NCBI RefSeq assembly: GCF_012571135.1
Contig: NZ_CP046216.1
Location: forward strand, 126,312 to 190,311
Direction: 5' to 3'
DNA: 64,000 nt
DNA from: Enterobacteriaceae endosymbiont of Donacia tomentosa
GTDB taxonomy: Bacteria; Pseudomonadota; Gammaproteobacteria; Enterobacterales; Enterobacteriaceae
Position 1 is the first letter of the stretch. Each line of letters begins with the position of its first letter. Positions 1-64,000 of the stretch are shown piece by piece. The notes beneath the pieces are model-generated. The model did not search any database. It was given only the letters and a program-made list of their open reading frames with translations, and had not been told where the DNA came from. Made by a program: the position numbers and the translations under genes.

Positions 1-170
1 CCGTCTTGATTAGTAATCATAACAAATATATAAGAAAATTTTCTTAATTCAAATAAAGTAGTAATTACATTTTCTTCAAAAAATAATTTACCAATATTAT
101 CAATTTGATAATTTTGTGGTTCAGATATTAAAGTTCCATCTCTATCAATAAAAAGTATTTTATTTAACAT
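1..170 (-). CDS. hisB: HisB, N-terminal part (histidinol-phosphatase domain), cut by window edge
   Basis: Only the first 56 codons are in the window; the gene runs off the left edge. The translation begins [18 protein letters not shown] and continues to MITNQDG. It aligns one to one with the start of E. coli HisB, including the HAD-phosphatase DxD motif (IDRDGT) and the S/T-containing ITNQDG motif. In the family this bifunctional enzyme carries histidinol-phosphatase (N-terminal) and imidazoleglycerol-phosphate dehydratase (C-terminal) activities of histidine synthesis in the cytoplasm; only the N-terminal domain can be judged here. It lies 31 bases downstream of the hisD-hisC stop on the same strand, in the standard order hisG-D-C-B, so it is very likely part of the same operon. 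Confidence 0.95.
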
Positions 171-201
171 ATGAAATATCCTATTATGAATTTATATAAT
201 T

Positions 202-2598
202 TTAATAAGATAATTTATGTAATTCAAAAATTAATTTTTTACACTCATAATAAGTTCCTATTGTAATTCTCAAACAATTTTGTAGTGTAAGTTCATGACT
301 TTGATCTCTAATAATAATTCCCTTTTCAGATAATTTTTTTAAAACATAACTAGCATTAAAAAATCTAACTAAAATATAATTTGTTGTACTATGAAATATA
401 TCTTCAACAAGATTACATTTTTTTAAATGTAAAATTAACCATCTTTTATTGTACATTATTGTTTTAATATTATTTTTAATAATAATTAAATTATTAGGTG
501 ATAAAGCTTGTATTGCTATATCTATAACAGGAGTAGGAATAGGATAAGGAGCAATAACTTTTATTAATAAGTTAATAATATTTTTATTGGATAAAATAAA
601 ACCACAACGTAATCCTGCAAGAGAAAATGCTTTAGACAAAGTTCTTAATATAATTAAATTATGATATTTATTTATTAAATTAATTGATGTTTGTTTTGAA
701 CAAAACTCAATATATGCTTCGTCAATAACTAATATTGATTTATTTTTTGTAATCTTTAATAGTTCTATTATATCTTTTTGTCTAATTATATTACCAGTAG
801 GATTATTAGGATTACAAATATAAATAATTTTAACATTATCTATGTTTTTTTTAATTTCATTTATATTTAAATTCCAATTTTTTAAACTAGCAACCTTAAT
901 ATATTTTATATCTAAAATTTTTGCAGTAATTAAATACATACCATATGTAGGTGGACAAAATAAAATTTTATCATATTTAACATTACAGAATGTACGCATA
1001 ATTAAGTCAATACCTTCATCTGCTCCTCTACTTATTAAAATATTATTTGAATTTAATTTTACATATTTACTATATAAATAAATTAATTTTTTAGATTGAG
1101 GTTCAGGATATCTATTAAATATCTTCTTTTTTAAAGAAAATATAGAAATAATTGGTGATTCATTAGCATTAAGTAAAATTTTATTATTTAATGTATTTTT
1201 ATCTAATAATCTTGCTGATTGATATGGTATTAAATTAATAATATTTTTTCTAACAATTTTATTTATATAATTTTCTTTATTTGATAAAATTTGTTTGATT
1301 AAATCTTTTCTTATAGTAATGGAATTTTTATGACCAAGTAAATTTTCTGTTTTTGACATAATTTCTACTGTACGTGAAATTTTCAATAGACCTCGTTTTG
1401 TTAATTTTTGTACGGATATACGTTTTTGAAAATCATATACTCCTAAACAGGAGTGTGTTGATGCGTATCCGTAAGTTGGTAAAACATGATTAGTTCCTGA
1501 AGCATAATCTCCTACAGATTCAGGAGCCCAATGTCCTAAAAAAATAGACCCTGCATTAAAAATTTTTGATAAAATTTTTTTATAATTATTACATTGAATA
1601 ATGAGGTGTTCAGGAGCATACTGATTAGCTATTTCTATACATTTTTCAATATTTTTAGTTACTATAATATAACTATTATTAAGAGCCGCTTCTGCTATCT
1701 TTCTTCTTGGTAGTTTTTTTAATTGATCAAAAATACCTTTTTTTACTAATTTTGCTATTTTTATTTCTGGTGTCAGTAAAATAACTTGTGAATCAGAACC
1801 ATGTTCTGCTTGTGATAATAAATCAGCTATAATAAAATTATAGTTGGAAGTTCTATCAGCTATTATCATTAATTCTGATGGTCCGGCAGGCATATCTATA
1901 GAAATGTTTTTTCCCATTTCATCTTGTCTAGTTATTTGTTTTTTTGCTTCAGTAACAAAAAAATTTCCTGGACCAAAGATTTTATCTACTTTTTTTATAG
2001 ATTCGGTACCAAAAGCCATTGCTGCTATCGCTTGGGCTCCTCCTATTTGAAAAATATTTTTTATACCACATAAATAAGATGAGTATAATATTTCATTAGA
2101 TATTGGAGGTGGGGAACATATTATAATATTTGGACATAGTGCTAGTTGCGCAGGAATTCCTAACATTAATACAGTAGAAAATAATGATGATGTTCCGCCA
2201 GGGATATATAAACCTACAGAATTAATGGGTCTGTAGATTTGTTGACAAAAAACACCAGAAATAATTTCAATTTCTTTTTTATTTAATAATTGATATGAAT
2301 GAAATTTATGTATATTTTTATATGCATATTTAATAGATTTTTTTATATCTTTATTAAGATTAAGTTTCGCCTTTTTAATTTTATCAACATCAATCTTAAT
2401 TTGATTAATTTTAATTTTATCAAATAAAAAATTATATTTTTTTAAAGCGATATCACCATCTTTTTTTACTTGATTTAAAATATTTGTTACAGCTTTTGTT
2501 GTTTTTTTATCTATTGAAAATATTGGCCTAGATAATATTTTTTGTTTTTCTTTTTTATCATAATTATCCCAATAAATAATATTATTTAAAATATTCAT
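202..2598 (-). CDS. hisDC: Fused histidinol dehydrogenase / histidinol-phosphate aminotransferase (HisD-HisC)
   Basis: One uninterrupted 798-residue frame carries two enzymes that are normally separate. Residues 1 to about 438 are HisD, which oxidises histidinol to histidine: Zn ligands Q263, H266, D364 and H423 and the catalytic pair E330-H331 (YAPEHL) are all present. Residues from about 443 are HisC, the PLP-dependent histidinol-phosphate aminotransferase: NPNNPTG near 597-602, DEAYIEF and the PLP lysine K656 in TLSKAF are present. The junction (about positions 1266-1287) has no stop, no internal ATG and no linker; the last HisD residues run straight into the first HisC ones. Both halves are full length, so both activities are probably kept. 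The gene starts 2 bases after hisG and is followed by hisB. A sequencing indel is the main alternative, but there is no long homopolymer at the junction. Confidence 0.95.
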
Positions 2599-2600
2599 GC

Positions 2601-3500
2601 TTACTCCATTATTTTTTCAATAGGTAAAACTAAAATAGAACTTGCTCCTAATAATTTTAATTTTTCCATTGTTTCCCAAAATAGTGTTTCACTACTTACC
2701 ATATGCATGGCTACTTTTTTTTTATCATTAGCTAATGGTAATATAGTAGGATATTCTGCTCCAGGTAATAAAGAAATTACTTCTTTTAATTTTTTATTTG
2801 GAACATGTAGCATAATATATTTGGATTCTCTAGCTTTAATAACTCCTTGAATTCTTGTTAGTAATTTATTTATTAATTTTTGTTTTATATCTAAAATTTT
2901 TCCACATCTTTGTATTAAGCATGCTTTAGATTTATATATAGTTTCAACTTCTTTAATACCATTTGCTTCTAATGAAGCACCAGTAGAAACTAAGTCACAA
3001 ATAGCATCTGCTAAACCTACTCGAGGTGCTAATTCTACAGAACCATTTAACATACAAGATTTAAATATAATATTATATTTATCAAGATATTTTTTTAAAA
3101 GATTAGGATAAGAAGTTGCAATTCTTGTATTTTGTAAAGATTTCAAACCTTTATAATTCTTATTGATAGGTACTGCTATAGATAATCTACATGAACCAAA
3201 ATCTAATCTACGTAATGTTAAATAATTAGCATTCTCTCCTCGAGACAACCGATTTAAAACTTCTTCTTCCAAAACATTTTCACCTATAATACCTAAATCA
3301 ATAACTTCTTCCATTATAAGTCCAGGAATATCATCATCTCGTACCATTAAAATATCAATTGGCATATTTTCTGCAAAAGCTATTAATTTTTGTTGTTGCA
3401 AATTAATCTTAATACCACATTTTTTTAATAGTTCAGTAGAATCATCGCTTAAACGACCAGATTTTTGCATAGCTATACGTAAACGACTATTATCTAGCAT
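2601..3500 (-). CDS. hisG: ATP phosphoribosyltransferase HisG (long form)
   Basis: HisG catalyses the first step of histidine synthesis, condensing ATP with PRPP. The 299-residue product has exactly the E. coli length and aligns along its whole length: [20 protein letters not shown] at the start, the PRPP-binding region around [18 protein letters not shown], and the C-terminal regulatory domain ending in [14 protein letters not shown]. It is therefore the long, histidine-feedback-inhibited type. A good Shine-Dalgarno (AAGGAG) sits 6-7 bases upstream of the ATG. It is the first gene of a hisG-hisDC-hisB operon. In the 222-base upstream gap I see no run of histidine codons, so the hisL leader-peptide attenuator of E. 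coli appears to be missing; feedback inhibition may be the remaining control (inference). Confidence 0.97.
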
Positions 3501-3722
3501 AATTTCTCCTTATATTAAAAGATATACAAAAATTTTAAATTTAAATTTTTGAATATTTATTTATAAAATTAAAATAATTAATATTTCTTTATTTAAAACT
3601 AAACAACTTATTAAAAAATAACAACTATTTTTTAAATATTATTTAAAACACTAAATTTATATTTATAATGTCAATAATAAAATTAAAAATAAATTATATA
3701 TATTTTTAAAAAAAGTAAATAA

Positions 3723-4199
3723 TTAATAATTTCTTGTTAATTTATATCCTATATCTTGACTAGTAGGATTTTTGGCTGAATTATAGGCTAATTTATCACA
3801 TCTATTATTATTTTGTTCATTTGAATGTCCTTTAACCCAATTCCAATTAATATTATGATTTTTTAAAGCCAAATCTAATCTTTTCCATAGATCAATATTT
3901 TTAACTGATTTTTTATTATTTCGTCGTAACCATTTATATTTTTTCCAATTTTTTATCCATATAGTAATTCCTTCTTTTAAATACCGACTATCAGTAGAAA
4001 CACAAACATTACAATTTTCTTTTAATGATTCTAATGCAATAATAGGAGCCATTAATTCCATTCTATTATTGGTTGTTAAAAAAAAACCTTGAGTTAAAAT
4101 TTTTTCGTATTTATTATATTGTAGAATAGCAGCATATCCTCCTGGACCAGGATTATATATACAAGAACCATCGGTAAAAATGTTTATATTTTTATACAT
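3723..4199 (-). CDS. rnhA: Ribonuclease HI
   Basis: RNase HI degrades the RNA strand of RNA:DNA hybrids during replication. The product has 158 residues (E. coli 155). The four-carboxylate active site is present: D10 (FTDGSC), E48 (NNRMEL), D70 (VSTDS) and D135 (NRCDKLA), with the catalytic-loop H125 (VKGHSN). The C-terminus is a few residues longer than in E. coli. It is divergent from dnaQ with only 47 bases between the starts, the same arrangement as in E. coli, so the two genes share one short promoter region. Confidence 0.97.
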   Translation of the reverse strand: MYKNINIFTDGSCIYNPGPGGYAAILQYNKYEKILTQGFFLTTNNRMELMAPIIALESLKENCNVCVSTDSRYLKEGITIWIKNWKKYKWLRRNNKKSVKNIDLWKRLDLALKNHNINWNWVKGHSNEQNNNRCDKLAYNSAKNPTSQDIGYKLTRNY

Positions 4200-4246
4200 G
4201 TTATTTTTATTTTAACTCTTATTAATTATAAAAAAATATTAATATT

Positions 4247-4966
4247 ATGATTAAACGTCAAATAGTTTTAGATACAGAAACAACAGGGATGAATTCCTCC
4301 CCTCCTTATTATATAGGACACAGGATTATTGAAATAGGAATTGTTGAAATTATTAATCGAAACATTACTAATAATAATTTTCATATATATTTAAATCCAC
4401 AACAAAATATAAGTTTAGATGCTTTTAATATTCATGGACTTTCTAATCAATTTTTATCTGATAAACCATTTTTTTCTAAAATTGCAAATAATTTGCTAAA
4501 ATATATAAAAGGTTCTGAATTAATTATTCATAATGCTCAGTTTGATATTGATTTTTTAAATTATGAATTATCATTATTAAAAAATAATTTACCTAATATT
4601 GAAAATATTTGTAAAGTAAAAGACACTTTGAAAATAGCTAGAAATTTATTTCCAGGAAAAAGAAATTCATTAAATTCTTTATGTAAAAGATTTAATATAA
4701 ATAAAAGTAAACGTAATCTTCATGGAGCATTACTAGATGCAAGACTTTTAGCTAATGTTTTTTTATCAATGACTACTTGTCAAAATACATTTAAACTAGA
4801 ATGCTTAAGAATAAAAAATTCTAGTATTAAAAATACTTCATTATTTAATAAAAAAAATAAAAATAAAAATCCGTTAATAATTCTTTCCTCTCAGGAAGAA
4901 TTGGAATTACATAAATTACAATTACGTTTAATTAAAAAAAAATGTGGATTTCATTTATGGAAATAA
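4247..4966 (+). CDS. dnaQ: DNA polymerase III epsilon subunit (3'-5' proofreading exonuclease)
   Basis: The epsilon subunit proofreads in the Pol III core. The 239-residue product (E. coli 243) has a complete DEDDh exonuclease set: D9 and E11 (LDTETTG), D100 (HNAQFD), H159 (LHGALLD) and D164. The C-terminus keeps the alpha-subunit-binding tail pattern (SSQEELELHKLQLRLIKK then a final LWK), so it should still join the core. Proofreading therefore looks intact. It is divergent from rnhA and is followed by tRNA-Asp, exactly as rnhA-dnaQ-aspV in E. coli. Confidence 0.97.
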   Translation: MIKRQIVLDTETTGMNSSPPYYIGHRIIEIGIVEIINRNITNNNFHIYLNPQQNISLDAFNIHGLSNQFLSDKPFFSKIANNLLKYIKGSELIIHNAQFDIDFLNYELSLLKNNLPNIENICKVKDTLKIARNLFPGKRNSLNSLCKRFNINKSKRNLHGALLDARLLANVFLSMTTCQNTFKLECLRIKNSSIKNTSLFNKKNKNKNPLIILSSQEELELHKLQLRLIKKKCGFHLWK

Positions 4967-4985
4967 ATAAAATTATATAAAAATG

Positions 4986-5014
4986 TTGACGATTTATAAT
5001 ATAAACTATACTAT
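4986..5014 (+). promoter_or_regulatory. Likely sigma-70 promoter for tRNA-Asp
   Basis: TTGACG (4986-4991), a 17-base spacer and TACTAT (5009-5014) precede the tRNA by 13 bases. The near-consensus -35 with a C/G pair stands out in this A+T-rich DNA, and position and spacing suit a stable-RNA gene. Inference from sequence only. Confidence 0.55.
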
Positions 5015-5027
5015 GACTAGTATCTTA

Positions 5028-5101
5028 GGTGCGATAGTTCAGTTGGTTAGAATACCGGCCTGTCACGCCGGGGGTCGCGGGTTCAAGTCCCGTTCGCACC
5101 G
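5028..5101 (+). tRNA. tRNA-Asp (anticodon GTC)
   Basis: The 74-nt gene folds as a full cloverleaf: acceptor GGTGCGA pairs with TCGCACC, D-stem GTTC/GAAT, anticodon stem CCGGC/GCCGG with loop CTGTCAC (anticodon GTC at 5062-5064), and T-stem GCGGG/CCCGT with loop TTCAAGT. The discriminator base is G. It is nearly identical to E. coli tRNA-Asp and keeps its place after dnaQ. The 3' CCA is not encoded (the next bases are TAG), so a CCA-adding enzyme is needed. The stems are far more G+C-rich than the surroundings. Confidence 0.97.
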
Positions 5102-5123
5102 TAGATATTATATAAACCATATT

Positions 5124-5957
5124 TTAATCATTATTAATCCATAATACACAAGATTTTTTATATAATTCTAAATTTTTTTTTAAAATATCAATTAAATCTG
5201 AACAAATTTCCTTTTTATTTATAAAATCATTAATCCAAAAAAATACAGTAAAATTTATAGAATTATTAGTAATTTCATCTAAAATTACATTAACAATAGA
5301 ATTTTTTATAATTCTATTGTTAACTGACACTGTATCTAATAATATTTTTTTTATAGTATTTATGTCTGTTTGTATTAATTCACGTGATATGCCTAAAGTA
5401 ATTTTATTACGATATTCGTTTGATTTGGAAAAATTTACTATATTTTCTGTAAGAATTTTACTATTGGGAACTGATATTATGCTTCCATTAAATGTTTTAA
5501 AAAGGGTACAAAAAATTTCCACATTAGTTATTTTACCAGTAATATTACCAATATTGATATAATCTCCTACTTTAAAAATACGAAAAGTAATAATTAATAA
5601 TCCTGATGCCAAATTAGATAATGCATTTTGCCATGCTAGACCTATTACTAATCCTATAGTACCAAATGCAGCAAATATTGATGATGTTTGTAATCCAATA
5701 CTACTTAAAGCACTTACTATAACAAATATTGTTAGACTATATTTTAGTATATTAGCAAGAAAACCAATTGTTATTGGATCTATTTGTTTAATAGCAAAAA
5801 TATTTTTTGTAGTTTTAGTAACAAATCTTACACCCCATAATCCAAAAAATAAGATGATTCCTGCTAAAATGAAATGTTCAAATTGATAAAAAATAAAATT
5901 TTTATTATTAAAAATCCAATATTTTATAAAATCAAATACACTAATAAATTTATTCAT
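5124..5957 (-). CDS. mscS: Small-conductance mechanosensitive channel MscS
   Basis: MscS is a heptameric inner-membrane channel that releases solutes on hypo-osmotic shock. The product has 277 residues (E. coli 286). Three membrane segments are visible: about 27-45, 63-86 and the pore helix about 92-126. The pore helix carries the small-residue packing pattern (IGLVIGLAWQNALSNLASG) followed by the hallmark FRIFKVGDYI entering the beta domain. The cytoplasmic vestibule domain follows and the last few residues of the E. coli tail are missing. It sits just downstream of fbaA, as in E. coli (mscS/yggB-fbaA-pgk), with 70 bases between the genes. Confidence 0.93.
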   Translation of the reverse strand: MNKFISVFDFIKYWIFNNKNFIFYQFEHFILAGIILFFGLWGVRFVTKTTKNIFAIKQIDPITIGFLANILKYSLTIFVIVSALSSIGLQTSSIFAAFGTIGLVIGLAWQNALSNLASGLLIITFRIFKVGDYINIGNITGKITNVEIFCTLFKTFNGSIISVPNSKILTENIVNFSKSNEYRNKITLGISRELIQTDINTIKKILLDTVSVNNRIIKNSIVNVILDEITNNSINFTVFFWINDFINKKEICSDLIDILKKNLELYKKSCVLWINND

Positions 5958-6027
5958 GTTCTAATAATCCATTATGTGAAATAATTTGTATTTTTTTTAT
6001 GATTAAAAAAATATATGATTTATTATT

Positions 6028-7107
6028 TTATAATATATTAACTGCATTTAATTCTTTGAATGTTTTTTCTAAACGTTTTTTTATAGATTTTTGTGACATT
6101 CTAATCCATGCTCTTGGATCATAATATTTTTTGTTGGGTTTTGTATCACCTTCAGGATTACCTAATTGTTTTTGTAAATATTTTTGATTTTTTGTATAAT
6201 ATTCTAATATTCCATTCCATGCTGCCCATTGTATATCAGTATCAATGTTCATTTTTACAACACCATAATTTATGGATTCTTGCATTTCCAATTCACTAGA
6301 ACCAGATCCTCCATGGAAAACAAAATTTAGAGGATTTTTAATAAGTCTATGCTTTTTACTAACAAAATTTTGAGAATATTTTAATATTTTTGGTAATAAT
6401 TTTACATTACCTGATTTATACACCCCGTGTACATTACCAAAAGAAGCAGCAATAGTAAATTGCGAACTAATTGAATTTAAATTTTCATAAGCATAATTCA
6501 CATCATAAGGATCCGTATATAATAATTTTTTTGTCAAATTACTATTATCTATTCCATCTTCTTCACCACCTGTACATCCTAATTCTATTTCTAAAGTCAT
6601 ATTAATTTTTGACATTCTTTTTAAATATTTACTGCATATATTAATATTTTCCTGAATAGATTCTTTTGATAAATCTATCATATGAGAAGAAAATAAAGTT
6701 TTTCCATATAATAAAAAATATTTTTCACTTTCTTCTAATAAACTATCAATCCAAGGTAATGTTTTTTTTGTACAATGATCAGTATGCAAAATAACTGGAA
6801 TACCATAGTGTTTAGCAATTTCATGAACATGCTTTGCACCTGAGATCGCTCCTATTATAGATGCCAATAAAGGATTTTTATTTTGTAATCCTTTACCAGC
6901 AATAAAAGATGCACCTCCATAAGAAAATTGAATAATTACCGGGGATCTTACTTTAGCTGCAGTTTCAAGAACAATATTTATAGAGTCAGTTCCTATACAA
7001 TTAACAGCAGGTAAAGCAAAATTATTTTCTTTTGCTATTTTAAATATAGTTTGTACATCATAACTAACAACAACACCAGGTTTTATATAATTTAAAATTT
7101 TAGACAT
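6028..7107 (-). CDS. fbaA: Class II fructose-bisphosphate aldolase
   Basis: This enzyme cleaves fructose-1,6-bisphosphate to two triose phosphates in the cytoplasm. At 359 residues it equals the E. coli length and aligns throughout. Visible motifs are the catalytic Asp and Zn ligand in LHTDHC (D110, H111), the glutamate ligand region ELGCTGGEEDG, NVHGVYK with a histidine ligand, and VFHGGSGS with the last histidine ligand. It lies between pgk and mscS on the minus strand, 69 bases after pgk, as in the E. coli pgk-fbaA operon. Confidence 0.97.
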   Translation of the reverse strand: MSKILNYIKPGVVVSYDVQTIFKIAKENNFALPAVNCIGTDSINIVLETAAKVRSPVIIQFSYGGASFIAGKGLQNKNPLLASIIGAISGAKHVHEIAKHYGIPVILHTDHCTKKTLPWIDSLLEESEKYFLLYGKTLFSSHMIDLSKESIQENINICSKYLKRMSKINMTLEIELGCTGGEEDGIDNSNLTKKLLYTDPYDVNYAYENLNSISSQFTIAASFGNVHGVYKSGNVKLLPKILKYSQNFVSKKHRLIKNPLNFVFHGGSGSSELEMQESINYGVVKMNIDTDIQWAAWNGILEYYTKNQKYLQKQLGNPEGDTKPNKKYYDPRAWIRMSQKSIKKRLEKTFKELNAVNIL

Positions 7108-7176
7108 ATATGTACCTTATTAGAAATTTTTCATTAAATATTAATTATTTTATTTTTTATAGTCTTAAATATTAAA

Positions 7177-8337
7177 TTATGTATTATTTTCTAATATAGA
7201 AATTACAGGTAATGTATTACCTTCTATAAATTTTAAAAAAGCCCCACCTCCTGTAGAAATATAAGAAATTTTATTTAATGCATGAAATAAGTTTACTGCG
7301 GCTAAAGTATCTCCCCCTCCAATAATTGAAAATATATTATTATTACTTATAATAGTATTAATTATTGCTTCTGTTCCTTTTCTAAATTTTTTAAATTCAA
7401 AAACGCCAACAGGTCCGTTCCATAATATAGTCGCTGCTTTTTGTAACTGTTGTACAATAATTTTTATTGTTTCATCACCAATATCAAGAATTTTTTCATT
7501 TTTTAATATATTATTTACTTTTTTTATTTTTACTAATGAATCATTAGAAAGTGATTCACTTACTCTACAATCTACAGGAACAATAATATTTTTATATTTT
7601 TGTATTAATTTTTTAGCTAAATGAATAGCGTTTGATTCATATAACGAGTTTCCAATATCGTTATTTAATGATAAAATTGTATTTGCAATACCTCCTCCTA
7701 CAATTACTTTATCCGATAAATTAGCTAATTTATTTAAAACATTAAATTTAGTAGATATTTTTGCCCCCCCTACAATAGAAATTAAAGGTTTTTTAGGTTT
7801 TTTTAGAAATTTTTTTAAATGATTTATTTCATTAATTAATAATAGTCCAGCACAAGATTGTTTAGCAAAATGTATAACTCCATAAGTAGACGCGTGTATA
7901 CGATGTGATGTTGCGAATGCATCCATTACAAAAACATCACATAAAGAAGCATATTTTTTTGATAAAATTTCATCATTATTTTTTTCACCAAGATTAAAAC
8001 GTACATTTTCTAAAAGTATTATTTCATTTTTTTTGAAAATTAATTTATTATTTAAATAGTCTTTTTTCAAAATTACTTTACGCTTTAAAATTTTTTCTAA
8101 ATATATAGCAATATTTTTTAAAGAATATTGTGGGTTATATTCACCTTCATTTGGTCTACCTAAATGTGATGATATAATAATTTTTGCATTCTTTTCTAAA
8201 GCATATTTTATAGTAGGTAATGATAATTGAATTCTAATATCAGAAGAAATATTACCATATTGATCTATTGGAACATTTAAATCAGATCTAATTAATAATA
8301 TTTTATTTTTTATATTAATATCTAAAATACTGATCAT
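7177..8337 (-). CDS. pgk: Phosphoglycerate kinase
   Basis: Pgk transfers phosphate from 1,3-bisphosphoglycerate to ADP in glycolysis. The 386-residue product (E. coli 387) shows the N-domain signature RSDLNVP, the SHLGRP substrate loop, IVGGAKISTK, the hinge-region ILWNGPVGVFE, and the ATP-binding GGGDTLA and STGGGAFL motifs near the C-terminus. tkt lies 31 bases upstream on the same strand and fbaA downstream. In E. coli epd sits upstream of pgk; it is missing here, which brings pgk almost against tkt. Confidence 0.97.
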   Translation of the reverse strand: MISILDINIKNKILLIRSDLNVPIDQYGNISSDIRIQLSLPTIKYALEKNAKIIISSHLGRPNEGEYNPQYSLKNIAIYLEKILKRKVILKKDYLNNKLIFKKNEIILLENVRFNLGEKNNDEILSKKYASLCDVFVMDAFATSHRIHASTYGVIHFAKQSCAGLLLINEINHLKKFLKKPKKPLISIVGGAKISTKFNVLNKLANLSDKVIVGGGIANTILSLNNDIGNSLYESNAIHLAKKLIQKYKNIIVPVDCRVSESLSNDSLVKIKKVNNILKNEKILDIGDETIKIIVQQLQKAATILWNGPVGVFEFKKFRKGTEAIINTIISNNNIFSIIGGGDTLAAVNLFHALNKISYISTGGGAFLKFIEGNTLPVISILENNT

Positions 8338-8368
8338 AAATACATCCTTCAGTTAAATATTTTTGTGT

Positions 8369-10375
8369 TTAAATTTTATTAAAAAAATTCTGAATTTTTA
8401 AAACAATACTTTTTACAGTAAAACCAAATTTTTTAAATAATTCTTCAGCAGGAGCTGAATAACCAAAAGTATTCATTCCTATTATAATTCCTTTTAAACC
8501 AACATATTTATACCAAAAATCTTTAGATCCCGCTTCAATTGCTATTTTTAATTTAATATTTTCAGGTAAAACATAATTTTTGTATTCTTTAGATTGCTGA
8601 TCAAAAACATCAGTAGAAGGCATAGATACTACTCTAGTTTTATAATTTAATAGTGATAGTTTTTTAGCTACTTTAATTGCCAAAGATACTTCTGAGCCAG
8701 TGGCTATTACGATAATATCAGGATTTTTATCTAAACAATCTTGTAATACATAAGCACCACGGGAAATTAATAATATTTTATCATCATTTCTTTTTTGAGT
8801 AGGTAAAATTTGTCTTGATAAGATCAGTGCTGTTGGTTTATTTATATTTTCAATTGCATGTTTCCATGCTACTATTGTTTCAATTTTATCACATGGTCTC
8901 CATACACTTAAATTAGGAATTAATCTTAAACTAGATAATTGTTCAATTGGTTGATGTGTAGGACCATCTTCTCCTATACCAATAGAATCATGAGTATAAA
9001 TCATTATACTTCTAATTTTCATTAAAGCAGCCATACGTACTGCATTTCGACAGTAATCCATGAAAACTAAAAAAGTTGCTATGTATGGAATAAACCCTTG
9101 ATATAAAGAAATTCCATTAGCAATTGCTGCCATACCAAATTCTCTTACTCCATAATAGATATAATTTCCATCCTTAAATTTATTTATAGGTCTAGAACTT
9201 TTTAATAAAGTTAAATTACTATGAGCTAAATCTGCAGATCCTCCTAAAAATTCTGGAAATAATTTTGATAATTTTTGTAATGAAAATTGTGATGCTTCTC
9301 TTGTTGAGAGATTAGCAATATTAGCATTTAATTTTTTAATAAAAGTATTAATTTCATTTTCCCAATTATCAGGTAAAATATTATTTATTCTTCTTTTTAA
9401 TTCTTTGGAAAGTTCTGGAAATATATTACAATAATCTCTAAATTGTTTTTTCCATATTTGTTCTTTTTTATCACCTATTTTTCTTGCATCCCATTTTTTA
9501 TAAATAGGTAATGGAATTTCAAAAGGTTTATAATTCCAATTTAACTGTTTTCTTGTTAATTCTACTTCTTTTTCTCCTAAAGGAGATCCATGTGCAATAT
9601 TTTTTCCCGATTTATTAGGTGAACCAAAAGCAATTGTCGTTTTACAAATCAATAAAGATGGTTTATCTAATGTTAAAGATTTTGCATTATTAATTGCTTT
9701 ATTTATTTCTTTATAATTATGTCCATCTATGTTTGATATAACATTCCATCCATATGATTCAAATCTTTTTTTAGTGTCATCATCAAACCATTCTTTTACA
9801 TTACCATCAATGGAAATACCATTATCATCATAAAAAACTATTAATTTTTTTAATTTTAATTTTCCTGCTAATGAACAAACTTCATGCGAAATTCCTTCCA
9901 TTAAACAACCATCACCTACAAAAACGTAAATATAATGATCAATGATATTAAAATTTGTTCTGTTAAATTGTGCTGATAATGTTTTTTCTGCTATAGCCAT
10001 CCCTACAGCATTTGCTAAACCTTGTCCTAATGGTCCAGTACTTGTTTCAATATTTGGAGTACATCTAAATTCTGGATGTCCTGGAGTTTTAGAATTTAAT
10101 TTTCTAAAATTTTTTAAATCTGATATTGTTAAATTATATCCAGTTAAATGTAATAAACTATAAATTAACATAGAACAATGCCCATTTGATAAAATAAATC
10201 TATCACGATTTATCCATAATGGATTATTAGGATTATGATTAAGATAATTACGCCAAAGTACTTCAGCCACATCCGCCATTCCCATAGGAGCTCCAGGATG
10301 TCCAGAATTAGAATTTTGTATTGCATCTATACTTAAAAATCGAATAGCATTAGCTAAATCTCTTTTGGAAGGCAT
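8369..10375 (-). CDS. tkt: Transketolase
   Basis: Transketolase moves two-carbon units between sugar phosphates with thiamine diphosphate, making the erythrose-4-phosphate used for chorismate and the ribose-5-phosphate used for histidine, both relevant here. The 668-residue product (E. coli TktA 663) has [10 protein letters not shown] at the start, the ThDP/Mg motif around [10 protein letters not shown] and GISIDG, the phosphate-binding REASQ region and [12 protein letters not shown], and the C-terminal domain with IATGSEV. It is the first gene of a tkt-pgk-fbaA-mscS run and is divergent from metK across a 228-base gap. TktA and TktB cannot be told apart by sight, but the location matches tktA. 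Confidence 0.96.
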
Positions 10376-10603
10376 TATTTAAATACTCCTAGATATTAAA
10401 AAAAATTTTATAAAAAATTATATTCTTTATATAAAGAAATATATACGTAAAATGTTTGAAAATCTATTTATTATATTTTTTAAATTATTTAAGATAATTA
10501 TTTATATTAAATATATTATTTTTGTATATATTTTTTTTTAAAAAATATATAATTTAAAGGGTATATTATTTTTCTTTACAAATTTTATGGGAAATGTTTA
10601 TTA

Positions 10604-11761
10604 ATGGCGGAATATTTTTTTACTTCAGAATCAGTTTCAGAAGGACATCCTGATAAAATAGCAGATCAAATTTCTGATGCTATATTAGATAATATAATTA
10701 TTCAAGATATTGAATCACGCGTTGCTTGTGAAACATACGTAAAAAATAGTATGGTATTAATTGGTGGAGAAATAACTACTAATGCAAAAATAAATATAGA
10801 AAAAATAGTTAGACAAACTATAAAAGAAATAGGGTATAATGATCCTAATTTTTCATTTAATGCTAACACATGTACAGTATTAAATGTCATAAGTGAACAA
10901 TCAAAAGATATAAATAAAGGAATATCTAATATAAATAAATATAATCAAGGTGCGGGAGATCAAGGATTAATATTTGGATATGCTACTAATGAAACAGATG
11001 TTTTTATGCCTGCTCCTATTATATATGCTCATAAATTGGTATATCAACAAGCCAAAATTAGAAAAATGGGTATTTTACCTTGGTTAAAACCCGATGCCAA
11101 AAGTCAAATAACTTTTAAATATCAAGATGATAAAATTATAGGTATAGATTCTGTTGTATTATCTACTCAAGTTTCTGAAGAAATATCACATAAAAATATA
11201 CAAGAACCTATTATGGAAGAAATTATAAAACCAGTTTTACCAAAAAAATGGATAGATAAAAAAACTAAATTTTTTATTAATCCTGCTGGACGTTTTGTAA
11301 TAGGTGGGCCTCTAAGTGATTGTGGTTTAACAGGAAGAAAGATTGTAGTAGATACTTATGGTGGTATGGCCCGACATGGGGGGGGTGCTTTTTCAGGTAA
11401 AGATCCATCTAAAGTAGATAGATCTGCTGCATATGCAGCACGTTATATAGCAAAAAATATAGTAGCAGCATCTTTAGCATCGAAATGTGAAATTCAAATT
11501 GCTTATATTATTGGAATAGCTAGACCCATATCTATTATGGTAGAAACATTTGGAACTGGTAAAGTATCTAATAAAAAACTAGCTTTATTTGTAAAAGAGA
11601 TTTTTGATTTAAGACCTTTTAATTTAATTAAAATGTTAGATTTATTAAAACCAATATATAAAAAGACAGCTTCTTATGGTCATTTTGGGAGAAATATTTT
11701 CACATGGGAAAATATAGACAAAAAAGAGCAGTTGAAGGAGATATCTAAAATTATTAAATAA
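10604..11761 (+). CDS. metK: S-adenosylmethionine synthetase
   Basis: MetK makes S-adenosylmethionine from methionine and ATP, the methyl donor for RsmH, RsmA, RsmC, PrmB and RlmB, all encoded in this window. The 385-residue product (E. coli 384) is collinear: [13 protein letters not shown] near the start, GAGDQG at 116-121, and the GGGAFSGKD phosphate-binding loop. A GGGAAA Shine-Dalgarno-like stretch lies upstream of the ATG. The GGGAFSG loop is encoded by a run of eight G (11378-11385), rare in this base composition. It converges on gyrA with a 70-base gap. Confidence 0.97.
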
Positions 11762-11831
11762 ACTTAATTACTACATTATTTTCAATATTTGTAGGTATTA
11801 ATATATATTATATTTAGAATATAATTAAAAT

Positions 11832-14366
11832 TTATTTTTTAATTATTTTTTGTAATCCGATAACTTTTTCATTAAAATTAGTTTTAATTATTACTACTCC
11901 TGTAGTATTACGTCCAACTAAAGAAATTTCAGATATATTAATACGTATTAATATTCCTTTATTTGTAATAATAATTACTTGATCATTTTTTTCTACTTCC
12001 AAAGCTCCTATTACTTTCCCATTTCTTTTATTTGTTTTTATAGAAATTACACCTTTTGTTGCTCTAGATCTTAAAGGATAAAAACTATTATTAGTACATT
12101 TGCCATATCCATTTTGAGTAATAGTAAAAATATTTTTTTTATTATTATCTTTAGTAACTATTAAAGAAATTACATTATCTATTTCAGATAATAGTTTCAT
12201 CCCTTTTACACCTATTGTATTTCTTCCTGTAAGTCTTATTTGAGATTCGTTAAATTTTACAACTTTACCTAAATAAGAAAATAACATAATTTTATCATTT
12301 TTACTGACAATAGCAACATCAATTAAACTATCATTTTGTTTTAATTTTATTGCAATAATGCCTCTAAACCTAGGATGATTGAATTTTTTTAAACTAGTTT
12401 TTTTAACATTTCCTTTCGCAGTTACCATAAATAAACTTAAATTTCTTTCATATTTATTAACTATAAGTAGATTTGTAATTATTTCGTTATTTTTTAATGG
12501 TAAAATATTTATAATGGGTCTACCTTTTGCATATCTTTGAGCTTCTGGGATATTATATACTTTTAACCAATATAAATATCCTTTATTAGAAAAACATAAA
12601 ATATTATCATGAGTATTAGCTATTAATATTTTATTAATAAAATCATTTTCTTTAATTTTTACAGCTAATTTTCCTTTTCCTCCTCTATGTTGTACATTAT
12701 ACTCTGAAAGTTTTTGATATTTAATGTATCCTTTATAAGATAAAGTAATTATGACTTCTTCATTATTGATTAAATCTTTGGTTTTTATAATAGAATTGTC
12801 ATAAATAATTTCTGTTTTTCTATTATCTCCAAATTCTTCTTTTATTGATATTAATTCATTACATATTACATGCATCAAACATTTATTATCATTTACAATT
12901 TTATTTAATTCTGATATTTTATATATTAATTTTTGATATTCTATACATAATTTTTGGTGTTCTAAGGTAGTTAATTTGTGTAATTTAAGATCTAAAATAG
13001 CTTGAATTTGCTTATAACTAAAACGATAATTATTATTAAACTTAATTAAATTAGAATTTGTTAAAAAAACATTTAATTCTTTTTTTTCTTGTAAATTTAG
13101 TATTTCAATAATATTAGGTATTTTCCAGAATTTAGAATAAATTATATTTTTTATATTATTATTAATATTAGTAGAGCGTATAATAATTATGATTTTTTGG
13201 ATATTTAACAAAGCTACTATTAACCCCTCTAATATATGAGCTTTATCACGAGCTTTTTTTATTTCATAAATAGTTCTTCTAGTAACTATTTCACGACGGT
13301 GAGAAATAAATGCTTTGATAATCTCTTTTAATGTCATTACTGTAGGTATTCCTTTATATAAAGAAACCATATTTATGGTAAAAGAAATTTGCAAAGGAGT
13401 TAATGAATATAAATTATTTAAAATAACATTAGCTGATATATTTCTTTTTATTCTTATTATAATTCTTATGCCATCTTTATCAGATTCATCTCTTAAAGTT
13501 TTTATACCTTGTATTCTTTTTTCTTTTATTAAATCAGCTATTTTTTTAATTAATTTTGCTTTATTAACTTGATAAGGTAATTCATAAATAATAATCGTTT
13601 TATATTTATCTTTATTCTCAATTATTTTACTACGTCCTCTAATAAAAATTTTTCCTTTTCCAGTTTTATATGCATTTCTAATACCATTATTATCATTTAT
13701 GGTTCCAGCCGTCGGAAAATCAGGGCCTGGAACATATCTCATTAATTCTTTTATAGAAATTGTATTATTATTAATATAAGCTAAACATGCGTTAATGATT
13801 TCTGTAATATTATGTGGAGGTATGTTAGTTGTCATGCCTACCGCTATACCAGAAGAGCCATTTATTAATAAAGTAGGTATTTTTGTGGGCATTACTTCTG
13901 GTATTTTTTCTGTTCCATCATAATTAGGTAAAAAATCTACTGTATTTTTTTCTAGATCATTAATTATTTCCTGAGCTATCTTTGTCATTTTTATTTCAGT
14001 GTAACGCATAGCTGCAGCTGAATCTCCATCAATTGAGCCAAAATTACCTTGCCCATTTATTAATGTATATCTTAAAGAAAACGATTGAGCTAATCTGACA
14101 ATAGTGTCATAAACAGCAGTATCTCCATGAGGATGATATTTACCTATTACATCTCCAACTATTCTTGCTGATTTTTTATAAGATTTATTCCATGTATTAC
14201 CTAATATATACATAGCATATAATATACGTCTATGTACTGGTTTTAAACCATCTCTTACATCTGGTAATGCTCTTCCAACAATTACAGACATAGCATAATC
14301 CAAATAAGAATTTTTTAATTCTTCTTCAATATTAATTGATTTTATTTCTTTCGCAAAAGAATTCAT
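11832..14366 (-). CDS. gyrA: DNA gyrase subunit A
   Basis: GyrA is the breakage-reunion subunit of gyrase, which introduces negative supercoils. The product has 844 residues (E. coli 875) and aligns from the first residue. The catalytic tyrosine is Y122 (MRYTEI). The quinolone-region residue 83 is Thr instead of the E. coli Ser, with D87 kept. The GyrA box reads QHRGGKG instead of QRRGGKG. The beta-pinwheel C-terminal domain is present, but the protein stops after VIGLQKIIKK, so the acidic tail of E. coli is missing. Transcribed from minus, 152 bases after mutS. Confidence 0.96.
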   Translation of the reverse strand: MNSFAKEIKSINIEEELKNSYLDYAMSVIVGRALPDVRDGLKPVHRRILYAMYILGNTWNKSYKKSARIVGDVIGKYHPHGDTAVYDTIVRLAQSFSLRYTLINGQGNFGSIDGDSAAAMRYTEIKMTKIAQEIINDLEKNTVDFLPNYDGTEKIPEVMPTKIPTLLINGSSGIAVGMTTNIPPHNITEIINACLAYINNNTISIKELMRYVPGPDFPTAGTINDNNGIRNAYKTGKGKIFIRGRSKIIENKDKYKTIIIYELPYQVNKAKLIKKIADLIKEKRIQGIKTLRDESDKDGIRIIIRIKRNISANVILNNLYSLTPLQISFTINMVSLYKGIPTVMTLKEIIKAFISHRREIVTRRTIYEIKKARDKAHILEGLIVALLNIQKIIIIIRSTNINNNIKNIIYSKFWKIPNIIEILNLQEKKELNVFLTNSNLIKFNNNYRFSYKQIQAILDLKLHKLTTLEHQKLCIEYQKLIYKISELNKIVNDNKCLMHVICNELISIKEEFGDNRKTEIIYDNSIIKTKDLINNEEVIITLSYKGYIKYQKLSEYNVQHRGGKGKLAVKIKENDFINKILIANTHDNILCFSNKGYLYWLKVYNIPEAQRYAKGRPIINILPLKNNEIITNLLIVNKYERNLSLFMVTAKGNVKKTSLKKFNHPRFRGIIAIKLKQNDSLIDVAIVSKNDKIMLFSYLGKVVKFNESQIRLTGRNTIGVKGMKLLSEIDNVISLIVTKDNNKKNIFTITQNGYGKCTNNSFYPLRSRATKGVISIKTNKRNGKVIGALEVEKNDQVIIITNKGILIRINISEISLVGRNTTGVVIIKTNFNEKVIGLQKIIKK

Positions 14367-14518
14367 GTAAATAATTATCCTTTACAACTTAATATATGAG
14401 TGAAATTAGTTTCAATATAAAATAAAATTTTGTAAATAAACATACAAATCTTTTCTGACATAACAAAAACAACAGTATTATTATATATTTATAAAATAAC
14501 TTTCTTGAAAAAATAAAT

Positions 14519-16924
14519 TTAAAATGTACTATATTTTTCTAATTGTTTAATTTTTTTTTTAGCTTTATCAATAACTTCAATAGGTATTCCTGCTAAAGAT
14601 GCGACAAATAAACCATAGTTTTTATTAATTGAACCATTTTTAAGAGTATATAAAAAGACAATGGAATTATTTAATTCTCTTGCATCAAAATATACATTTT
14701 TTATACATTTATTTGTAATCGATAAATTAGTTAATTCAATATAATTTGTGGCAAATAAAGTGAGTGATTTATTTTTTTTAGCAATATTTTCAGCACATGC
14801 CCATGCAATTGATAATCCATCATATGTAGATGTCCCCCGTCCTATTTCATCCATTAGTACAAGACTATTTTTTGTTGCATTATGTAAAATATTAGCTGTT
14901 TCTGTCATTTCTACCATAAAAGTAGATAATCCTGCTGAAATATCATCTGTTGCTCCAATTCTAGTAAAAATACGATCTATTGGGCCTATAATAGCTTTAT
15001 CTGCAGGAACATAACTACCTATATATGCCATTATAACAATTAATGCTATTTGACGCATATATGTGCTTTTACCTCCCATATTGGGTCCTGTTATAATTAA
15101 CATATAATTATTTTTTGTTAACAATAAATTATTAGGTATAAAGGGTCTTTTTAAGATATGTTCAACAGTAGGATGTCTAGAATTAATTAAAAAAATTCCT
15201 TTAGTTTTCTTGATTATAGGACGAGTATAATTTAAAGTTATAGATCTTTCTGCTAAATTACATAATACATCTAGTTCTGATAGAAATAATGTTATTTTTT
15301 GTAAATTTTTTAAAAAAGGATTAATATAATTAAATAATTCATTATATAAATATTTTTCTAAATTTAATAATTTTTCTTTAGAATGTATGATATTTTCTTG
15401 ATATTTTTTTAATTCAGGAATTATATATCTGTGAAAATTTTTTAAAGTTTGAATTTGTATATATTTTTTTGGTAGATGGATACAATGTTTTTTACTAATT
15501 TGTATATAATAGCCATAAATTGTATTAAATCCTATTTTTAATTTTTCTAACTTTAATAAATTACGTTCTTTTTGTTCGATAAGTGCTAAATATTTTATAG
15601 AATTCTTAGAAATTTTTCTTAACTTATCTAATGACTTATTATATCCTTTTGCTATAACATTACCTTCTTTTAATGATAGAGAAGGATTTGCCTCAATAGC
15701 AGTTTCTAATAAATTTGTTAATTTTGAAAATAATCCTATTTTAAAAATTTTAGATTTTATTTCACAATCTTTTATTTTTAAAAATAAATTATGTATATTT
15801 GGTAATAATTTTAATGTTTTTCTTAAAATTACTAAATCATTGGGTTTAGCAGTACGTAAAGATAATCGTGCTATTATTCTTTCAATATCTCCTATTTTAA
15901 ATAATATTTTTTTAAAATGTAAATAATATTTTTGTAAAATAGATATATTATTCTGTCTACTTAAAATAATTTTTATATCACGTATAGGAGAATTTAACCA
16001 TCTTTTTAAGAGACGACTACCCATAGATGTAGATGTATAATCTAAAACTTTAATTAAGGTATTATCTTTATTGTTTGAAATACTGTTAATAATTTCTAAA
16101 TTTTTACGAGTATTTTCATCCATAATAATTTCATTATGATTACTTTCTAGTATTATATTATTAATATGCGGCAATGAGACTCGCTGTGTATCTTTAACAT
16201 ATTGTATTAAACAACCTGCTGCTCTAATAGCCATTAAAGATTTTTCAACACCAAAACTTTTTAAATTTTTGGTTCCGAATTGATTATTTAATTGTTGTAA
16301 AGCAGTATCAATATCAAATTCCCATATTGGCCTACATCTTAGACAATGTCTTTTTTCTATTAATTTCATATCATGAAAATTTTCAGGATATAGTAATTCT
16401 CTAGGATTTGTTTTTTGTAATATACCAGCCATTATATCATAATTTTTATCTTCCATAATTTTAAAATCACCAGAACAAATATTTAGTGTGGCGTAACCAA
16501 ACCCATTTTTTTTATCTTGCCATATAGCTGCTAATAAATTATCTATATTATTATTAAGTAATATATCATCACTCACTGTCCCTGGAGTGATAATACGTAC
16601 TATTTTCCTTTCTAGGATCTTAATTTTAGATAATTTATTTTTATTAAATATTTGTTCACAAATTGCTACAGATTCTCCTAACTTAATTAATTTTAATAAA
16701 TAATTTTCTACACTATGAATAGGAATTCCTGCCATAGGAATAGGTTTGCCATTTAGTTTACCTCTTTTTGTTAAAACAATATTTAGTAGTTTAGATGCTT
16801 TTTTTGCATCATCATAAAACATTTCATAAAAATCTCCTAATCGATAAAATAATAGTATTGTAGGATATTGTTTTTTTAATTGAAAATATTGCTTCATCAT
16901 TGGTGTAAGGATTTTTTGATTCAT
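14519..16924 (-). CDS. mutS: DNA mismatch recognition protein MutS, C-terminally shortened
   Basis: MutS recognises base mismatches. I chose the ATG at 16924 (801 residues) because [14 protein letters not shown] matches the usual start; an upstream in-frame ATG at 16975 would add 17 unrelated residues. Mismatch-binding F32-x-E34 (GDFYEMF), Walker [10 protein letters not shown] (613-621) and Walker [13 protein letters not shown] are present. Two oddities stand out. The conserved His of the ATHY motif (H728 in E. coli) is Asn (N727, codon AAT). The protein ends at LEKYSTF, lacking the roughly 50-residue tail that in E. coli holds the beta-clamp motif and tetramerisation region. The partner gene mutL is at 62652-64000. 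Loss of the tail may be tolerated; the His change is harder to judge. Confidence 0.95.
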
Positions 16925-17009
16925 ATTTATTATTATTTTTGTATATATACTGAATACTGATTTAATGAAATTCATTAAATTTTTACAAAAATTTAATGAA
17001 TTTAAAATC

Positions 17010-17039
17010 TTACATTTTGCAATAAATAAAAAAATGTAA
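17010..17039 (-). terminator. Possible weak terminator hairpin between ybhL and mutS
   Basis: A perfect 9-bp inverted repeat (TTACATTTT at 17010-17018 and AAAATGTAA at 17031-17039) with a 12-base loop lies just after the ybhL stop on the minus strand. It has only one G:C pair and no clean U tract, so function is doubtful. Confidence 0.25.
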
Positions 17040-17056
17040 ATGTTAAAATATATTTT

Positions 17057-17785
17057 TTAATCATCATCATTATTATTATTACCAATTAATTGCAATAATG
17101 TAAAAAATAAATTAATATAATCTAAATATAACATTAGTGCTCCCATAATAGCATATCTTCTTAGATTATCACTATCATTAATGTTAGTACTAATTTTTTT
17201 TGAAATATATTTTAATTTTTGTGTATCAAAAGCAATAAGTATTGTAAATAAAAGTACGCCTATGTAATTTATTATAGATGTTAATGTGTTATTTTTAAAC
17301 CAGATATTAATACATGAACTAAAAATAATTCCTAATAATCCCATTGTAATAATACTTCCTAAACTACTTAAATCCCTTTTAGTATTGTATCCCCAAATAC
17401 ACATAGTAAGAAAAGTAATTGATGTTGTAATAAATGCAGTAAAAATAGCATTCTGATTATATATAGAAAACATACCTGCCATTGTTATCCCTGTTAAAGT
17501 TGAGTATAACATAAATAAGGTAGTTAATATTTTCCCTGATAATCTATTTAATGAATGTGAAATACCAAAAATTAGTAAAAATTGGAAAAAACATAAAAAA
17601 AATAAAAAAAGTTTATTACTTAATAAAAAATTTGTAATTTGTATTGTATTTGATATATACCAAGCAACAAATGCAGTTAAAATTAATCCACAAGACATCC
17701 AACCATATACTTGTTTTAAATATACCCGCATGTAATATTTTTCTTGTAAAAATATACTATTTCTATAATTTGAATATTCTATCAT
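17057..17785 (-). CDS. ybhL: Bax inhibitor-1 family inner-membrane protein YbhL
   Basis: The 242-residue protein is hydrophobic with about seven membrane segments and aligns with E. coli YbhL: VYGWMSCGLILTAFVAWYIS, LFMLYSTLTGITMA, GYNTKRDLSSLG, and the C-terminal AFDTQKLK and LYLDYINLFFTLL. Members of this family (TMBIM/BsYetJ) act as pH-sensitive calcium leak channels or interact with FtsH; the role in enterobacteria is poorly known. It lies alone on the minus strand upstream of mutS and divergent from rsmH. Retention of a nonessential-looking membrane protein in such a reduced genome suggests a real role in membrane or ion homeostasis (inference). Confidence 0.9.
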   Translation of the reverse strand: MIEYSNYRNSIFLQEKYYMRVYLKQVYGWMSCGLILTAFVAWYISNTIQITNFLLSNKLFLFFLCFFQFLLIFGISHSLNRLSGKILTTLFMLYSTLTGITMAGMFSIYNQNAIFTAFITTSITFLTMCIWGYNTKRDLSSLGSIITMGLLGIIFSSCINIWFKNNTLTSIINYIGVLLFTILIAFDTQKLKYISKKISTNINDSDNLRRYAIMGALMLYLDYINLFFTLLQLIGNNNNDDD

Positions 17786-17939
17786 AAATAAGTATCCTTT
17801 TATAAAAAAACAAATTATTATAAAATTTTAAATAAAATATAATTAATAATTATATTATTTTTAATATAAAAATGAAATAAATATTAGTAAAATATTTATT
17901 TAATTAAATTAAACAATTTTTTTATTAAAAAAACAATAT

Positions 17940-18866
17940 ATGAATCATATTCCTGTTTTATTGAAAGAATCCATCAAAAATTTAAATATTAAAAATAATG
18001 GAACATATATAGATGCAACTTATGGTTGTGGAGGACATACAAAATTAATTTTATCTAAACTAAATAATGATGGACGTATTTTTGCTATAGATTGTGATAA
18101 TCAAACAATAATAATGAATAAAATTATAGATAAAAGAATTTTTTATATTAATGAAAAATTTTCTAACTTAGAATATATTATAAATAAAAAATTTATAGGT
18201 AAAATAGACGGAATCCTATTTGATTTAGGCATTTCTTCATTTCAATTAAATAATCCTTTAAGAGGATTTTCTTTTATGAATAATGGACCATTAGATATGC
18301 GCATGAACCAAAATAGTAAACTTACTGCTTACGATTTATTAAAAATAACAAGTGAAATAAAATTATCTTGTATACTAAAAAAATATGGGGAAGAAAAATT
18401 TCATAAAAAAATAGCATTTAACATAAAAAAATATATATTAAATAATAAATTAAGTAGTACACAGGATTTATCAAATTTAATTTGTTCTATCATACCTAAA
18501 AAAAATAGATTTAAACATCCTGCAACTAGATCCTTCCAAGCAATAAGAATTTTTCTTAATAAAGAACTAGATGAACTAAAAACAGCTTTACATGTTTCGT
18601 TAAAGTTATTAAAAAAAGGAGGTATTTTATGTGTAATTAGTTTTCACTCATTAGAAGATAGAATTGTTAAACATTTTATAAAAAAATATAGTTCATATAA
18701 TATATATAGTAATTTACCATTAACTGAAACAGAAATAAATAATTTATATTATATAAATAATAAATTTAGATTGAAAATAGTGAATAGAATATTTCCTTCT
18801 CAAAAAGAAATTTTTAATAATCCAAGATCAAGAAGTGCAATACTACGTGTTGCAAAAAAAATATAA
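17940..18866 (+). CDS. rsmH: 16S rRNA m4C1402 N4-methyltransferase RsmH
   Basis: RsmH (MraW) methylates N4 of C1402 in 16S rRNA using S-adenosylmethionine. The 308-residue product (E. coli 313) begins with the conserved HIPVLLKESI and has the SAM-binding motif DATYGCGGHT (25-34), the LFDLGISSFQLN block and RGFSFMNNGPLDMRM, and ends with the conserved PRSRSAILRVAKK. It is the first gene of the dcw-type cluster. mraZ upstream and ftsL and ftsI downstream, which flank it in E. coli, are missing; murE follows after 135 bases in which I see no gene remnant. Confidence 0.97.
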   Translation: MNHIPVLLKESIKNLNIKNNGTYIDATYGCGGHTKLILSKLNNDGRIFAIDCDNQTIIMNKIIDKRIFYINEKFSNLEYIINKKFIGKIDGILFDLGISSFQLNNPLRGFSFMNNGPLDMRMNQNSKLTAYDLLKITSEIKLSCILKKYGEEKFHKKIAFNIKKYILNNKLSSTQDLSNLICSIIPKKNRFKHPATRSFQAIRIFLNKELDELKTALHVSLKLLKKGGILCVISFHSLEDRIVKHFIKKYSSYNIYSNLPLTETEINNLYYINNKFRLKIVNRIFPSQKEIFNNPRSRSAILRVAKKI

Positions 18867-19001
18867 AAATAAAAAATATTTTTGCAAATGTCAAAATATT
18901 TATATATAAAAAAATATAATTTTGTTTTTAAACATAAATACATATTAATATAAAATTTTATTAAAAAAAAATTAATAAAAACAATTAAAAGGTTTTACAT
19001 A

Positions 19002-20504
19002 TTGAATATAAATAAGATAACTTTACAAAAATTATTGAAGAATTATATAAATCATAATTTAATAAAACATATTTTTATAAATAAAATTGTTTTAGATAGT
19101 AGACATATAAAAGGAAAAAATTGCTTATTTATAGCTATAAAGGGTCATAAAAATGATGGTAGAAATTTCATAGATGATGCTATCAATAATGGTGCTGCTG
19201 CTGTATTAACATATACGACTAGTAATTTATTATCTTATAATATAATTTTTAAAAATTTTATTCCGATAATTTTTTTTCCAAATTTACATAAATATATTTC
19301 ATATTTTGCTGATATATTATATGATCATCCTAGTAAAAAAATACCTGTTGTAGGTGTAACGGGTACGAATGGTAAAACCAGCGTAACAAATTTTTTAATG
19401 CAATGGACTCATATTTTAGGGAAAAATCCAGCGATCTTAAGTACTATAGGCAATGGTTTTTATAAAAAATTAAAATTAACTAATAATACAACTGATTCTG
19501 CTGTAGAAATACAATCTACATTAAAATATTTTGTGGATAAAAAATCAGATATTGTTTTTATGGAAGTATCTTCACATGGATTAGATCAATTTAGAGTTGC
19601 TAATGTAATATTTTCTACTGGAATATTTACAAATTTAAGCAGAGATCATTTAGACTATCATTTAAATATGAAAAATTATGAGTTAACTAAATGGAAATTT
19701 TTTTCTGATCATCAAATTAAAACAAAGATTATTAATATTGATGATAATGTAGGTTTAAAATGGTTTAAAAGATTATCTACTAGTAGTATCCCTGTAATGA
19801 CTAAAAAAATTTCATATAAATCAAATTTATTTTTTCAAGTTAAAAATATAAATTTTTTAAAAAATAAAACTATTATCACTTTTAATTCTAGTTGGGGGCA
19901 TGGTAAAATAAACACTGTTCTTTTAGGATATTTTAATGTTATTAATGTTATTTTAAGTATGACAACATTGTTAAGTTTAAATTTTTCCTTAAAAGAATTA
20001 CTAAAAACATCATATGAATTAAAACCAATTATAGGTCGTATGGAAAAAATATCATTAGGAAAAATGAGATACCCCACAATTATAATTGATTATGCTCATA
20101 CTCCTGACGCTTTAAAAAATATATTATTAACTATTCAATTATATTGTCAAGGTAAAATATGGTGTATATTTGGATGTGGTGGTGAAAGAGATATTGGGAA
20201 ACGTCATATAATGGGTTATATAGCTAATAAATTTTCAGATTATACTATTATTACAAGTGATAATTCAAGAACAGAAAATACGGCTGATATTATTAAAGAT
20301 ATTCTTAAGGGATGTTATAAATTAAATAACACTTGTGTTATTTTAAATAGAACTAAAGCAATATATTATGCAATATTTAACGCATATAAAGAAGATACTA
20401 TTTTAATAGCGGGTAAGGGACACGAAAATTATCAAATTATTGGGAATAAAATTTTTCATTATTCTGATCATCAAATTATAAAAAATATTTTAGAAAAAAT
20501 ATAA
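19002..20504 (+). CDS. murE: UDP-MurNAc-tripeptide synthetase MurE (meso-diaminopimelate adding), TTG start
   Basis: MurE adds meso-diaminopimelate to UDP-MurNAc-L-Ala-D-Glu. The 500-residue frame (E. coli 495) starts at TTG (19002), nine bases after an AAAAGG Shine-Dalgarno-like stretch; no ATG gives a full N-terminus. Visible motifs are the LDSR uridine-binding start, ATP loop GTNGKT (121-126), MEVSSHGLDQ, NLSRDHLDYH, DYAHTPDAL and AGKGHENYQ. The DAP-recognition motif is DNSR (420-423) instead of the usual DNPR: the contacting Asn and Arg are kept and Pro is Ser. Next is murF, one base after the stop. ftsL and ftsI are missing upstream. Confidence 0.95.
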   Translation: MNINKITLQKLLKNYINHNLIKHIFINKIVLDSRHIKGKNCLFIAIKGHKNDGRNFIDDAINNGAAAVLTYTTSNLLSYNIIFKNFIPIIFFPNLHKYISYFADILYDHPSKKIPVVGVTGTNGKTSVTNFLMQWTHILGKNPAILSTIGNGFYKKLKLTNNTTDSAVEIQSTLKYFVDKKSDIVFMEVSSHGLDQFRVANVIFSTGIFTNLSRDHLDYHLNMKNYELTKWKFFSDHQIKTKIINIDDNVGLKWFKRLSTSSIPVMTKKISYKSNLFFQVKNINFLKNKTIITFNSSWGHGKINTVLLGYFNVINVILSMTTLLSLNFSLKELLKTSYELKPIIGRMEKISLGKMRYPTIIIDYAHTPDALKNILLTIQLYCQGKIWCIFGCGGERDIGKRHIMGYIANKFSDYTIITSDNSRTENTADIIKDILKGCYKLNNTCVILNRTKAIYYAIFNAYKEDTILIAGKGHENYQIIGNKIFHYSDHQIIKNILEKI

Positions 20505-20505
20505 T

Positions 20506-21873
20506 ATGAATGAATTAATTAGTTTAAAAAAAATATCTAAAATCACAAATGGTCATTTAATAGGATTAAATCTTAAAATAAAAAATTTTTCAATAAATAG
20601 TAAAAAAATTAAAGATCATTGTATATTTATCGCAATTAATGGAAAAATTTTTGATGGTCATAATTTTATTAATAATGCTATTAGCAATGGGGCTATTGCT
20701 TTATTAGTAAATAAATTTGTGAGAATTAATAATATTCCACAAATAATTGTTGAAAATACTATTTTAGCTTTAGGAAAAATAAGTTTATGGAAAAGGAAAA
20801 AATTTAAATATAATGTAATTGGTATTACTGGATCTACTGGAAAAACATCAGTAAAAGAAATGACAGTATCTATATTAAAAAAAAAATATAATACTATTTT
20901 TACATTTCATAATATGAATAATCATATAGGTGTGCCGTTAACATTATTAAAACTATATAATAAGTATAGATGTGCAATAATTGAAATAGGAGGTAATAAA
21001 ATAAATGATATTAAATATCTTGGTAATCTAGTGCAACCTAATATAGCAATAATTAATAATATATCAGAATCACATATTGAAGGTTTTAAATCATTAAAAA
21101 ATATTATTAGAGAAAAAAGTAGTATTTTTAATTATTTAAAAGAGGATGGTATTGCGATTTTTAATAGTGACGATAAAAATCAAAAAGAAATTTTTAAAAA
21201 AATAAGTATTAGTAAGAAATTTTTTACTTTTTCTGTTTATAATAAAAATACAAATTTTTTTGCTAGTAATATAAAAATTTTTCAAGATAAAATCTTATTT
21301 AATTTAAATACTCCTCTTGGAGTAAGAATTGTTACACTATTTCTTTTTGGAGGTATACATAACATCAGCAACGCATTAGCGTCTAGCGCTTTATCTTTTG
21401 CAATGGGAGCATCTTTAGATGAAATAGTCAATGGATTAGAATGTTTTAAACCTATACAAGGTAGAATATATCCTATAAAAATAGGAGATAAAAAATTAAT
21501 TCTAAATGATGCATATAATGCAAATCCTAACTCTGTTAAAGTTGCTATAAAAGTTCTTCAAAATTTTTCTGGAGTTAAAATTTTAGTTATAGGAACTATG
21601 TTAGAATTAGGTACTCGTACTATATTTTTTCATAAAAAAGTTAGAGACATAATTTTACAATCTAATATTAATTATACTTTTAGTATTGGAAATTATGGTA
21701 AGTATATTACTCAAAATAATAAAAAAGCTAAACATTTTAATAGTAAAGAAGATTTAATAAACAATCTATTTTCATTAATAATGAGATTAGATAATTATAC
21801 TATTTTATTCAAAGGATCACGCAAAAATAATATGGAAATGTTAATTAATATCTTATTGGAGAAAATACAATGA
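20506..21873 (+). CDS. murF: UDP-MurNAc-tripeptide:D-Ala-D-Ala ligase MurF
   Basis: MurF adds D-alanyl-D-alanine to complete the UDP-MurNAc-pentapeptide. The 455-residue product (E. coli 452) has the ligase-family N-terminal NSKKIKDHCIFIAI block, ATP loop GSTGKT (109-114), MNNHIGVPLTLL, and the substrate-binding LNDAYNANPNSVK. The central ATPase and C-terminal domains are complete. It starts one base after murE and overlaps mraY by four bases (ATGA), so these genes are probably translationally coupled. Confidence 0.96.
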   Translation: MNELISLKKISKITNGHLIGLNLKIKNFSINSKKIKDHCIFIAINGKIFDGHNFINNAISNGAIALLVNKFVRINNIPQIIVENTILALGKISLWKRKKFKYNVIGITGSTGKTSVKEMTVSILKKKYNTIFTFHNMNNHIGVPLTLLKLYNKYRCAIIEIGGNKINDIKYLGNLVQPNIAIINNISESHIEGFKSLKNIIREKSSIFNYLKEDGIAIFNSDDKNQKEIFKKISISKKFFTFSVYNKNTNFFASNIKIFQDKILFNLNTPLGVRIVTLFLFGGIHNISNALASSALSFAMGASLDEIVNGLECFKPIQGRIYPIKIGDKKLILNDAYNANPNSVKVAIKVLQNFSGVKILVIGTMLELGTRTIFFHKKVRDIILQSNINYTFSIGNYGKYITQNNKKAKHFNSKEDLINNLFSLIMRLDNYTILFKGSRKNNMEMLINILLEKIQ

Positions 21874-22949
21874 TACTAATATTATTTCAATATTTGAAAT
21901 ATTATATTATATCTTTGAATTATTTTTTTTTTAGTTTAAAATTTCGTTCTATTATGACTTTTTTAACATCTTTTTGTATTACATTTTTTTATACTCCATA
22001 TTTTATTTTTTTTTTAAAAAAAAATAAAATTTCGCAAATAATTAGAAATGAAGGACCTATAACTCATTTAAAAAAAAAAAATACCCCTACTATGGGTGGT
22101 ATAATTATATTAGTATCTGTTTTTATATCTGTATTTTTTTGGGCACAATTATCTAATAAATATATATTCTATATATTAACTACAATTGTATTATATTCCA
22201 TAATCGGGTTTTTAGATGATTATTATAAAATAATCTTAAAAAATTCAAAAGGTTTAATACCTCTTCAAAAAATTTTACTACAGTCTATCATAATCATGAT
22301 AACATTAATATATATGTTTTTCAATGATACTAAAAATTTATATATACAATTAATTATTCCATTTGTTGAGAAAATTGAATTAAATTTAAATTTTACTTCA
22401 TATTTAATTATATCTTATTTTATTATTTTAGGAATAAGTAATTCTGTAAACTTAACAGATGGATTAGATGGTTTAGTTATAATGCCAATAATTTTTATTT
22501 CTATAGGATTAGGATTATTAGCATATTTTACGGGAGATATTAATCTTTCTAGATATTTTAATATTAATTATATAAAAAATACAAAGGAACTTATTATTAT
22601 ATGTTTAGCTATTGTGGGTTCTGGATTAGGTTTTTTATGGTTTAATACGTATCCAGCAAAAATTTTTATGGGAGATGTAGGATCTTTGACTCTTGGATAT
22701 ATTATATCTATAATAGCTATTTTAATAAAGCAAGAATTTTTATTCCTTATAATGTCTAGTATTTTTATAATAGAATTTATATCTGTAATAATTCAAGTAT
22801 TAAGATTTAAATATAGTAAAAAACGTTTTTTTTTAATGGCTCCTTTACATCATCATTTTGAATTAAAAGGATTAAAAGAATCTTGTGTTGTAGTTAGGTT
22901 TTGGATTATATCATTTATATTAGTTTTAATATCTTTAATAATTTTATAA
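21870..22949 (+). CDS. mraY: Phospho-MurNAc-pentapeptide transferase MraY (lipid I synthesis)
   Basis: MraY is an inner-membrane enzyme that transfers phospho-MurNAc-pentapeptide to undecaprenyl phosphate, giving lipid I. The 359-residue, strongly hydrophobic protein (E. coli 360) has about ten membrane segments, TPTMGGI near residue 72, the catalytic pair D116-D117 (FLDDYYK), NLTDGLDGL at 194-202, D269 in FMGDVGSL and the histidine motif APLHHHFELKG. A 12-A run (22070-22081) and a T10A9 stretch (22006-22024) lie inside the frame. The next gene, murD, starts 14 bases later. Confidence 0.96.
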   Translation: MILILFQYLKYYIISLNYFFFSLKFRSIMTFLTSFCITFFYTPYFIFFLKKNKISQIIRNEGPITHLKKKNTPTMGGIIILVSVFISVFFWAQLSNKYIFYILTTIVLYSIIGFLDDYYKIILKNSKGLIPLQKILLQSIIIMITLIYMFFNDTKNLYIQLIIPFVEKIELNLNFTSYLIISYFIILGISNSVNLTDGLDGLVIMPIIFISIGLGLLAYFTGDINLSRYFNINYIKNTKELIIICLAIVGSGLGFLWFNTYPAKIFMGDVGSLTLGYIISIIAILIKQEFLFLIMSSIFIIEFISVIIQVLRFKYSKKRFFLMAPLHHHFELKGLKESCVVVRFWIISFILVLISLIIL

Positions 22950-22963
22950 AAACATATAAAATA

Positions 22964-24274
22964 ATGAATAAAAAAATAGTAGTTATTGGTTTAGGAATAA
23001 CAGGTATATCATGCATAAATTTTCTTTTCAAAAGAAATCTTATTCCATATGTAATGGATGAATGTAAAAATCCAAAATTTTTAAAAAAAATACCATTAAT
23101 AGTTCCGTGTCATTTAGGATCTTTAAATAAAAAATGGATATTAGAAGCTGATTTAATTATCTTAAGTCCTGGTATTTCGATATTTCATCCCTATTTAGTA
23201 GAAGCAACTAATAAAGGAATTGAAATAATAGGAGATATAGAATTATTTAATCGTTATAATAAAACTCCTGTTATAGCTATAACAGGTACTAATGGAAAAA
23301 GTACTGTAACAGATATGATTGTTAAAGTTATGGAAAAAAATAACTTTAATATTGGTTTTGGAGGTAATATAGGCTATCCAGTATTAGATTTATTATCTTT
23401 TAAAAGAGATTTTTATATTTTAGAAATATCTAGTTTCCAATTAGAAACTGTAAAAAATTTAAATATATATATAGCTATTATTTTAAATATTTCTGAAGAT
23501 CATATGGATCGTTATCCTTTAGGTCTTGAACAATATCGTAATTTTAAATTGCGTATCTTTAAACAAGCTTCTATTTGTATTTATAATGCAGATGATTTGT
23601 TAACATATCCTAATATTTTTCATAAAAAAAAAAAATATATAACTTTTGGAAGATATCATGGAAAATATCATTTATTGTATGAAAAACAAAATTTTTTTTT
23701 AAAAATGGATGATAAAATAATTTTAAATTTTAATAAAACAAAGTTAATAGGAATACACAATTATTTAAATTCTTTAGCTGTTTTAGCGGTCACAGATATA
23801 TTAAAAATTCCTCAAAAAAAAGCTCTAAAAGAGATAAGTAATTATATAAATATAGATAATATATTACAAATTATACATGAAGAAAACAATGTTATTTGGA
23901 TTAATGATTCAAAATCTACTAATGTAGATAGTACAAAAGTTGCTTTAAAATACTTTTCCAAGAAAAAAAACATTTGGTTATTATTAGGAGGATATGATAA
24001 AAAATGTAAATTATTTCCTTTGGAAAAATATTTAAAAAAAAAAAATATATATATTTATTGTTTTGGTTTGGCAAAAAAACAAATATTATCTTTTTGTTCA
24101 AAAGCAGTACCAGTAGATACTATATCTCAAGCAGTACAACAAATAATAAAATTAGTACAACCCGGTGATGTGGTATTACTATCTCCCGCTTGTTCTAGTA
24201 TTGATCAATTTAAAAATTTTAAACATCGTGGCAAAGAATTTATTAAAATAGTAAAAAATTTTTATAAAAATTAA
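22964..24274 (+). CDS. murD: UDP-MurNAc-L-alanine:D-glutamate ligase MurD
   Basis: MurD adds D-glutamate to UDP-MurNAc-L-Ala. I place the start at ATG 22964 (MNKKIVVIGLGITG), giving 436 residues (E. coli 438); an upstream in-frame ATG at 22901 would add unrelated residues overlapping mraY. ATP loop GTNGKST (108-114), EISSFQLE, LNISEDHMDRY and NDSKSTN are visible, and the C-terminal LLSPACSSIDQFKNF is intact. Two separate runs of 12 A (23624-23635 and 24034-24045) sit in the frame and could cause transcriptional slippage. ftsW, which follows murD in E. coli, is missing: murG begins 18 bases later. Confidence 0.95.
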   Translation: MNKKIVVIGLGITGISCINFLFKRNLIPYVMDECKNPKFLKKIPLIVPCHLGSLNKKWILEADLIILSPGISIFHPYLVEATNKGIEIIGDIELFNRYNKTPVIAITGTNGKSTVTDMIVKVMEKNNFNIGFGGNIGYPVLDLLSFKRDFYILEISSFQLETVKNLNIYIAIILNISEDHMDRYPLGLEQYRNFKLRIFKQASICIYNADDLLTYPNIFHKKKKYITFGRYHGKYHLLYEKQNFFLKMDDKIILNFNKTKLIGIHNYLNSLAVLAVTDILKIPQKKALKEISNYINIDNILQIIHEENNVIWINDSKSTNVDSTKVALKYFSKKKNIWLLLGGYDKKCKLFPLEKYLKKKNIYIYCFGLAKKQILSFCSKAVPVDTISQAVQQIIKLVQPGDVVLLSPACSSIDQFKNFKHRGKEFIKIVKNFYKN

Positions 24275-24292
24275 TTAATTTTTAAGAATAAA

Positions 24293-25351
24293 ATGAATAA
24301 AAAAATTATTATAGTAGCTGGAGGTACAGGAGGACATATCAATCCAGCTTTAAACATTGCAAATGAATTAATAAAAAAAGGATGGGAAGTACGTTGGTTA
24401 GGTACATTTAACAGAATGGAAGCTAAAATAATTCCTAAAAAAGGTATATATATATATTTAATAAAATTTTTTAGATTTAAAAGTAGAAATATTTTTTTAA
24501 AATTTATTACTATATTAAAATTATTAACTTCTGTTTATAAATCAATTATTATTTATAAAAAATATAAACCAGATATAGTTTTAACAATGGGAAGTTATAT
24601 TTCAGGTCCTAGTGGACTTGCTGCATGGTTATGTAGAATTCCATTAGTGATACATGAACAAAATAGCATCCCAGGATTTACTAATAAAATTTTGTCTAAA
24701 ATAGCAACTAAGATATTACAAGGGTATCCTAATACATTAAAAAATGCAATTTGGGTCGGTAATCCAATTAATGAAAAAATTATTGAATTATCTTCGTATA
24801 AAAGATCTGTTATTAAATTTCATAAACCAATTCATTTACTAATTACAGGAGGTAGTCAAGGAGCACAAGTAATAAATTTTATAGGTGTGAAGTTGTCAAA
24901 AATATTAAAAAATAAAATATTAATTTTACATCAAGTAGGTAAAGGAAATTTAAAAAAAATACTAAATGAATATAAAAAAAATAAGGAAAATAATTTTCTT
25001 TTAAAAGAATATATATATGATATTCATGAGGCATATAAATGGGCTGATATTATTATTACTAGGTCAGGAGCAATAACTGTAAGTGAAATTAAAATCATAG
25101 GATTGCCTGCTATTTTTATACCTTACCCACATAAAGATCATCAACAATATTTTAATGCAATACATTTAGAAAAAATAGGAATTGCAAAAATATTTAAACA
25201 AAATAATTTAAATATTAATAATATTATTAATGTTATACTATCTTGGAATAAAAAAAAGTTAATAAAAATTTATAAAAAATTTAAAAATACACCTATAAAA
25301 AATTCGACAAAATTAATTTATAAAGAACTAAATGAAATTAATAGTTATTAA
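24293..25351 (+). CDS. murG: UDP-GlcNAc transferase MurG (lipid II synthesis)
   Basis: MurG adds GlcNAc to lipid I on the cytoplasmic membrane face, giving lipid II. The 352-residue product (E. coli 355) carries the glycine-rich loop AGGTGGHINPAL (9-20), the second loop TMGSYISGP, IHEQNSIPGFTN, the third loop TGGSQGAQ, and the UDP-binding ITRSGAITVSE with PYPHKDHQ. It directly follows murD, with no trace of ftsW between, and is followed by murC after 33 bases. Confidence 0.96.
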   Translation: MNKKIIIVAGGTGGHINPALNIANELIKKGWEVRWLGTFNRMEAKIIPKKGIYIYLIKFFRFKSRNIFLKFITILKLLTSVYKSIIIYKKYKPDIVLTMGSYISGPSGLAAWLCRIPLVIHEQNSIPGFTNKILSKIATKILQGYPNTLKNAIWVGNPINEKIIELSSYKRSVIKFHKPIHLLITGGSQGAQVINFIGVKLSKILKNKILILHQVGKGNLKKILNEYKKNKENNFLLKEYIYDIHEAYKWADIIITRSGAITVSEIKIIGLPAIFIPYPHKDHQQYFNAIHLEKIGIAKIFKQNNLNINNIINVILSWNKKKLIKIYKKFKNTPIKNSTKLIYKELNEINSY

Positions 25352-25384
25352 CTATAATAATTAATATTTTGAAATTAAAATTAT

Positions 25385-26854
25385 ATGATACATAAAAATA
25401 TAAATAGTAATATTTCTTTACGAGAAATATTAAAAATAAACAATATAAATCACATATATTTTATTGGCATTGGTGGTTCGGGTATGGGAGGTCTTGCCAC
25501 TATTTTAGTAAAATTAGGATATAAAGTTAGTGGATCAGATTTAGTATCTAATTTTATTACAAAAAAATTAATTCTATTAAATGTAAAAATATATTCAAAA
25601 CATGATGGAAATAATCTTAAAAATGTAGATTTAGTTGTTGTTTCTACGGCAATAAAAAATGATAATCCTGAATTAATTATTGCAAAAAAGTTAAATATTA
25701 TAATTATTAGCAGAGCACAAATGTTAGCTGAATTAATGAGATTTAATTATGGAATTACTATTACAGGAACACATGGTAAAACAACTACAACAGCAATGAT
25801 TTATGAAATATTTAAATCATCAGGATTAGATCCAACATTTGTTAATGGAGGAATTATAAAATCATCAGGATTATATGCTGACTTAGGATTAAGTAAATAT
25901 TTTATTGCAGAAGCAGATGAAAGTGACAAATCTTTTTTAAAATTAAATCCAATAATTAATATTGTTACTAATATTGAAAATGAACATTTAGAATATTATG
26001 ATAATAATATTGAAATATTAAAAAGCACTTTTTTAAATTTTTTAAAAAAAATTCCATTCTATGGATGTATTATTATTTGTATAGATAATAAAAATAATTT
26101 TGATTTATTTAATAAATATAAACATATTTTAAAATGTAAAATAATTACGTATGGATTTAATAATAATGCAGATATTAAAATATCTAACTATAGACAAAAA
26201 AGATATCAAAGTAAATTTAATTTATTAAAAACTAAAGAAAATACTAATTTAAAAATAGAATTAACAATTCCTGGTCTTCATAATGCATTAAATGCAACTG
26301 CTTCATTTGCATTATCATCCTATATAGGATTAAAAGATTCAAATATTTTGAAATCTTTAAAAAATTTTGGAGGCGTAAAAAGAAGGTTAGATATTTTAGG
26401 TACTTTTATTTTAAAAAAAAAATTTCAAGGAAATGTTATTGTGATTGATGATTATGGACATCATCCTACTGAAATTAATATGACGATTCACACTATAAAA
26501 AATAATTGGCCTAATAAAAATTTAATAATGGTTTTCCAACCACATAAATATACTAGAACTAAAAATTTATTGGAAGAATTCGTGAAAACATTATCTAATG
26601 TTAATTTATTATTTTTATTAAAAGTATATTCAGCTAGAGAAAATTATATTAAAAATGCTAACAGTAAAACACTATATAGAAAAATAAAAAAATTAGAAAA
26701 AACTCATCCTATTTTAATACGATCTAATAAATACAATGATATTGCATCAGAAATATATTTAAAATTAACAGGAAATGATGTATTAGTATTTCAGGGTGCT
26801 GGTGATATTAATAATATTTCAGCTTTCTTTATTAAAAATAAATTAAAACAATAG
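25385..26854 (+). CDS. murC: UDP-MurNAc:L-alanine ligase MurC
   Basis: MurC adds L-alanine to UDP-MurNAc, the first peptide step. The 489-residue product (E. coli 491) has the Rossmann start IHYIGIGG-like block (here IYFIGIGGSGMGG, about 24-36), ATP loop GTHGKTTTT (128-136), EADESDKSF, ENEHLEYY, GVKRRLDILG and DDYGHHPTEI, all usual for MurC. It sits between murG and ddlB in the normal order. Confidence 0.96.
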   Translation: MIHKNINSNISLREILKINNINHIYFIGIGGSGMGGLATILVKLGYKVSGSDLVSNFITKKLILLNVKIYSKHDGNNLKNVDLVVVSTAIKNDNPELIIAKKLNIIIISRAQMLAELMRFNYGITITGTHGKTTTTAMIYEIFKSSGLDPTFVNGGIIKSSGLYADLGLSKYFIAEADESDKSFLKLNPIINIVTNIENEHLEYYDNNIEILKSTFLNFLKKIPFYGCIIICIDNKNNFDLFNKYKHILKCKIITYGFNNNADIKISNYRQKRYQSKFNLLKTKENTNLKIELTIPGLHNALNATASFALSSYIGLKDSNILKSLKNFGGVKRRLDILGTFILKKKFQGNVIVIDDYGHHPTEINMTIHTIKNNWPNKNLIMVFQPHKYTRTKNLLEEFVKTLSNVNLLFLLKVYSARENYIKNANSKTLYRKIKKLEKTHPILIRSNKYNDIASEIYLKLTGNDVLVFQGAGDINNISAFFIKNKLKQ

Positions 26855-26875
26855 AGATGTTTTATAAAAAATATT

Positions 26876-27799
26876 ATGACTAAGAAAATAGCTGTTTTAC
26901 TTGGTGGAAATTCATCAGAAAGAGAAATTTCCTTAATGTCAGGTAAAGCAATTTTAAATGCATTAAAAAAATCTAATATTAATGCTTTTGGAATAGATCC
27001 ATTGCAATTCCCATTATTATATTTAAAAAAATATGGTTTTACAAAAATTTTTATAGCTTTACATGGGAAGGGAGGAGAAGATGGAATTTTACAAGGAGTA
27101 CTTGAATACTTAAATATTCCTTATACCGGGAGCGGTGTTTTAGCTTCATCAATAACTATGAATAAATTTATAACAAAAAATATATGGAAAGAAAATAATT
27201 TACCTGTATGTCCTCATTATTTATTAAGAAAAAAAGATTTTATAAAAAAAAATCATGCAAAAATTAAACAACAAATTCTAAAATTAAATTTACCCATTTT
27301 TATAAAACCTAACTGTACTGGATCTAGTTTAGGTATTTCTAAAGTTAATAATATTAATTATATATTTGATGCAATAGAAAAAGCCTTTATATATGATACA
27401 AGTGTTTTATTTGAAAAATATATTGAAGGAACAGAATTTACAGTAGGAATATTACATAATAAAGTATTACCCCCTATTAGGGTGGAACCAATAAATTCGT
27501 TTTATAATTATCAAGCCAAATATTATTCTAATTCTACTCAATTTTTTTGTCCTAGCGGACTAGATTATAAAAAAGAAAAAGAACTATCAAAAATAGCTTT
27601 AGATGCATGGAATATAGTAGAATGTAGTGGGTGGGGACGTATTGATGTTATTTTAGATACAAAAGATCATTTTCAATTATTAGAAATAAATACTGTCCCC
27701 GGGATGACATCACATAGTTTGTATCCTATGGCTGCGAAGAAAATTGGATTATCTTTTCAGGATTTAGTTCTTAAAATTTTGAATTTAACAGATAAATAA
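26876..27799 (+). CDS. ddlB: D-alanine:D-alanine ligase DdlB
   Basis: Ddl joins two D-alanines for MurF. The 307-residue product (E. coli DdlB 306) shows the ATP-grasp pattern: VLLGGNSSEREISLMSG at the start, ALHGKGGEDG, the VFEKYIEGTEF-type substrate loop, and EINTVPGMTSHSLYP at the end. In E. coli ftsQ, ftsA, ftsZ and lpxC follow; here the next 126 bases (27800-27925) hold no recognisable gene, and then comes a convergent DciA-like gene. Confidence 0.96.
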   Translation: MTKKIAVLLGGNSSEREISLMSGKAILNALKKSNINAFGIDPLQFPLLYLKKYGFTKIFIALHGKGGEDGILQGVLEYLNIPYTGSGVLASSITMNKFITKNIWKENNLPVCPHYLLRKKDFIKKNHAKIKQQILKLNLPIFIKPNCTGSSLGISKVNNINYIFDAIEKAFIYDTSVLFEKYIEGTEFTVGILHNKVLPPIRVEPINSFYNYQAKYYSNSTQFFCPSGLDYKKEKELSKIALDAWNIVECSGWGRIDVILDTKDHFQLLEINTVPGMTSHSLYPMAAKKIGLSFQDLVLKILNLTDK

Positions 27800-27925
27800 T
27801 TTTTTTATATAAAAAGATAATATTTAAAAAAATATAACTTTAATTTTCAATAATATTTCAAGTTTTTATAAAAAATAATATTTCTTCTTATTAATAACAT
27901 ATACAATCTAAGAAATATTTTATAT

Positions 27926-28411
27926 TTAATGTTTAGATGCTGATTTTGCAAATCTTTCTATTATATAACGTAATTTTATAGGACTTTTTCGTGCTAAATT
28001 TAATAATAAATTAGCACTATATTTACTCAAAATATTTTTTTTATATGTATTTTTTTCATTTGGTATAATAATATTTTTTTTTATATAAAATGCAGGATTA
28101 ATTTGAATATTAATATCTATTAACGACGGGATAAGATTTTTTTTTAAAAAAAATATAATATTAGTTTTTTCATATAAAAATCTAGTCATAGAACTAGCAT
28201 TACATGTTTCTATAATTAGAATACCATCTTTAAAATTTTTGATATTATACCAATTATGTAATTCAACAGGTATATATTTTTTGATAAATGTATTAATTTT
28301 TATTAAAATATTTGTATGTAAATATATTTTAAATAAAATTTTTCTATAAGAAGAATAATAATAATTTTTTTGAAAAATTTGTTTAATTGATAATAATTTA
28401 TTATGACGCAT
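27926..28411 (-). CDS. DUF721/DciA-like protein
   Basis: A 161-residue basic protein. The central part (about residues 33-105) fits the DUF721/DciA pattern: a helix, LHNWYNIKNFKDGILIIET, a block where family members read W or R before RL (here SSMTRFLYE), and a strand ending in IQINPAF. The C-terminal helices (LSKYSANLLLNLARKSP, then RYIIERFA) resemble the gammaproteobacterial form. In many gammaproteobacteria a DUF721 gene lies between lpxC and secA, divergent from secA, which is exactly this position; E. coli K-12 has secM there instead. DciA helps load the DnaB helicase where DnaC is absent. The assignment is by pattern only; the protein diverges and could be a decaying relic. Confidence 0.62.
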   Translation of the reverse strand: MRHNKLLSIKQIFQKNYYYSSYRKILFKIYLHTNILIKINTFIKKYIPVELHNWYNIKNFKDGILIIETCNASSMTRFLYEKTNIIFFLKKNLIPSLIDINIQINPAFYIKKNIIIPNEKNTYKKNILSKYSANLLLNLARKSPIKLRYIIERFAKSASKH

Positions 28412-28524
28412 AAAATTTATCCTTTTATAAATTTAATAAAAATATTATATATATTTTTTTATAAAAAGAATCATGAAATAAAAATTATTTAATTGAAACT
28501 ATTTATTTTATTAAGAGTGTATAT

Positions 28525-31263
28525 ATGTTTATAAAATTTTTAACAAAAATTTTTGGTAATCATAACGATTATGTTTTACGACGTATTCAAAAAATAGTTA
28601 ATACTATTAATAGCATGGAAAAATATTTTGAAAAATTAACTGATATAGAACTAAAAAATAAAACTTTATATTTTAAAAATAAATTAAAAAATAATTTTTC
28701 TTTAAAAGATATTTTACCGGAAGCTTATGCTACAGTGCGAGAAGCAAGTAAAAGAATATTTGGTATGAGACATTTTGATGTTCAATTAATGGGAGGTATT
28801 GTATTAAATAATAATTGTATAGCAGAAATGAGAACAGGAGAAGGAAAAACATTAACATCAACATTATCAGCATATTTAAATGCTCTTAGTGATAAAGGGG
28901 TACATATAGTTACTGTTAACGATTATTTAGCAAAAAGAGATGCTATAAATAATAAGTCTCTATTTGAATTTTTAGGATTGACTGTTGGTATTAATTTATC
29001 TGGCATGTCATTAAACGAAAAAAGAATAGCTTATAAAGCAGATATTACTTACGGAACTAATAATGAATATGGATTTGATTATTTAAGAGATAATATGGTT
29101 TTTAACTATAATGAAAAAGTACAACGTTCTTTAAATTATGCTATTATAGACGAGGTGGATTCTATACTTATTGATGAAGCACGTACTCCTTTAATCATAT
29201 CAGGAACAGCAGAAGATAGTTCAAAACTATATATTAGTATAAATAGAATTATTCCTAAATTAATATATCAATCCGAAGAAGATTCAGATACCTTTCAAGG
29301 TAAAGGACATTTTTTTATAGATGAAAAAACGCGTCAAGCATATTTAACTGAAAAAGGTTTAATTTTTTTAGAAAAAATACTAGAAAAACAAAATATAATC
29401 AAAAAGGGTGAATCTTTATATTCTAGTAATAATCTTATTATTTTACATCATGTACTTGAAGGATTAAGAGCACATAAATTATTTAAGAAAAATGTTGATT
29501 ATATATTAAAAAATAATCAAATTATTATTGTAGATGAACATACTGGAAGATTAATGAAGGGTAGAAGATGGTCTGAAGGATTACATCAAGCAATAGAAGC
29601 AAAAGAAGGTGTTAATATTAATGATGAAAATCAAACTTTAGCATCTATTACATTTCAAAATTATTTTAGATTATATAAAAAACTATCAGGAATGACAGGA
29701 ACTGCAAGTACAGAAGCTTCTGAATTTAAAGAAATTTATAAATTAGATACAATTGTGATTCCCACAAATAAGCCAATGATAAGAAAAGATTTACCAGATT
29801 TAATATATTTAACAGAAAAAGAAAAGATAAAAGCTATTATAAAAGATATAAAAAATAAAAATCTTACAGGACAACCTGTATTAGTAGGTACTGTTTCTAT
29901 AGAAAAATCTGAATTAATTTCAAAAAAATTAAGAAAATTAAAAATAAAACATAATGTTTTAAATGCAAAATTTCATGCTAAAGAAGCTGAAATAATAGCA
30001 CAAGCAGGTAAAAAAAATTCAGTAACTATTGCCACTAATATGGCAGGAAGGGGTACAGATATTGTTTTGGGTGGTATTTTCACATTAGATGCTGCAAATT
30101 GTAATATAGATAAAACTCATACATTAAAACTAATTTGGGAAAAAAAACATAATGAAGTAGTTCAATTAGGAGGTTTATATGTTATTGGAACGGAAAGGCA
30201 TGAATCTAGAAGAATAGATAATCAGTTAAGAGGAAGATCAGGACGTCAAGGTGATAGTGGTTCGTCAAGATTTTATTTATCAATGGAAGATTCTCTAATG
30301 CGTATTTTTGCATCAAAAAATATATCTAATTTAATGACTAAATTAGGTATGAAGCATAATGAGTCTATTACTCATCCTTGGATAACTAAAGCAATATCTA
30401 ACGCACAAAAAAAAGTGGAACATTATAATTTTGATATACGTAAACAATTACTTGAATATGATGATGTAATTAATGATCAACGTTTAGCAATATATTCACA
30501 GAGAAATAAATTATTAAAATCACGTAATATTAATCAAATAATAAAAGATTTTAGAATATATGTTTTTGAGAAAAAAGTAAATGATTTTATAGAATTTGAT
30601 GACTTTATAGAAGAAGAATTTAATTTTAAAAGTTTTAAAAATTATTTTATGAAAGTATTTAATTTAAAAATACCTATTCAAGAATGGATTAATTCATATA
30701 AAGAAAATAATAAAGAAATTTTTAATAAAAAAAAACTTTTAAAAAAAATTATTGATTTTGCAGAAAGAGAATATGTAAAAAAAACGGAAAAGCTTAATGA
30801 AGAAAAACTAAATGACTTTGAAAAAAATATTATATTAAAAACTTTAGATAATTTGTGGAAAGAACATCTTTCTGCTATAGAATATTTAAAACAGGGTATA
30901 CATTTAAGAGGATATGCTCAACAAGATCCTAAACAAGAATATAAACGTGAATCTTTTCATATGTTTAATTTAATGTTAAATACTTTAAAAAAAGAAGTAA
31001 TAATTAATTTAAGCAAAATAGATATGAGTACAATATTTAGTAATCATAGTAATTTTGTTTTTTCATTGTTAGAAAAAAATTTTTTAAATGAAAATGTGTT
31101 AAAAACAAGCAATTTAAAAATTTTAAAAAAAATATCGGATACTTCTATAAAAAAAGAAATAAATAAGATAAATTTTTTTAATCAAAAAATAGGTAGAAAT
31201 AAAAAATGTCCTTGTCTTTCTGGGAAAAAATATAAATTTTGTCATGGTTTAATAATAAAATAA
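28525..31263 (+). CDS. secA: Preprotein translocase ATPase SecA
   Basis: SecA is the motor that drives proteins through SecYEG. The 912-residue product (E. coli 901) has Walker A RTGEGKT (103-109), the DEAD-type [15 protein letters not shown], the preprotein crosslinking domain, NMAGRGTDI and [13 protein letters not shown], a helical scaffold and a complete zinc-binding tail with C895, C897, C906 and H907 ([13 protein letters not shown]), the SecB and phospholipid-binding element. No SecM-like arrest peptide gene lies upstream; the 113-base upstream gap is shared with the divergent DciA-like gene. SecD, SecF, YajC and LepB of the same route are also in this window. Confidence 0.97.
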
Positions 31264-31266
31264 TTT

Positions 31267-31324
31267 TTTTAATAATAGAGGGTATAAAAAATAAATCTAT
31301 TTTTTATACCCTCTATTATTAAAA
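31267..31324. terminator. Perfect 27-bp hairpin filling the gap between convergent secA and dnaJ; likely bidirectional terminator
   Basis: The arms 31267-31293 and 31298-31324 are exact reverse complements (27 of 27 pairs) around a 4-base loop (AATC). The core has a GAGGG/CCCTC block. The secA stop ends at 31263 and the dnaJ stop begins at 31325, so the hairpin occupies nearly the whole 61-base gap. It is symmetric and can fold in both transcripts. A run of seven T lies at its left edge but the right side has only AAAATTAATTTTT, so classical U-tract termination is only partly satisfied; 3'-end protection is an alternative. Confidence 0.7.
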
Positions 31325-32434
31325 TTAATTTTTGATTACGTAAAAAAAACGATTAATATTATCCAAAAATTTTTTTAATTTAGGATTATTTCTAGCATCA
31401 GAAAACTCATTAAAACTTTGTCTCAAATTATATAATATTTTCTGTTGTTTATCATTCAAATTAATTGGGGTCTCTATTACTATTTTACAAAATAAATCTC
31501 CAATATCATTATCTCTAATAGATTTTACCCCCTTTTTAGGTATTCTTAATATTTTACCTGTTTGAGTTCCAGGTGGGATTTTTATTTTTACATATCCATC
31601 CAATACAGGAATATTTATACTTCCACCTAATGCTGCTGTAACAAAATTAACAGGTAAATTACAATATAAATTATTGCCTTCTCTCTTAAAAAGAGAATGT
31701 TTTTTAATTTTAATTTCTATATATAAATCACCAGATTTTGCACCATTATTTCCTGTTTCTCCTTCTCCAGTTAATCGAATGCGGTCTCCAGTATCAACGC
31801 CATTTGGTATTTTAACTGATAAAGTTTTATAAACTTCTAATTTTCCTTTGCCTTTACAATAAACACAAGGATTTTTAATAAAATATCCTTCACCATGACA
31901 TCTAGGACATGTTTGTTGAACGGTAAAAAATCCTTGACTCATTTGAATTTGTCCATGTCCATTACATGTATAACATTTTTGTAGTGGTTTTTGTGAACCT
32001 GTTCCTTTACAATAATTACAATTTTTTAATACAGGAATTTTTATTTGTTTTGTTATACCTTTAATTGCTTCTTCCAAAGAAAGAGTTATTAGATATTTTA
32101 AATCTGAACCTCTTTTTTTATTTTTATTAGTTCTAGAATTTCCAAAAATATCCCCAAAAACATCTCCAAATATATCACTAAAATCAGTTGTATTACTTAC
32201 ATTTTCTTGTTCAAAAGCAGAATGCCCATATTGATCATAAGCAGCTCGTTTTTTTGAATCACTTAAAATCTCATAAGCTTGTTTTATTTCTTTAAATTTA
32301 TTTTCAGCATTTCTATTTCCGGGATTACGATCTGGATGAAACTTCATAGCCAAACGTTTATATGCTTTTTTAATTTCACGATCTTCAGCCGTTTTAGTAA
32401 CGCCTAAAATATCATAATAATCTTTTTTTACCAT
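31325..32434 (-). CDS. dnaJ: Chaperone DnaJ (Hsp40)
   Basis: DnaJ stimulates DnaK ATPase and hands it unfolded substrates. The 369-residue product (E. coli 376) has the J-domain with HPD at 33-35, a Gly/Phe-rich stretch with [12 protein letters not shown], four zinc-binding repeats of CxxCxGxG type ([32 protein letters not shown]) and the C-terminal substrate domains. It follows dnaK on the minus strand after 132 bases, as in E. coli, and probably shares its heat-shock promoter. It converges on secA. Confidence 0.97.
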
Positions 32435-32566
32435 AATAAATTACTGTCCTAATCTAATCCCATAATTTTATTTAATACCGATTTCTATATTAATAAATAT
32501 TCTGATAGATAAACGGTATTAATATTTTTTAAAAATTTGTTTAAAAGATAAATAAAAAAATAACAA

Positions 32567-34483
32567 TTATTTCTTATTATCTTTTATTTCTTCAAATTCT
32601 GCATCTACAACATCATTATCTTTATTTTGAGATGAATCATTATTATCTTTTTTTTGTTTTGTGTCATTATTATTTGGTGTTAAATTCATTATTTTATCAG
32701 ACACATCAATTAATTTTTGTATTTTTTGTTGTATATCAATTTTGTTTTCTGTTTTTAAAGATGTATCTAACTCATTAATAGCGTTATTAATTTTTATTTT
32801 ATCTTCTTCTATAATTTGTGTATTTACCTCATTAATTTTTTTCTTAGTTCTATGTATAAGTTGATCTCCTTCATTACGTATTTTAACTAATTCTTCAAAA
32901 TGACGATCAGCTTCCATATTAGCTTCTGCATCTCTTATCATTTTTTCTACTTCTTTTTCATTTAAACCCGATGAGGCTTTTATTGTAATATTTTGTTCTT
33001 TCCCACTCTTTTTATCTTTTGCGGAAACATGTAAAATACCATCAGCATCTATATCAAATGTGACCTCTATTTGAGGTATACCTCTAGGAGCAGGACTAAT
33101 ACCATCTAAATTAAATTGGCCTAAAGATTTATTATCTCTTGCTCTTTTACGCTCTCCTTGTACAATATGAATTGTTACTGCTGATTGATTATCTTCAGCT
33201 GTTGAAAAAATTTGACTATGTTTTGTAGGAATAGTCGTATTTTTATTTATTAATGGTGTCATTACTCCGCCTATAGTTTCTATTCCTAAAGATAAAGGAG
33301 TAACATCTAATAATAGTACATCTTTAACATCTCCAGCTAAAACACCTCCTTGTACTGCAGCACCAATAGCGACTGCTTCATCTGGATTAACATCTTTTCT
33401 TGGTTCTTTCCCGAAAAATTTTGCCACTTTATTTTGAACCATAGGCATACGAGTTTGCCCACCAACTAAAATTACATCATTAATGTCTGTAACAGCTAGA
33501 TTAGCATCTTTTAAAGCCATTTTTAATGGATTTATCGAATTATCTATTAAATCTTCTACTAAAGATTCTAATTTAGCTCTTGTTAATTTAATATTTAGAT
33601 GTTTTGGTCCAGTGGCATCAGCTGTAATATAAGGTAAATTGACATCAGTTTGTTGTGCAGATGATAATTCAATTTTAGCTTTTTCTGCTGTTTCCTTAAG
33701 TCTTTGCATAGCTAAAGGATCATTTTTTAAATCTATTCCCTGAGATTTTTTGAATTCTTCAACTAAATAATTAATTACACTACTATCAAAATCTTCTCCA
33801 CCTAGATGAGTATCACCATTTGTTGCTAAAACTTCGAAAGTTTTTTCCCCATCAACATCGTCTATTTCAATTATAGAAATATCAAATGTACCTCCACCTA
33901 AATCATATACAGCTATAATACGATTCCCTTTTCCTTTATCTAATCCATATGCTAATGCAGCAGCTGTTGGTTCGTTGATAATTCTTTTAACTTCTAATCC
34001 AGCAATACGCCCCGCATCTTTAGTTGCTTGACGTTGTGCATCATTAAAATATGCTGGTACTGTAATGACAGCTTCATTTACTTTTATTCCTAAAAAATCT
34101 TCAGCTGTTTTTTTCATTTTTTTTAATACTTCAGCTGAAATTTGTGGAGGGGCCATCTTTTTCCCTTTAATATCTATCCAAGCATCTCCATTACTAGATT
34201 CTACTATTTTATAAGGCATAATTTTTATATCACGTTGCACTTCCTTATCATTAAATCTACGTCCAATTAATCTTTTAATAGCAAAAAGAGTATTTTTTGG
34301 ATTAGTAATTGCTTGGCGTTTAGCTGGTTGACCAACTAAAATTTCTCCATCTTGTGTATAAGCAATCACAGATGGAGTAGTTCTCTCTCCTTCTGCATTT
34401 TCTAAAACTCTAGCTTTTGTCCCATCTATAACTGCTACACAAGAATTAGTTGTTCCTAAGTCAATACCGATTATTTTACCCAT
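32567..34483 (-). CDS. dnaK: Chaperone DnaK (Hsp70)
   Basis: DnaK is the ATP-dependent Hsp70 folding chaperone. The 638-residue product equals the E. coli length. Visible are [13 protein letters not shown] at the start, the [14 protein letters not shown] and [13 protein letters not shown] phosphate loops, the interdomain linker [16 protein letters not shown] and the acidic C-terminal tail ending [10 protein letters not shown]. It is markedly more conserved and less A+T-biased than its neighbours, as expected of an abundant protein. A conserved sigma-32 promoter lies about 110 bases upstream (34600-34627). Confidence 0.98.
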
Positions 34484-34849
34484 CTAAACAACTCCTATAA
34501 ATTTATTAAAATTTTTGCAAAAATAAAATTTACTATATAGATATGTATAATATAATGAATACACATATTTTCTAAAAATTATAATCCCTGATGAAAGGGA
34601 AATGGGGCCACATCTGTAAGCATCAAGGGTAAAGTATAAAAATTTTTCTAAAATTAGAATTTTTATTTAAAAATAAAAAAACTATTGTTATATAATTATT
34701 TATTCTAAATATACTATAATAATAGTATTTATACATTATATCCATATTTTATAAATAATTTTAAATTTTTTATAAGATATCTTCAATATAAATAATATTA
34801 GGATATTTGATTTTAATTAATTTTATTAAATATATTTTGGAGCTTTTAA
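34484..34849. other. Intergenic region between divergent dnaK and pepA
   Basis: This 366-base gap is one of the longest without a gene. It holds the dnaK leader, the sigma-32 promoter (34600-34627), a small CCCTgatgaAAGGG inverted repeat next to the predicted dnaK start point, and an A+T-rich hairpin-like stretch around 34635-34668. A TATAAT at 34715-34720 could be a -10 box for pepA, but no -35 at proper distance is seen. No small gene is evident. Confidence 0.6.
34600..34627 (-). promoter_or_regulatory. Sigma-32 heat-shock promoter of dnaK
   Basis: On the minus strand CTTGATG (34627-34621) is followed by a 13-base spacer and CCCCATTT (34607-34600). The sigma-32 consensus is CTTGAAA, 13-15 bases, CCCCATnT, and E. 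coli dnaK P1 has the same CCCTTGATG and CCCCATTT boxes. The G+C-rich boxes stand out sharply. The start point would fall near 34593, giving a leader of about 110 bases. Confidence 0.88.
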
Positions 34850-36361
34850 GTGAAATATATAGCAGAAAGAATAACATTTTCTAAAAAAACATCAATAGAT
34901 TGTATTGTTGTACCTGTTTTCGCAGAATTCAAATTATCTGCAATAGTAAAAAAAATAAATATTTTATCAAATAATTATATATTAGAGATTTTAAAAAAAA
35001 ATAATTTTAAAGGTAAAATAAAACAAAGTTTACTTTTATATCAAGTTCCTAATTTTCCTTCTAAGAAATTTTTAATTATAGGATGTGGTATTAAGGATAC
35101 ATTAAATAGAAAACAAAATAAATTAATTGTTAATTATACTATTAATCTTTTAAAAAAATACGAAATTCAAGAAATTATTTGGTTTTTAACTGATTTAAAA
35201 ATAAAAGATTGTAATACGTATTGGCAAATACGTGATACTATTAACATTATTGAAGAGAATATTTATATTTTTAATAAATTTAAAAAAATTGCATTATATC
35301 ATCTATTAAAAATAAAATTTAATATAGTTAAGAATAATGAAATTATCTATCATAATGCTATAAAACATGCACAAGCAATTAATTTAGGAATTGAAAAAGC
35401 CAAAAATATTGCTAATTTACCACCTAATATATGTAATCCAAAGTATTTGTCAATTAAAGCAATAAACTTATCAAAAAAATATAATAATATTTTTACAGAA
35501 ATAATTGACGAAAAAACTATGGAAAAAATGAGCATGAATGCCTATCTAGCAGTAAGTAAAGGATCTAAAAATAAGCCTTTTATGTCTATTTTAAAGTATA
35601 TGAATAATATTACGGATAAATCTCAACCTATAGTATTATTAGGTAAGGGAGTTACTTTTGATTCAGGTGGAATTTCATTAAAACCTAGTAAAAATATGGA
35701 AGATATGAAATATGATATGTGTGGTGCTGCTGCTGTATATGGAACGATATATGCAATAGCTAAATTAAAATTACCTTTAAATGTAATTGGTGTTATTGCA
35801 GGTTGTGAAAATATGCTAGATAGTAATTCATTTAGACCTAGTGATATTATAAAAACAATGTCAGGAACAACAGTAGAAATTATTAATACTGATGCTGAAG
35901 GTCGTTTAATTTTATGTGATACATTAACATATATAAAAAAATTTAATCCTAGATATGTAATTGATATTGCTACATTAACAGGAGCATGTATTGTAGCATT
36001 AGGTGATAATATTAGTGGTTTAATGTCTAATGATAAAAAATTATCAGATTATCTTATTCAAGCTTCATTAGAAACAGATGATCGTGTTTGGAAATTACCC
36101 ATTGATGATAAAAGTTATTATGATCAATTAAAGTCTAATATTGCTGACTTAACTAATAGTAGTAATAGTAATTCAGGAGGAGCTATTACAGCTGCTTGTT
36201 TTTTATCAAAATTTACTAAATTATATAAATGGGCTCATATAGATATAGCAGGTACAGCATCAAAATATGTAGAACAAAAAATAAGTGCTACTGGTAGACC
36301 TATTAATATGTTATGCCAATTTTTGATAAATATCACATATAATTCAAATAATAAATTATAA
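34850..36361 (+). CDS. pepA: Leucyl aminopeptidase PepA, GTG start
   Basis: PepA is a manganese/zinc aminopeptidase that removes N-terminal residues from peptides; in E. coli it also binds DNA (XerB) in plasmid dimer resolution and carA control. The 503-residue product equals E. coli length. It begins at GTG (34850) behind TTTTGGAG; no nearby ATG fits. The metal-site blocks GKGVTFDSGGISLKPS, KYDMCGAAAV, GCENMLDS and the signature NTDAEGRL are present. In E. coli holC lies between pepA and valS; here valS begins 41 bases later and holC is missing. Confidence 0.96.
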   Translation: MKYIAERITFSKKTSIDCIVVPVFAEFKLSAIVKKINILSNNYILEILKKNNFKGKIKQSLLLYQVPNFPSKKFLIIGCGIKDTLNRKQNKLIVNYTINLLKKYEIQEIIWFLTDLKIKDCNTYWQIRDTINIIEENIYIFNKFKKIALYHLLKIKFNIVKNNEIIYHNAIKHAQAINLGIEKAKNIANLPPNICNPKYLSIKAINLSKKYNNIFTEIIDEKTMEKMSMNAYLAVSKGSKNKPFMSILKYMNNITDKSQPIVLLGKGVTFDSGGISLKPSKNMEDMKYDMCGAAAVYGTIYAIAKLKLPLNVIGVIAGCENMLDSNSFRPSDIIKTMSGTTVEIINTDAEGRLILCDTLTYIKKFNPRYVIDIATLTGACIVALGDNISGLMSNDKKLSDYLIQASLETDDRVWKLPIDDKSYYDQLKSNIADLTNSSNSNSGGAITAACFLSKFTKLYKWAHIDIAGTASKYVEQKISATGRPINMLCQFLINITYNSNNKL

Positions 36362-36402
36362 TTTTATAAAAATTATATTGAAATATAGGATCTTATTATC
36401 TA

Positions 36403-39216
36403 ATGGATAAAATATACAATCCAAATATTTTTGAAAAAAAAATTTATAATTTTTGGGAAAAAAACGAATATTTTAAAAATAAATTAAATAATTCTGAAAA
36501 ATATTTTTCTATTATGGTGCCTCCTCCTAATATTACTGGAGAATTACATATGGGGCATGCATTACAATATACTCTTATAGATATTTTAATTCGTTATCAA
36601 CGTATGTTAGGAAAAAATGTATTATGTCAAGTAGGAATAGATCATGCGGGAATTGCAACCCAAAGTCTAATAGAACAAAAAATATTTTTAGAAACAGGGA
36701 AAACAAAAAATGATTACAGTAGAGAATTTTTTTTAAAAATTATTTCAAAATGGAAAAATAAATATTGTGGTATTATTTATAATCAAATGAAATGTTTAGG
36801 ATTGTCTGCAGATTGGGATAGGAAAAGATTTACTATGGACAGTGAATTTTCAAAATCTGTTAAAAATATATTTATTCAACTCTATGAAGATGGATTAATA
36901 TATAAGAAAAAAAGATTAATTAATTGGGATTTTAAACTTAAAACTGTTATTTCAGATCTAGAAATAGATCATAAAAAAATCAAAACTAATATTTGGTATA
37001 TTAATTATTTATTAAAAAATGGAATAAAAACTTTTGATAATAAAAATTATTTAACTGTAGCAACTACTCGTCCTGAAACAATATTAGCTGATAGTGCAAT
37101 AGCTATTAATCCATTAGATACAAGATATAATAATTTAATTGGTAAATTTGTAATAATTCCATTAATTAATCGTATAATTCCTATTATAGCTGATAATTAC
37201 GCTAAAATTAAAAAGGGTACAGGATGTGTGAAAATTAGTCCCGCACATGATTTTAATGATTATCAAGTTGCTATAAGACATAATTTACCATTAATTAATA
37301 TATTTGATTTACAAGGCAATATTTTAGAAAAATATCAAATTTTTAATAAAAAAGGACATCAAATAGATATTTTTTTAGAAAATATACCTAAAATATTTCG
37401 TAATGTAAATTACTTAAAAGTAAGAAATATTATTGTTAATAAAATAAAAAAAGTTGGATTATTAGATTCATATAAGACAAAATATAAATTTATCCCATAT
37501 AGTACAAGGAGTGATACTATTGTACTCCCTATGTTAACAAGTCAATGGTATTTAAATACAAAAATTTTATCTAAACAGGCAATAGATGCTGTTAAAAATG
37601 AACAAATAAAATTTTTCCCTAAACAATATAAAAATATGTTTTATTCTTGGATGTCTAATATTCAAGATTGGTGTATATCTCGACAATTATGGTGGGGACA
37701 CCAAATACCAGTTTGGTATGATAATAAAAATAATATCTACGTAGGCAGAAATATAGAAGAGATTAAAAAAAAATATAATTTAAAAAAAAATATTCATTTA
37801 GAACAAGATCCAGATGTTTTAGATACTTGGTTTTCTTCTAGTTTATGGACTTTTATTACTTTAGATTGGCCTAAAAATAAAAAAGATTTTTTCCTTTTTC
37901 ATCCTACTAGTGTTATTATAAGCGGTTTTGATATTATATTCTTTTGGATATCAAGAATGATAATGATGACTATGTATTTTGTTAAAGATAAAAATAATAT
38001 ACCTCAAATTCCTTTTAAAGATATTTTAATGACAGGATTAATTAGGGATAACAAAGGAAATAAAATGTCTAAATCTAGAGGAAATGTTATTAATCCCATA
38101 AATCTAATTGAAGGTCATTTATCTAAAAATATTTTAGATATAAATAAAAAAAATAATAAAAAATATAATTTTTTAAATAAAAATTATGGAACTGATGCCT
38201 TAAGATTTACATTAGCAGCATTATCGTCCACAGGACGTGATATATATTGGGATATGACTAGATTAGAGGGTTATCGTAACTTTTGTAATAAAATTTGGCA
38301 TGCAGCTATATTTATTTTAAAAAATATAAAATTTAATTTTGTTAATAATAAAGAAAAATTATCTATTTTTGATAAATGGATTTGGTCTGAATATAATCTA
38401 ATAATATTATCTTATTCAAGAGCATTACATAGATATCGTTTTGATCAAGCAGCAAATATTTTATATAATTTTATATGGAATAAATTTTGTGATTGGTATT
38501 TAGAATATAGTAAATTAGTTTTTCAAGAAAAAAATCAGCTTCAATACACTGGCACTTATTACACATTATATAATCTTTTTGAATCATTGTTAAGATTATC
38601 GCATCCGATTATTCCATTTATAACAGAAATTATATGGCAAAAAATTCAAATAAACAAAAATAATACTTATAGAAAAAGCATTCTAGCACAATCATTTCCA
38701 AAATCTAATAAATTGGATATTGATAAACAATCAATAAGTATCATTAATACATTTATAAATATAGTAACATTTATTCGTAATTATAAAGCAGAAATGATGA
38801 TAAATAAAAACGAAGAAATTGATTTATATATAAATGATATAAATCATAAATTTATTATTTTTTTAAAAAAAAATATAAACATATTAAAAAAATTATTAAA
38901 TCTTAAAAAAATTATATTTGTTGGTAATAATTTTGAATTTCCTAAAAAATCATTAATACAGAAAATAGATAATATTAAATTTGCCATATTATTAAGTATT
39001 AAAATTATTAATCAACAATTATTATTAAATATAATTAATAAAAAAATATATAATAATCAAAAAATAATAAGTACATTAAATAAAAATATTAAAAATCCAA
39101 AATTTTTATCTAAAGCACCTCAACAAATTATAAAAAAATTTTTAGAAAAAATAAAACGTCATAAAGTATTACAAAAAGAATTATTAGAAAAATATTTGCT
39201 AATAAAAAATTTATAA
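36403..39216 (+). CDS. valS: Valyl-tRNA synthetase
   Basis: ValRS charges tRNA-Val. The 937-residue product (E. coli 951) has the class I HIGH-type motif HMGH (49-52) within PPPNITGELHMGHAL, the editing domain with TTRPETILADSA, the WCISRQLWWGHQIPVW block and KMSKS at 554-558. The C-terminal coiled-coil arm typical of ValRS is present as a Lys/Ile-rich segment of about 65 residues. It follows pepA and is followed by argI after 37 bases; rraB and yjgN, between valS and argI in E. coli, are absent. Confidence 0.97.
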   Translation: MDKIYNPNIFEKKIYNFWEKNEYFKNKLNNSEKYFSIMVPPPNITGELHMGHALQYTLIDILIRYQRMLGKNVLCQVGIDHAGIATQSLIEQKIFLETGKTKNDYSREFFLKIISKWKNKYCGIIYNQMKCLGLSADWDRKRFTMDSEFSKSVKNIFIQLYEDGLIYKKKRLINWDFKLKTVISDLEIDHKKIKTNIWYINYLLKNGIKTFDNKNYLTVATTRPETILADSAIAINPLDTRYNNLIGKFVIIPLINRIIPIIADNYAKIKKGTGCVKISPAHDFNDYQVAIRHNLPLINIFDLQGNILEKYQIFNKKGHQIDIFLENIPKIFRNVNYLKVRNIIVNKIKKVGLLDSYKTKYKFIPYSTRSDTIVLPMLTSQWYLNTKILSKQAIDAVKNEQIKFFPKQYKNMFYSWMSNIQDWCISRQLWWGHQIPVWYDNKNNIYVGRNIEEIKKKYNLKKNIHLEQDPDVLDTWFSSSLWTFITLDWPKNKKDFFLFHPTSVIISGFDIIFFWISRMIMMTMYFVKDKNNIPQIPFKDILMTGLIRDNKGNKMSKSRGNVINPINLIEGHLSKNILDINKKNNKKYNFLNKNYGTDALRFTLAALSSTGRDIYWDMTRLEGYRNFCNKIWHAAIFILKNIKFNFVNNKEKLSIFDKWIWSEYNLIILSYSRALHRYRFDQAANILYNFIWNKFCDWYLEYSKLVFQEKNQLQYTGTYYTLYNLFESLLRLSHPIIPFITEIIWQKIQINKNNTYRKSILAQSFPKSNKLDIDKQSISIINTFINIVTFIRNYKAEMMINKNEEIDLYINDINHKFIIFLKKNINILKKLLNLKKIIFVGNNFEFPKKSLIQKIDNIKFAILLSIKIINQQLLLNIINKKIYNNQKIISTLNKNIKNPKFLSKAPQQIIKKFLEKIKRHKVLQKELLEKYLLIKNL

Positions 39217-39253
39217 TATTGCATTTTTTAATATATTTATAGTGAGTAAAATT

Positions 39254-40279
39254 ATGAACAATTTTTATCAAAATAATTTTTTAAAATTATCAGATTTCTC
39301 AAAAGAAGATATTTATAAATTAATTAGAATTTCTAAAAAATTAAAATATGATAAAAAAAATTCTAAGGAAAAAAAAAAGTTATCTAATAAAAATATTATT
39401 TTAATTTTTGAAAAAAATTCTACTAGAACCAGATGTTCTTTTGAAATAGCATGTTTCGATCAAGGTGCTCATGTTACTTTCTTAAGTATTAAAGATAGTC
39501 ATATGATTTATAAAGAGTCATTAAAAGATTCTGCTCGTATATTAGGACAAATGTATGATGGTATCCAATATAGAGGTAATTATCAAAAAGATATAGAAAT
39601 CATTGCAAAATACGCTGGAGTACCAGTTTGGAATGGGTTAACAAATGAATTCCACCCTACTCAAATATTAGCAGATTTATTAACTATAACGGAATTTCTT
39701 GAAAATAAAAAATTAGATCAAATAAAAATATCATATATTGGAGATATAAATAATAATATTTCTTTTAGCTTAATAGAAGCTGCAATAATAATAGGTTTTA
39801 AATTATATTTAATTTCCCCTAAAAAAATTAAATCAAATAATATATATTATCAAAATATAATAAGAAAAATTAAAAATATAGAAAATATCCATATAACTAA
39901 AAATATAAGTGAAGGAATAAAAAATACTGATTTTATTTATACTGATATTTGGATATCTATGGGTGTAACAGAATCTTTACAAATGTGGGAAAAAAAAATT
40001 GAAGAATTATATAATTATCAAGTAAATAAATCATTATTATTAAAAAGTAAAAATAAAAATGTAAAAGTTATGCATTGCTTACCTGCTTTACATTTGTATG
40101 AACATTATAAGTATCTTCTAAATAAAGATATTATATCTAAATATAATTTATATAATGGGATAGAAATTACTGATGAAATTTTTGAATCTAATTATAGCAT
40201 TATTTTTAAACAAGCAAAAAATAAAATACATACTATTAAAGCAATTATAATTTCTACTTTATTAAAAGAATTATATTAG
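39254..40279 (+). CDS. argI: Ornithine carbamoyltransferase
   Basis: OTCase makes citrulline from ornithine and carbamoyl phosphate in arginine synthesis. I place the start at ATG 39254 (MNNFYQNNFLKLSDF, matching the E. coli start), giving 341 residues; a GTG at 39242 would add four residues. Carbamoyl-phosphate motif STRTR (56-60), YDGIQYRG, NGLTNEFHPTQ, and the ornithine-binding SMG and HCLPA motifs are present. The position near valS and ridA matches E. coli argI. pyrB and pyrI, which lie between argI and ridA in E. coli, are gone. Confidence 0.95.
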   Translation: MNNFYQNNFLKLSDFSKEDIYKLIRISKKLKYDKKNSKEKKKLSNKNIILIFEKNSTRTRCSFEIACFDQGAHVTFLSIKDSHMIYKESLKDSARILGQMYDGIQYRGNYQKDIEIIAKYAGVPVWNGLTNEFHPTQILADLLTITEFLENKKLDQIKISYIGDINNNISFSLIEAAIIIGFKLYLISPKKIKSNNIYYQNIIRKIKNIENIHITKNISEGIKNTDFIYTDIWISMGVTESLQMWEKKIEELYNYQVNKSLLLKSKNKNVKVMHCLPALHLYEHYKYLLNKDIISKYNLYNGIEITDEIFESNYSIIFKQAKNKIHTIKAIIISTLLKELY

Positions 40280-40386
40280 TTTTAAAAAAATAAATTTTAA
40301 GTAAGAAACATTAATTATAAAAAATTAATTTATAAAATTTATAATTATATTTTTTATAAAAGAATAAAGATTAAGAGATAATTATT

Positions 40387-40782
40387 ATGAAGAATATTAT
40401 TTTTACTATAAAAGCTCCTATTCCATTAGGAGCTTATTCACAAGGAATTTTATTTAATAATATTATTTTTATTTCTGGACAAATACCAATACATCCAGTT
40501 ACAGGAATAATTCATTCTAAAATTAGTGAACAAACATTACAAGTTTTGACAAATATAGAATCTATTCTAATAGAAGTTAAATGTGATATTAGTAATATAA
40601 TTAAAACAACAGTTTTTTTAACAAACTTGGATGATTATAATAAAATGAATATCGTATACAGAAATTTTTTTTTAAAAAAAAAATTATCGTATCCTGCTAG
40701 ATCTTGCATAGAAGTATCTCGATTACCTAAAGATGTGAAAATAGAGATTGAAGCTATTGCTGTAAAAAATAAAAAATATTAA
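40387..40782 (+). CDS. ridA: Enamine/imine deaminase RidA (YjgF family)
   Basis: RidA hydrolyses reactive enamine/imine intermediates released by PLP enzymes such as threonine dehydratase. The 131-residue product (E. coli 128) has GAYSQGILFNNIIFISGQIP at the start and the catalytic arginine in YPARSCIEVSRLPKD with the final VKIEIEAIA. A T9A10 homopolymer pair (40665-40683) lies within the frame but does not break it. Its place after argI matches E. coli once pyrBI is removed. Confidence 0.95.
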   Translation: MKNIIFTIKAPIPLGAYSQGILFNNIIFISGQIPIHPVTGIIHSKISEQTLQVLTNIESILIEVKCDISNIIKTTVFLTNLDDYNKMNIVYRNFFLKKKLSYPARSCIEVSRLPKDVKIEIEAIAVKNKKY

Positions 40783-40812
40783 TAATAAATAAAATCATAA
40801 GGTTGAGTTATA

Positions 40813-41874
40813 ATGGTTTTCTTTTTAAGATTTGTATGTCCTATTGTTATATTTATTTTATCTGTAATAGGAAAAAATTTAAAAGCAGAAACTTTACCAC
40901 AAAAAACTATTTTATTTTATAATTGGACAGAATATGTTCCAGAAGGATTATTAGAAAAATTTACAAAAGAAACAGGAATTAAAGTAATTTATTCAACATA
41001 TGAATCAAATGAAAGTATGTATACAAAATTAAAAACTTATACGAAGCAATCATATGATTTAGTAGTTCCTTCTGCTTATTTTGTTGTTAAAATGAAAAAT
41101 GAAGGTATGTTACAAAAAATAAATAAAAAAAAGTTAACTAATTTTTCGAATCTAGATCCAAAATTTTTAAATAAATCTTTTGACCCGAATAATGAATATT
41201 CTATTCCATATATATGGGGTGCAACAGCTATTGGAATTAATACAGATATAATAGATTCAAAATCTATAAATAGTTGGTCTGATTTATGGAATCCTAAATT
41301 TCAAAAATCAATATCTTTGATTGATGATGCAAAAGAAGTATTTCAAATAGCTTTAATGAAATTAGGTTATTCAGGAAATACTACTAATTTAAAACATATA
41401 AAAAAAGCATTTATAGAACTTAAAAAATTAATGCCTAATGTTATTGCTTTTAATTCAGATAATCCTGGTTATCCTTTTATAGAAGGAGCGGTAAATATAG
41501 GGATGATATGGAATGGTTCTGCATATGCTGTAAAAAAATTAGGTATTCCTTTAAAATTCATTTGGCCAAAAGAAGGAGGTATTTTTTGGATGGATAATTT
41601 TGTTATTCCTGCTAATGCACAAAATGTAGACGGAGCTTTAAAATTAATTAATTTTTTATTAAGGCCAGAAATTGCCGCTCAAGTTGCAAAAATAACAGGA
41701 TATTCTACTCCTAACTTACAAGCTAAAAAATTACTACCATCAAATATGGTTAATGATAACACATTATATCCTAATGATAAAATTATAAAAAAAGGAATAT
41801 GGCAAAATGAAGTAAGTATTGATAATATAAGTAAAGAATATGAAATGGATTTTCAAAAATTAAAAAATTTATAA
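40813..41874 (+). CDS. potD: Spermidine/putrescine-binding periplasmic protein PotD
   Basis: PotD is the periplasmic receptor of the PotABCD polyamine ABC importer. The 353-residue product (E. coli 348) has a signal peptide of about 25 residues ending near KAE, then the conserved ILFYNWTEYVPEGLLEKFTKETG, SAYFVVKM, IPYIWGATAIGINTD, and GGIFWMDNFVIP with polyamine-contacting acidic and aromatic residues. The permease and ATPase genes (potA, potB, potC) are not next to it, unlike the E. coli operon, so the transporter is complete only if they lie elsewhere. Confidence 0.93.
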   Translation: MVFFLRFVCPIVIFILSVIGKNLKAETLPQKTILFYNWTEYVPEGLLEKFTKETGIKVIYSTYESNESMYTKLKTYTKQSYDLVVPSAYFVVKMKNEGMLQKINKKKLTNFSNLDPKFLNKSFDPNNEYSIPYIWGATAIGINTDIIDSKSINSWSDLWNPKFQKSISLIDDAKEVFQIALMKLGYSGNTTNLKHIKKAFIELKKLMPNVIAFNSDNPGYPFIEGAVNIGMIWNGSAYAVKKLGIPLKFIWPKEGGIFWMDNFVIPANAQNVDGALKLINFLLRPEIAAQVAKITGYSTPNLQAKKLLPSNMVNDNTLYPNDKIIKKGIWQNEVSIDNISKEYEMDFQKLKNL

Positions 41875-41966
41875 CTTTGTCAACTAAATTACAATTAAAT
41901 ATTTAGATTTAAACATAAAATTTATTAATTTTTTGTAATTTAATAAAAAATTATTATATAAATTTC

Positions 41967-41996
41967 TTGACATATAATTTATATTTATAATATATT
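41967..41996 (+). promoter_or_regulatory. Likely sigma-70 promoter for tRNA-Asn
   Basis: A perfect TTGACA (41967-41972) is followed after 18 bases by TATATT (41991-41996), 22 bases before the tRNA. The consensus -35 and the position favour a promoter; in A+T-rich DNA the -10 alone would mean little. Confidence 0.55.
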
Positions 41997-42018
41997 ATTT
42001 TGTGATAGACATGTTTAA

Positions 42019-42091
42019 TCCTCTGTAGTTCAGTTGGTAGAACGGCGGACTGTTAATCCGTATGTCACTGGTTCGATCCCAGTCAGGGGAG
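42019..42091 (+). tRNA. tRNA-Asn (anticodon GTT)
   Basis: The 73-nt gene folds completely: acceptor TCCTCTG pairs with CAGGGGA (one U-G wobble at pair 4), D-stem GTTC/GAAC, anticodon stem GCGGA/TCCGT with loop CTGTTAA (anticodon GTT at 42052-42054), and T-stem ACTGG/CCAGT with loop TTCGATC. The discriminator is G. It is nearly identical to E. coli tRNA-Asn. CCA is not encoded (next bases are GAT). Confidence 0.97.
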
Positions 42092-42177
42092 GATGAAATA
42101 TTCATATTTTTATATCATAGAGGATATTTTTATAAAAATTATTTTAAATAATATTTTATTATAGGATAATATGTTGT

Positions 42178-43083
42178 ATGATAATAAAGATAAAAGACAT
42201 CCTCACTAAAGATGTTATTCATGAATTTTCATCAATTCAAGATATAGTACGATGGATGACAAGTTGTTTTAGTATTTCTAATTTATGGTATGGTCATGGA
42301 AATAATAATCCATGGGATGAAGCAATTCAATTAACTCTATCACTTCTTGGTTTACCTCCATATTTATGGGATAATGTATATAAAGCCAAACTATCTATTA
42401 AAGAGCGTGAATTACTTTATACAAAAGTTTGTGCAAGAATACATAAGAAAATTCCTGTTGCTTATTTAACAAATAAAGTTTGGTTTTGTGGACATGAATT
42501 ATATATTGATAAAAGAGTGTTAATACCTAGATCACCTATTTCTGAATTAATTAATAATAAATTTAAATCAATTTTATCTAAAAATCAAAAACCAAAATAT
42601 ATACTTGATTTATGTACTGGAAGTGGATGTATTGCAATTTCTTGTGCATATCTTTTTCCCAATGCAATTATAGATGCTGTAGATATTTCTATAGATGCAA
42701 TTAACGTTCTTGAATATAATATTCAATTACATGGCTTAGAACATCGTGTTATTCCAATTTGTAGTAATTTATTTAATAAATTAAAAAAATCTACTTATGA
42801 TTTAATCATAACTAACCCTCCATATGTTAATAAAGATGAAATTAGATATTTACCCAAAGAATATTCATATGAACCTAAAATTGGTTTATTATCCGATGAT
42901 AATGGAATGGAAATTATTAACAAAATAATATCAAAATCATTTTTATATCTTAAAAAAAATGGTATTTTAATTTGTGAAGTAGGTAATAGAATGTTAAATG
43001 TTATAGAAAAGTATCCAACAATAAATTTCCAGTGGATAAATATAAAAAATGGAGGTATAGGTATTTTTAAAATAACAAAATAG
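42178..43083 (+). CDS. prmB: Ribosomal protein L3 glutamine N5-methyltransferase PrmB
   Basis: PrmB methylates a glutamine of ribosomal protein L3. The 301-residue product (E. coli 310) has the family N-terminal block SNLWYGHGNNNPWDEA, YLTNKVWFCGHELYID, the SAM motif DLCTGSGC (144-151), and the catalytic NPPY at 213-216. It ends shortly after the GGIGIFKIT block, lacking the last few E. coli residues. It precedes aroC by 54 bases as in E. coli. Confidence 0.95.
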   Translation: MIIKIKDILTKDVIHEFSSIQDIVRWMTSCFSISNLWYGHGNNNPWDEAIQLTLSLLGLPPYLWDNVYKAKLSIKERELLYTKVCARIHKKIPVAYLTNKVWFCGHELYIDKRVLIPRSPISELINNKFKSILSKNQKPKYILDLCTGSGCIAISCAYLFPNAIIDAVDISIDAINVLEYNIQLHGLEHRVIPICSNLFNKLKKSTYDLIITNPPYVNKDEIRYLPKEYSYEPKIGLLSDDNGMEIINKIISKSFLYLKKNGILICEVGNRMLNVIEKYPTINFQWINIKNGGIGIFKITK

Positions 43084-43137
43084 TAATTCTTTAAAAAAAT
43101 TTTATTTTAAATTTTTTTTTATATAAAAGAGGTATAT

Positions 43138-44211
43138 ATGTCTGGTAATACTTTTGGAAAATTATTTAAGATAACAACTTTTGGTGAATCTCACGGAAAA
43201 TATTTAGGTTGTATAGTTGATGGTGTGCCACCTCAAATACCTTTAGATGAAAATGATTTACAAAAAGATTTAGATAGACGTAAACCAGGATCATCAAAAT
43301 ATATTTCTCCACGTCAAGAATTAGATAAAGTTGAAATTTTGTCTGGTGTATTTAATGGTGTAACCACAGGAACAAGTATTGGTTTAATAATTAAAAATAC
43401 CGATTGTAGAACTAAAGATTATAATAATATTAAAAACCTTTTTCGTCCTGGGCATGCAGATTATACATATGAAAAAAAATATGGGATACGAGATTATAGA
43501 GGAGGAGGACGTTCTTCAGCTAGAGAGACAACTATGCGTGTGGCTGCTGGAGCTATTGCTAAAAAATATTTATCAATAAAATATAATCTAAAAATTAGAG
43601 GATATTTATCCCAAATGGGAGATATTTTTTGTAAATTTAATTCTTGGGAAGAAGTAAATAATAATCCTTTTTTTTGTCCAAATATTAATCAAGTACAAAA
43701 ACTAAAAAATAAAATAAGTAGTTTAAAAAAATTAGGAGATTCTATAGGAGCTAAAGTTACTATTATTGCAGAAAATGTTCCAATAGGTTTAGGAGAACCT
43801 GTATTTGATAAACTAAATGCTGAATTAGCTCATGCTATAATGAGCATTAATGCTGTAAAAGGGGTAGAAATAGGTGATGGATTTAATGTAATTAATCAAT
43901 TAGGAAGTATTTATCGTGATGAGATTAGAAAAAATGGATTTCAAAGTAATAATTCAGGAGGTATTTTAGGAGGTATTAGTACAGGACAAGAAATTATTAT
44001 ACATTTTGCAGTTAAGCCTACTTCTAGTATTTCTATACCAGGAAAAACAATTAATATTCTTGAACAAGAATTAGATTGCATAACACAAGGACGTCATGAT
44101 CCTTGTGTTGGTATTAGAGCAGTCCCGATAGGAGAAGCTATGGTGGCTATAACATTAATGGATCATTTATTACGTTATCGTGCCCAATGCGCTGACCATA
44201 TATATAAATAA
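43138..44211 (+). CDS. aroC: Chorismate synthase
   Basis: AroC makes chorismate, the precursor of the aromatic amino acids and folate, from EPSP with reduced FMN. The 357-residue product (E. coli 361) shows [20 protein letters not shown], the signature [39 protein letters not shown], and the C-terminal [20 protein letters not shown]. An AGAGG Shine-Dalgarno lies upstream. It converges on the peroxiredoxin gene with only four bases between the stop codons. Confidence 0.97.
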
Positions 44212-44215
44212 AAAA

Positions 44216-44821
44216 TTAATACAATTCATTTATACTATTAGATAAATAATTAATAATTCCTGTAGGAGTAGGTGTTATGCTTTTTTTACCTTTAATCCAT
44301 TGTGCAGGACAAACATCACCATGTTTTTCATGATGTTCTAAAGCATCAATCATACGTATCATTTCATTTACATTTCTTCCAAATGGTAAATCATTCACTA
44401 ATTGGTGTCTAACAATTCCTTTTTTATCAATTAAGAAAGATGCTCTTAATGCAATAGTTAACTCAGGATGTTCAACTCCATAGGATTTTTGTATACTTTT
44501 TGTTATATCAGATACCATTACAAATTTTATATTTCCAATACCTCCTAAAGTAATCGGAGTATTACGCCATGCATTATGAACAAATTGTGAATCGCAAGAT
44601 ATTCCTAAAATTTTTACGTTTCTTTTTTTAAAATCATCATAATGATTATTAAATGAAATTATTTCTGACGGACAAACAAAAGTAAAATCTAATGGCCAAA
44701 AAAATACTACAGTAACTGTATTTTTAGAATATTTATAAAAATTAAAATTATCAATCATAGAACCATCAGCAAGTACAGCAGATGCGTTAAAATCAGGTGC
44801 TTTCTTGGTTATTAAAGTCAT
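44216..44821 (-). CDS. Typical 2-Cys peroxiredoxin (AhpC/TSA family)
   Basis: Peroxiredoxins reduce hydrogen peroxide and organic peroxides with thioredoxin or AhpF. The 201-residue product has the peroxidatic cysteine C50 in FTFVCPSE and the resolving cysteine C171 in GDVCPAQW, with the conserved R in FLIDKKGIVRH-type block. The C-terminal extension (about 30 residues after C171) is of the eukaryote-like Tsa type also known in Buchnera rather than E. coli AhpC, so no symbol is given. It is divergent from yajC; a 26-bp perfect palindrome lies 33 bases upstream of its ATG. Confidence 0.9.
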   Translation of the reverse strand: MTLITKKAPDFNASAVLADGSMIDNFNFYKYSKNTVTVVFFWPLDFTFVCPSEIISFNNHYDDFKKRNVKILGISCDSQFVHNAWRNTPITLGGIGNIKFVMVSDITKSIQKSYGVEHPELTIALRASFLIDKKGIVRHQLVNDLPFGRNVNEMIRMIDALEHHEKHGDVCPAQWIKGKKSITPTPTGIINYLSNSINELY

Positions 44822-44853
44822 ATTTTCCTCTAAAATTTTGTTTGATAAATCAT

Positions 44854-44879
44854 ATTTATATATGATATCATATATAAAT
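44854..44879. promoter_or_regulatory. 26-bp perfect palindrome upstream of the peroxiredoxin gene; possible operator
   Basis: Positions 44854-44879 read identically on both strands, centred on GATATC (44864-44869) with A/T-only arms and no spacer. It lies between the divergent peroxiredoxin gene and yajC, 33 bases from the former. It could be a binding site for a dimeric regulator or just an A/T-rich cruciform; the function is unknown. Confidence 0.4.
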
Positions 44880-44956
44880 TTTTTATTTATATATAATATT
44901 TTACATAAAAAATAAAAATTTATCTTAATTTTAAATATATAAGGTATTTTACATTT

Positions 44957-45298
44957 ATGAGTTTTTTAATTTCTCATGTATCAGCTTCTAATATTAATGA
45001 AATTCATTCAAAAGATAATATAATTTCTTTAATTATAATAATTTTAATCTTCGTTTGTTTTTGTTATTTTATAATAATAATTCCTCAAAATAAAAGAATA
45101 AAAGAACATTCTGATTTAATAAATTCTATTTCCATAGGAGATGAAATTTTAACAAAAGGAGGTATTATAGGAGAAGTGATAAAGATTTTAAATGATAATT
45201 ATGTATTAATTTTGACAAATGATAATAAAATTTTCATGAAAAAACATTTTATTATTAGTGTTTTTCCTAAAGGAACAATCAAAAACATATTATTGTAA
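44957..45298 (+). CDS. yajC: Sec translocon accessory protein YajC
   Basis: YajC is a small single-span inner-membrane partner of SecDF-YidC. The 113-residue product (E. coli 110) has one membrane segment at about 22-46 followed by the hallmark IIPQNKRIKEH, then the conserved GDEILTKGGIIGEV and a short cytoplasmic beta domain. A weak AAGG Shine-Dalgarno lies upstream. In E. coli queA and tgt precede it; here a divergent peroxiredoxin gene is upstream. secD follows after 43 bases. Confidence 0.94.
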   Translation: MSFLISHVSASNINEIHSKDNIISLIIIILIFVCFCYFIIIIPQNKRIKEHSDLINSISIGDEILTKGGIIGEVIKILNDNYVLILTNDNKIFMKKHFIISVFPKGTIKNILL

Positions 45299-45341
45299 AT
45301 ATAATTTTGAATTTTTTATTAATGATTATTGGATTGCTATT

Positions 45342-47183
45342 GTGTTAAATAAATATAGTTTTAAACAATATATTTTCTTACTTATTTTGATTATAACAAG
45401 TATTATATATACTTTACCAAATATATATAAAAAGATACCTGTTATTCAAATTAATTTTATAAAAGAAAAAAATTTTAATATAAAATTTTTAAAAAAAATT
45501 GATAAAATTTTAAAAAAACATAATATTTTTTATGTAAAAACTTTTTTTAATAAAAAAAATATAAATTTTATTTTTAATAATGTAGAAGATCAAATAGAAG
45601 CATATAAAATTATTAAAAATAACTTAAATAAACAAAATTATATTATTTCAGCAAAATTAAAATCTTCTGTACCTAAATGGTTTTCTTATATTAAAGCAAC
45701 TCCAATTAAACTTGGTTTAGATTTAAGAGGGGGAGTGTATTTTTTATTAAAAGTCAATAGCGATTATGTTTTACAAAAATTTAAAGAACAAAATATTTCA
45801 GATATAACAACATTTATAAATAAAAAAAATATAAATTTTATAAAAAAAAACAGTAAAAAAAATAAATTTAACTATCAAATTTTTTTTAAAAATATAAATA
45901 TTAGAAATAAAGTTTTTTATTATTTTACAAAAAAAAACAATAGTTTTATTAATTACAAAATGATAAGTAATAAAGGAATATTTATCTATTTAGGTAATGA
46001 AGTATTAAATAGATTAAAAAATTCAATTATAGATAATAATATTAATGTATTACGTAATAGAGTTAATGAAATTGGTATTACAGATTCTGTTGTTCAAAGA
46101 AAAGGTATAGATTCAATAATTATCGAATTACCTGGAATTCAAAATATTAAGGAGGCAAAAAAAATAATAGGAAGTACAGCAACTTTAGAATTTCATTTAA
46201 TTACTAATTATTATGAAAATATTAATAAAAAAAATTTTTATAGAATGTTCTGGAAAAATAAAATTCCTGTTTATGTAGAAAAGAAAATTATAATAGATGG
46301 AACACATATAATAGATGCTACTTATAATAGAGATGAATATAATAATCCTCAAGTTAATGTTTTTTTAAATAAAAAAGGTGGATATATTTTATCTGAATTT
46401 TCCAAAAATCATATAGGAGATAATATAGCATCATTACTTATCAGTTATATAAATAGTAAAAAAAAAGATAATAGTAATATTCTTTCTGATAAAAAAGTAG
46501 AAATCATTAATATTGCTACTATTCAATCTCAATTAGGTGATTCTTTTAGAATTACGGGGATACAAAATATTGAAGAAGCAAAAAAAATATCTATTTTATT
46601 AAAATCAGGAATTTTAAGTTCGCCTATAAAAATAGTACAAGAAGAAATTATAGGACCTACTGTAGGAAAACAAAATATTAAACAAGGAATAAAAGCTTGT
46701 ATTATAGGTATAATATTTTGTATAACATTTATGTTATTATACTATAATGTTTTCGGCATGATTGCTATCTTTGCTTTATTTATAAATATACTTTTTATTA
46801 TTAGTTTATTTTCATTATTACCTGGTTTAACTTTAACTATGTCAGGAATAGCTGGAATAGTTCTAACATTAGCAATTGCAATAGATGCAAATGTTTTAAT
46901 AAACGAAAGAATTAAAGAAGAATTACAAGAAAACAAACCAATTCAAAAAGCTATTTTTTATGGATATAAAAGAGCTTTTTCAAGCATTTTTGATTCAAAT
47001 ATATTAACGATAATAAATTCCTTTATTTTATATATTTTTGGTTCAAGAGAAATTCAAGGTTTTGCGATTACTACTTGTATTGGAGTATTAACATCATTTT
47101 TTACATCAGTATTTATTACTCATGCTATTATAAATATTATTTATGGAAATAAGAAAATAAAAACATTACCTATTAAATTTTAA
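45342..47183 (+). CDS. secD: Protein translocase subunit SecD, GTG start
   Basis: SecD with SecF uses the proton gradient to pull proteins out of SecYEG on the periplasmic side. I place the start at GTG 45342 (LNKYSFKQYIFLLI follows), giving 613 residues (E. coli 615); an ATG at 45258 would add 28 unrelated residues overlapping yajC. First membrane segment at about residues 8-25, then the large periplasmic part with LGLDLRGGVYFLL, and five more membrane segments with AIAIDANVLINERIKEE, the conserved motif D with the Asp used for proton flow. The periplasmic part is Asn/Lys-rich and drifts strongly from E. coli. Confidence 0.94.
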   Translation: MLNKYSFKQYIFLLILIITSIIYTLPNIYKKIPVIQINFIKEKNFNIKFLKKIDKILKKHNIFYVKTFFNKKNINFIFNNVEDQIEAYKIIKNNLNKQNYIISAKLKSSVPKWFSYIKATPIKLGLDLRGGVYFLLKVNSDYVLQKFKEQNISDITTFINKKNINFIKKNSKKNKFNYQIFFKNINIRNKVFYYFTKKNNSFINYKMISNKGIFIYLGNEVLNRLKNSIIDNNINVLRNRVNEIGITDSVVQRKGIDSIIIELPGIQNIKEAKKIIGSTATLEFHLITNYYENINKKNFYRMFWKNKIPVYVEKKIIIDGTHIIDATYNRDEYNNPQVNVFLNKKGGYILSEFSKNHIGDNIASLLISYINSKKKDNSNILSDKKVEIINIATIQSQLGDSFRITGIQNIEEAKKISILLKSGILSSPIKIVQEEIIGPTVGKQNIKQGIKACIIGIIFCITFMLLYYNVFGMIAIFALFINILFIISLFSLLPGLTLTMSGIAGIVLTLAIAIDANVLINERIKEELQENKPIQKAIFYGYKRAFSSIFDSNILTIINSFILYIFGSREIQGFAITTCIGVLTSFFTSVFITHAIINIIYGNKKIKTLPIKF

Positions 47184-47242
47184 TTTATTAAATAAAAAAT
47201 ATATTATTATAGTAATTTTTATTATAAAAGCATAATTTATTC

Positions 47243-48205
47243 ATGAAGGATTTATACAATATGTATTATATTTTAAATATAATAATAAATTTTTTTAAAA
47301 ACAAAAAAAATAAGTTTTATGATTTTATGAAATGGAATAATTACGCGTTTATTATTTTATTTATTTTAATTATTTTTTCTTTAATAACAATATTTTATAA
47401 TAAATTTAACTGGGGGATAGACTTTACGGGAGGGACAGTAATTGAATTATATTTTAAAAAACCAATAACTAATATTAATTATGTTAAATCATTAATACAA
47501 AACAAATATTCTTCTAATATTAACATTATGTCTTTTAATAATCATAATTATTTTATAAAAATAGCAAAAAAACAACCTATTATAAAAAATAATGTTTCTA
47601 TTAATTATGAAGAAATATTAGATATTTTATCTAAACAATTAAAACAAAGATATACAATAAAAAATATAGAATCTATAGGTCCTAGTATAGATAATAATTT
47701 AATATTGTCTGGTATTTCAGCTATAATATTAACTTTATTCGGAGTAGGATTATTTATTGGATTACGTTTTGGATGGAATCCAGCATTAAGTACGATTTTA
47801 TCTTTATTACATGATTTAATTATTACTTTAGGATTAATTTCTTTACTAAATATTGAAGTAGATATCACTATAATAGCATCTTTAATATCAATAATTAGTT
47901 ATTCATTAAATGATAGTATTGTTACTTTAGATAGAATAAGAGAAAATTCTTATAAATTAAAAAACTATAATATAAATATGTATCAAATTATTAATTTATC
48001 TATAAATCAGACGATTAAAAGAAGTATTATTACTTCTTGTATAATATTAATAATGACTTTAAATTTATATTTTTTTGGTGGTATTTTGTTAAAAAATTTT
48101 GCTCTTATTATGATAATAGGGGTCTTTGTTGGTACAATATCATCAATATACGTTGTTTCTGCGTTTTCATTAAGAATGAAAACTCAAAATAATAGCTTAT
48201 ATTAA
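47243..48205 (+). CDS. secF: Protein translocase subunit SecF
   Basis: SecF is the partner of SecD. The 320-residue product (E. coli 323) has the N-terminal YDFMKWNNYAFIILF, FNWGIDFTGGTVIEL, the conserved RFGWNPALSTILSLLHDLIITLG and DDSIV-like segment here SLNDSIVTLDRIRE, and the TSCIILIMTLNLYFFGG block; six membrane segments are evident. It follows secD by 59 bases as in E. coli. It converges on rsmC. Confidence 0.95.
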   Translation: MKDLYNMYYILNIIINFFKNKKNKFYDFMKWNNYAFIILFILIIFSLITIFYNKFNWGIDFTGGTVIELYFKKPITNINYVKSLIQNKYSSNINIMSFNNHNYFIKIAKKQPIIKNNVSINYEEILDILSKQLKQRYTIKNIESIGPSIDNNLILSGISAIILTLFGVGLFIGLRFGWNPALSTILSLLHDLIITLGLISLLNIEVDITIIASLISIISYSLNDSIVTLDRIRENSYKLKNYNINMYQIINLSINQTIKRSIITSCIILIMTLNLYFFGGILLKNFALIMIIGVFVGTISSIYVVSAFSLRMKTQNNSLY

Positions 48206-48270
48206 ATAAAAGACTAATAAAAAAATAGGCATGTAAATTTTAATGTAAAAAATTTTTTATTAGGATATGA

Positions 48271-48292
48271 TACTTTTTTTTTACAAAAAGTA
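48271..48292. terminator. Possible weak bidirectional terminator between secF and rsmC
   Basis: TACTTTTT (48271-48278) and AAAAAGTA (48285-48292) form an 8-bp stem with a 6-base loop midway between the two convergent stop codons. One G:C pair only; stability is low, so function is uncertain. Confidence 0.3.
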
Positions 48293-48328
48293 ACTTATTT
48301 TGTTTATTAATCTTCTTTAAAAGAAATA

Positions 48329-49360
48329 TTATTTATTTTTTATACTGTATACAGAAAAGTTTTTATTTCTACATATAATACAGAATTTATACATTAATTT
48401 TGTAAAAATCTTAGAGTATGATACTGAATTATTAGTTACAAAACGAAATTCTCCATTATATTTAAGATATTTTTTTATACTTTTTAGTATTTTATAAATT
48501 ACTTTTAATGAAATTTTTTTTCCATCATGGATTGGAGGATTAGATATAATAAAATCAAATTTTTCATTAATATTAGAAAAAACATCACTAGAGATTACAT
48601 AACTATTTTGTATATTATTTTTATGTAATGTTTTTTTAGTTGAATTTATTGCTTTATAATCAATATCTGTTGATAAAATAACATTTTTCCCATTATTTAA
48701 TATATTTTCTCTTCCTATTACAGTAGAAATTACCCCTGCACCGCATCCTAAATCTAATATTTTTCCTTTAACTTTAAAATCAAGAGTTGAAATTAATAAT
48801 TTACTACCATTATCTAATTTATTACCACTAAAAACTCCAGGTAAATTATATATTTTATAATTTTTATAAAAATAAAAATTCCAATAATTTTCTTTATTAA
48901 AAATAATATTTTTTTTATAAAAAGAATGGAAAATTATACTTTTTCTTGCACAAATAATTTTATTAAAAACAATATCTAACTCTATTATATTATTAATTTG
49001 TTTTATACCACTATTATTCTCACCTATAATAAATATATCACTATTTAATGTTAAAATAGATAATATATTTTTTAAGAGAAAAACAGATTCACGTTTGTTT
49101 TTTAACCAAAAAAAGATAAGAACATTAAAGTTATAATTTTTAAAATTACTATTTAATAAACCATAATATATTTTTTCTCCAATTATTTTTTTTAACCATA
49201 AATAATAATCATACTTATGAGTATTAACAAAACTTGTTAAGGTATTTAAATATATTGGTATTTTATCATTAATATTTCCAGCAAAAATGACTTTGCGATT
49301 TATAAATTTATTCTTAAATTTACACAAAAAATATTTATTTATTGGTAATAATTTATACAT
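48329..49360 (-). CDS. rsmC: 16S rRNA m2G1207 methyltransferase RsmC
   Basis: RsmC methylates G1207 of 16S rRNA. I place the start at ATG 49360 (MYKLLPINKYFLC), giving 343 residues, the E. coli length; an ATG at 49384 would add eight. The N-terminal half is divergent but keeps KVIFAGNINDKIP and FIIGENNSGI; the C-terminal half has LPGVFS, SAM motif LDLGCGAGVIS and the catalytic NPPIHDG (usually NPPFHDG). The start overlaps the apaH stop by eight bases, so the two are probably translationally coupled. In E. coli rsmC is far from apaH, so this neighbourhood is new. Confidence 0.92.
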   Translation of the reverse strand: MYKLLPINKYFLCKFKNKFINRKVIFAGNINDKIPIYLNTLTSFVNTHKYDYYLWLKKIIGEKIYYGLLNSNFKNYNFNVLIFFWLKNKRESVFLLKNILSILTLNSDIFIIGENNSGIKQINNIIELDIVFNKIICARKSIIFHSFYKKNIIFNKENYWNFYFYKNYKIYNLPGVFSGNKLDNGSKLLISTLDFKVKGKILDLGCGAGVISTVIGRENILNNGKNVILSTDIDYKAINSTKKTLHKNNIQNSYVISSDVFSNINEKFDFIISNPPIHDGKKISLKVIYKILKSIKKYLKYNGEFRFVTNNSVSYSKIFTKLMYKFCIICRNKNFSVYSIKNK

Positions 49361-50204
49361 TTTTAAAAATTTTACAATCCTCACTATAAAATTTTTTATT
49401 TTCCCAAGAAAATATAGTTAATTGATTACCCCAACAACAACCTGTATCTAATCCTATAATATTTTTTGGGGTATATTGTCCTCCTTGTAAATCAGACCAA
49501 TGACCAAAAAATATTGTATATTTTTTATATATAATATTAGGCATCCAAAACCATGGTTGTAATTTTTTAGAAGAAATATCATTAGGAGCTTTTTTAGTTA
49601 ACATTTCTAATGTACCATCTGGATAACAGTATCTCATTTTTGTTAATGCATTAACAATAAAACTTAATCGTTTTAGTCCTATTAATGTATTATTTTTCCA
49701 ATCATTTTGTTGACTAATTTGGTTACTTATATATTTGAAAAATATTTCACTATTTTTACCAGAAATAATATTTCTTACTTCATTTGATACTGATAAAATT
49801 AAATTAATATTATTCCATTGAGGTGGGATACCTGCATGAGACATTAAAATTTTTTTTTTTTCATCAAATTGGACTAAAGGTTGGTATTTTAACCAAGAAT
49901 GTATTATTTTTATAATTTTTGCATCCTTTAATAATTGTAAAATTTTATCATCGTGAACATTTTTAGGATCATTAAATCCTAATACTAACGATAATAAATA
50001 TAAATCATGATTCCCTAATACTAATTTTATTGATTCTTTTATAGAATATAAATAATATAAAACATTGATAGAATCTGGACCTCGTGCTATTAAATCTCCT
50101 GTTATCCATAACTGATCTTTTTTGTGATTAAAATTAATTTTTTTTAATAAGGAAATAAATTCATTATAATAACCATGAATATCTCCAATCATATAAGTAG
50201 TCAT
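49353..50204 (-). CDS. apaH: Diadenosine tetraphosphatase (symmetrical) ApaH
   Basis: ApaH hydrolyses Ap4A to two ADP and also removes Np4 caps from RNA. The 283-residue product (E. coli 280) has all metallophosphatase motifs: GDIHG (7-11), GDLIARGP (36-43), GNHD (64-67), SHAGIPPQW, and FGHWSDLQGG with LDTGCCWG near the end. It follows apaG by 12 bases, the same rsmA-apaG-apaH order as E. coli. Confidence 0.96.
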   Translation of the reverse strand: MTTYMIGDIHGYYNEFISLLKKINFNHKKDQLWITGDLIARGPDSINVLYYLYSIKESIKLVLGNHDLYLLSLVLGFNDPKNVHDDKILQLLKDAKIIKIIHSWLKYQPLVQFDEKKKILMSHAGIPPQWNNINLILSVSNEVRNIISGKNSEIFFKYISNQISQQNDWKNNTLIGLKRLSFIVNALTKMRYCYPDGTLEMLTKKAPNDISSKKLQPWFWMPNIIYKKYTIFFGHWSDLQGGQYTPKNIIGLDTGCCWGNQLTIFSWENKKFYSEDCKIFKNV

Positions 50205-50216
50205 ATTTTTATAATA

Positions 50217-50594
50217 TTAATGAATATAAGTTTTAATTGCTAAACGAAAAACTGGAATATCTACATGATAAACATTATTATTTTCATCTATCATAATATA
50301 ATGTCCCTGCATTGTTCCAATAGGAGTTTCTAAAACAGCTCCACTAGTATAGTGGAAATTATTTCCTGGTTTAATATATGGTTTTTTACCTACTACACCT
50401 TCGCCATGTATTTGAGTTGTTTTACCATTACCATTTGTTATTATCCAATAACGACTAATTAATTGTAGTAATTTTTCACCTATATTATTGATTGTAATAG
50501 TATAAGCAAAAACATAACGATTAGCTTCAGGTATAGATTGTGATTCTATATAAACACTACGTACTTTTATATGAATCTGAGATAATATTTGCAT
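50217..50594 (-). CDS. apaG: ApaG (Co2+/Mg2+ efflux protein ApaG family)
   Basis: ApaG is a small beta-sandwich (DUF525) protein of unclear biochemical role. The 125-residue product has E. coli length and the family blocks [60 protein letters not shown]. It is embedded between rsmA (6 bases) and apaH (12 bases), which suggests a single transcript. Confidence 0.95.
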
Positions 50595-50600
50595 AGAAGT

Positions 50601-51401
50601 TTATATCCTTTTTCTATTTAATTCTAACCATTTAGCTAATTGACAATATTCTAATATAGAAACATTTTCAGCGCGAATTTTGTAATCAATACCTAAATAA
50701 TCCAATTCTTCTATAGAAAATAAATTACTTAAACTATTACGTAAAATTTTTCTTCTCATACTAAAAGCTTGTTTAACTATTTTACTTAAAAAATAAATAT
50801 TCTTTAATGTATAAGAATTATTAATATGGGGTCTTAAACAGACCATATTAGAAATTATTTTAGGTATAGGGAAAAAAGAATTAGGACTAATTTCCATTAA
50901 TAATTTAATTCTACAAAATAATTGCGTCATTATACTTAAACATCCATAATTTTTTCCCCCAGGATTAGCAATTAAACGATTTGCAACTTCTTTTTGTAGT
51001 ATAAAATTCATATCTTTAATATTATTTAAAAAATTAAATAAATTAAATATTACTGCAGTAGATATATTATACGGTAAACTACCAAATATACGTATTCTTT
51101 TTTTTAATTTTTTCATCAAAATAAGATAATTAAAACTTAAAGCATTATTTAAAATAATATCTACATTAGAATGTAACAAAATTTTATTATTTTTTAAAAT
51201 ATTCACAAAATTTTTATCAATTTCGATAACAGAAATATTTTTGCTATACTTAGTCATTGGAACAGTTAAAGCTCCTAATCCAGGACCTATTTCTATAAAA
51301 TGATGATGATGCTTTGGATTTATTAAAAATATAATGTTATTAATAATGTGTAAATTTTTTAATAAATGTTGCCCATATTTTTTTTTAAAAAAAATTTTCA
51401 T
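50601..51401 (-). CDS. rsmA: 16S rRNA m6,2A1518/1519 dimethyltransferase RsmA (KsgA)
   Basis: RsmA dimethylates two adjacent adenosines near the 3' end of 16S rRNA, a late 30S checkpoint. The 266-residue product (E. coli 273) has the start GQHLLK (10-15), SAM motif EIGPGLGALT (37-46) and VIEIDKN. The catalytic motif is SLPY (108-111, Ser codon AGT) instead of the usual NLPY; Ser occurs at this place in some related N6-adenine methyltransferases, so activity may persist. The substrate-binding PNSFFPIPKI and C-terminal domain are present. pdxA, which sits between surA and rsmA in E. coli, is missing; surA lies 68 bases upstream. Confidence 0.95.
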   Translation of the reverse strand: MKIFFKKKYGQHLLKNLHIINNIIFLINPKHHHHFIEIGPGLGALTVPMTKYSKNISVIEIDKNFVNILKNNKILLHSNVDIILNNALSFNYLILMKKLKKRIRIFGSLPYNISTAVIFNLFNFLNNIKDMNFILQKEVANRLIANPGGKNYGCLSIMTQLFCRIKLLMEISPNSFFPIPKIISNMVCLRPHINNSYTLKNIYFLSKIVKQAFSMRRKILRNSLSNLFSIEELDYLGIDYKIRAENVSILEYCQLAKWLELNRKRI

Positions 51402-51469
51402 AAAATGATATATTGTTGTCTAAATCTTTATTTTTTATATAAATTAATGTAATTGTTACATATTAAATA

Positions 51470-52783
51470 TTATCTATTATTACAATAAATATTTGTTTGT
51501 GAAGACAAAAAATTTTTTATATATATTCTATTCATATATTCAGATATAAAATTATCTGCTCCTTTATTAAAATTTGCTTGAAGAATTAAATTATAAGCTT
51601 TCTTTTTAAAGAAAGACATCTTGGGAAAATTATCTTTTTTCCCTAATAATTGTATTATATAAAAACCATCTGGACCTTCAATAGGAAGGCTAATTTGATT
51701 TATTTTTAATTTTTTTATAATTTTTTGAAATTTTGGATTAAAATACTCTAAAGGAGTCCATCTAATGTTATTTTTAAATTTAATTACATCATTATCTTCT
51801 GAGAAAAAATTCATTGCTTTATAAAAAGACATTCTTTTTTTTAAAATATTAAAATAAATATTTTTTATTTTTTTCAAAGGAATTTTTTTATTTAAAGAAT
51901 TTTTTTTAATAAAAATAAATCTTATTAAAATTTTTTTGTTTTTAACATTTTCTTTTATGAAAGTATCATTTATTTTTAAAAGATATAATTTTGAATTTAA
52001 ATATATAGGACCTATAACATCATCTTTTTTAGATGAATTTAAGTAATTAATAAGTATTTGCGGAAATCGATCATTCCATCTTAAATTTACTTTTATAATT
52101 TTTTTCTCATAAATCCATAAATTTTCTTGTTTTTTTCTTAAATTACTACTAATATTTTTATTTGTTAAAATATTGCTTAATTTTTTTAATAAATTTAATT
52201 TATAGTTAAAATCATTATCTAAAGAAAATTTATTTATTGGAATATAGAATATAGAAATGTCATATTTTATTAATTTTTTATACTTTAAATATAATTGTTT
52301 AGCTAATGAATTTACTTCTTCACTAAGAACACTTAATTTTTGTTTATTTATTAAACTTTTCAAAATATATATCATTAAATTTTGTCGCATTATTTGACGA
52401 TATTGATCATAATTAATATTATTTTTTATAAGATTATCTTTTAGATCTTGTAAAGAAATATTATTTTCTTTGTGTACATTTAGTATAAAATCATCTAAAT
52501 TTTTTTCTGAAACAAAAATATTATTATTTTTACTAATTTGTAAAAAAATGTTATTTTTTATGAAGTCCTGGATTATATGATTATTTATAGTTTGCTGTTG
52601 AAAATATTTGTCTTTGTCACTATTCATATTAAATGCATTAAAGAGATTACAAATATCGTTTTTAGAAATCATATCATGATCAATAATAATTGCAATATTA
52701 TCAATATTTTTTACTGATGCAAAAACATAATTCCATATAGAAAAGGACATAACTATTAAAAATACTATTTTTTTTATTGTCAT
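51470..52783 (-). CDS. surA: Periplasmic chaperone/peptidyl-prolyl isomerase SurA
   Basis: SurA escorts outer-membrane proteins across the periplasm. The 437-residue product (E. coli 428) has a signal peptide of about 22 residues ending VFA, an N-terminal chaperone domain with NDICNLFNAF and the YRQIMRQNLMI helix, a degenerate first parvulin domain, and a second with KINQISLPIEGPDGFYIIQLLGKKD. The final C-terminal helix is present. Sequence drift is high and Lys/Asn-rich. Next to it lptD, its best-known client and its E. coli neighbour, is missing, and so is pdxA downstream. Confidence 0.93.
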   Translation of the reverse strand: MTIKKIVFLIVMSFSIWNYVFASVKNIDNIAIIIDHDMISKNDICNLFNAFNMNSDKDKYFQQQTINNHIIQDFIKNNIFLQISKNNNIFVSEKNLDDFILNVHKENNISLQDLKDNLIKNNINYDQYRQIMRQNLMIYILKSLINKQKLSVLSEEVNSLAKQLYLKYKKLIKYDISIFYIPINKFSLDNDFNYKLNLLKKLSNILTNKNISSNLRKKQENLWIYEKKIIKVNLRWNDRFPQILINYLNSSKKDDVIGPIYLNSKLYLLKINDTFIKENVKNKKILIRFIFIKKNSLNKKIPLKKIKNIYFNILKKRMSFYKAMNFFSEDNDVIKFKNNIRWTPLEYFNPKFQKIIKKLKINQISLPIEGPDGFYIIQLLGKKDNFPKMSFFKKKAYNLILQANFNKGADNFISEYMNRIYIKNFLSSQTNIYCNNR

Positions 52784-52992
52784 TATAATTCCATATTAAA
52801 TAAATTTAATTTATAATATTAAAATATATTTAATATTTTAATTTTTTTCGAATTTAATTAAAATATTTAATTTTATTTTTTATTAGTTAGTTGTTTTTAT
52901 AAAAATACTTAAAGATTAATTTATTATTTAATTATAATATATAATGCATAGATTAATAAAGTATGTTTTGAATATATTTACTTGAGGAATAT

Positions 52993-53865
52993 ATGTTTTT
53001 TTACTGGGTAAACTTATTTGGATTATTAATTAACTTATTAAGTAATAATAATATTATCAATACATTATTTATAATATTTATTATTTATCTAATTAATAAA
53101 ATAAATACATTTTATACTAATAAAAATTACAAACATTATCAATGTCATATAAAAAAAACTTTTATTAAAACTACTTTTGAAGTTATGGGTTATATAAGTA
53201 AATCTAAGGGTTTTGTTACTCAAAATGATATTAATATGGTAACAAAATTAATAAGAGAAATGAATTTAAATAAGAAAGACACAATTTTTGTTCAAAATGC
53301 ATTTAATAATGGTAAAAAATATAATTATCCTTTAGTTTACAAATTAAATAATTTATATTATTTAATTTATAATCAAAATAATTTAATAAATCAATTTGTA
53401 AGTATCCAAATACAGTTATCTTATGCTAATAATTATTTAGATAATAAAACTAAAAAAATATTACATATTATATTTCAAGAATTAAATTTATCTATGCATA
53501 ATATTATCATGATTGTAAATAATCTAAATAACGTAAATATTAATATTAGAGATTTATTTACACAAAATTTCTACGAAAAAAACACAAAACAAAAAAACTA
53601 TAATAGTTATGATAATCATACATATGAAAATAGAAATCATTATAAATCTGATATAGATAAAGCATATGAATTATTAAATGTAAAACATAGTGATAATTTA
53701 GTCACAATTAAAAGAGCATATCATAAATTAATTAGTAAATATCACCCGGATAAACTAATATCAAAAGGTTATTCACCCAAGCAGTTAGAAATTGCGAAAA
53801 TTAAAACACAAGAAATACATAAGGCATATCATTTGATAAAAAAAGAGAGACAAAAAACTATATAG
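52993..53865 (+). CDS. djlA: Membrane-anchored DnaJ-like co-chaperone DjlA
   Basis: DjlA is an inner-membrane J-protein that works with DnaK and, in E. coli, can activate the Rcs capsule pathway. The 290-residue product (E. coli 271) has an N-terminal membrane segment (about 7-37), the TerB-like domain with TTFEVMGYISKSKG and QNAFNNGKKYNYPL, a low-complexity linker, and a C-terminal J-domain with HPD at 251-253. A GAGG Shine-Dalgarno precedes the ATG. In E. coli the order is djlA-lptD-surA; here lptD is missing from the 209-base gap between the divergent djlA and surA. Confidence 0.94.
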   Translation: MFFYWVNLFGLLINLLSNNNIINTLFIIFIIYLINKINTFYTNKNYKHYQCHIKKTFIKTTFEVMGYISKSKGFVTQNDINMVTKLIREMNLNKKDTIFVQNAFNNGKKYNYPLVYKLNNLYYLIYNQNNLINQFVSIQIQLSYANNYLDNKTKKILHIIFQELNLSMHNIIMIVNNLNNVNINIRDLFTQNFYEKNTKQKNYNSYDNHTYENRNHYKSDIDKAYELLNVKHSDNLVTIKRAYHKLISKYHPDKLISKGYSPKQLEIAKIKTQEIHKAYHLIKKERQKTI

Positions 53866-53903
53866 TTAAAACACACGTATTATGTAATTTTATACATCAT
53901 AAT

Positions 53904-54290
53904 TTACGCTTTTTCAATTATAACTATTGCGCAAGTATATTTTTTTTCGTCTGATAAAGAAACATGTATTTTACAATTATTTTTTTTTTTTAAAATTTTA
54001 AATGCTTGATTATAAAATCTTAATTTAGGTTTTCCTTTTTTATTATGTAATAATTCTATTTGATTAAAAAATATTCCACAAGTAAAACCAGTATTTAAAG
54101 CTTTCACTGCAGCTTCTTTTACTACAAAATATTTTGCTAAAAAATTGATTTTATTGTTTGAATTTGTTTGATATATTACTAATTCATTCTTAGTTAGAAT
54201 TTTATATGCAAAAAGATCTCCAAAATGTATAAACACTTTTTTTATTCTTTTTATCTCTATAATATCAATTCCAATACCCACAATACTCAT
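53904..54290 (-). CDS. acpS: Holo-(acyl-carrier-protein) synthase AcpS
   Basis: AcpS transfers the phosphopantetheine arm of coenzyme A to acyl carrier protein for fatty-acid synthesis. The 128-residue product (E. coli 126) has the metal-binding D9 (GIGIDIIEI) and E59 (FVVKEAAVKAL) and the HVSLSDEKKYTCAIVI end. It lies 33 bases after era on the same strand. In E. coli recO and pdxJ lie between era and acpS; both are missing here. Confidence 0.95.
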   Translation of the reverse strand: MSIVGIGIDIIEIKRIKKVFIHFGDLFAYKILTKNELVIYQTNSNNKINFLAKYFVVKEAAVKALNTGFTCGIFFNQIELLHNKKGKPKLRFYNQAFKILKKKNNCKIHVSLSDEKKYTCAIVIIEKA

Positions 54291-54323
54291 AAAAAAATCT
54301 CTAATATCAAAAAACTTTATTTA

Positions 54324-55154
54324 TTATTGTACTTTAACCCATAATTTTAAATTAACTATTTTTTTTAATATTTCTTCTATATTTTTTTTTGATTTATGTG
54401 TAATTAATTTAATTATTTTAGCATTTTTGCCTATTAAAATTTTTTTTTGATTAAGAGTTTTTACAAAAAGAAAAATTTTTATTTCTTTTTGTTTATTTAT
54501 TTCTTCTATAATAAAAGAATCTACTGTAATTTTTATTAAATAAGGAATTTCTTTATGTATATACTTCATTATATTTTCTCTTATAATTTCTTTCACAAAA
54601 AACTCTTTTGTTTGATCAGTAATAATATTATCTGGATAATGGTGTTTACTTTTTAATAAATTATTACATATGAAATTATTGATAATATTAGTATGTAATT
54701 TATATTTTGCTGAAATAATAAATAAGTAAACAAATTTAATTTTTTTTTGAAGAAAATCAATATGTGGTAGTAATATTTTTTTATCAGAAATTTTATCAAT
54801 TTTATTAATTATAATAATTATTGGAATATTAATATTATTTAAAATTTTAATGATTTTTTTTTCTGCATATCCCCATTTATTTCGATCTAAAATAAATAAA
54901 ACATAATTTAATTTATTATGATATAACACGTTGTGAATGTGACTTTGGTTGTATATAATACCTGGAGTATCAATATACTTTATTTGATAAGATTTATAAT
55001 TATATATTCCTGTTATATTACAATAAGTAGTATTAATTTTATGGGAAGTAATAGATATTTTTTCTCCTATTAATGTATTTAATAAAGTAGATTTACCAAC
55101 ATTAGATCTACCTAAGATTAATACACAGCCATAATAAGAATTTTTTCTTTCCAA
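54324..55154 (-). CDS. era: Ribosome-assembly GTPase Era, short C-terminus
   Basis: Era binds the 3' end of 16S rRNA and helps assemble the 30S subunit. The 276-residue product (E. coli 301) has G1 GRSNVGKS (15-22), effector-region NTT, G3 DTPG (62-65), G4 NKID (117-120) and a KH RNA-binding domain with IGKNAKIIKLI. It stops at LKLWVKVQ, so the about 25 residues that follow the KH domain in E. coli are missing. The region between G3 and G4 is shortened too. It follows rnc by 31 bases in the usual rnc-era order. Confidence 0.95.
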   Translation of the reverse strand: MERKNSYYGCVLILGRSNVGKSTLLNTLIGEKISITSHKINTTYCNITGIYNYKSYQIKYIDTPGIIYNQSHIHNVLYHNKLNYVLFILDRNKWGYAEKKIIKILNNINIPIIIIINKIDKISDKKILLPHIDFLQKKIKFVYLFIISAKYKLHTNIINNFICNNLLKSKHHYPDNIITDQTKEFFVKEIIRENIMKYIHKEIPYLIKITVDSFIIEEINKQKEIKIFLFVKTLNQKKILIGKNAKIIKLITHKSKKNIEEILKKIVNLKLWVKVQ

Positions 55155-55185
55155 ATATATTCCTCTCTTTTTACATAAAAAATAA

Positions 55186-55869
55186 TTAGATTTGGATACC
55201 TAATTTTTTTAATGCTTGTTCTGCAGCAGATTGTTCTGCTTTACGTCGACTAGACCCAATCCCAGTAATAATTTCAGACATACCACTAATTTTACATTGT
55301 ATTGTAAATTTTTGATTGTGTACTTCTCCATTAATTTGTAGAATAAAATAATATGGTAATGGAAGATGAAATCTTTGTAAATATTCCTGTAATCTAGTTT
55401 TGGGATCTTTCTGATTATTACCTGGTAATATTTTACCTAATCTAAATTGATACCAAATTAATATTATTTTTTCTACTATTTTTATATTACTATCTAAACA
55501 TATGCTTCCAATTAGCGCTTCCATTGTATCTGCCAGTATAGATTCTCTATTATATCCTCCATTTTTAAATTCTCCGGGTCCTAAAAATAAATATTTTCCT
55601 AATTTAAATTCTCTTGCTATACTAGCCAAAGTATTACCTCTAACTAAAGTAGCACGCATACGACTCATATTACCTTCATTAACACCAGGAAATTTATTAT
55701 ATAATGCTTTAGCTATTATATAACTCAGTATTGAATCTCCTAAAAATTCTAATCTTTCATTATGGTTACTACTAGCACTACGATGTGTTAAAGCCTGATA
55801 TAATAAATTCTGATGATTAAAAACATAACCTAATCTTTGTTGTAATCTATTAATCATAATAAAATTCAT
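55186..55869 (-). CDS. rnc: Ribonuclease III
   Basis: RNase III cuts double-stranded RNA, including 30S rRNA precursors. The 227-residue product (E. coli 226) is highly conserved: signature [12 protein letters not shown] with E38, E41 and D45, D114 and E117 in ADTMEAL, then a double-stranded-RNA-binding domain with [11 protein letters not shown] and [18 protein letters not shown]. It sits between lepB and era, as in E. coli. It could act on long hairpins such as the secA/dnaJ one (inference). Confidence 0.97.
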
Positions 55870-55928
55870 ATAATTGTATTTTAAATTTTTAACTTTTTAT
55901 ATAAAATATATAATATTTATTTAATTAA

Positions 55929-56873
55929 TTAATTAATCCAATGTATTCTATTAAATCTAATTTTTGGTAAATGATTTATTTTTTTATCAATGCTCAACCA
56001 AATAAATACAGCCTTACCTAACAAATATTTTTTATCAACAAATCCCCAATATCTACTATCATAACTATCATCACGATTATCTCCCATAACAAAATAAGAT
56101 TCTTTCGGTACAATCCAAGTATATATGGACTGATTTTTTTGTCGATATATTTTTAATGATTCGTTAATAATTTCTGGTAAGAAAATAATTTTATGAGATA
56201 ATTGATCTATTTTTTCTATATATTCAAAAAACCTTAACCCACCAAAAAAAGAACTTTTTATGGATTTTTGGTAGAAATTATTTCCTGATATTTTATTTAA
56301 TATTTGAAAAGTTTGAATAAAAGAACTTTTTTTTAATTTGCTATATTTAATACTTGTTTTATTTATATTTTTCTTATTATTTTTTTTAACAATTAATATA
56401 ATTTGCTTGTTTTTTATATTATAAATAATTTTATCTCCTGGCAATCCAATAATTCTTTTAATAAAATTAACTTTTATATTCTTAGGATATTGAAATACTA
56501 CTACATCACCTCTTTTAGGTAATTTATTATCAATAATAATTTTATTATTTATAGGATTTTTAATTCCATAAATAAATTTGTTTACTAATATAAAATCTCC
56601 AATTAATAAAGTAGGCATCATCGACCCAGATGGTATATAAAATGGTTCATATAAAAATGACCGAACTAAAAAAATTAATAATATAAAAGGAAATAAAGAA
56701 CTTATTTCTTCTTTCCAAGAATTTTTTTCTTTTATAGAAAAGTTTTTGTAATATAAATTATTTATTTTTTTATTCAAAATAAAATTATTTAATATTCGGA
56801 TTTTATAAAAAAACCATAAACACCCTGTTATAAAAATACATAAAATTAATATTTTTGTATATATATTATTCAT
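55929..56873 (-). CDS. lepB: Signal peptidase I (LepB)
   Basis: LepB removes signal peptides from exported proteins, such as SurA and PotD in this window. The 314-residue product (E. coli 324) has membrane segments at about 5-22 and 59-72, the catalytic serine S84 in PSGSMMPTL and the catalytic lysine K139 in FIKRIIGLPGD, then GDNRDDSYDSRYWGFV. The middle periplasmic domain is variable. A TTAA repeat overlaps the stop codon region. It follows lepA by 16 bases. Confidence 0.95.
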   Translation of the reverse strand: MNNIYTKILILCIFITGCLWFFYKIRILNNFILNKKINNLYYKNFSIKEKNSWKEEISSLFPFILLIFLVRSFLYEPFYIPSGSMMPTLLIGDFILVNKFIYGIKNPINNKIIIDNKLPKRGDVVVFQYPKNIKVNFIKRIIGLPGDKIIYNIKNKQIILIVKKNNKKNINKTSIKYSKLKKSSFIQTFQILNKISGNNFYQKSIKSSFFGGLRFFEYIEKIDQLSHKIIFLPEIINESLKIYRQKNQSIYTWIVPKESYFVMGDNRDDSYDSRYWGFVDKKYLLGKAVFIWLSIDKKINHLPKIRFNRIHWIN

Positions 56874-56889
56874 ATTTTGTTTTAAAAAT

Positions 56890-58680
56890 TTATTTTTTTA
56901 TTTTTAACATTGCTACAAAAACAGAAGATGGTAATAAGATATTACCAATTTTTTTCATCCGTTTTTTGCCTTCTTTTTGTTTTTCAATTAATTTTTTTTT
57001 CCTACTAACATCTCCACCATAACATTTAGCAATAACATTTTTACGTAGTTGCTTTATATTTGCACTAGCAATAATTTTTTTCCCATTTGTTGCTTGTATA
57101 ATAATATCAAATTGTTGTCTAGGAATAAGATTTTTAATTTTTTCTACCAAAATGCGACTATAAGAATAAATTTTATTTTTATAAGTAACTGATGTTAATG
57201 CATCTATACACTTTTTATTAATTACAATATTAATGCAAGTTAAATTAGATTTTTTAAATTTAAGAAAGTTATAATCTAAAGACGCATATCCTTTAGTTAA
57301 AGATTTTAACTTATCAAAAAAATCAATAATTACTTCAATCATAGGTATTTCATAAATTAATATAACTTGATTACTATGATATATCATGTTTATTTGTGTA
57401 CCATTTTTTTCTGAACATAGTTTAATTATTTTACCTATATATTTTATAGGAGATAAAATTTTACATTTTACTATGGGTTCTTTAAACTCTTTAATAAGAT
57501 GTAGGGGTGGAAATTTAGAAGGATTATCTTCATATAAAATATTTTTATTAATTGTTTTTATTTTATATTTAACTGTAGGCATAGTTGTGATAACATTAAT
57601 ACTATATTCGGTTAATAAACGTTGTTGTACAATCTCCATATGTAATAAACCTAGAAAACCACATCTAAATCCAAAACCTAATATATTAGAATTTTCAGGT
57701 TCAAAAACTAATGAAGAATCATTTAAACTTAATTTTTTTAATGCATTATCAAAATTTTTATATTGATCTGATGTTGTAGGAAATAAACCAGCAAAAACTT
57801 TTGGGGTACTTTTTTTAAACCCAGGTAAAGTTATTTTGGAAGGATTAATATATGATGTGATTGTCACTCCTATTGGAATTTCGTTAATATTTTTTATTCT
57901 TAATACTATCCAACCTACATCACCACACTGTAAAATATCTACATCTACTTTTTTGGGTGTAAAAATACCAATTTTTTCTACAAAATAACTTTTTTTTGTA
58001 TTCATAATAATAATTTTCATCCCTTTATAAATTTTACCATTTTTTATACAAATTAAAGCTATTACTCCTAAGTATTTATCAAACCATGAATCTATAATTA
58101 GAGCTTGTAAAGGATTGTTAATATCTCCTGAAGGAAAAGGAATATTTTGTACTAAATATTCAATTATTTCTTTAATTCCTTCACCTGTTTTTGCAGAACA
58201 TTTTAAACATTTTGTAGATTGCAGCCCTATAATTTCTTTTATTTCTTGTTCTACTTTATTAACATTAGCGGTTAATAAATCAATTTTATTTATAACTGGT
58301 AATACTTTTAATCCCATAGAAATTGCAGTATGACAGTTGGATAGAGTTTGAGCTTCTATACCTTGACATGCGTCTATTAATAGTAATGCTCCTTCACAAG
58401 CATATAATGATCTAGAAACTTCATAAGAAAAATCTACGTGTCCTGGTGTGTCAATAAAATTTAATTTATAAAAATTATTTTTATTTGATCTATAATATAG
58501 AGTAACACTTTGTGCTTTGATTGTAATTCCTCTTTCTTTTTCTAAATCCATACTATCTAAAACTTGTGATGTCATTTCTCTTTGTGACAAACCATTACAT
58601 AATTCTATTAATCTATCAGCAAAAGTTGATTTACCGTGATCAATATGAGCAATAATCGAAAAATTTCTAATATTTTTCAT
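56890..58680 (-). CDS. lepA: Elongation factor 4 (LepA)
   Basis: LepA is a translational GTPase that aids ribosome function and 30S maturation. The 596-residue product (E. coli 599) has G1 AHIDHGKST (11-19), the [23 protein letters not shown] switch [14 protein letters not shown], the family-specific domains with [15 protein letters not shown] and a C-terminal domain ending [21 protein letters not shown]. It is the first gene of lepA-lepB-rnc-era-acpS, which match E. coli order. Confidence 0.96.
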
Positions 58681-58755
58681 AAAATAATATTTTTTATCAA
58701 ATTTTTATTTATAAATATAATAATTCCCGTAAATATTTTATATTTAATCTATTAT

Positions 58756-60798
58756 TTATGGACTAATACCTCTTTGTATGAGTAAAGAATTACTATCTAA
58801 TTCTCTACCTCTGAATTTTTTAAATAAAGTTAAAATATCTTGAGAATTTCCTAAAGATAAAAGATTGTTAAAAAATTTTTGACCTATTTTTCTATTAAAT
58901 AATCCATTTTGTTTAAAAAAATAAAAAGAATCTGCGGCTAATTGTTCCGACCATAAATAACTATAATACCCTGCTGCATATCCTCCTCCAAAAATATGAT
59001 TAAAAATATTTATATATTTATTCCAAGTAGGCGTCGGTACTACGGTTATGATATCTTTTCTAATTTCGTTTATTAAATCAAATATTTGAATATCTTTTTT
59101 TTGTAAATTAAATTCATAATGAATTCTTATATCAAATAAACTTAATTCAATTTGTCGCATTATAGATAAAGCAGCATTATATTTTTTTGATGCAACTAAA
59201 TTTTTTACTAATTTTTCAGGAATATGGTTATTATATTTATAATGTTTAGAAATTAAATGTAATACTTTGGGTTCCCAACACCAATATTCCATGAATTGAC
59301 TTGGATATTCTATCATATCTAAAGGGATACCATTAATACCAGATATATTAGGTATGTTTATTGTAGAAACAATATGATGTAAAGCGTGTCCAAATTCATG
59401 AAATAAAGTTAATACTTCATTATGATTAAGTAAAGAAGTATTATTGCTTGAAGGAGTGAAATTACAATTAACATAAGCTACAGGATATTGTAATTTATTA
59501 TTAGATTTTATCATTCTTGTTTGACATATATCCATCCAAGCACCATTTCTTTTTTCAGAACGTATATATAAGTCAAAATAAATACTTCCGTATAAATTAT
59601 TATTTTTATCAAAAACATCAAAGAAAAGAACATTGTCATTCCATACTTGGACTTTTTGTTTTTGAAATTTTAACCCATATATTTTTTTGACAATTTGAAA
59701 CATACCATTCATAACAATGGACATTGGGAAATAAGAACGAATTAAATTATCATTTATTCCATATAAATAATATTTATATTTTTCTGCAAAAAATGAAACA
59801 TCCCAAGGATTAATATCTATTATATTATATTTTTTTTTAACGAATTTTTTTAAACTATTTGCTTCTTTTTGAGCTTGTTTTTTAGCAATTTGCATTAATT
59901 TTTTTAAAAAACATAAAACATTATCTATTTTTTTTGCTGATTTTGTATCTAAAGATTGTTCAGTATACGAATTATATCCTAATAAATGTGATAATTTTAA
60001 ACGTAATGATAATTCTTCTAATAAAATAGGATAATTATTCCATTTTTTATTTTTATTTAAATCTGTTGCTCTTGTAGCATAAGCATAATATATTTTTTTT
60101 CTTAAATGGATATTATTACAATACGTTATTATAGATAAATAGATTGGCAAGTCTAAAGATATTAAATATCCTTTTTTATTTTTTATAGACGCAGTTTTAG
60201 CCATTATATTTATAATATATTCAGGAATCCCATCTAATTCTTTTTTATCTGTAATATTAAGTGTCCAATTTAAAGTACTATCTAATATATTATTATTAAA
60301 TATGGTTTCTAATTTTAACAAACGATCAATTATATTAGAATATATTTTTTGTTTCCTTTTAGTTAATAAAATACCTGATAATTTAAAATCATGTATTATA
60401 TCATTAATTGATTTTAATTGTAATTTATCAATACATAATAAATTTTGATTTTTTTTTATTTGAATATAGGCATCATAAATATTTTGATTTTGTTTAATCC
60501 ATAAATTATAATTAGTTATTAATTTAATAATTATTTCATAAATTTTTCTTAATTTCTTATCGTTACAAACATAATTTAAATGACTTATTGGAGAAAAAAT
60601 ACGATATAAATTTTCATCTAATTCTAATATTGGTTGACAAAAATTTTTCCAATTATAATTATTTTTATTCTCTTTTAAAATATAACTAATTTGTTTCTTA
60701 CAATTTTTTATTGTGATTTCTATTGCAGAAATCATACAATCATTAGTTATTTTATTAAAGGGGGGTAATTTAAAATTGGATAATAAAGGATTATTCAT
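58756..60798 (-). CDS. prlC: Oligopeptidase A (PrlC)
   Basis: PrlC is a cytoplasmic zinc metallopeptidase (M3 family) that degrades signal peptides and other short peptides. The 680-residue product has E. coli length and begins MNNPLLSNFKLPPFNKI, like the E. coli protein. The zinc site HEFGH is at 467-471 (FHEFGHALHH), with SQFMEYWCWEP, and the C-terminal GGYAAGYYSYLWSEQLAAD. Together with PepA it would recycle peptides. It lies 75 bases from lepA on the same strand. Confidence 0.96.
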   Translation of the reverse strand: MNNPLLSNFKLPPFNKITNDCMISAIEITIKNCKKQISYILKENKNNYNWKNFCQPILELDENLYRIFSPISHLNYVCNDKKLRKIYEIIIKLITNYNLWIKQNQNIYDAYIQIKKNQNLLCIDKLQLKSINDIIHDFKLSGILLTKRKQKIYSNIIDRLLKLETIFNNNILDSTLNWTLNITDKKELDGIPEYIINIMAKTASIKNKKGYLISLDLPIYLSIITYCNNIHLRKKIYYAYATRATDLNKNKKWNNYPILLEELSLRLKLSHLLGYNSYTEQSLDTKSAKKIDNVLCFLKKLMQIAKKQAQKEANSLKKFVKKKYNIIDINPWDVSFFAEKYKYYLYGINDNLIRSYFPMSIVMNGMFQIVKKIYGLKFQKQKVQVWNDNVLFFDVFDKNNNLYGSIYFDLYIRSEKRNGAWMDICQTRMIKSNNKLQYPVAYVNCNFTPSSNNTSLLNHNEVLTLFHEFGHALHHIVSTINIPNISGINGIPLDMIEYPSQFMEYWCWEPKVLHLISKHYKYNNHIPEKLVKNLVASKKYNAALSIMRQIELSLFDIRIHYEFNLQKKDIQIFDLINEIRKDIITVVPTPTWNKYINIFNHIFGGGYAAGYYSYLWSEQLAADSFYFFKQNGLFNRKIGQKFFNNLLSLGNSQDILTLFKKFRGRELDSNSLLIQRGISP

Positions 60799-60874
60799 AA
60801 TATAGTCTCGATTTATATGTAAAAAATAATGTATATAAAATATTTTATTTTTTTTATTTATACAATTAACAAAA

Positions 60875-61630
60875 TTATTTTAATTTTTTATGTATAAAAT
60901 AATTTTGTCTCATTATTTCAAATAAAAAGATTCCTGTTGCTACAGAAATATTTAAAGAATTTACATTATTAAACATTGGAATAGCAAATAATTCATCGCA
61001 ATTTTTTTTAATAATTGGACTTATTCCCTTATCTTCTGAACCCATAATTAAACATATTGGATAATCTAATTTATAATTAAAAATTATATTTTTTTTTTTA
61101 TTATCACCACCAATAACATATATTTTATAAATTTTTAATAAATTAATAACTTTTATTAAATTTTTTACAAAAATTATAGGTATATTTTCTGATGTGCCAC
61201 AAGATATTTTTTTTACTGTTGCATTTATTTTAGCTGAACGATTTTTTGGTAAAATAATCATATTTACTTTAGCGGCTACAGCACTTCTTATACAAGCTCC
61301 AAGATTATGTGGATCAGTTATATGATCCAAAATAAGAATCAATGGTTTTTTAAACTTTTTAATTAAATGATTTATATCTTTTTCATTAAAAGGTTTTATT
61401 ATATCTATAATGCCCATTATTCCTTGATGTATACTATTATTAGTTTTTTTATCTAACCATTTTTTATCAACTTTATATAAAAGAACATTATACTTTTTTA
61501 TATAAAAAAATAACTCTTTAATTTTATTAGATATTTTTTTGCTATTTAATATAAAAATTTTTTTTACTAATAATGGATTAGTTTTTAAAATATTCAGTAT
61601 AGTATGTATACCAAAAATAACGTCTTTCAT
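60875..61630 (-). CDS. rlmB: 23S rRNA Gm2251 2'-O-methyltransferase RlmB
   Basis: RlmB methylates the ribose of G2251 in the 23S peptidyl-transferase P loop. I place the start at ATG 61630 (MKDVIFGIHTILNIL), giving 251 residues (E. coli 243); an ATG at 61672 would add 14 hydrophobic residues not in the family. The SPOUT motifs DHITDPHNLGACIRSA, MGSEDKGIS and NSLNISVATGIFLFEIMRQ are present. It lies 90 bases after miaA on the same strand; in E. coli it is a few genes downstream of miaA (hfq, hflX and others between), so genes were lost here. Confidence 0.95.
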   Translation of the reverse strand: MKDVIFGIHTILNILKTNPLLVKKIFILNSKKISNKIKELFFYIKKYNVLLYKVDKKWLDKKTNNSIHQGIMGIIDIIKPFNEKDINHLIKKFKKPLILILDHITDPHNLGACIRSAVAAKVNMIILPKNRSAKINATVKKISCGTSENIPIIFVKNLIKVINLLKIYKIYVIGGDNKKKNIIFNYKLDYPICLIMGSEDKGISPIIKKNCDELFAIPMFNNVNSLNISVATGIFLFEIMRQNYFIHKKLK

Positions 61631-61720
61631 ATTATATAAATAAATTATTTTTAATAAAAATAAATATATCATAAAATATGATATAGTATTTGAATATATA
61701 GAATATTAATGTAAATTTGT

Positions 61721-62671
61721 TTATGTTTGAATAAAATCAATTATTTTTCTTATTAATTTACTATATGCTTTATTGATATTATCACTATTTAACCAATATA
61801 TATCCTTCCAATTACGAAGCCAAGTTAATTGTTTTTTTGCTAAATGACGAGTAGCAATTATAGTTTGATTAATCATTTCATGATAATTAATTTCATTCGA
61901 AATATATGAAAACATTTGTTTATAACCGATACAACGCATAGAAGGAAAATGTTTTTGTAAATATTTTTGATTAATAAGATTTCTTACTTCATTTTCAAAA
62001 CCCAATTCTAACATTTTAAAAATTCTTTTTTTAATAGTTCTATATAATTTTTCTCGATCATAATATGTTAATCCAAATTGATATATTTTATAAGGAATTT
62101 TTTTACCTGGAATTTTTATTAATTCACTTAAAGTTTTCCCAGTTAAGAAGAATACTTCTAAAGCTCTTAAGATTCTTTGATTATCATTATAATGTATTCT
62201 TTTCGAAGAAAAAACATCAACATTTTTCAGCATATCATAATATGACTTGTATATTTTTTTATTTATTTTTTCTTTAATCATATTACGTATTTTAATACTT
62301 TTTGATGGTAATGGAGACATAGTGTTTATTAATTGATGATAATAAAACATACTACCTCCAACTAAAAATGGTATTTTTCCTCGTTTAGTAATATCATCCA
62401 TAATTTTTAAAACATCATTATAAAATTCAAAAACGGAATAATATTGGTGCGGTTCTTTAATATCAATTAACCAATGTTTTGCATAAAATAAATCAGTTTT
62501 TTGAGGTTTATCTGTTCCTATATCCATTTTTTTATATATTAAAGAAGAATCAACACTAATTAATTCTATGGGTAAAATTTTTTCCAATCGAATAGCTAAA
62601 TAAGTTTTTTTAGATGCTGTTGTACCCATTAAAAAAATTGCTATTGGTAATTTATTGTTTATTTTTTCCAT
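61721..62671 (-). CDS. miaA: tRNA dimethylallyltransferase MiaA with altered P-loop
   Basis: MiaA puts a dimethylallyl group on A37 of tRNAs reading UNN codons. The 316-residue product has E. coli length and keeps ISVDSSLIYKKMDIGTDKP, GGSMFYYH, SKRIHYNDNQRILRALEVF and RHLAKKQLTWLR. The P-loop is GTTASKKT (16-23), where the family has GPTASGKT: the Gly before the catalytic Lys is Lys (codon AAA, needing two changes from GGA). This could weaken phosphate binding or be an endosymbiont quirk; the rest looks selected. Its start overlaps the mutL stop by 20 bases. Confidence 0.94.
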   Translation of the reverse strand: MEKINNKLPIAIFLMGTTASKKTYLAIRLEKILPIELISVDSSLIYKKMDIGTDKPQKTDLFYAKHWLIDIKEPHQYYSVFEFYNDVLKIMDDITKRGKIPFLVGGSMFYYHQLINTMSPLPSKSIKIRNMIKEKINKKIYKSYYDMLKNVDVFSSKRIHYNDNQRILRALEVFFLTGKTLSELIKIPGKKIPYKIYQFGLTYYDREKLYRTIKKRIFKMLELGFENEVRNLINQKYLQKHFPSMRCIGYKQMFSYISNEINYHEMINQTIIATRHLAKKQLTWLRNWKDIYWLNSDNINKAYSKLIRKIIDFIQT

Positions 62672-64000
62672 TTTTCTCTATATTTATTAAAAAAAATAAT
62701 TTTTTAAAACAAAAAGTTTTATGTTCTAATTTAAATAACTCTAATTCCATTAATAAATCAACTATATTATTATAGTTCCATATTCTAGACATTTTACTCA
62801 TATAATCAATAATCAATATAAAAATATTTTTTACAGAATTTTTATGTATATTAAAATTGTATTTTAGTAAATTTAAAAAGAATATTTTTATATCATAAAA
62901 TGATAAAAACAAAGGTATTAGTTTTATATGTATAATTTTTTTTTTAGATAATATAAAATCAAAACCTAACTTTAGTAAAATTCTTTTAATTTTGCAAAAA
63001 TTAAAATATTCCTCTTTTGTTATTTTTAATTTTAAATTTAGTTTAATTTGTTGCAGGTCATATTTTTTTTCAAAATATAATTCAAATTTTTTTTTTAATA
63101 AAAAAAATACTATTTCTTTTATTGAGAGAAAATATAATTTTTCTTTTTTTTCAACAATAATATGAGAATTTTTTAAAACTATTAAAAATTTTCCAAAATG
63201 TTTAAAATGGAAAATTGGCATTTTGTGCAAATACACTAATTTTTTTTTTTGTATATTATTAAATAATAGTTCTGTTTCTTGAGAAAAATTATTTTTAATA
63301 AAAAGAGAGTTTATTTTATTTAAACTTAAAAAATTATTATTTAATTTAGTTGGATGTTTTTCTTTATTGCTATTTAAATTAGATATAGGATAATGTAATA
63401 TTTTCACTATACTTTGATGGATAAAATCATATAATATTTTTGCTTGGTAAAAAAAAATATCTTTTTTCCTCGGATGTATATTTATATCAATTTGCTTTTG
63501 CTCTATTTCTAAAAATATTAAAAAAGAATATTTAAATTCATGACAAAATTTATTTTGTAATATTTCTTTAAGAATACGATTAATAAAATTATTATTTATA
63601 ATACGATTATTAACATAAAAATATTTAAACGAATTCTTTAACTGATATTCAGATATTAATATCCATCCACGTAATTTTAATTTTTTATATGTTGAATTTA
63701 TCTTTAATGCATTTTTTATAAAATTCGTCCCACAAATAGATTTTATTCTATTTAGATAAGAAAAATTATCTGTAACTTGTTCAAAATTATAAATAATTTT
63801 ATTGTTATACTGAAATTTAATACTTATATTAAATTTCATTAAAATAATTAATTTAATAATTTTTTTAATATAAATAAATTCTATATTTTCATTAGAAATA
63901 TATTTTCTTCTAGCAGGGAAAGTATAAAAAAGATCAGTTAAAATGATAGTAGTGCCAGTAGGGTGTGCTGTGGGTTTTAAATAGATTATTTTTTCCTCTA
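62652..64000 (-). CDS. mutL: DNA mismatch repair protein MutL, C-terminal about 450 residues; 5' part beyond the window
   Basis: MutL couples MutS mismatch recognition to downstream repair. The frame is open through the right edge; codons upstream of the internal Met at 63839 encode KPTAHPTGTTIILTDLF and FPARRKYI, which match the E. coli GHKL-ATPase domain (KPAAHPVGTTLEV, TPARRKFL). The second domain has YFYVNNRII and DINIHPRKKDIFF, then the C-terminal dimerisation domain, much diverged and Lys/Phe/Ile-rich. The first about 140 residues with the ATP-binding Asn and Asp are outside. mutL-miaA order and overlap match E. coli. Confidence 0.93.
   Translation of the reverse strand, partial: EEKIIYLKPTAHPTGTTIILTDLFYTFPARRKYISNENIEFIYIKKIIKLIILMKFNISIKFQYNNKIIYNFEQVTDNFSYLNRIKSICGTNFIKNALKINSTYKKLKLRGWILISEYQLKNSFKYFYVNNRIINNNFINRILKEILQNKFCHEFKYSFLIFLEIEQKQIDINIHPRKKDIFFYQAKILYDFIHQSIVKILHYPISNLNSNKEKHPTKLNNNFLSLNKINSLFIKNNFSQETELLFNNIQKKKLVYLHKMPIFHFKHFGKFLIVLKNSHIIVEKKEKLYFLSIKEIVFFLLKKKFELYFEKKYDLQQIKLNLKLKITKEEYFNFCKIKRILLKLGFDFILSKKKIIHIKLIPLFLSFYDIKIFFLNLLKYNFNIHKNSVKNIFILIIDYMSKMSRIWNYNNIVDLLMELELFKLEHKTFCFKKLFFLINIEKNGKNKQ

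Follow-up and report, generated by a model that had tools for sequence, protein, structure and literature searches.

How does a bacterium that still encodes the precursors of a cell wall divide when its division genes are gone? The question is raised by a dcw cluster in the window, a stretch of 64,000 nucleotides (G+C about 22%) that runs from base 126312 to base 190311 of a contig of 484,935 bases. The whole assembly has 491,697 bases in 2 contigs, with an estimated completeness of 99.67. The MurC of the window has its closest matches among endosymbionts of reed beetles (Donaciinae), with identities of 63-68% to Donacia and 61-63% to Plateumaris symbionts, and a tree of eight cluster proteins placed this genome as sister to all other sampled Donacia symbionts (support 100). 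The genus comparison covered 24 Donaciinae endosymbiont genomes, the window's own among them; the relatives include symbionts assigned to D. marginata (G088), D. thalassina (G205), Macroplea appendiculata (G218), and Neohaemonia nigricornis (G219). A Citrobacter locus was used as reference and a Brenneria locus as outgroup, both taken from a MurC-alignment scan that matched free-living bacteria and 0 Donaciinae.

A dcw cluster without division genes

At the level of the cluster, NCBIfam profiles confirmed the genes that a sequence-only reading of this DNA had listed (rsmH, murE, murF, mraY, murD, murG, murC, and ddlB), together with secA. The gap sizes it had given were also right: 135 bases between rsmH and murE, 18 between murD and murG, and 126 between ddlB and the ORF that follows. 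The features are:

17940..18866, + strand: rsmH, leftmost remaining dcw gene (TIGR00006, 353 bits, cut-off 154)
18867..19001, no strand: 135-base gap at the expected ftsL and ftsI site (from the sequence; tblastn matched neither FtsL nor FtsI)
19002..20504, + strand: murE (NF001123, 596 bits, cut-off 586)
20506..21873, + strand: murF (TIGR01143, 386 bits, cut-off 289)
21870..22949, + strand: mraY (TIGR00445, 376 bits, cut-off 192)
22901..24274, + strand: murD (TIGR01087, 383 bits, cut-off 212; TTG start as listed)
24275..24292, no strand: 18-base gap at the expected ftsW site (from ORF coordinates; no FtsW match)
24293..25351, + strand: murG (TIGR01133, 314 bits, cut-off 250)
25385..26854, + strand: murC (TIGR01082, 488 bits, cut-off 335)
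26876..27799, + strand: ddlB (NF002378, 379 bits, cut-off 243)
27800..27925, no strand: 126-base gap at the expected ftsQ, ftsA, ftsZ, and lpxC site (from the sequence; no FtsQ, FtsA, FtsZ, or LpxC match)
27926..28411, - strand: DciA-like ORF, 161 aa (PF05258, E=3e-4, 21.4 bits, below the curated cut-off of 24)
28525..31263, + strand: secA, right-hand end of the cluster (NF009538, 1192 bits, cut-off 814)

The DciA-like ORF, separated from secA by 113 bases, is an addition to the earlier gene list. The murD profile match begins only with residue 25, and the gene therefore probably starts downstream of the listed TTG.

The loss of ftsL, ftsI, ftsW, ftsQ, ftsA, and ftsZ from the cluster, claimed by the same reading, was borne out by tblastn with the Citrobacter FtsL, FtsI, FtsW, FtsQ, FtsA, FtsZ, and LpxC as queries (E<0.01): at the cluster, these seven proteins were matched in 0 of 24 genomes, and the controls MraY, MurG, and DdlB in all 24. 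At the cluster of the window's genome, tblastn found no remnants of the six division genes or of lpxC. The order of mur, mraY, murG, and ddlB is conserved as in the gammaproteobacterial dcw cluster, in the window and in 24/24 genomes, with gene order read from best matches, the Mur ligases being related to one another.

The elongation machinery in the whole genome

Intact copies elsewhere in the chromosome would have changed the picture. A search over both contigs found no ftsZ, ftsA, ftsI, or ftsW, and the claimed loss of these four stands for the whole genome. The FtsZ profile gave 0 matches there, and the same profile matched 13 of 14 control genomes. FtsZ, FtsA, FtsI, and FtsW were sought genome-wide, and FtsL, FtsQ, and LpxC at the dcw cluster.

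The genes proposed for checking on the elongation side (mreB, mrdA, mrdB, and murJ) all turned up, as MreBCD, PBP2, RodA, and MurJ. MreB, MreC, and MreD genes are grouped together and each scores above its cut-off. The one transpeptidase in the genome is PBP2 (645 bits against a cut-off of 455); since this is the only transpeptidase domain, the usual bifunctional class A PBPs are missing. There is also one SEDS protein, which scores 407 with the RodA model (cut-off 337) and 277 with the FtsW model, below its cut-off of 337.5, and its gene adjoins the PBP2 gene. The window's genome has thus kept its elongation machine and lost the core of the divisome.

These results support the view that the bacterium makes lipid II but has neither a Z ring nor a synthase dedicated to the septum, since PBP2, RodA, MreBCD, and MurJ are kept and FtsZ, FtsA, FtsI, and FtsW were not found. 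The further suggestion of a wall for shape or elongation only fared less well: the gene set is compatible with it, but the elongasome of Chlamydia begins septal wall synthesis (PMC10591338).

A candidate for ftsA was set aside. PF14450 matches once per genome in 24/24 genomes, at about 7-8 kb; the match falls inside mreB in the window's genome (G000) and in that of D. marginata (G088), the other 22 cases being judged from their like position and frame length. Against the NCBIfam FtsA model, that protein falls far short of the cut-off.

Loss of FtsZ in the genus and the family

FtsZ was found in 0/24 genus genomes by profile search, and the stripped cluster ending in the dciA-like gene and secA is present in 24/24, with the DciA-like ORF at the same place in each by tblastn. 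All 24 genomes have one SEDS protein, MraY, and MurJ, and PBP2 lies beside RodA in the 23 loci examined (23/23, M. appendiculata left out). The Mur genes show dN/dS of 0.18-0.40 in six close pairs, that is, purifying selection. Since FtsZ is missing throughout and the stripped cluster is common to all, the loss predates the common ancestor; most simply, FtsZ was lost once, before the Donaciinae symbionts in the sample diversified. The ancestor had lost FtsZ, FtsA, FtsI, and FtsW and kept the lipid II pathway, MurJ, MreBCD, PBP2, and RodA.

In the family, the same FtsZ profile found a match in 180 of 198 sampled genomes, among them 37 of 0.9 Mb or less. This count, set against 0/24 here, and the completeness of 99.67 make it very nearly negligible that the absence is an artefact, with ftsZ and its partners on an unassembled piece (the assembly is in 2 contigs) or too diverged for detection.

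Sixteen FtsZ-less family genomes lie outside the genus: MraY is present in 10 of them and MurJ in 13, and the SEDS protein is intact in 2 (G077 and G132), broken in 2, and missing from 12. Among reduced symbionts, lacking FtsZ with wall precursors kept is therefore not rare; the same state together with an intact SEDS protein is rare.

The Min system without FtsZ

MinC tracks FtsZ in reduced genomes. It was found in 34 of the 37 FtsZ-bearing family genomes of 0.9 Mb or less and in 0/16 FtsZ-less family genomes outside the genus. The Donaciinae symbionts depart from that rule, with MinC in 16/24 genomes (15 full-length, in frames of 254-259 residues) and FtsZ in 0/24. MinD lies next to MinC in all 16; the MinE frame is open in 13 of these, broken in 1 (G211), and not found in 2 (G210 and Neohaemonia). 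In D. marginata, MinC (TIGR01222), MinD (TIGR01968), and MinE (TIGR01215) all score above the NCBIfam cut-offs, and in Neohaemonia MinC is half-length, MinD whole, and MinE absent.

Min is absent from three separate lineages of the tree: five Plateumaris-type genomes, the window's genome, and G215 with G216. None of these eight genomes has recognisable min sequence between rnt and tsaB, where the gap between the flanking matches is 149-288 bases in the Plateumaris-type genomes, 855 in the window's genome, and 318-369 in G215/G216, against 2,106 in D. marginata. Among named hosts, D. clavipes has a symbiont that lost Min, and those of D. marginata and D. thalassina keep it. The literature would suggest that the window's genome retains Min; MinC was not found in it, and its rnt-tsaB place consists of 720 bases in which no min sequence is recognisable. 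The loss of minCDE in this lineage came after that of the Z ring.

A 2025 paper on these symbionts cites minCDE and mreBCD, takes minCDE as a sign of self-regulated division, and reads the up-regulation of minC as a possible division block (PMC12508126). The word FtsZ occurs 0 times in its main text, and the absence of FtsZ from the genus corrects this inference. Reis et al. 2020 reported that Donaciinae symbionts retain peptidoglycan synthesis (PMC7289800), and no word of its main text starts with 'fts'. No paper joining Donacia with ftsZ was found in the open literature, supplements and subscription journals being outside its scope, and the titles and abstract openings there held no description of Min without FtsZ in symbionts.

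Walled bacteria without FtsZ are already known, namely Chlamydia and Wolbachia supergroup J (PMC10591338). The new element here is the retention of MinCDE under selection in FtsZ-less relatives. Roles of Min that are independent of FtsZ, in chromosome segregation and in the patterning of membrane proteins, are disputed (PMC6803595). Related FtsZ-less symbionts with and without MinCDE, in beetles that can be collected, offer a natural experiment on such roles.

Selection on the Min genes

To describe selection we used five close pairs, which are non-overlapping tree paths that all keep minE; dN/dS was calculated by NG86 on DNA of 20% G+C, so that dS is rough. The combined minC, minD, and minE dN/dS was 0.11-0.16, with 0/200 bootstraps of at least 1 in each pair, and in all five it was below murC, murG, mraY, secA, and ddlB. 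The main cause of this low value is minD (0.05-0.15). Taken alone, minC gave 0.20-0.28, a range much like that of the mur genes; in one pair it exceeded murC (0.28 vs 0.27). Values for minE are noisy, the gene being too short for reliability: dN/dS reached 1.35 in G088-G203, with bootstraps of at least 1 in 54/121, and such bootstraps numbered 5/200 in G217-G218 and 2/200 in G205-G209. In the pair G210-G211, where minE is lost, the combined value was 0.38 and that of minD 0.29, a sign of relaxed selection once the oscillator was broken.

Two simpler statements had results against them. MinC is not a decaying pseudogene, with dN/dS below 1 in six close pairs (bootstraps of at least 1 in 2/200 and 4/200 in two of the six). 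A simple reading of stronger selection on min than on mur is likewise opposed by minC alone, which is about equal to the mur genes, with a median dN/dS over 120 pairs of 0.39 for minC and 0.39 for murC. Median dN over the 120 pairs, which are non-independent, was 0.085 for minC, 0.058 for minD, 0.117 for secA, and 0.162 for murC.

At the residue level, the site equivalent to E. coli Gly10 holds Gln in 12, Lys in 3, and Gly in 0 of the 15 full-length genus MinCs; in 108 other MinCs it is Gly in 103, Ser in 4, and Asn in 1. The replacement in the genus is probably a single inherited event. A change of this glycine to Asp weakens the inhibition of FtsZ and leaves MinD binding unaffected (PMC4215534), and the RSGQ motif, by which MinC binds MinD (PMC6803595), is intact in 16/16 genus MinCs. 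This pattern is suggestive of a MinC that may have let go of FtsZ, with the reservation that the observed Gln and Lys differ from the Asp studied. Decay of the MinC N-terminal domain was rejected as a reading: Macroplea and Donacia share 56-61% identity there, within or above the 43-62% of other MinC pairs with similar C-domain identity (70-72%). That the domain is otherwise not decaying hints at a partner other than FtsZ.

Tentatively, and at somewhat less than even odds, we suggest that Min has outlived FtsZ, its sole established target, and been re-aimed in many Donaciinae symbionts, where it may place a growth or division zone made by MreB, RodA, and PBP2 or move the chromosome, with the MinC N-terminal domain acting on a partner that is not FtsZ. 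The Min-less lineages would then show that such placing is dispensable.

How the symbionts may divide

Our preferred reading, with a probability of roughly 0.55, is that MreB, RodA, and PBP2 run both wall synthesis and division in Donaciinae symbionts; the gene inventory is observed directly, and the steps that follow are proposed from it. RodA and PBP2, the sole remaining SEDS-transpeptidase pair, would be steered by MreB and make all the wall, including that of a septum or bud. Division would need no FtsZ and would parallel the MreB-led mode of Chlamydia, having evolved independently of it. The final cut would perhaps be finished by membrane pinching, from the host or through excess membrane. 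Where Min survives, it would probably position this machine or the chromosome. E. coli deprived of FtsZ activity can divide with the support of chlamydial MreB and RodZ (PMC7029139). Larvae of D. thalassina carry filamentous symbionts and adults carry round ones (PMC12508126); to change form in this way, cells with an FtsZ-less genome must divide or fragment.

Division could also take place with no dedicated machine: excess membrane and wall remodelling would lead to irregular, L-form-like scission, and RodA-PBP2 would only limit shape. Larval symbionts of M. mutica are irregularly shaped, as this would predict, but adult symbionts are round and regular (PMC12508126). MreB is also 93% identical between the window's genome and D. 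marginata, against 53% for MreC, which suggests a demanding role for MreB and makes unguided scission quite improbable.

Many symbionts divide without FtsZ and without a wall, so a cut led by the host is conceivable. Dynamin-like proteins or actin of the beetle, or the products of bacterial genes transferred to its nucleus, would constrict the symbiont, and the elongation machine would make wall for shape only. Such a case is Kinetoplastibacterium, a trypanosomatid endosymbiont that has lost most division genes and has a host dynamin-like protein at its division site (PMC12505957). We regard this as unlikely for the Donaciinae symbionts: part of their cycle is extracellular (PMC7289800), where a host-led cut is less plausible, and the complete lipid II pathway and Rod machine in 24/24 genomes go beyond the obvious need of a cell moulded by its host.

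Comparison with known systems

The MreB-led reading has its nearest counterparts among the walled FtsZ-less bacteria. Wolbachia supergroup J also lacks FtsZ, keeps MreB, RodA, and PBP2, and has mostly kept the lipid II genes; it differs in being an alphaproteobacterium without MurJ, which the Donaciinae symbionts have in 24/24 (PMC10591338). In the Wolbachia columns of the table in that paper, minC, minD, and minE are missing, whereas MinC is present in 16/24 Donaciinae symbionts. Chlamydia likewise lacks FtsZ and has MreB, MreC, PBP2, and RodA, although it keeps FtsI, FtsW, FtsQ, FtsL, FtsB, and FtsK (PMC10591338). FtsI and FtsW are absent here, a difference that speaks against the MreB-led view, and the wall is known here from genes. 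The lineage of Chlamydia, with its polarised, MreB-led division, is unrelated to the Donaciinae symbionts.

Buchnera, another insect symbiont of the Enterobacterales, likewise has a reduced genome, and many of its strains have Min (PMC12508126). It differs in not being among the FtsZ-less bacteria of PMC10591338, where the excerpted text names only Chlamydiae and Wolbachia supergroup J.

Finally, one review has put forward wall loss as the cause of ftsZ loss in endosymbionts (PMC4164004). The genus is a counter-example to this proposal as excerpted, with the wall pathway kept and the Z ring gone in 24/24 genomes. Carsonella also lost FtsZ in a tiny symbiont genome; unlike this wall-less type (PMC4164004), the Donaciinae symbionts keep the mur cluster and MraY in 24/24.

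Wall and Min genes

The FtsZ-less genomes of the family outside the reed beetle symbionts differ in which wall genes they keep. Six of them (G005, G015, G021, G030, G156, and G166) carry MraY, of the lipid II pathway, and MurJ, and no SEDS protein was found in these six, which leaves them with wall precursors and without RodA or FtsW. A MurJ match with no MraY found was seen in G063, G100, and G102; the match in G102 contains three TGA codons. At locus L157 of G132, an assembly with 8% contamination, an intact RodA adjoins PBP2, and MinC was not found in that assembly.

Within the reed beetle symbionts, the mre operon of D. tomentosa (L096) was compared with that of D. marginata (L097). Identity was 93% for MreB, 53% for MreC, and 50% over 86 residues for MreD, and the three genes of this one operon have evolved at highly unequal rates.

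The min operon of the Neohaemonia-type symbiont (L177, G219) is at a halfway stage, with decay under way:

5645-6902 of L177: min operon, with minC lacking its N-terminal half, minD whole, and minE not found.

Other features of the window

27926-28411, minus strand: DciA-like ORF between ddlB and secA, in the same place in all 24 genomes of the genus.

202-2598, minus strand: hisD and hisC joined in a single open frame of 798 aa, with both NCBIfam models above cut-off.

Retention of the DciA-like gene deserves attention in an Enterobacterales symbiont because E. coli uses DnaC in place of DciA. For the histidine genes, the corresponding D. marginata locus (L093) likewise holds one frame, which is cut, with its start inside HisD.
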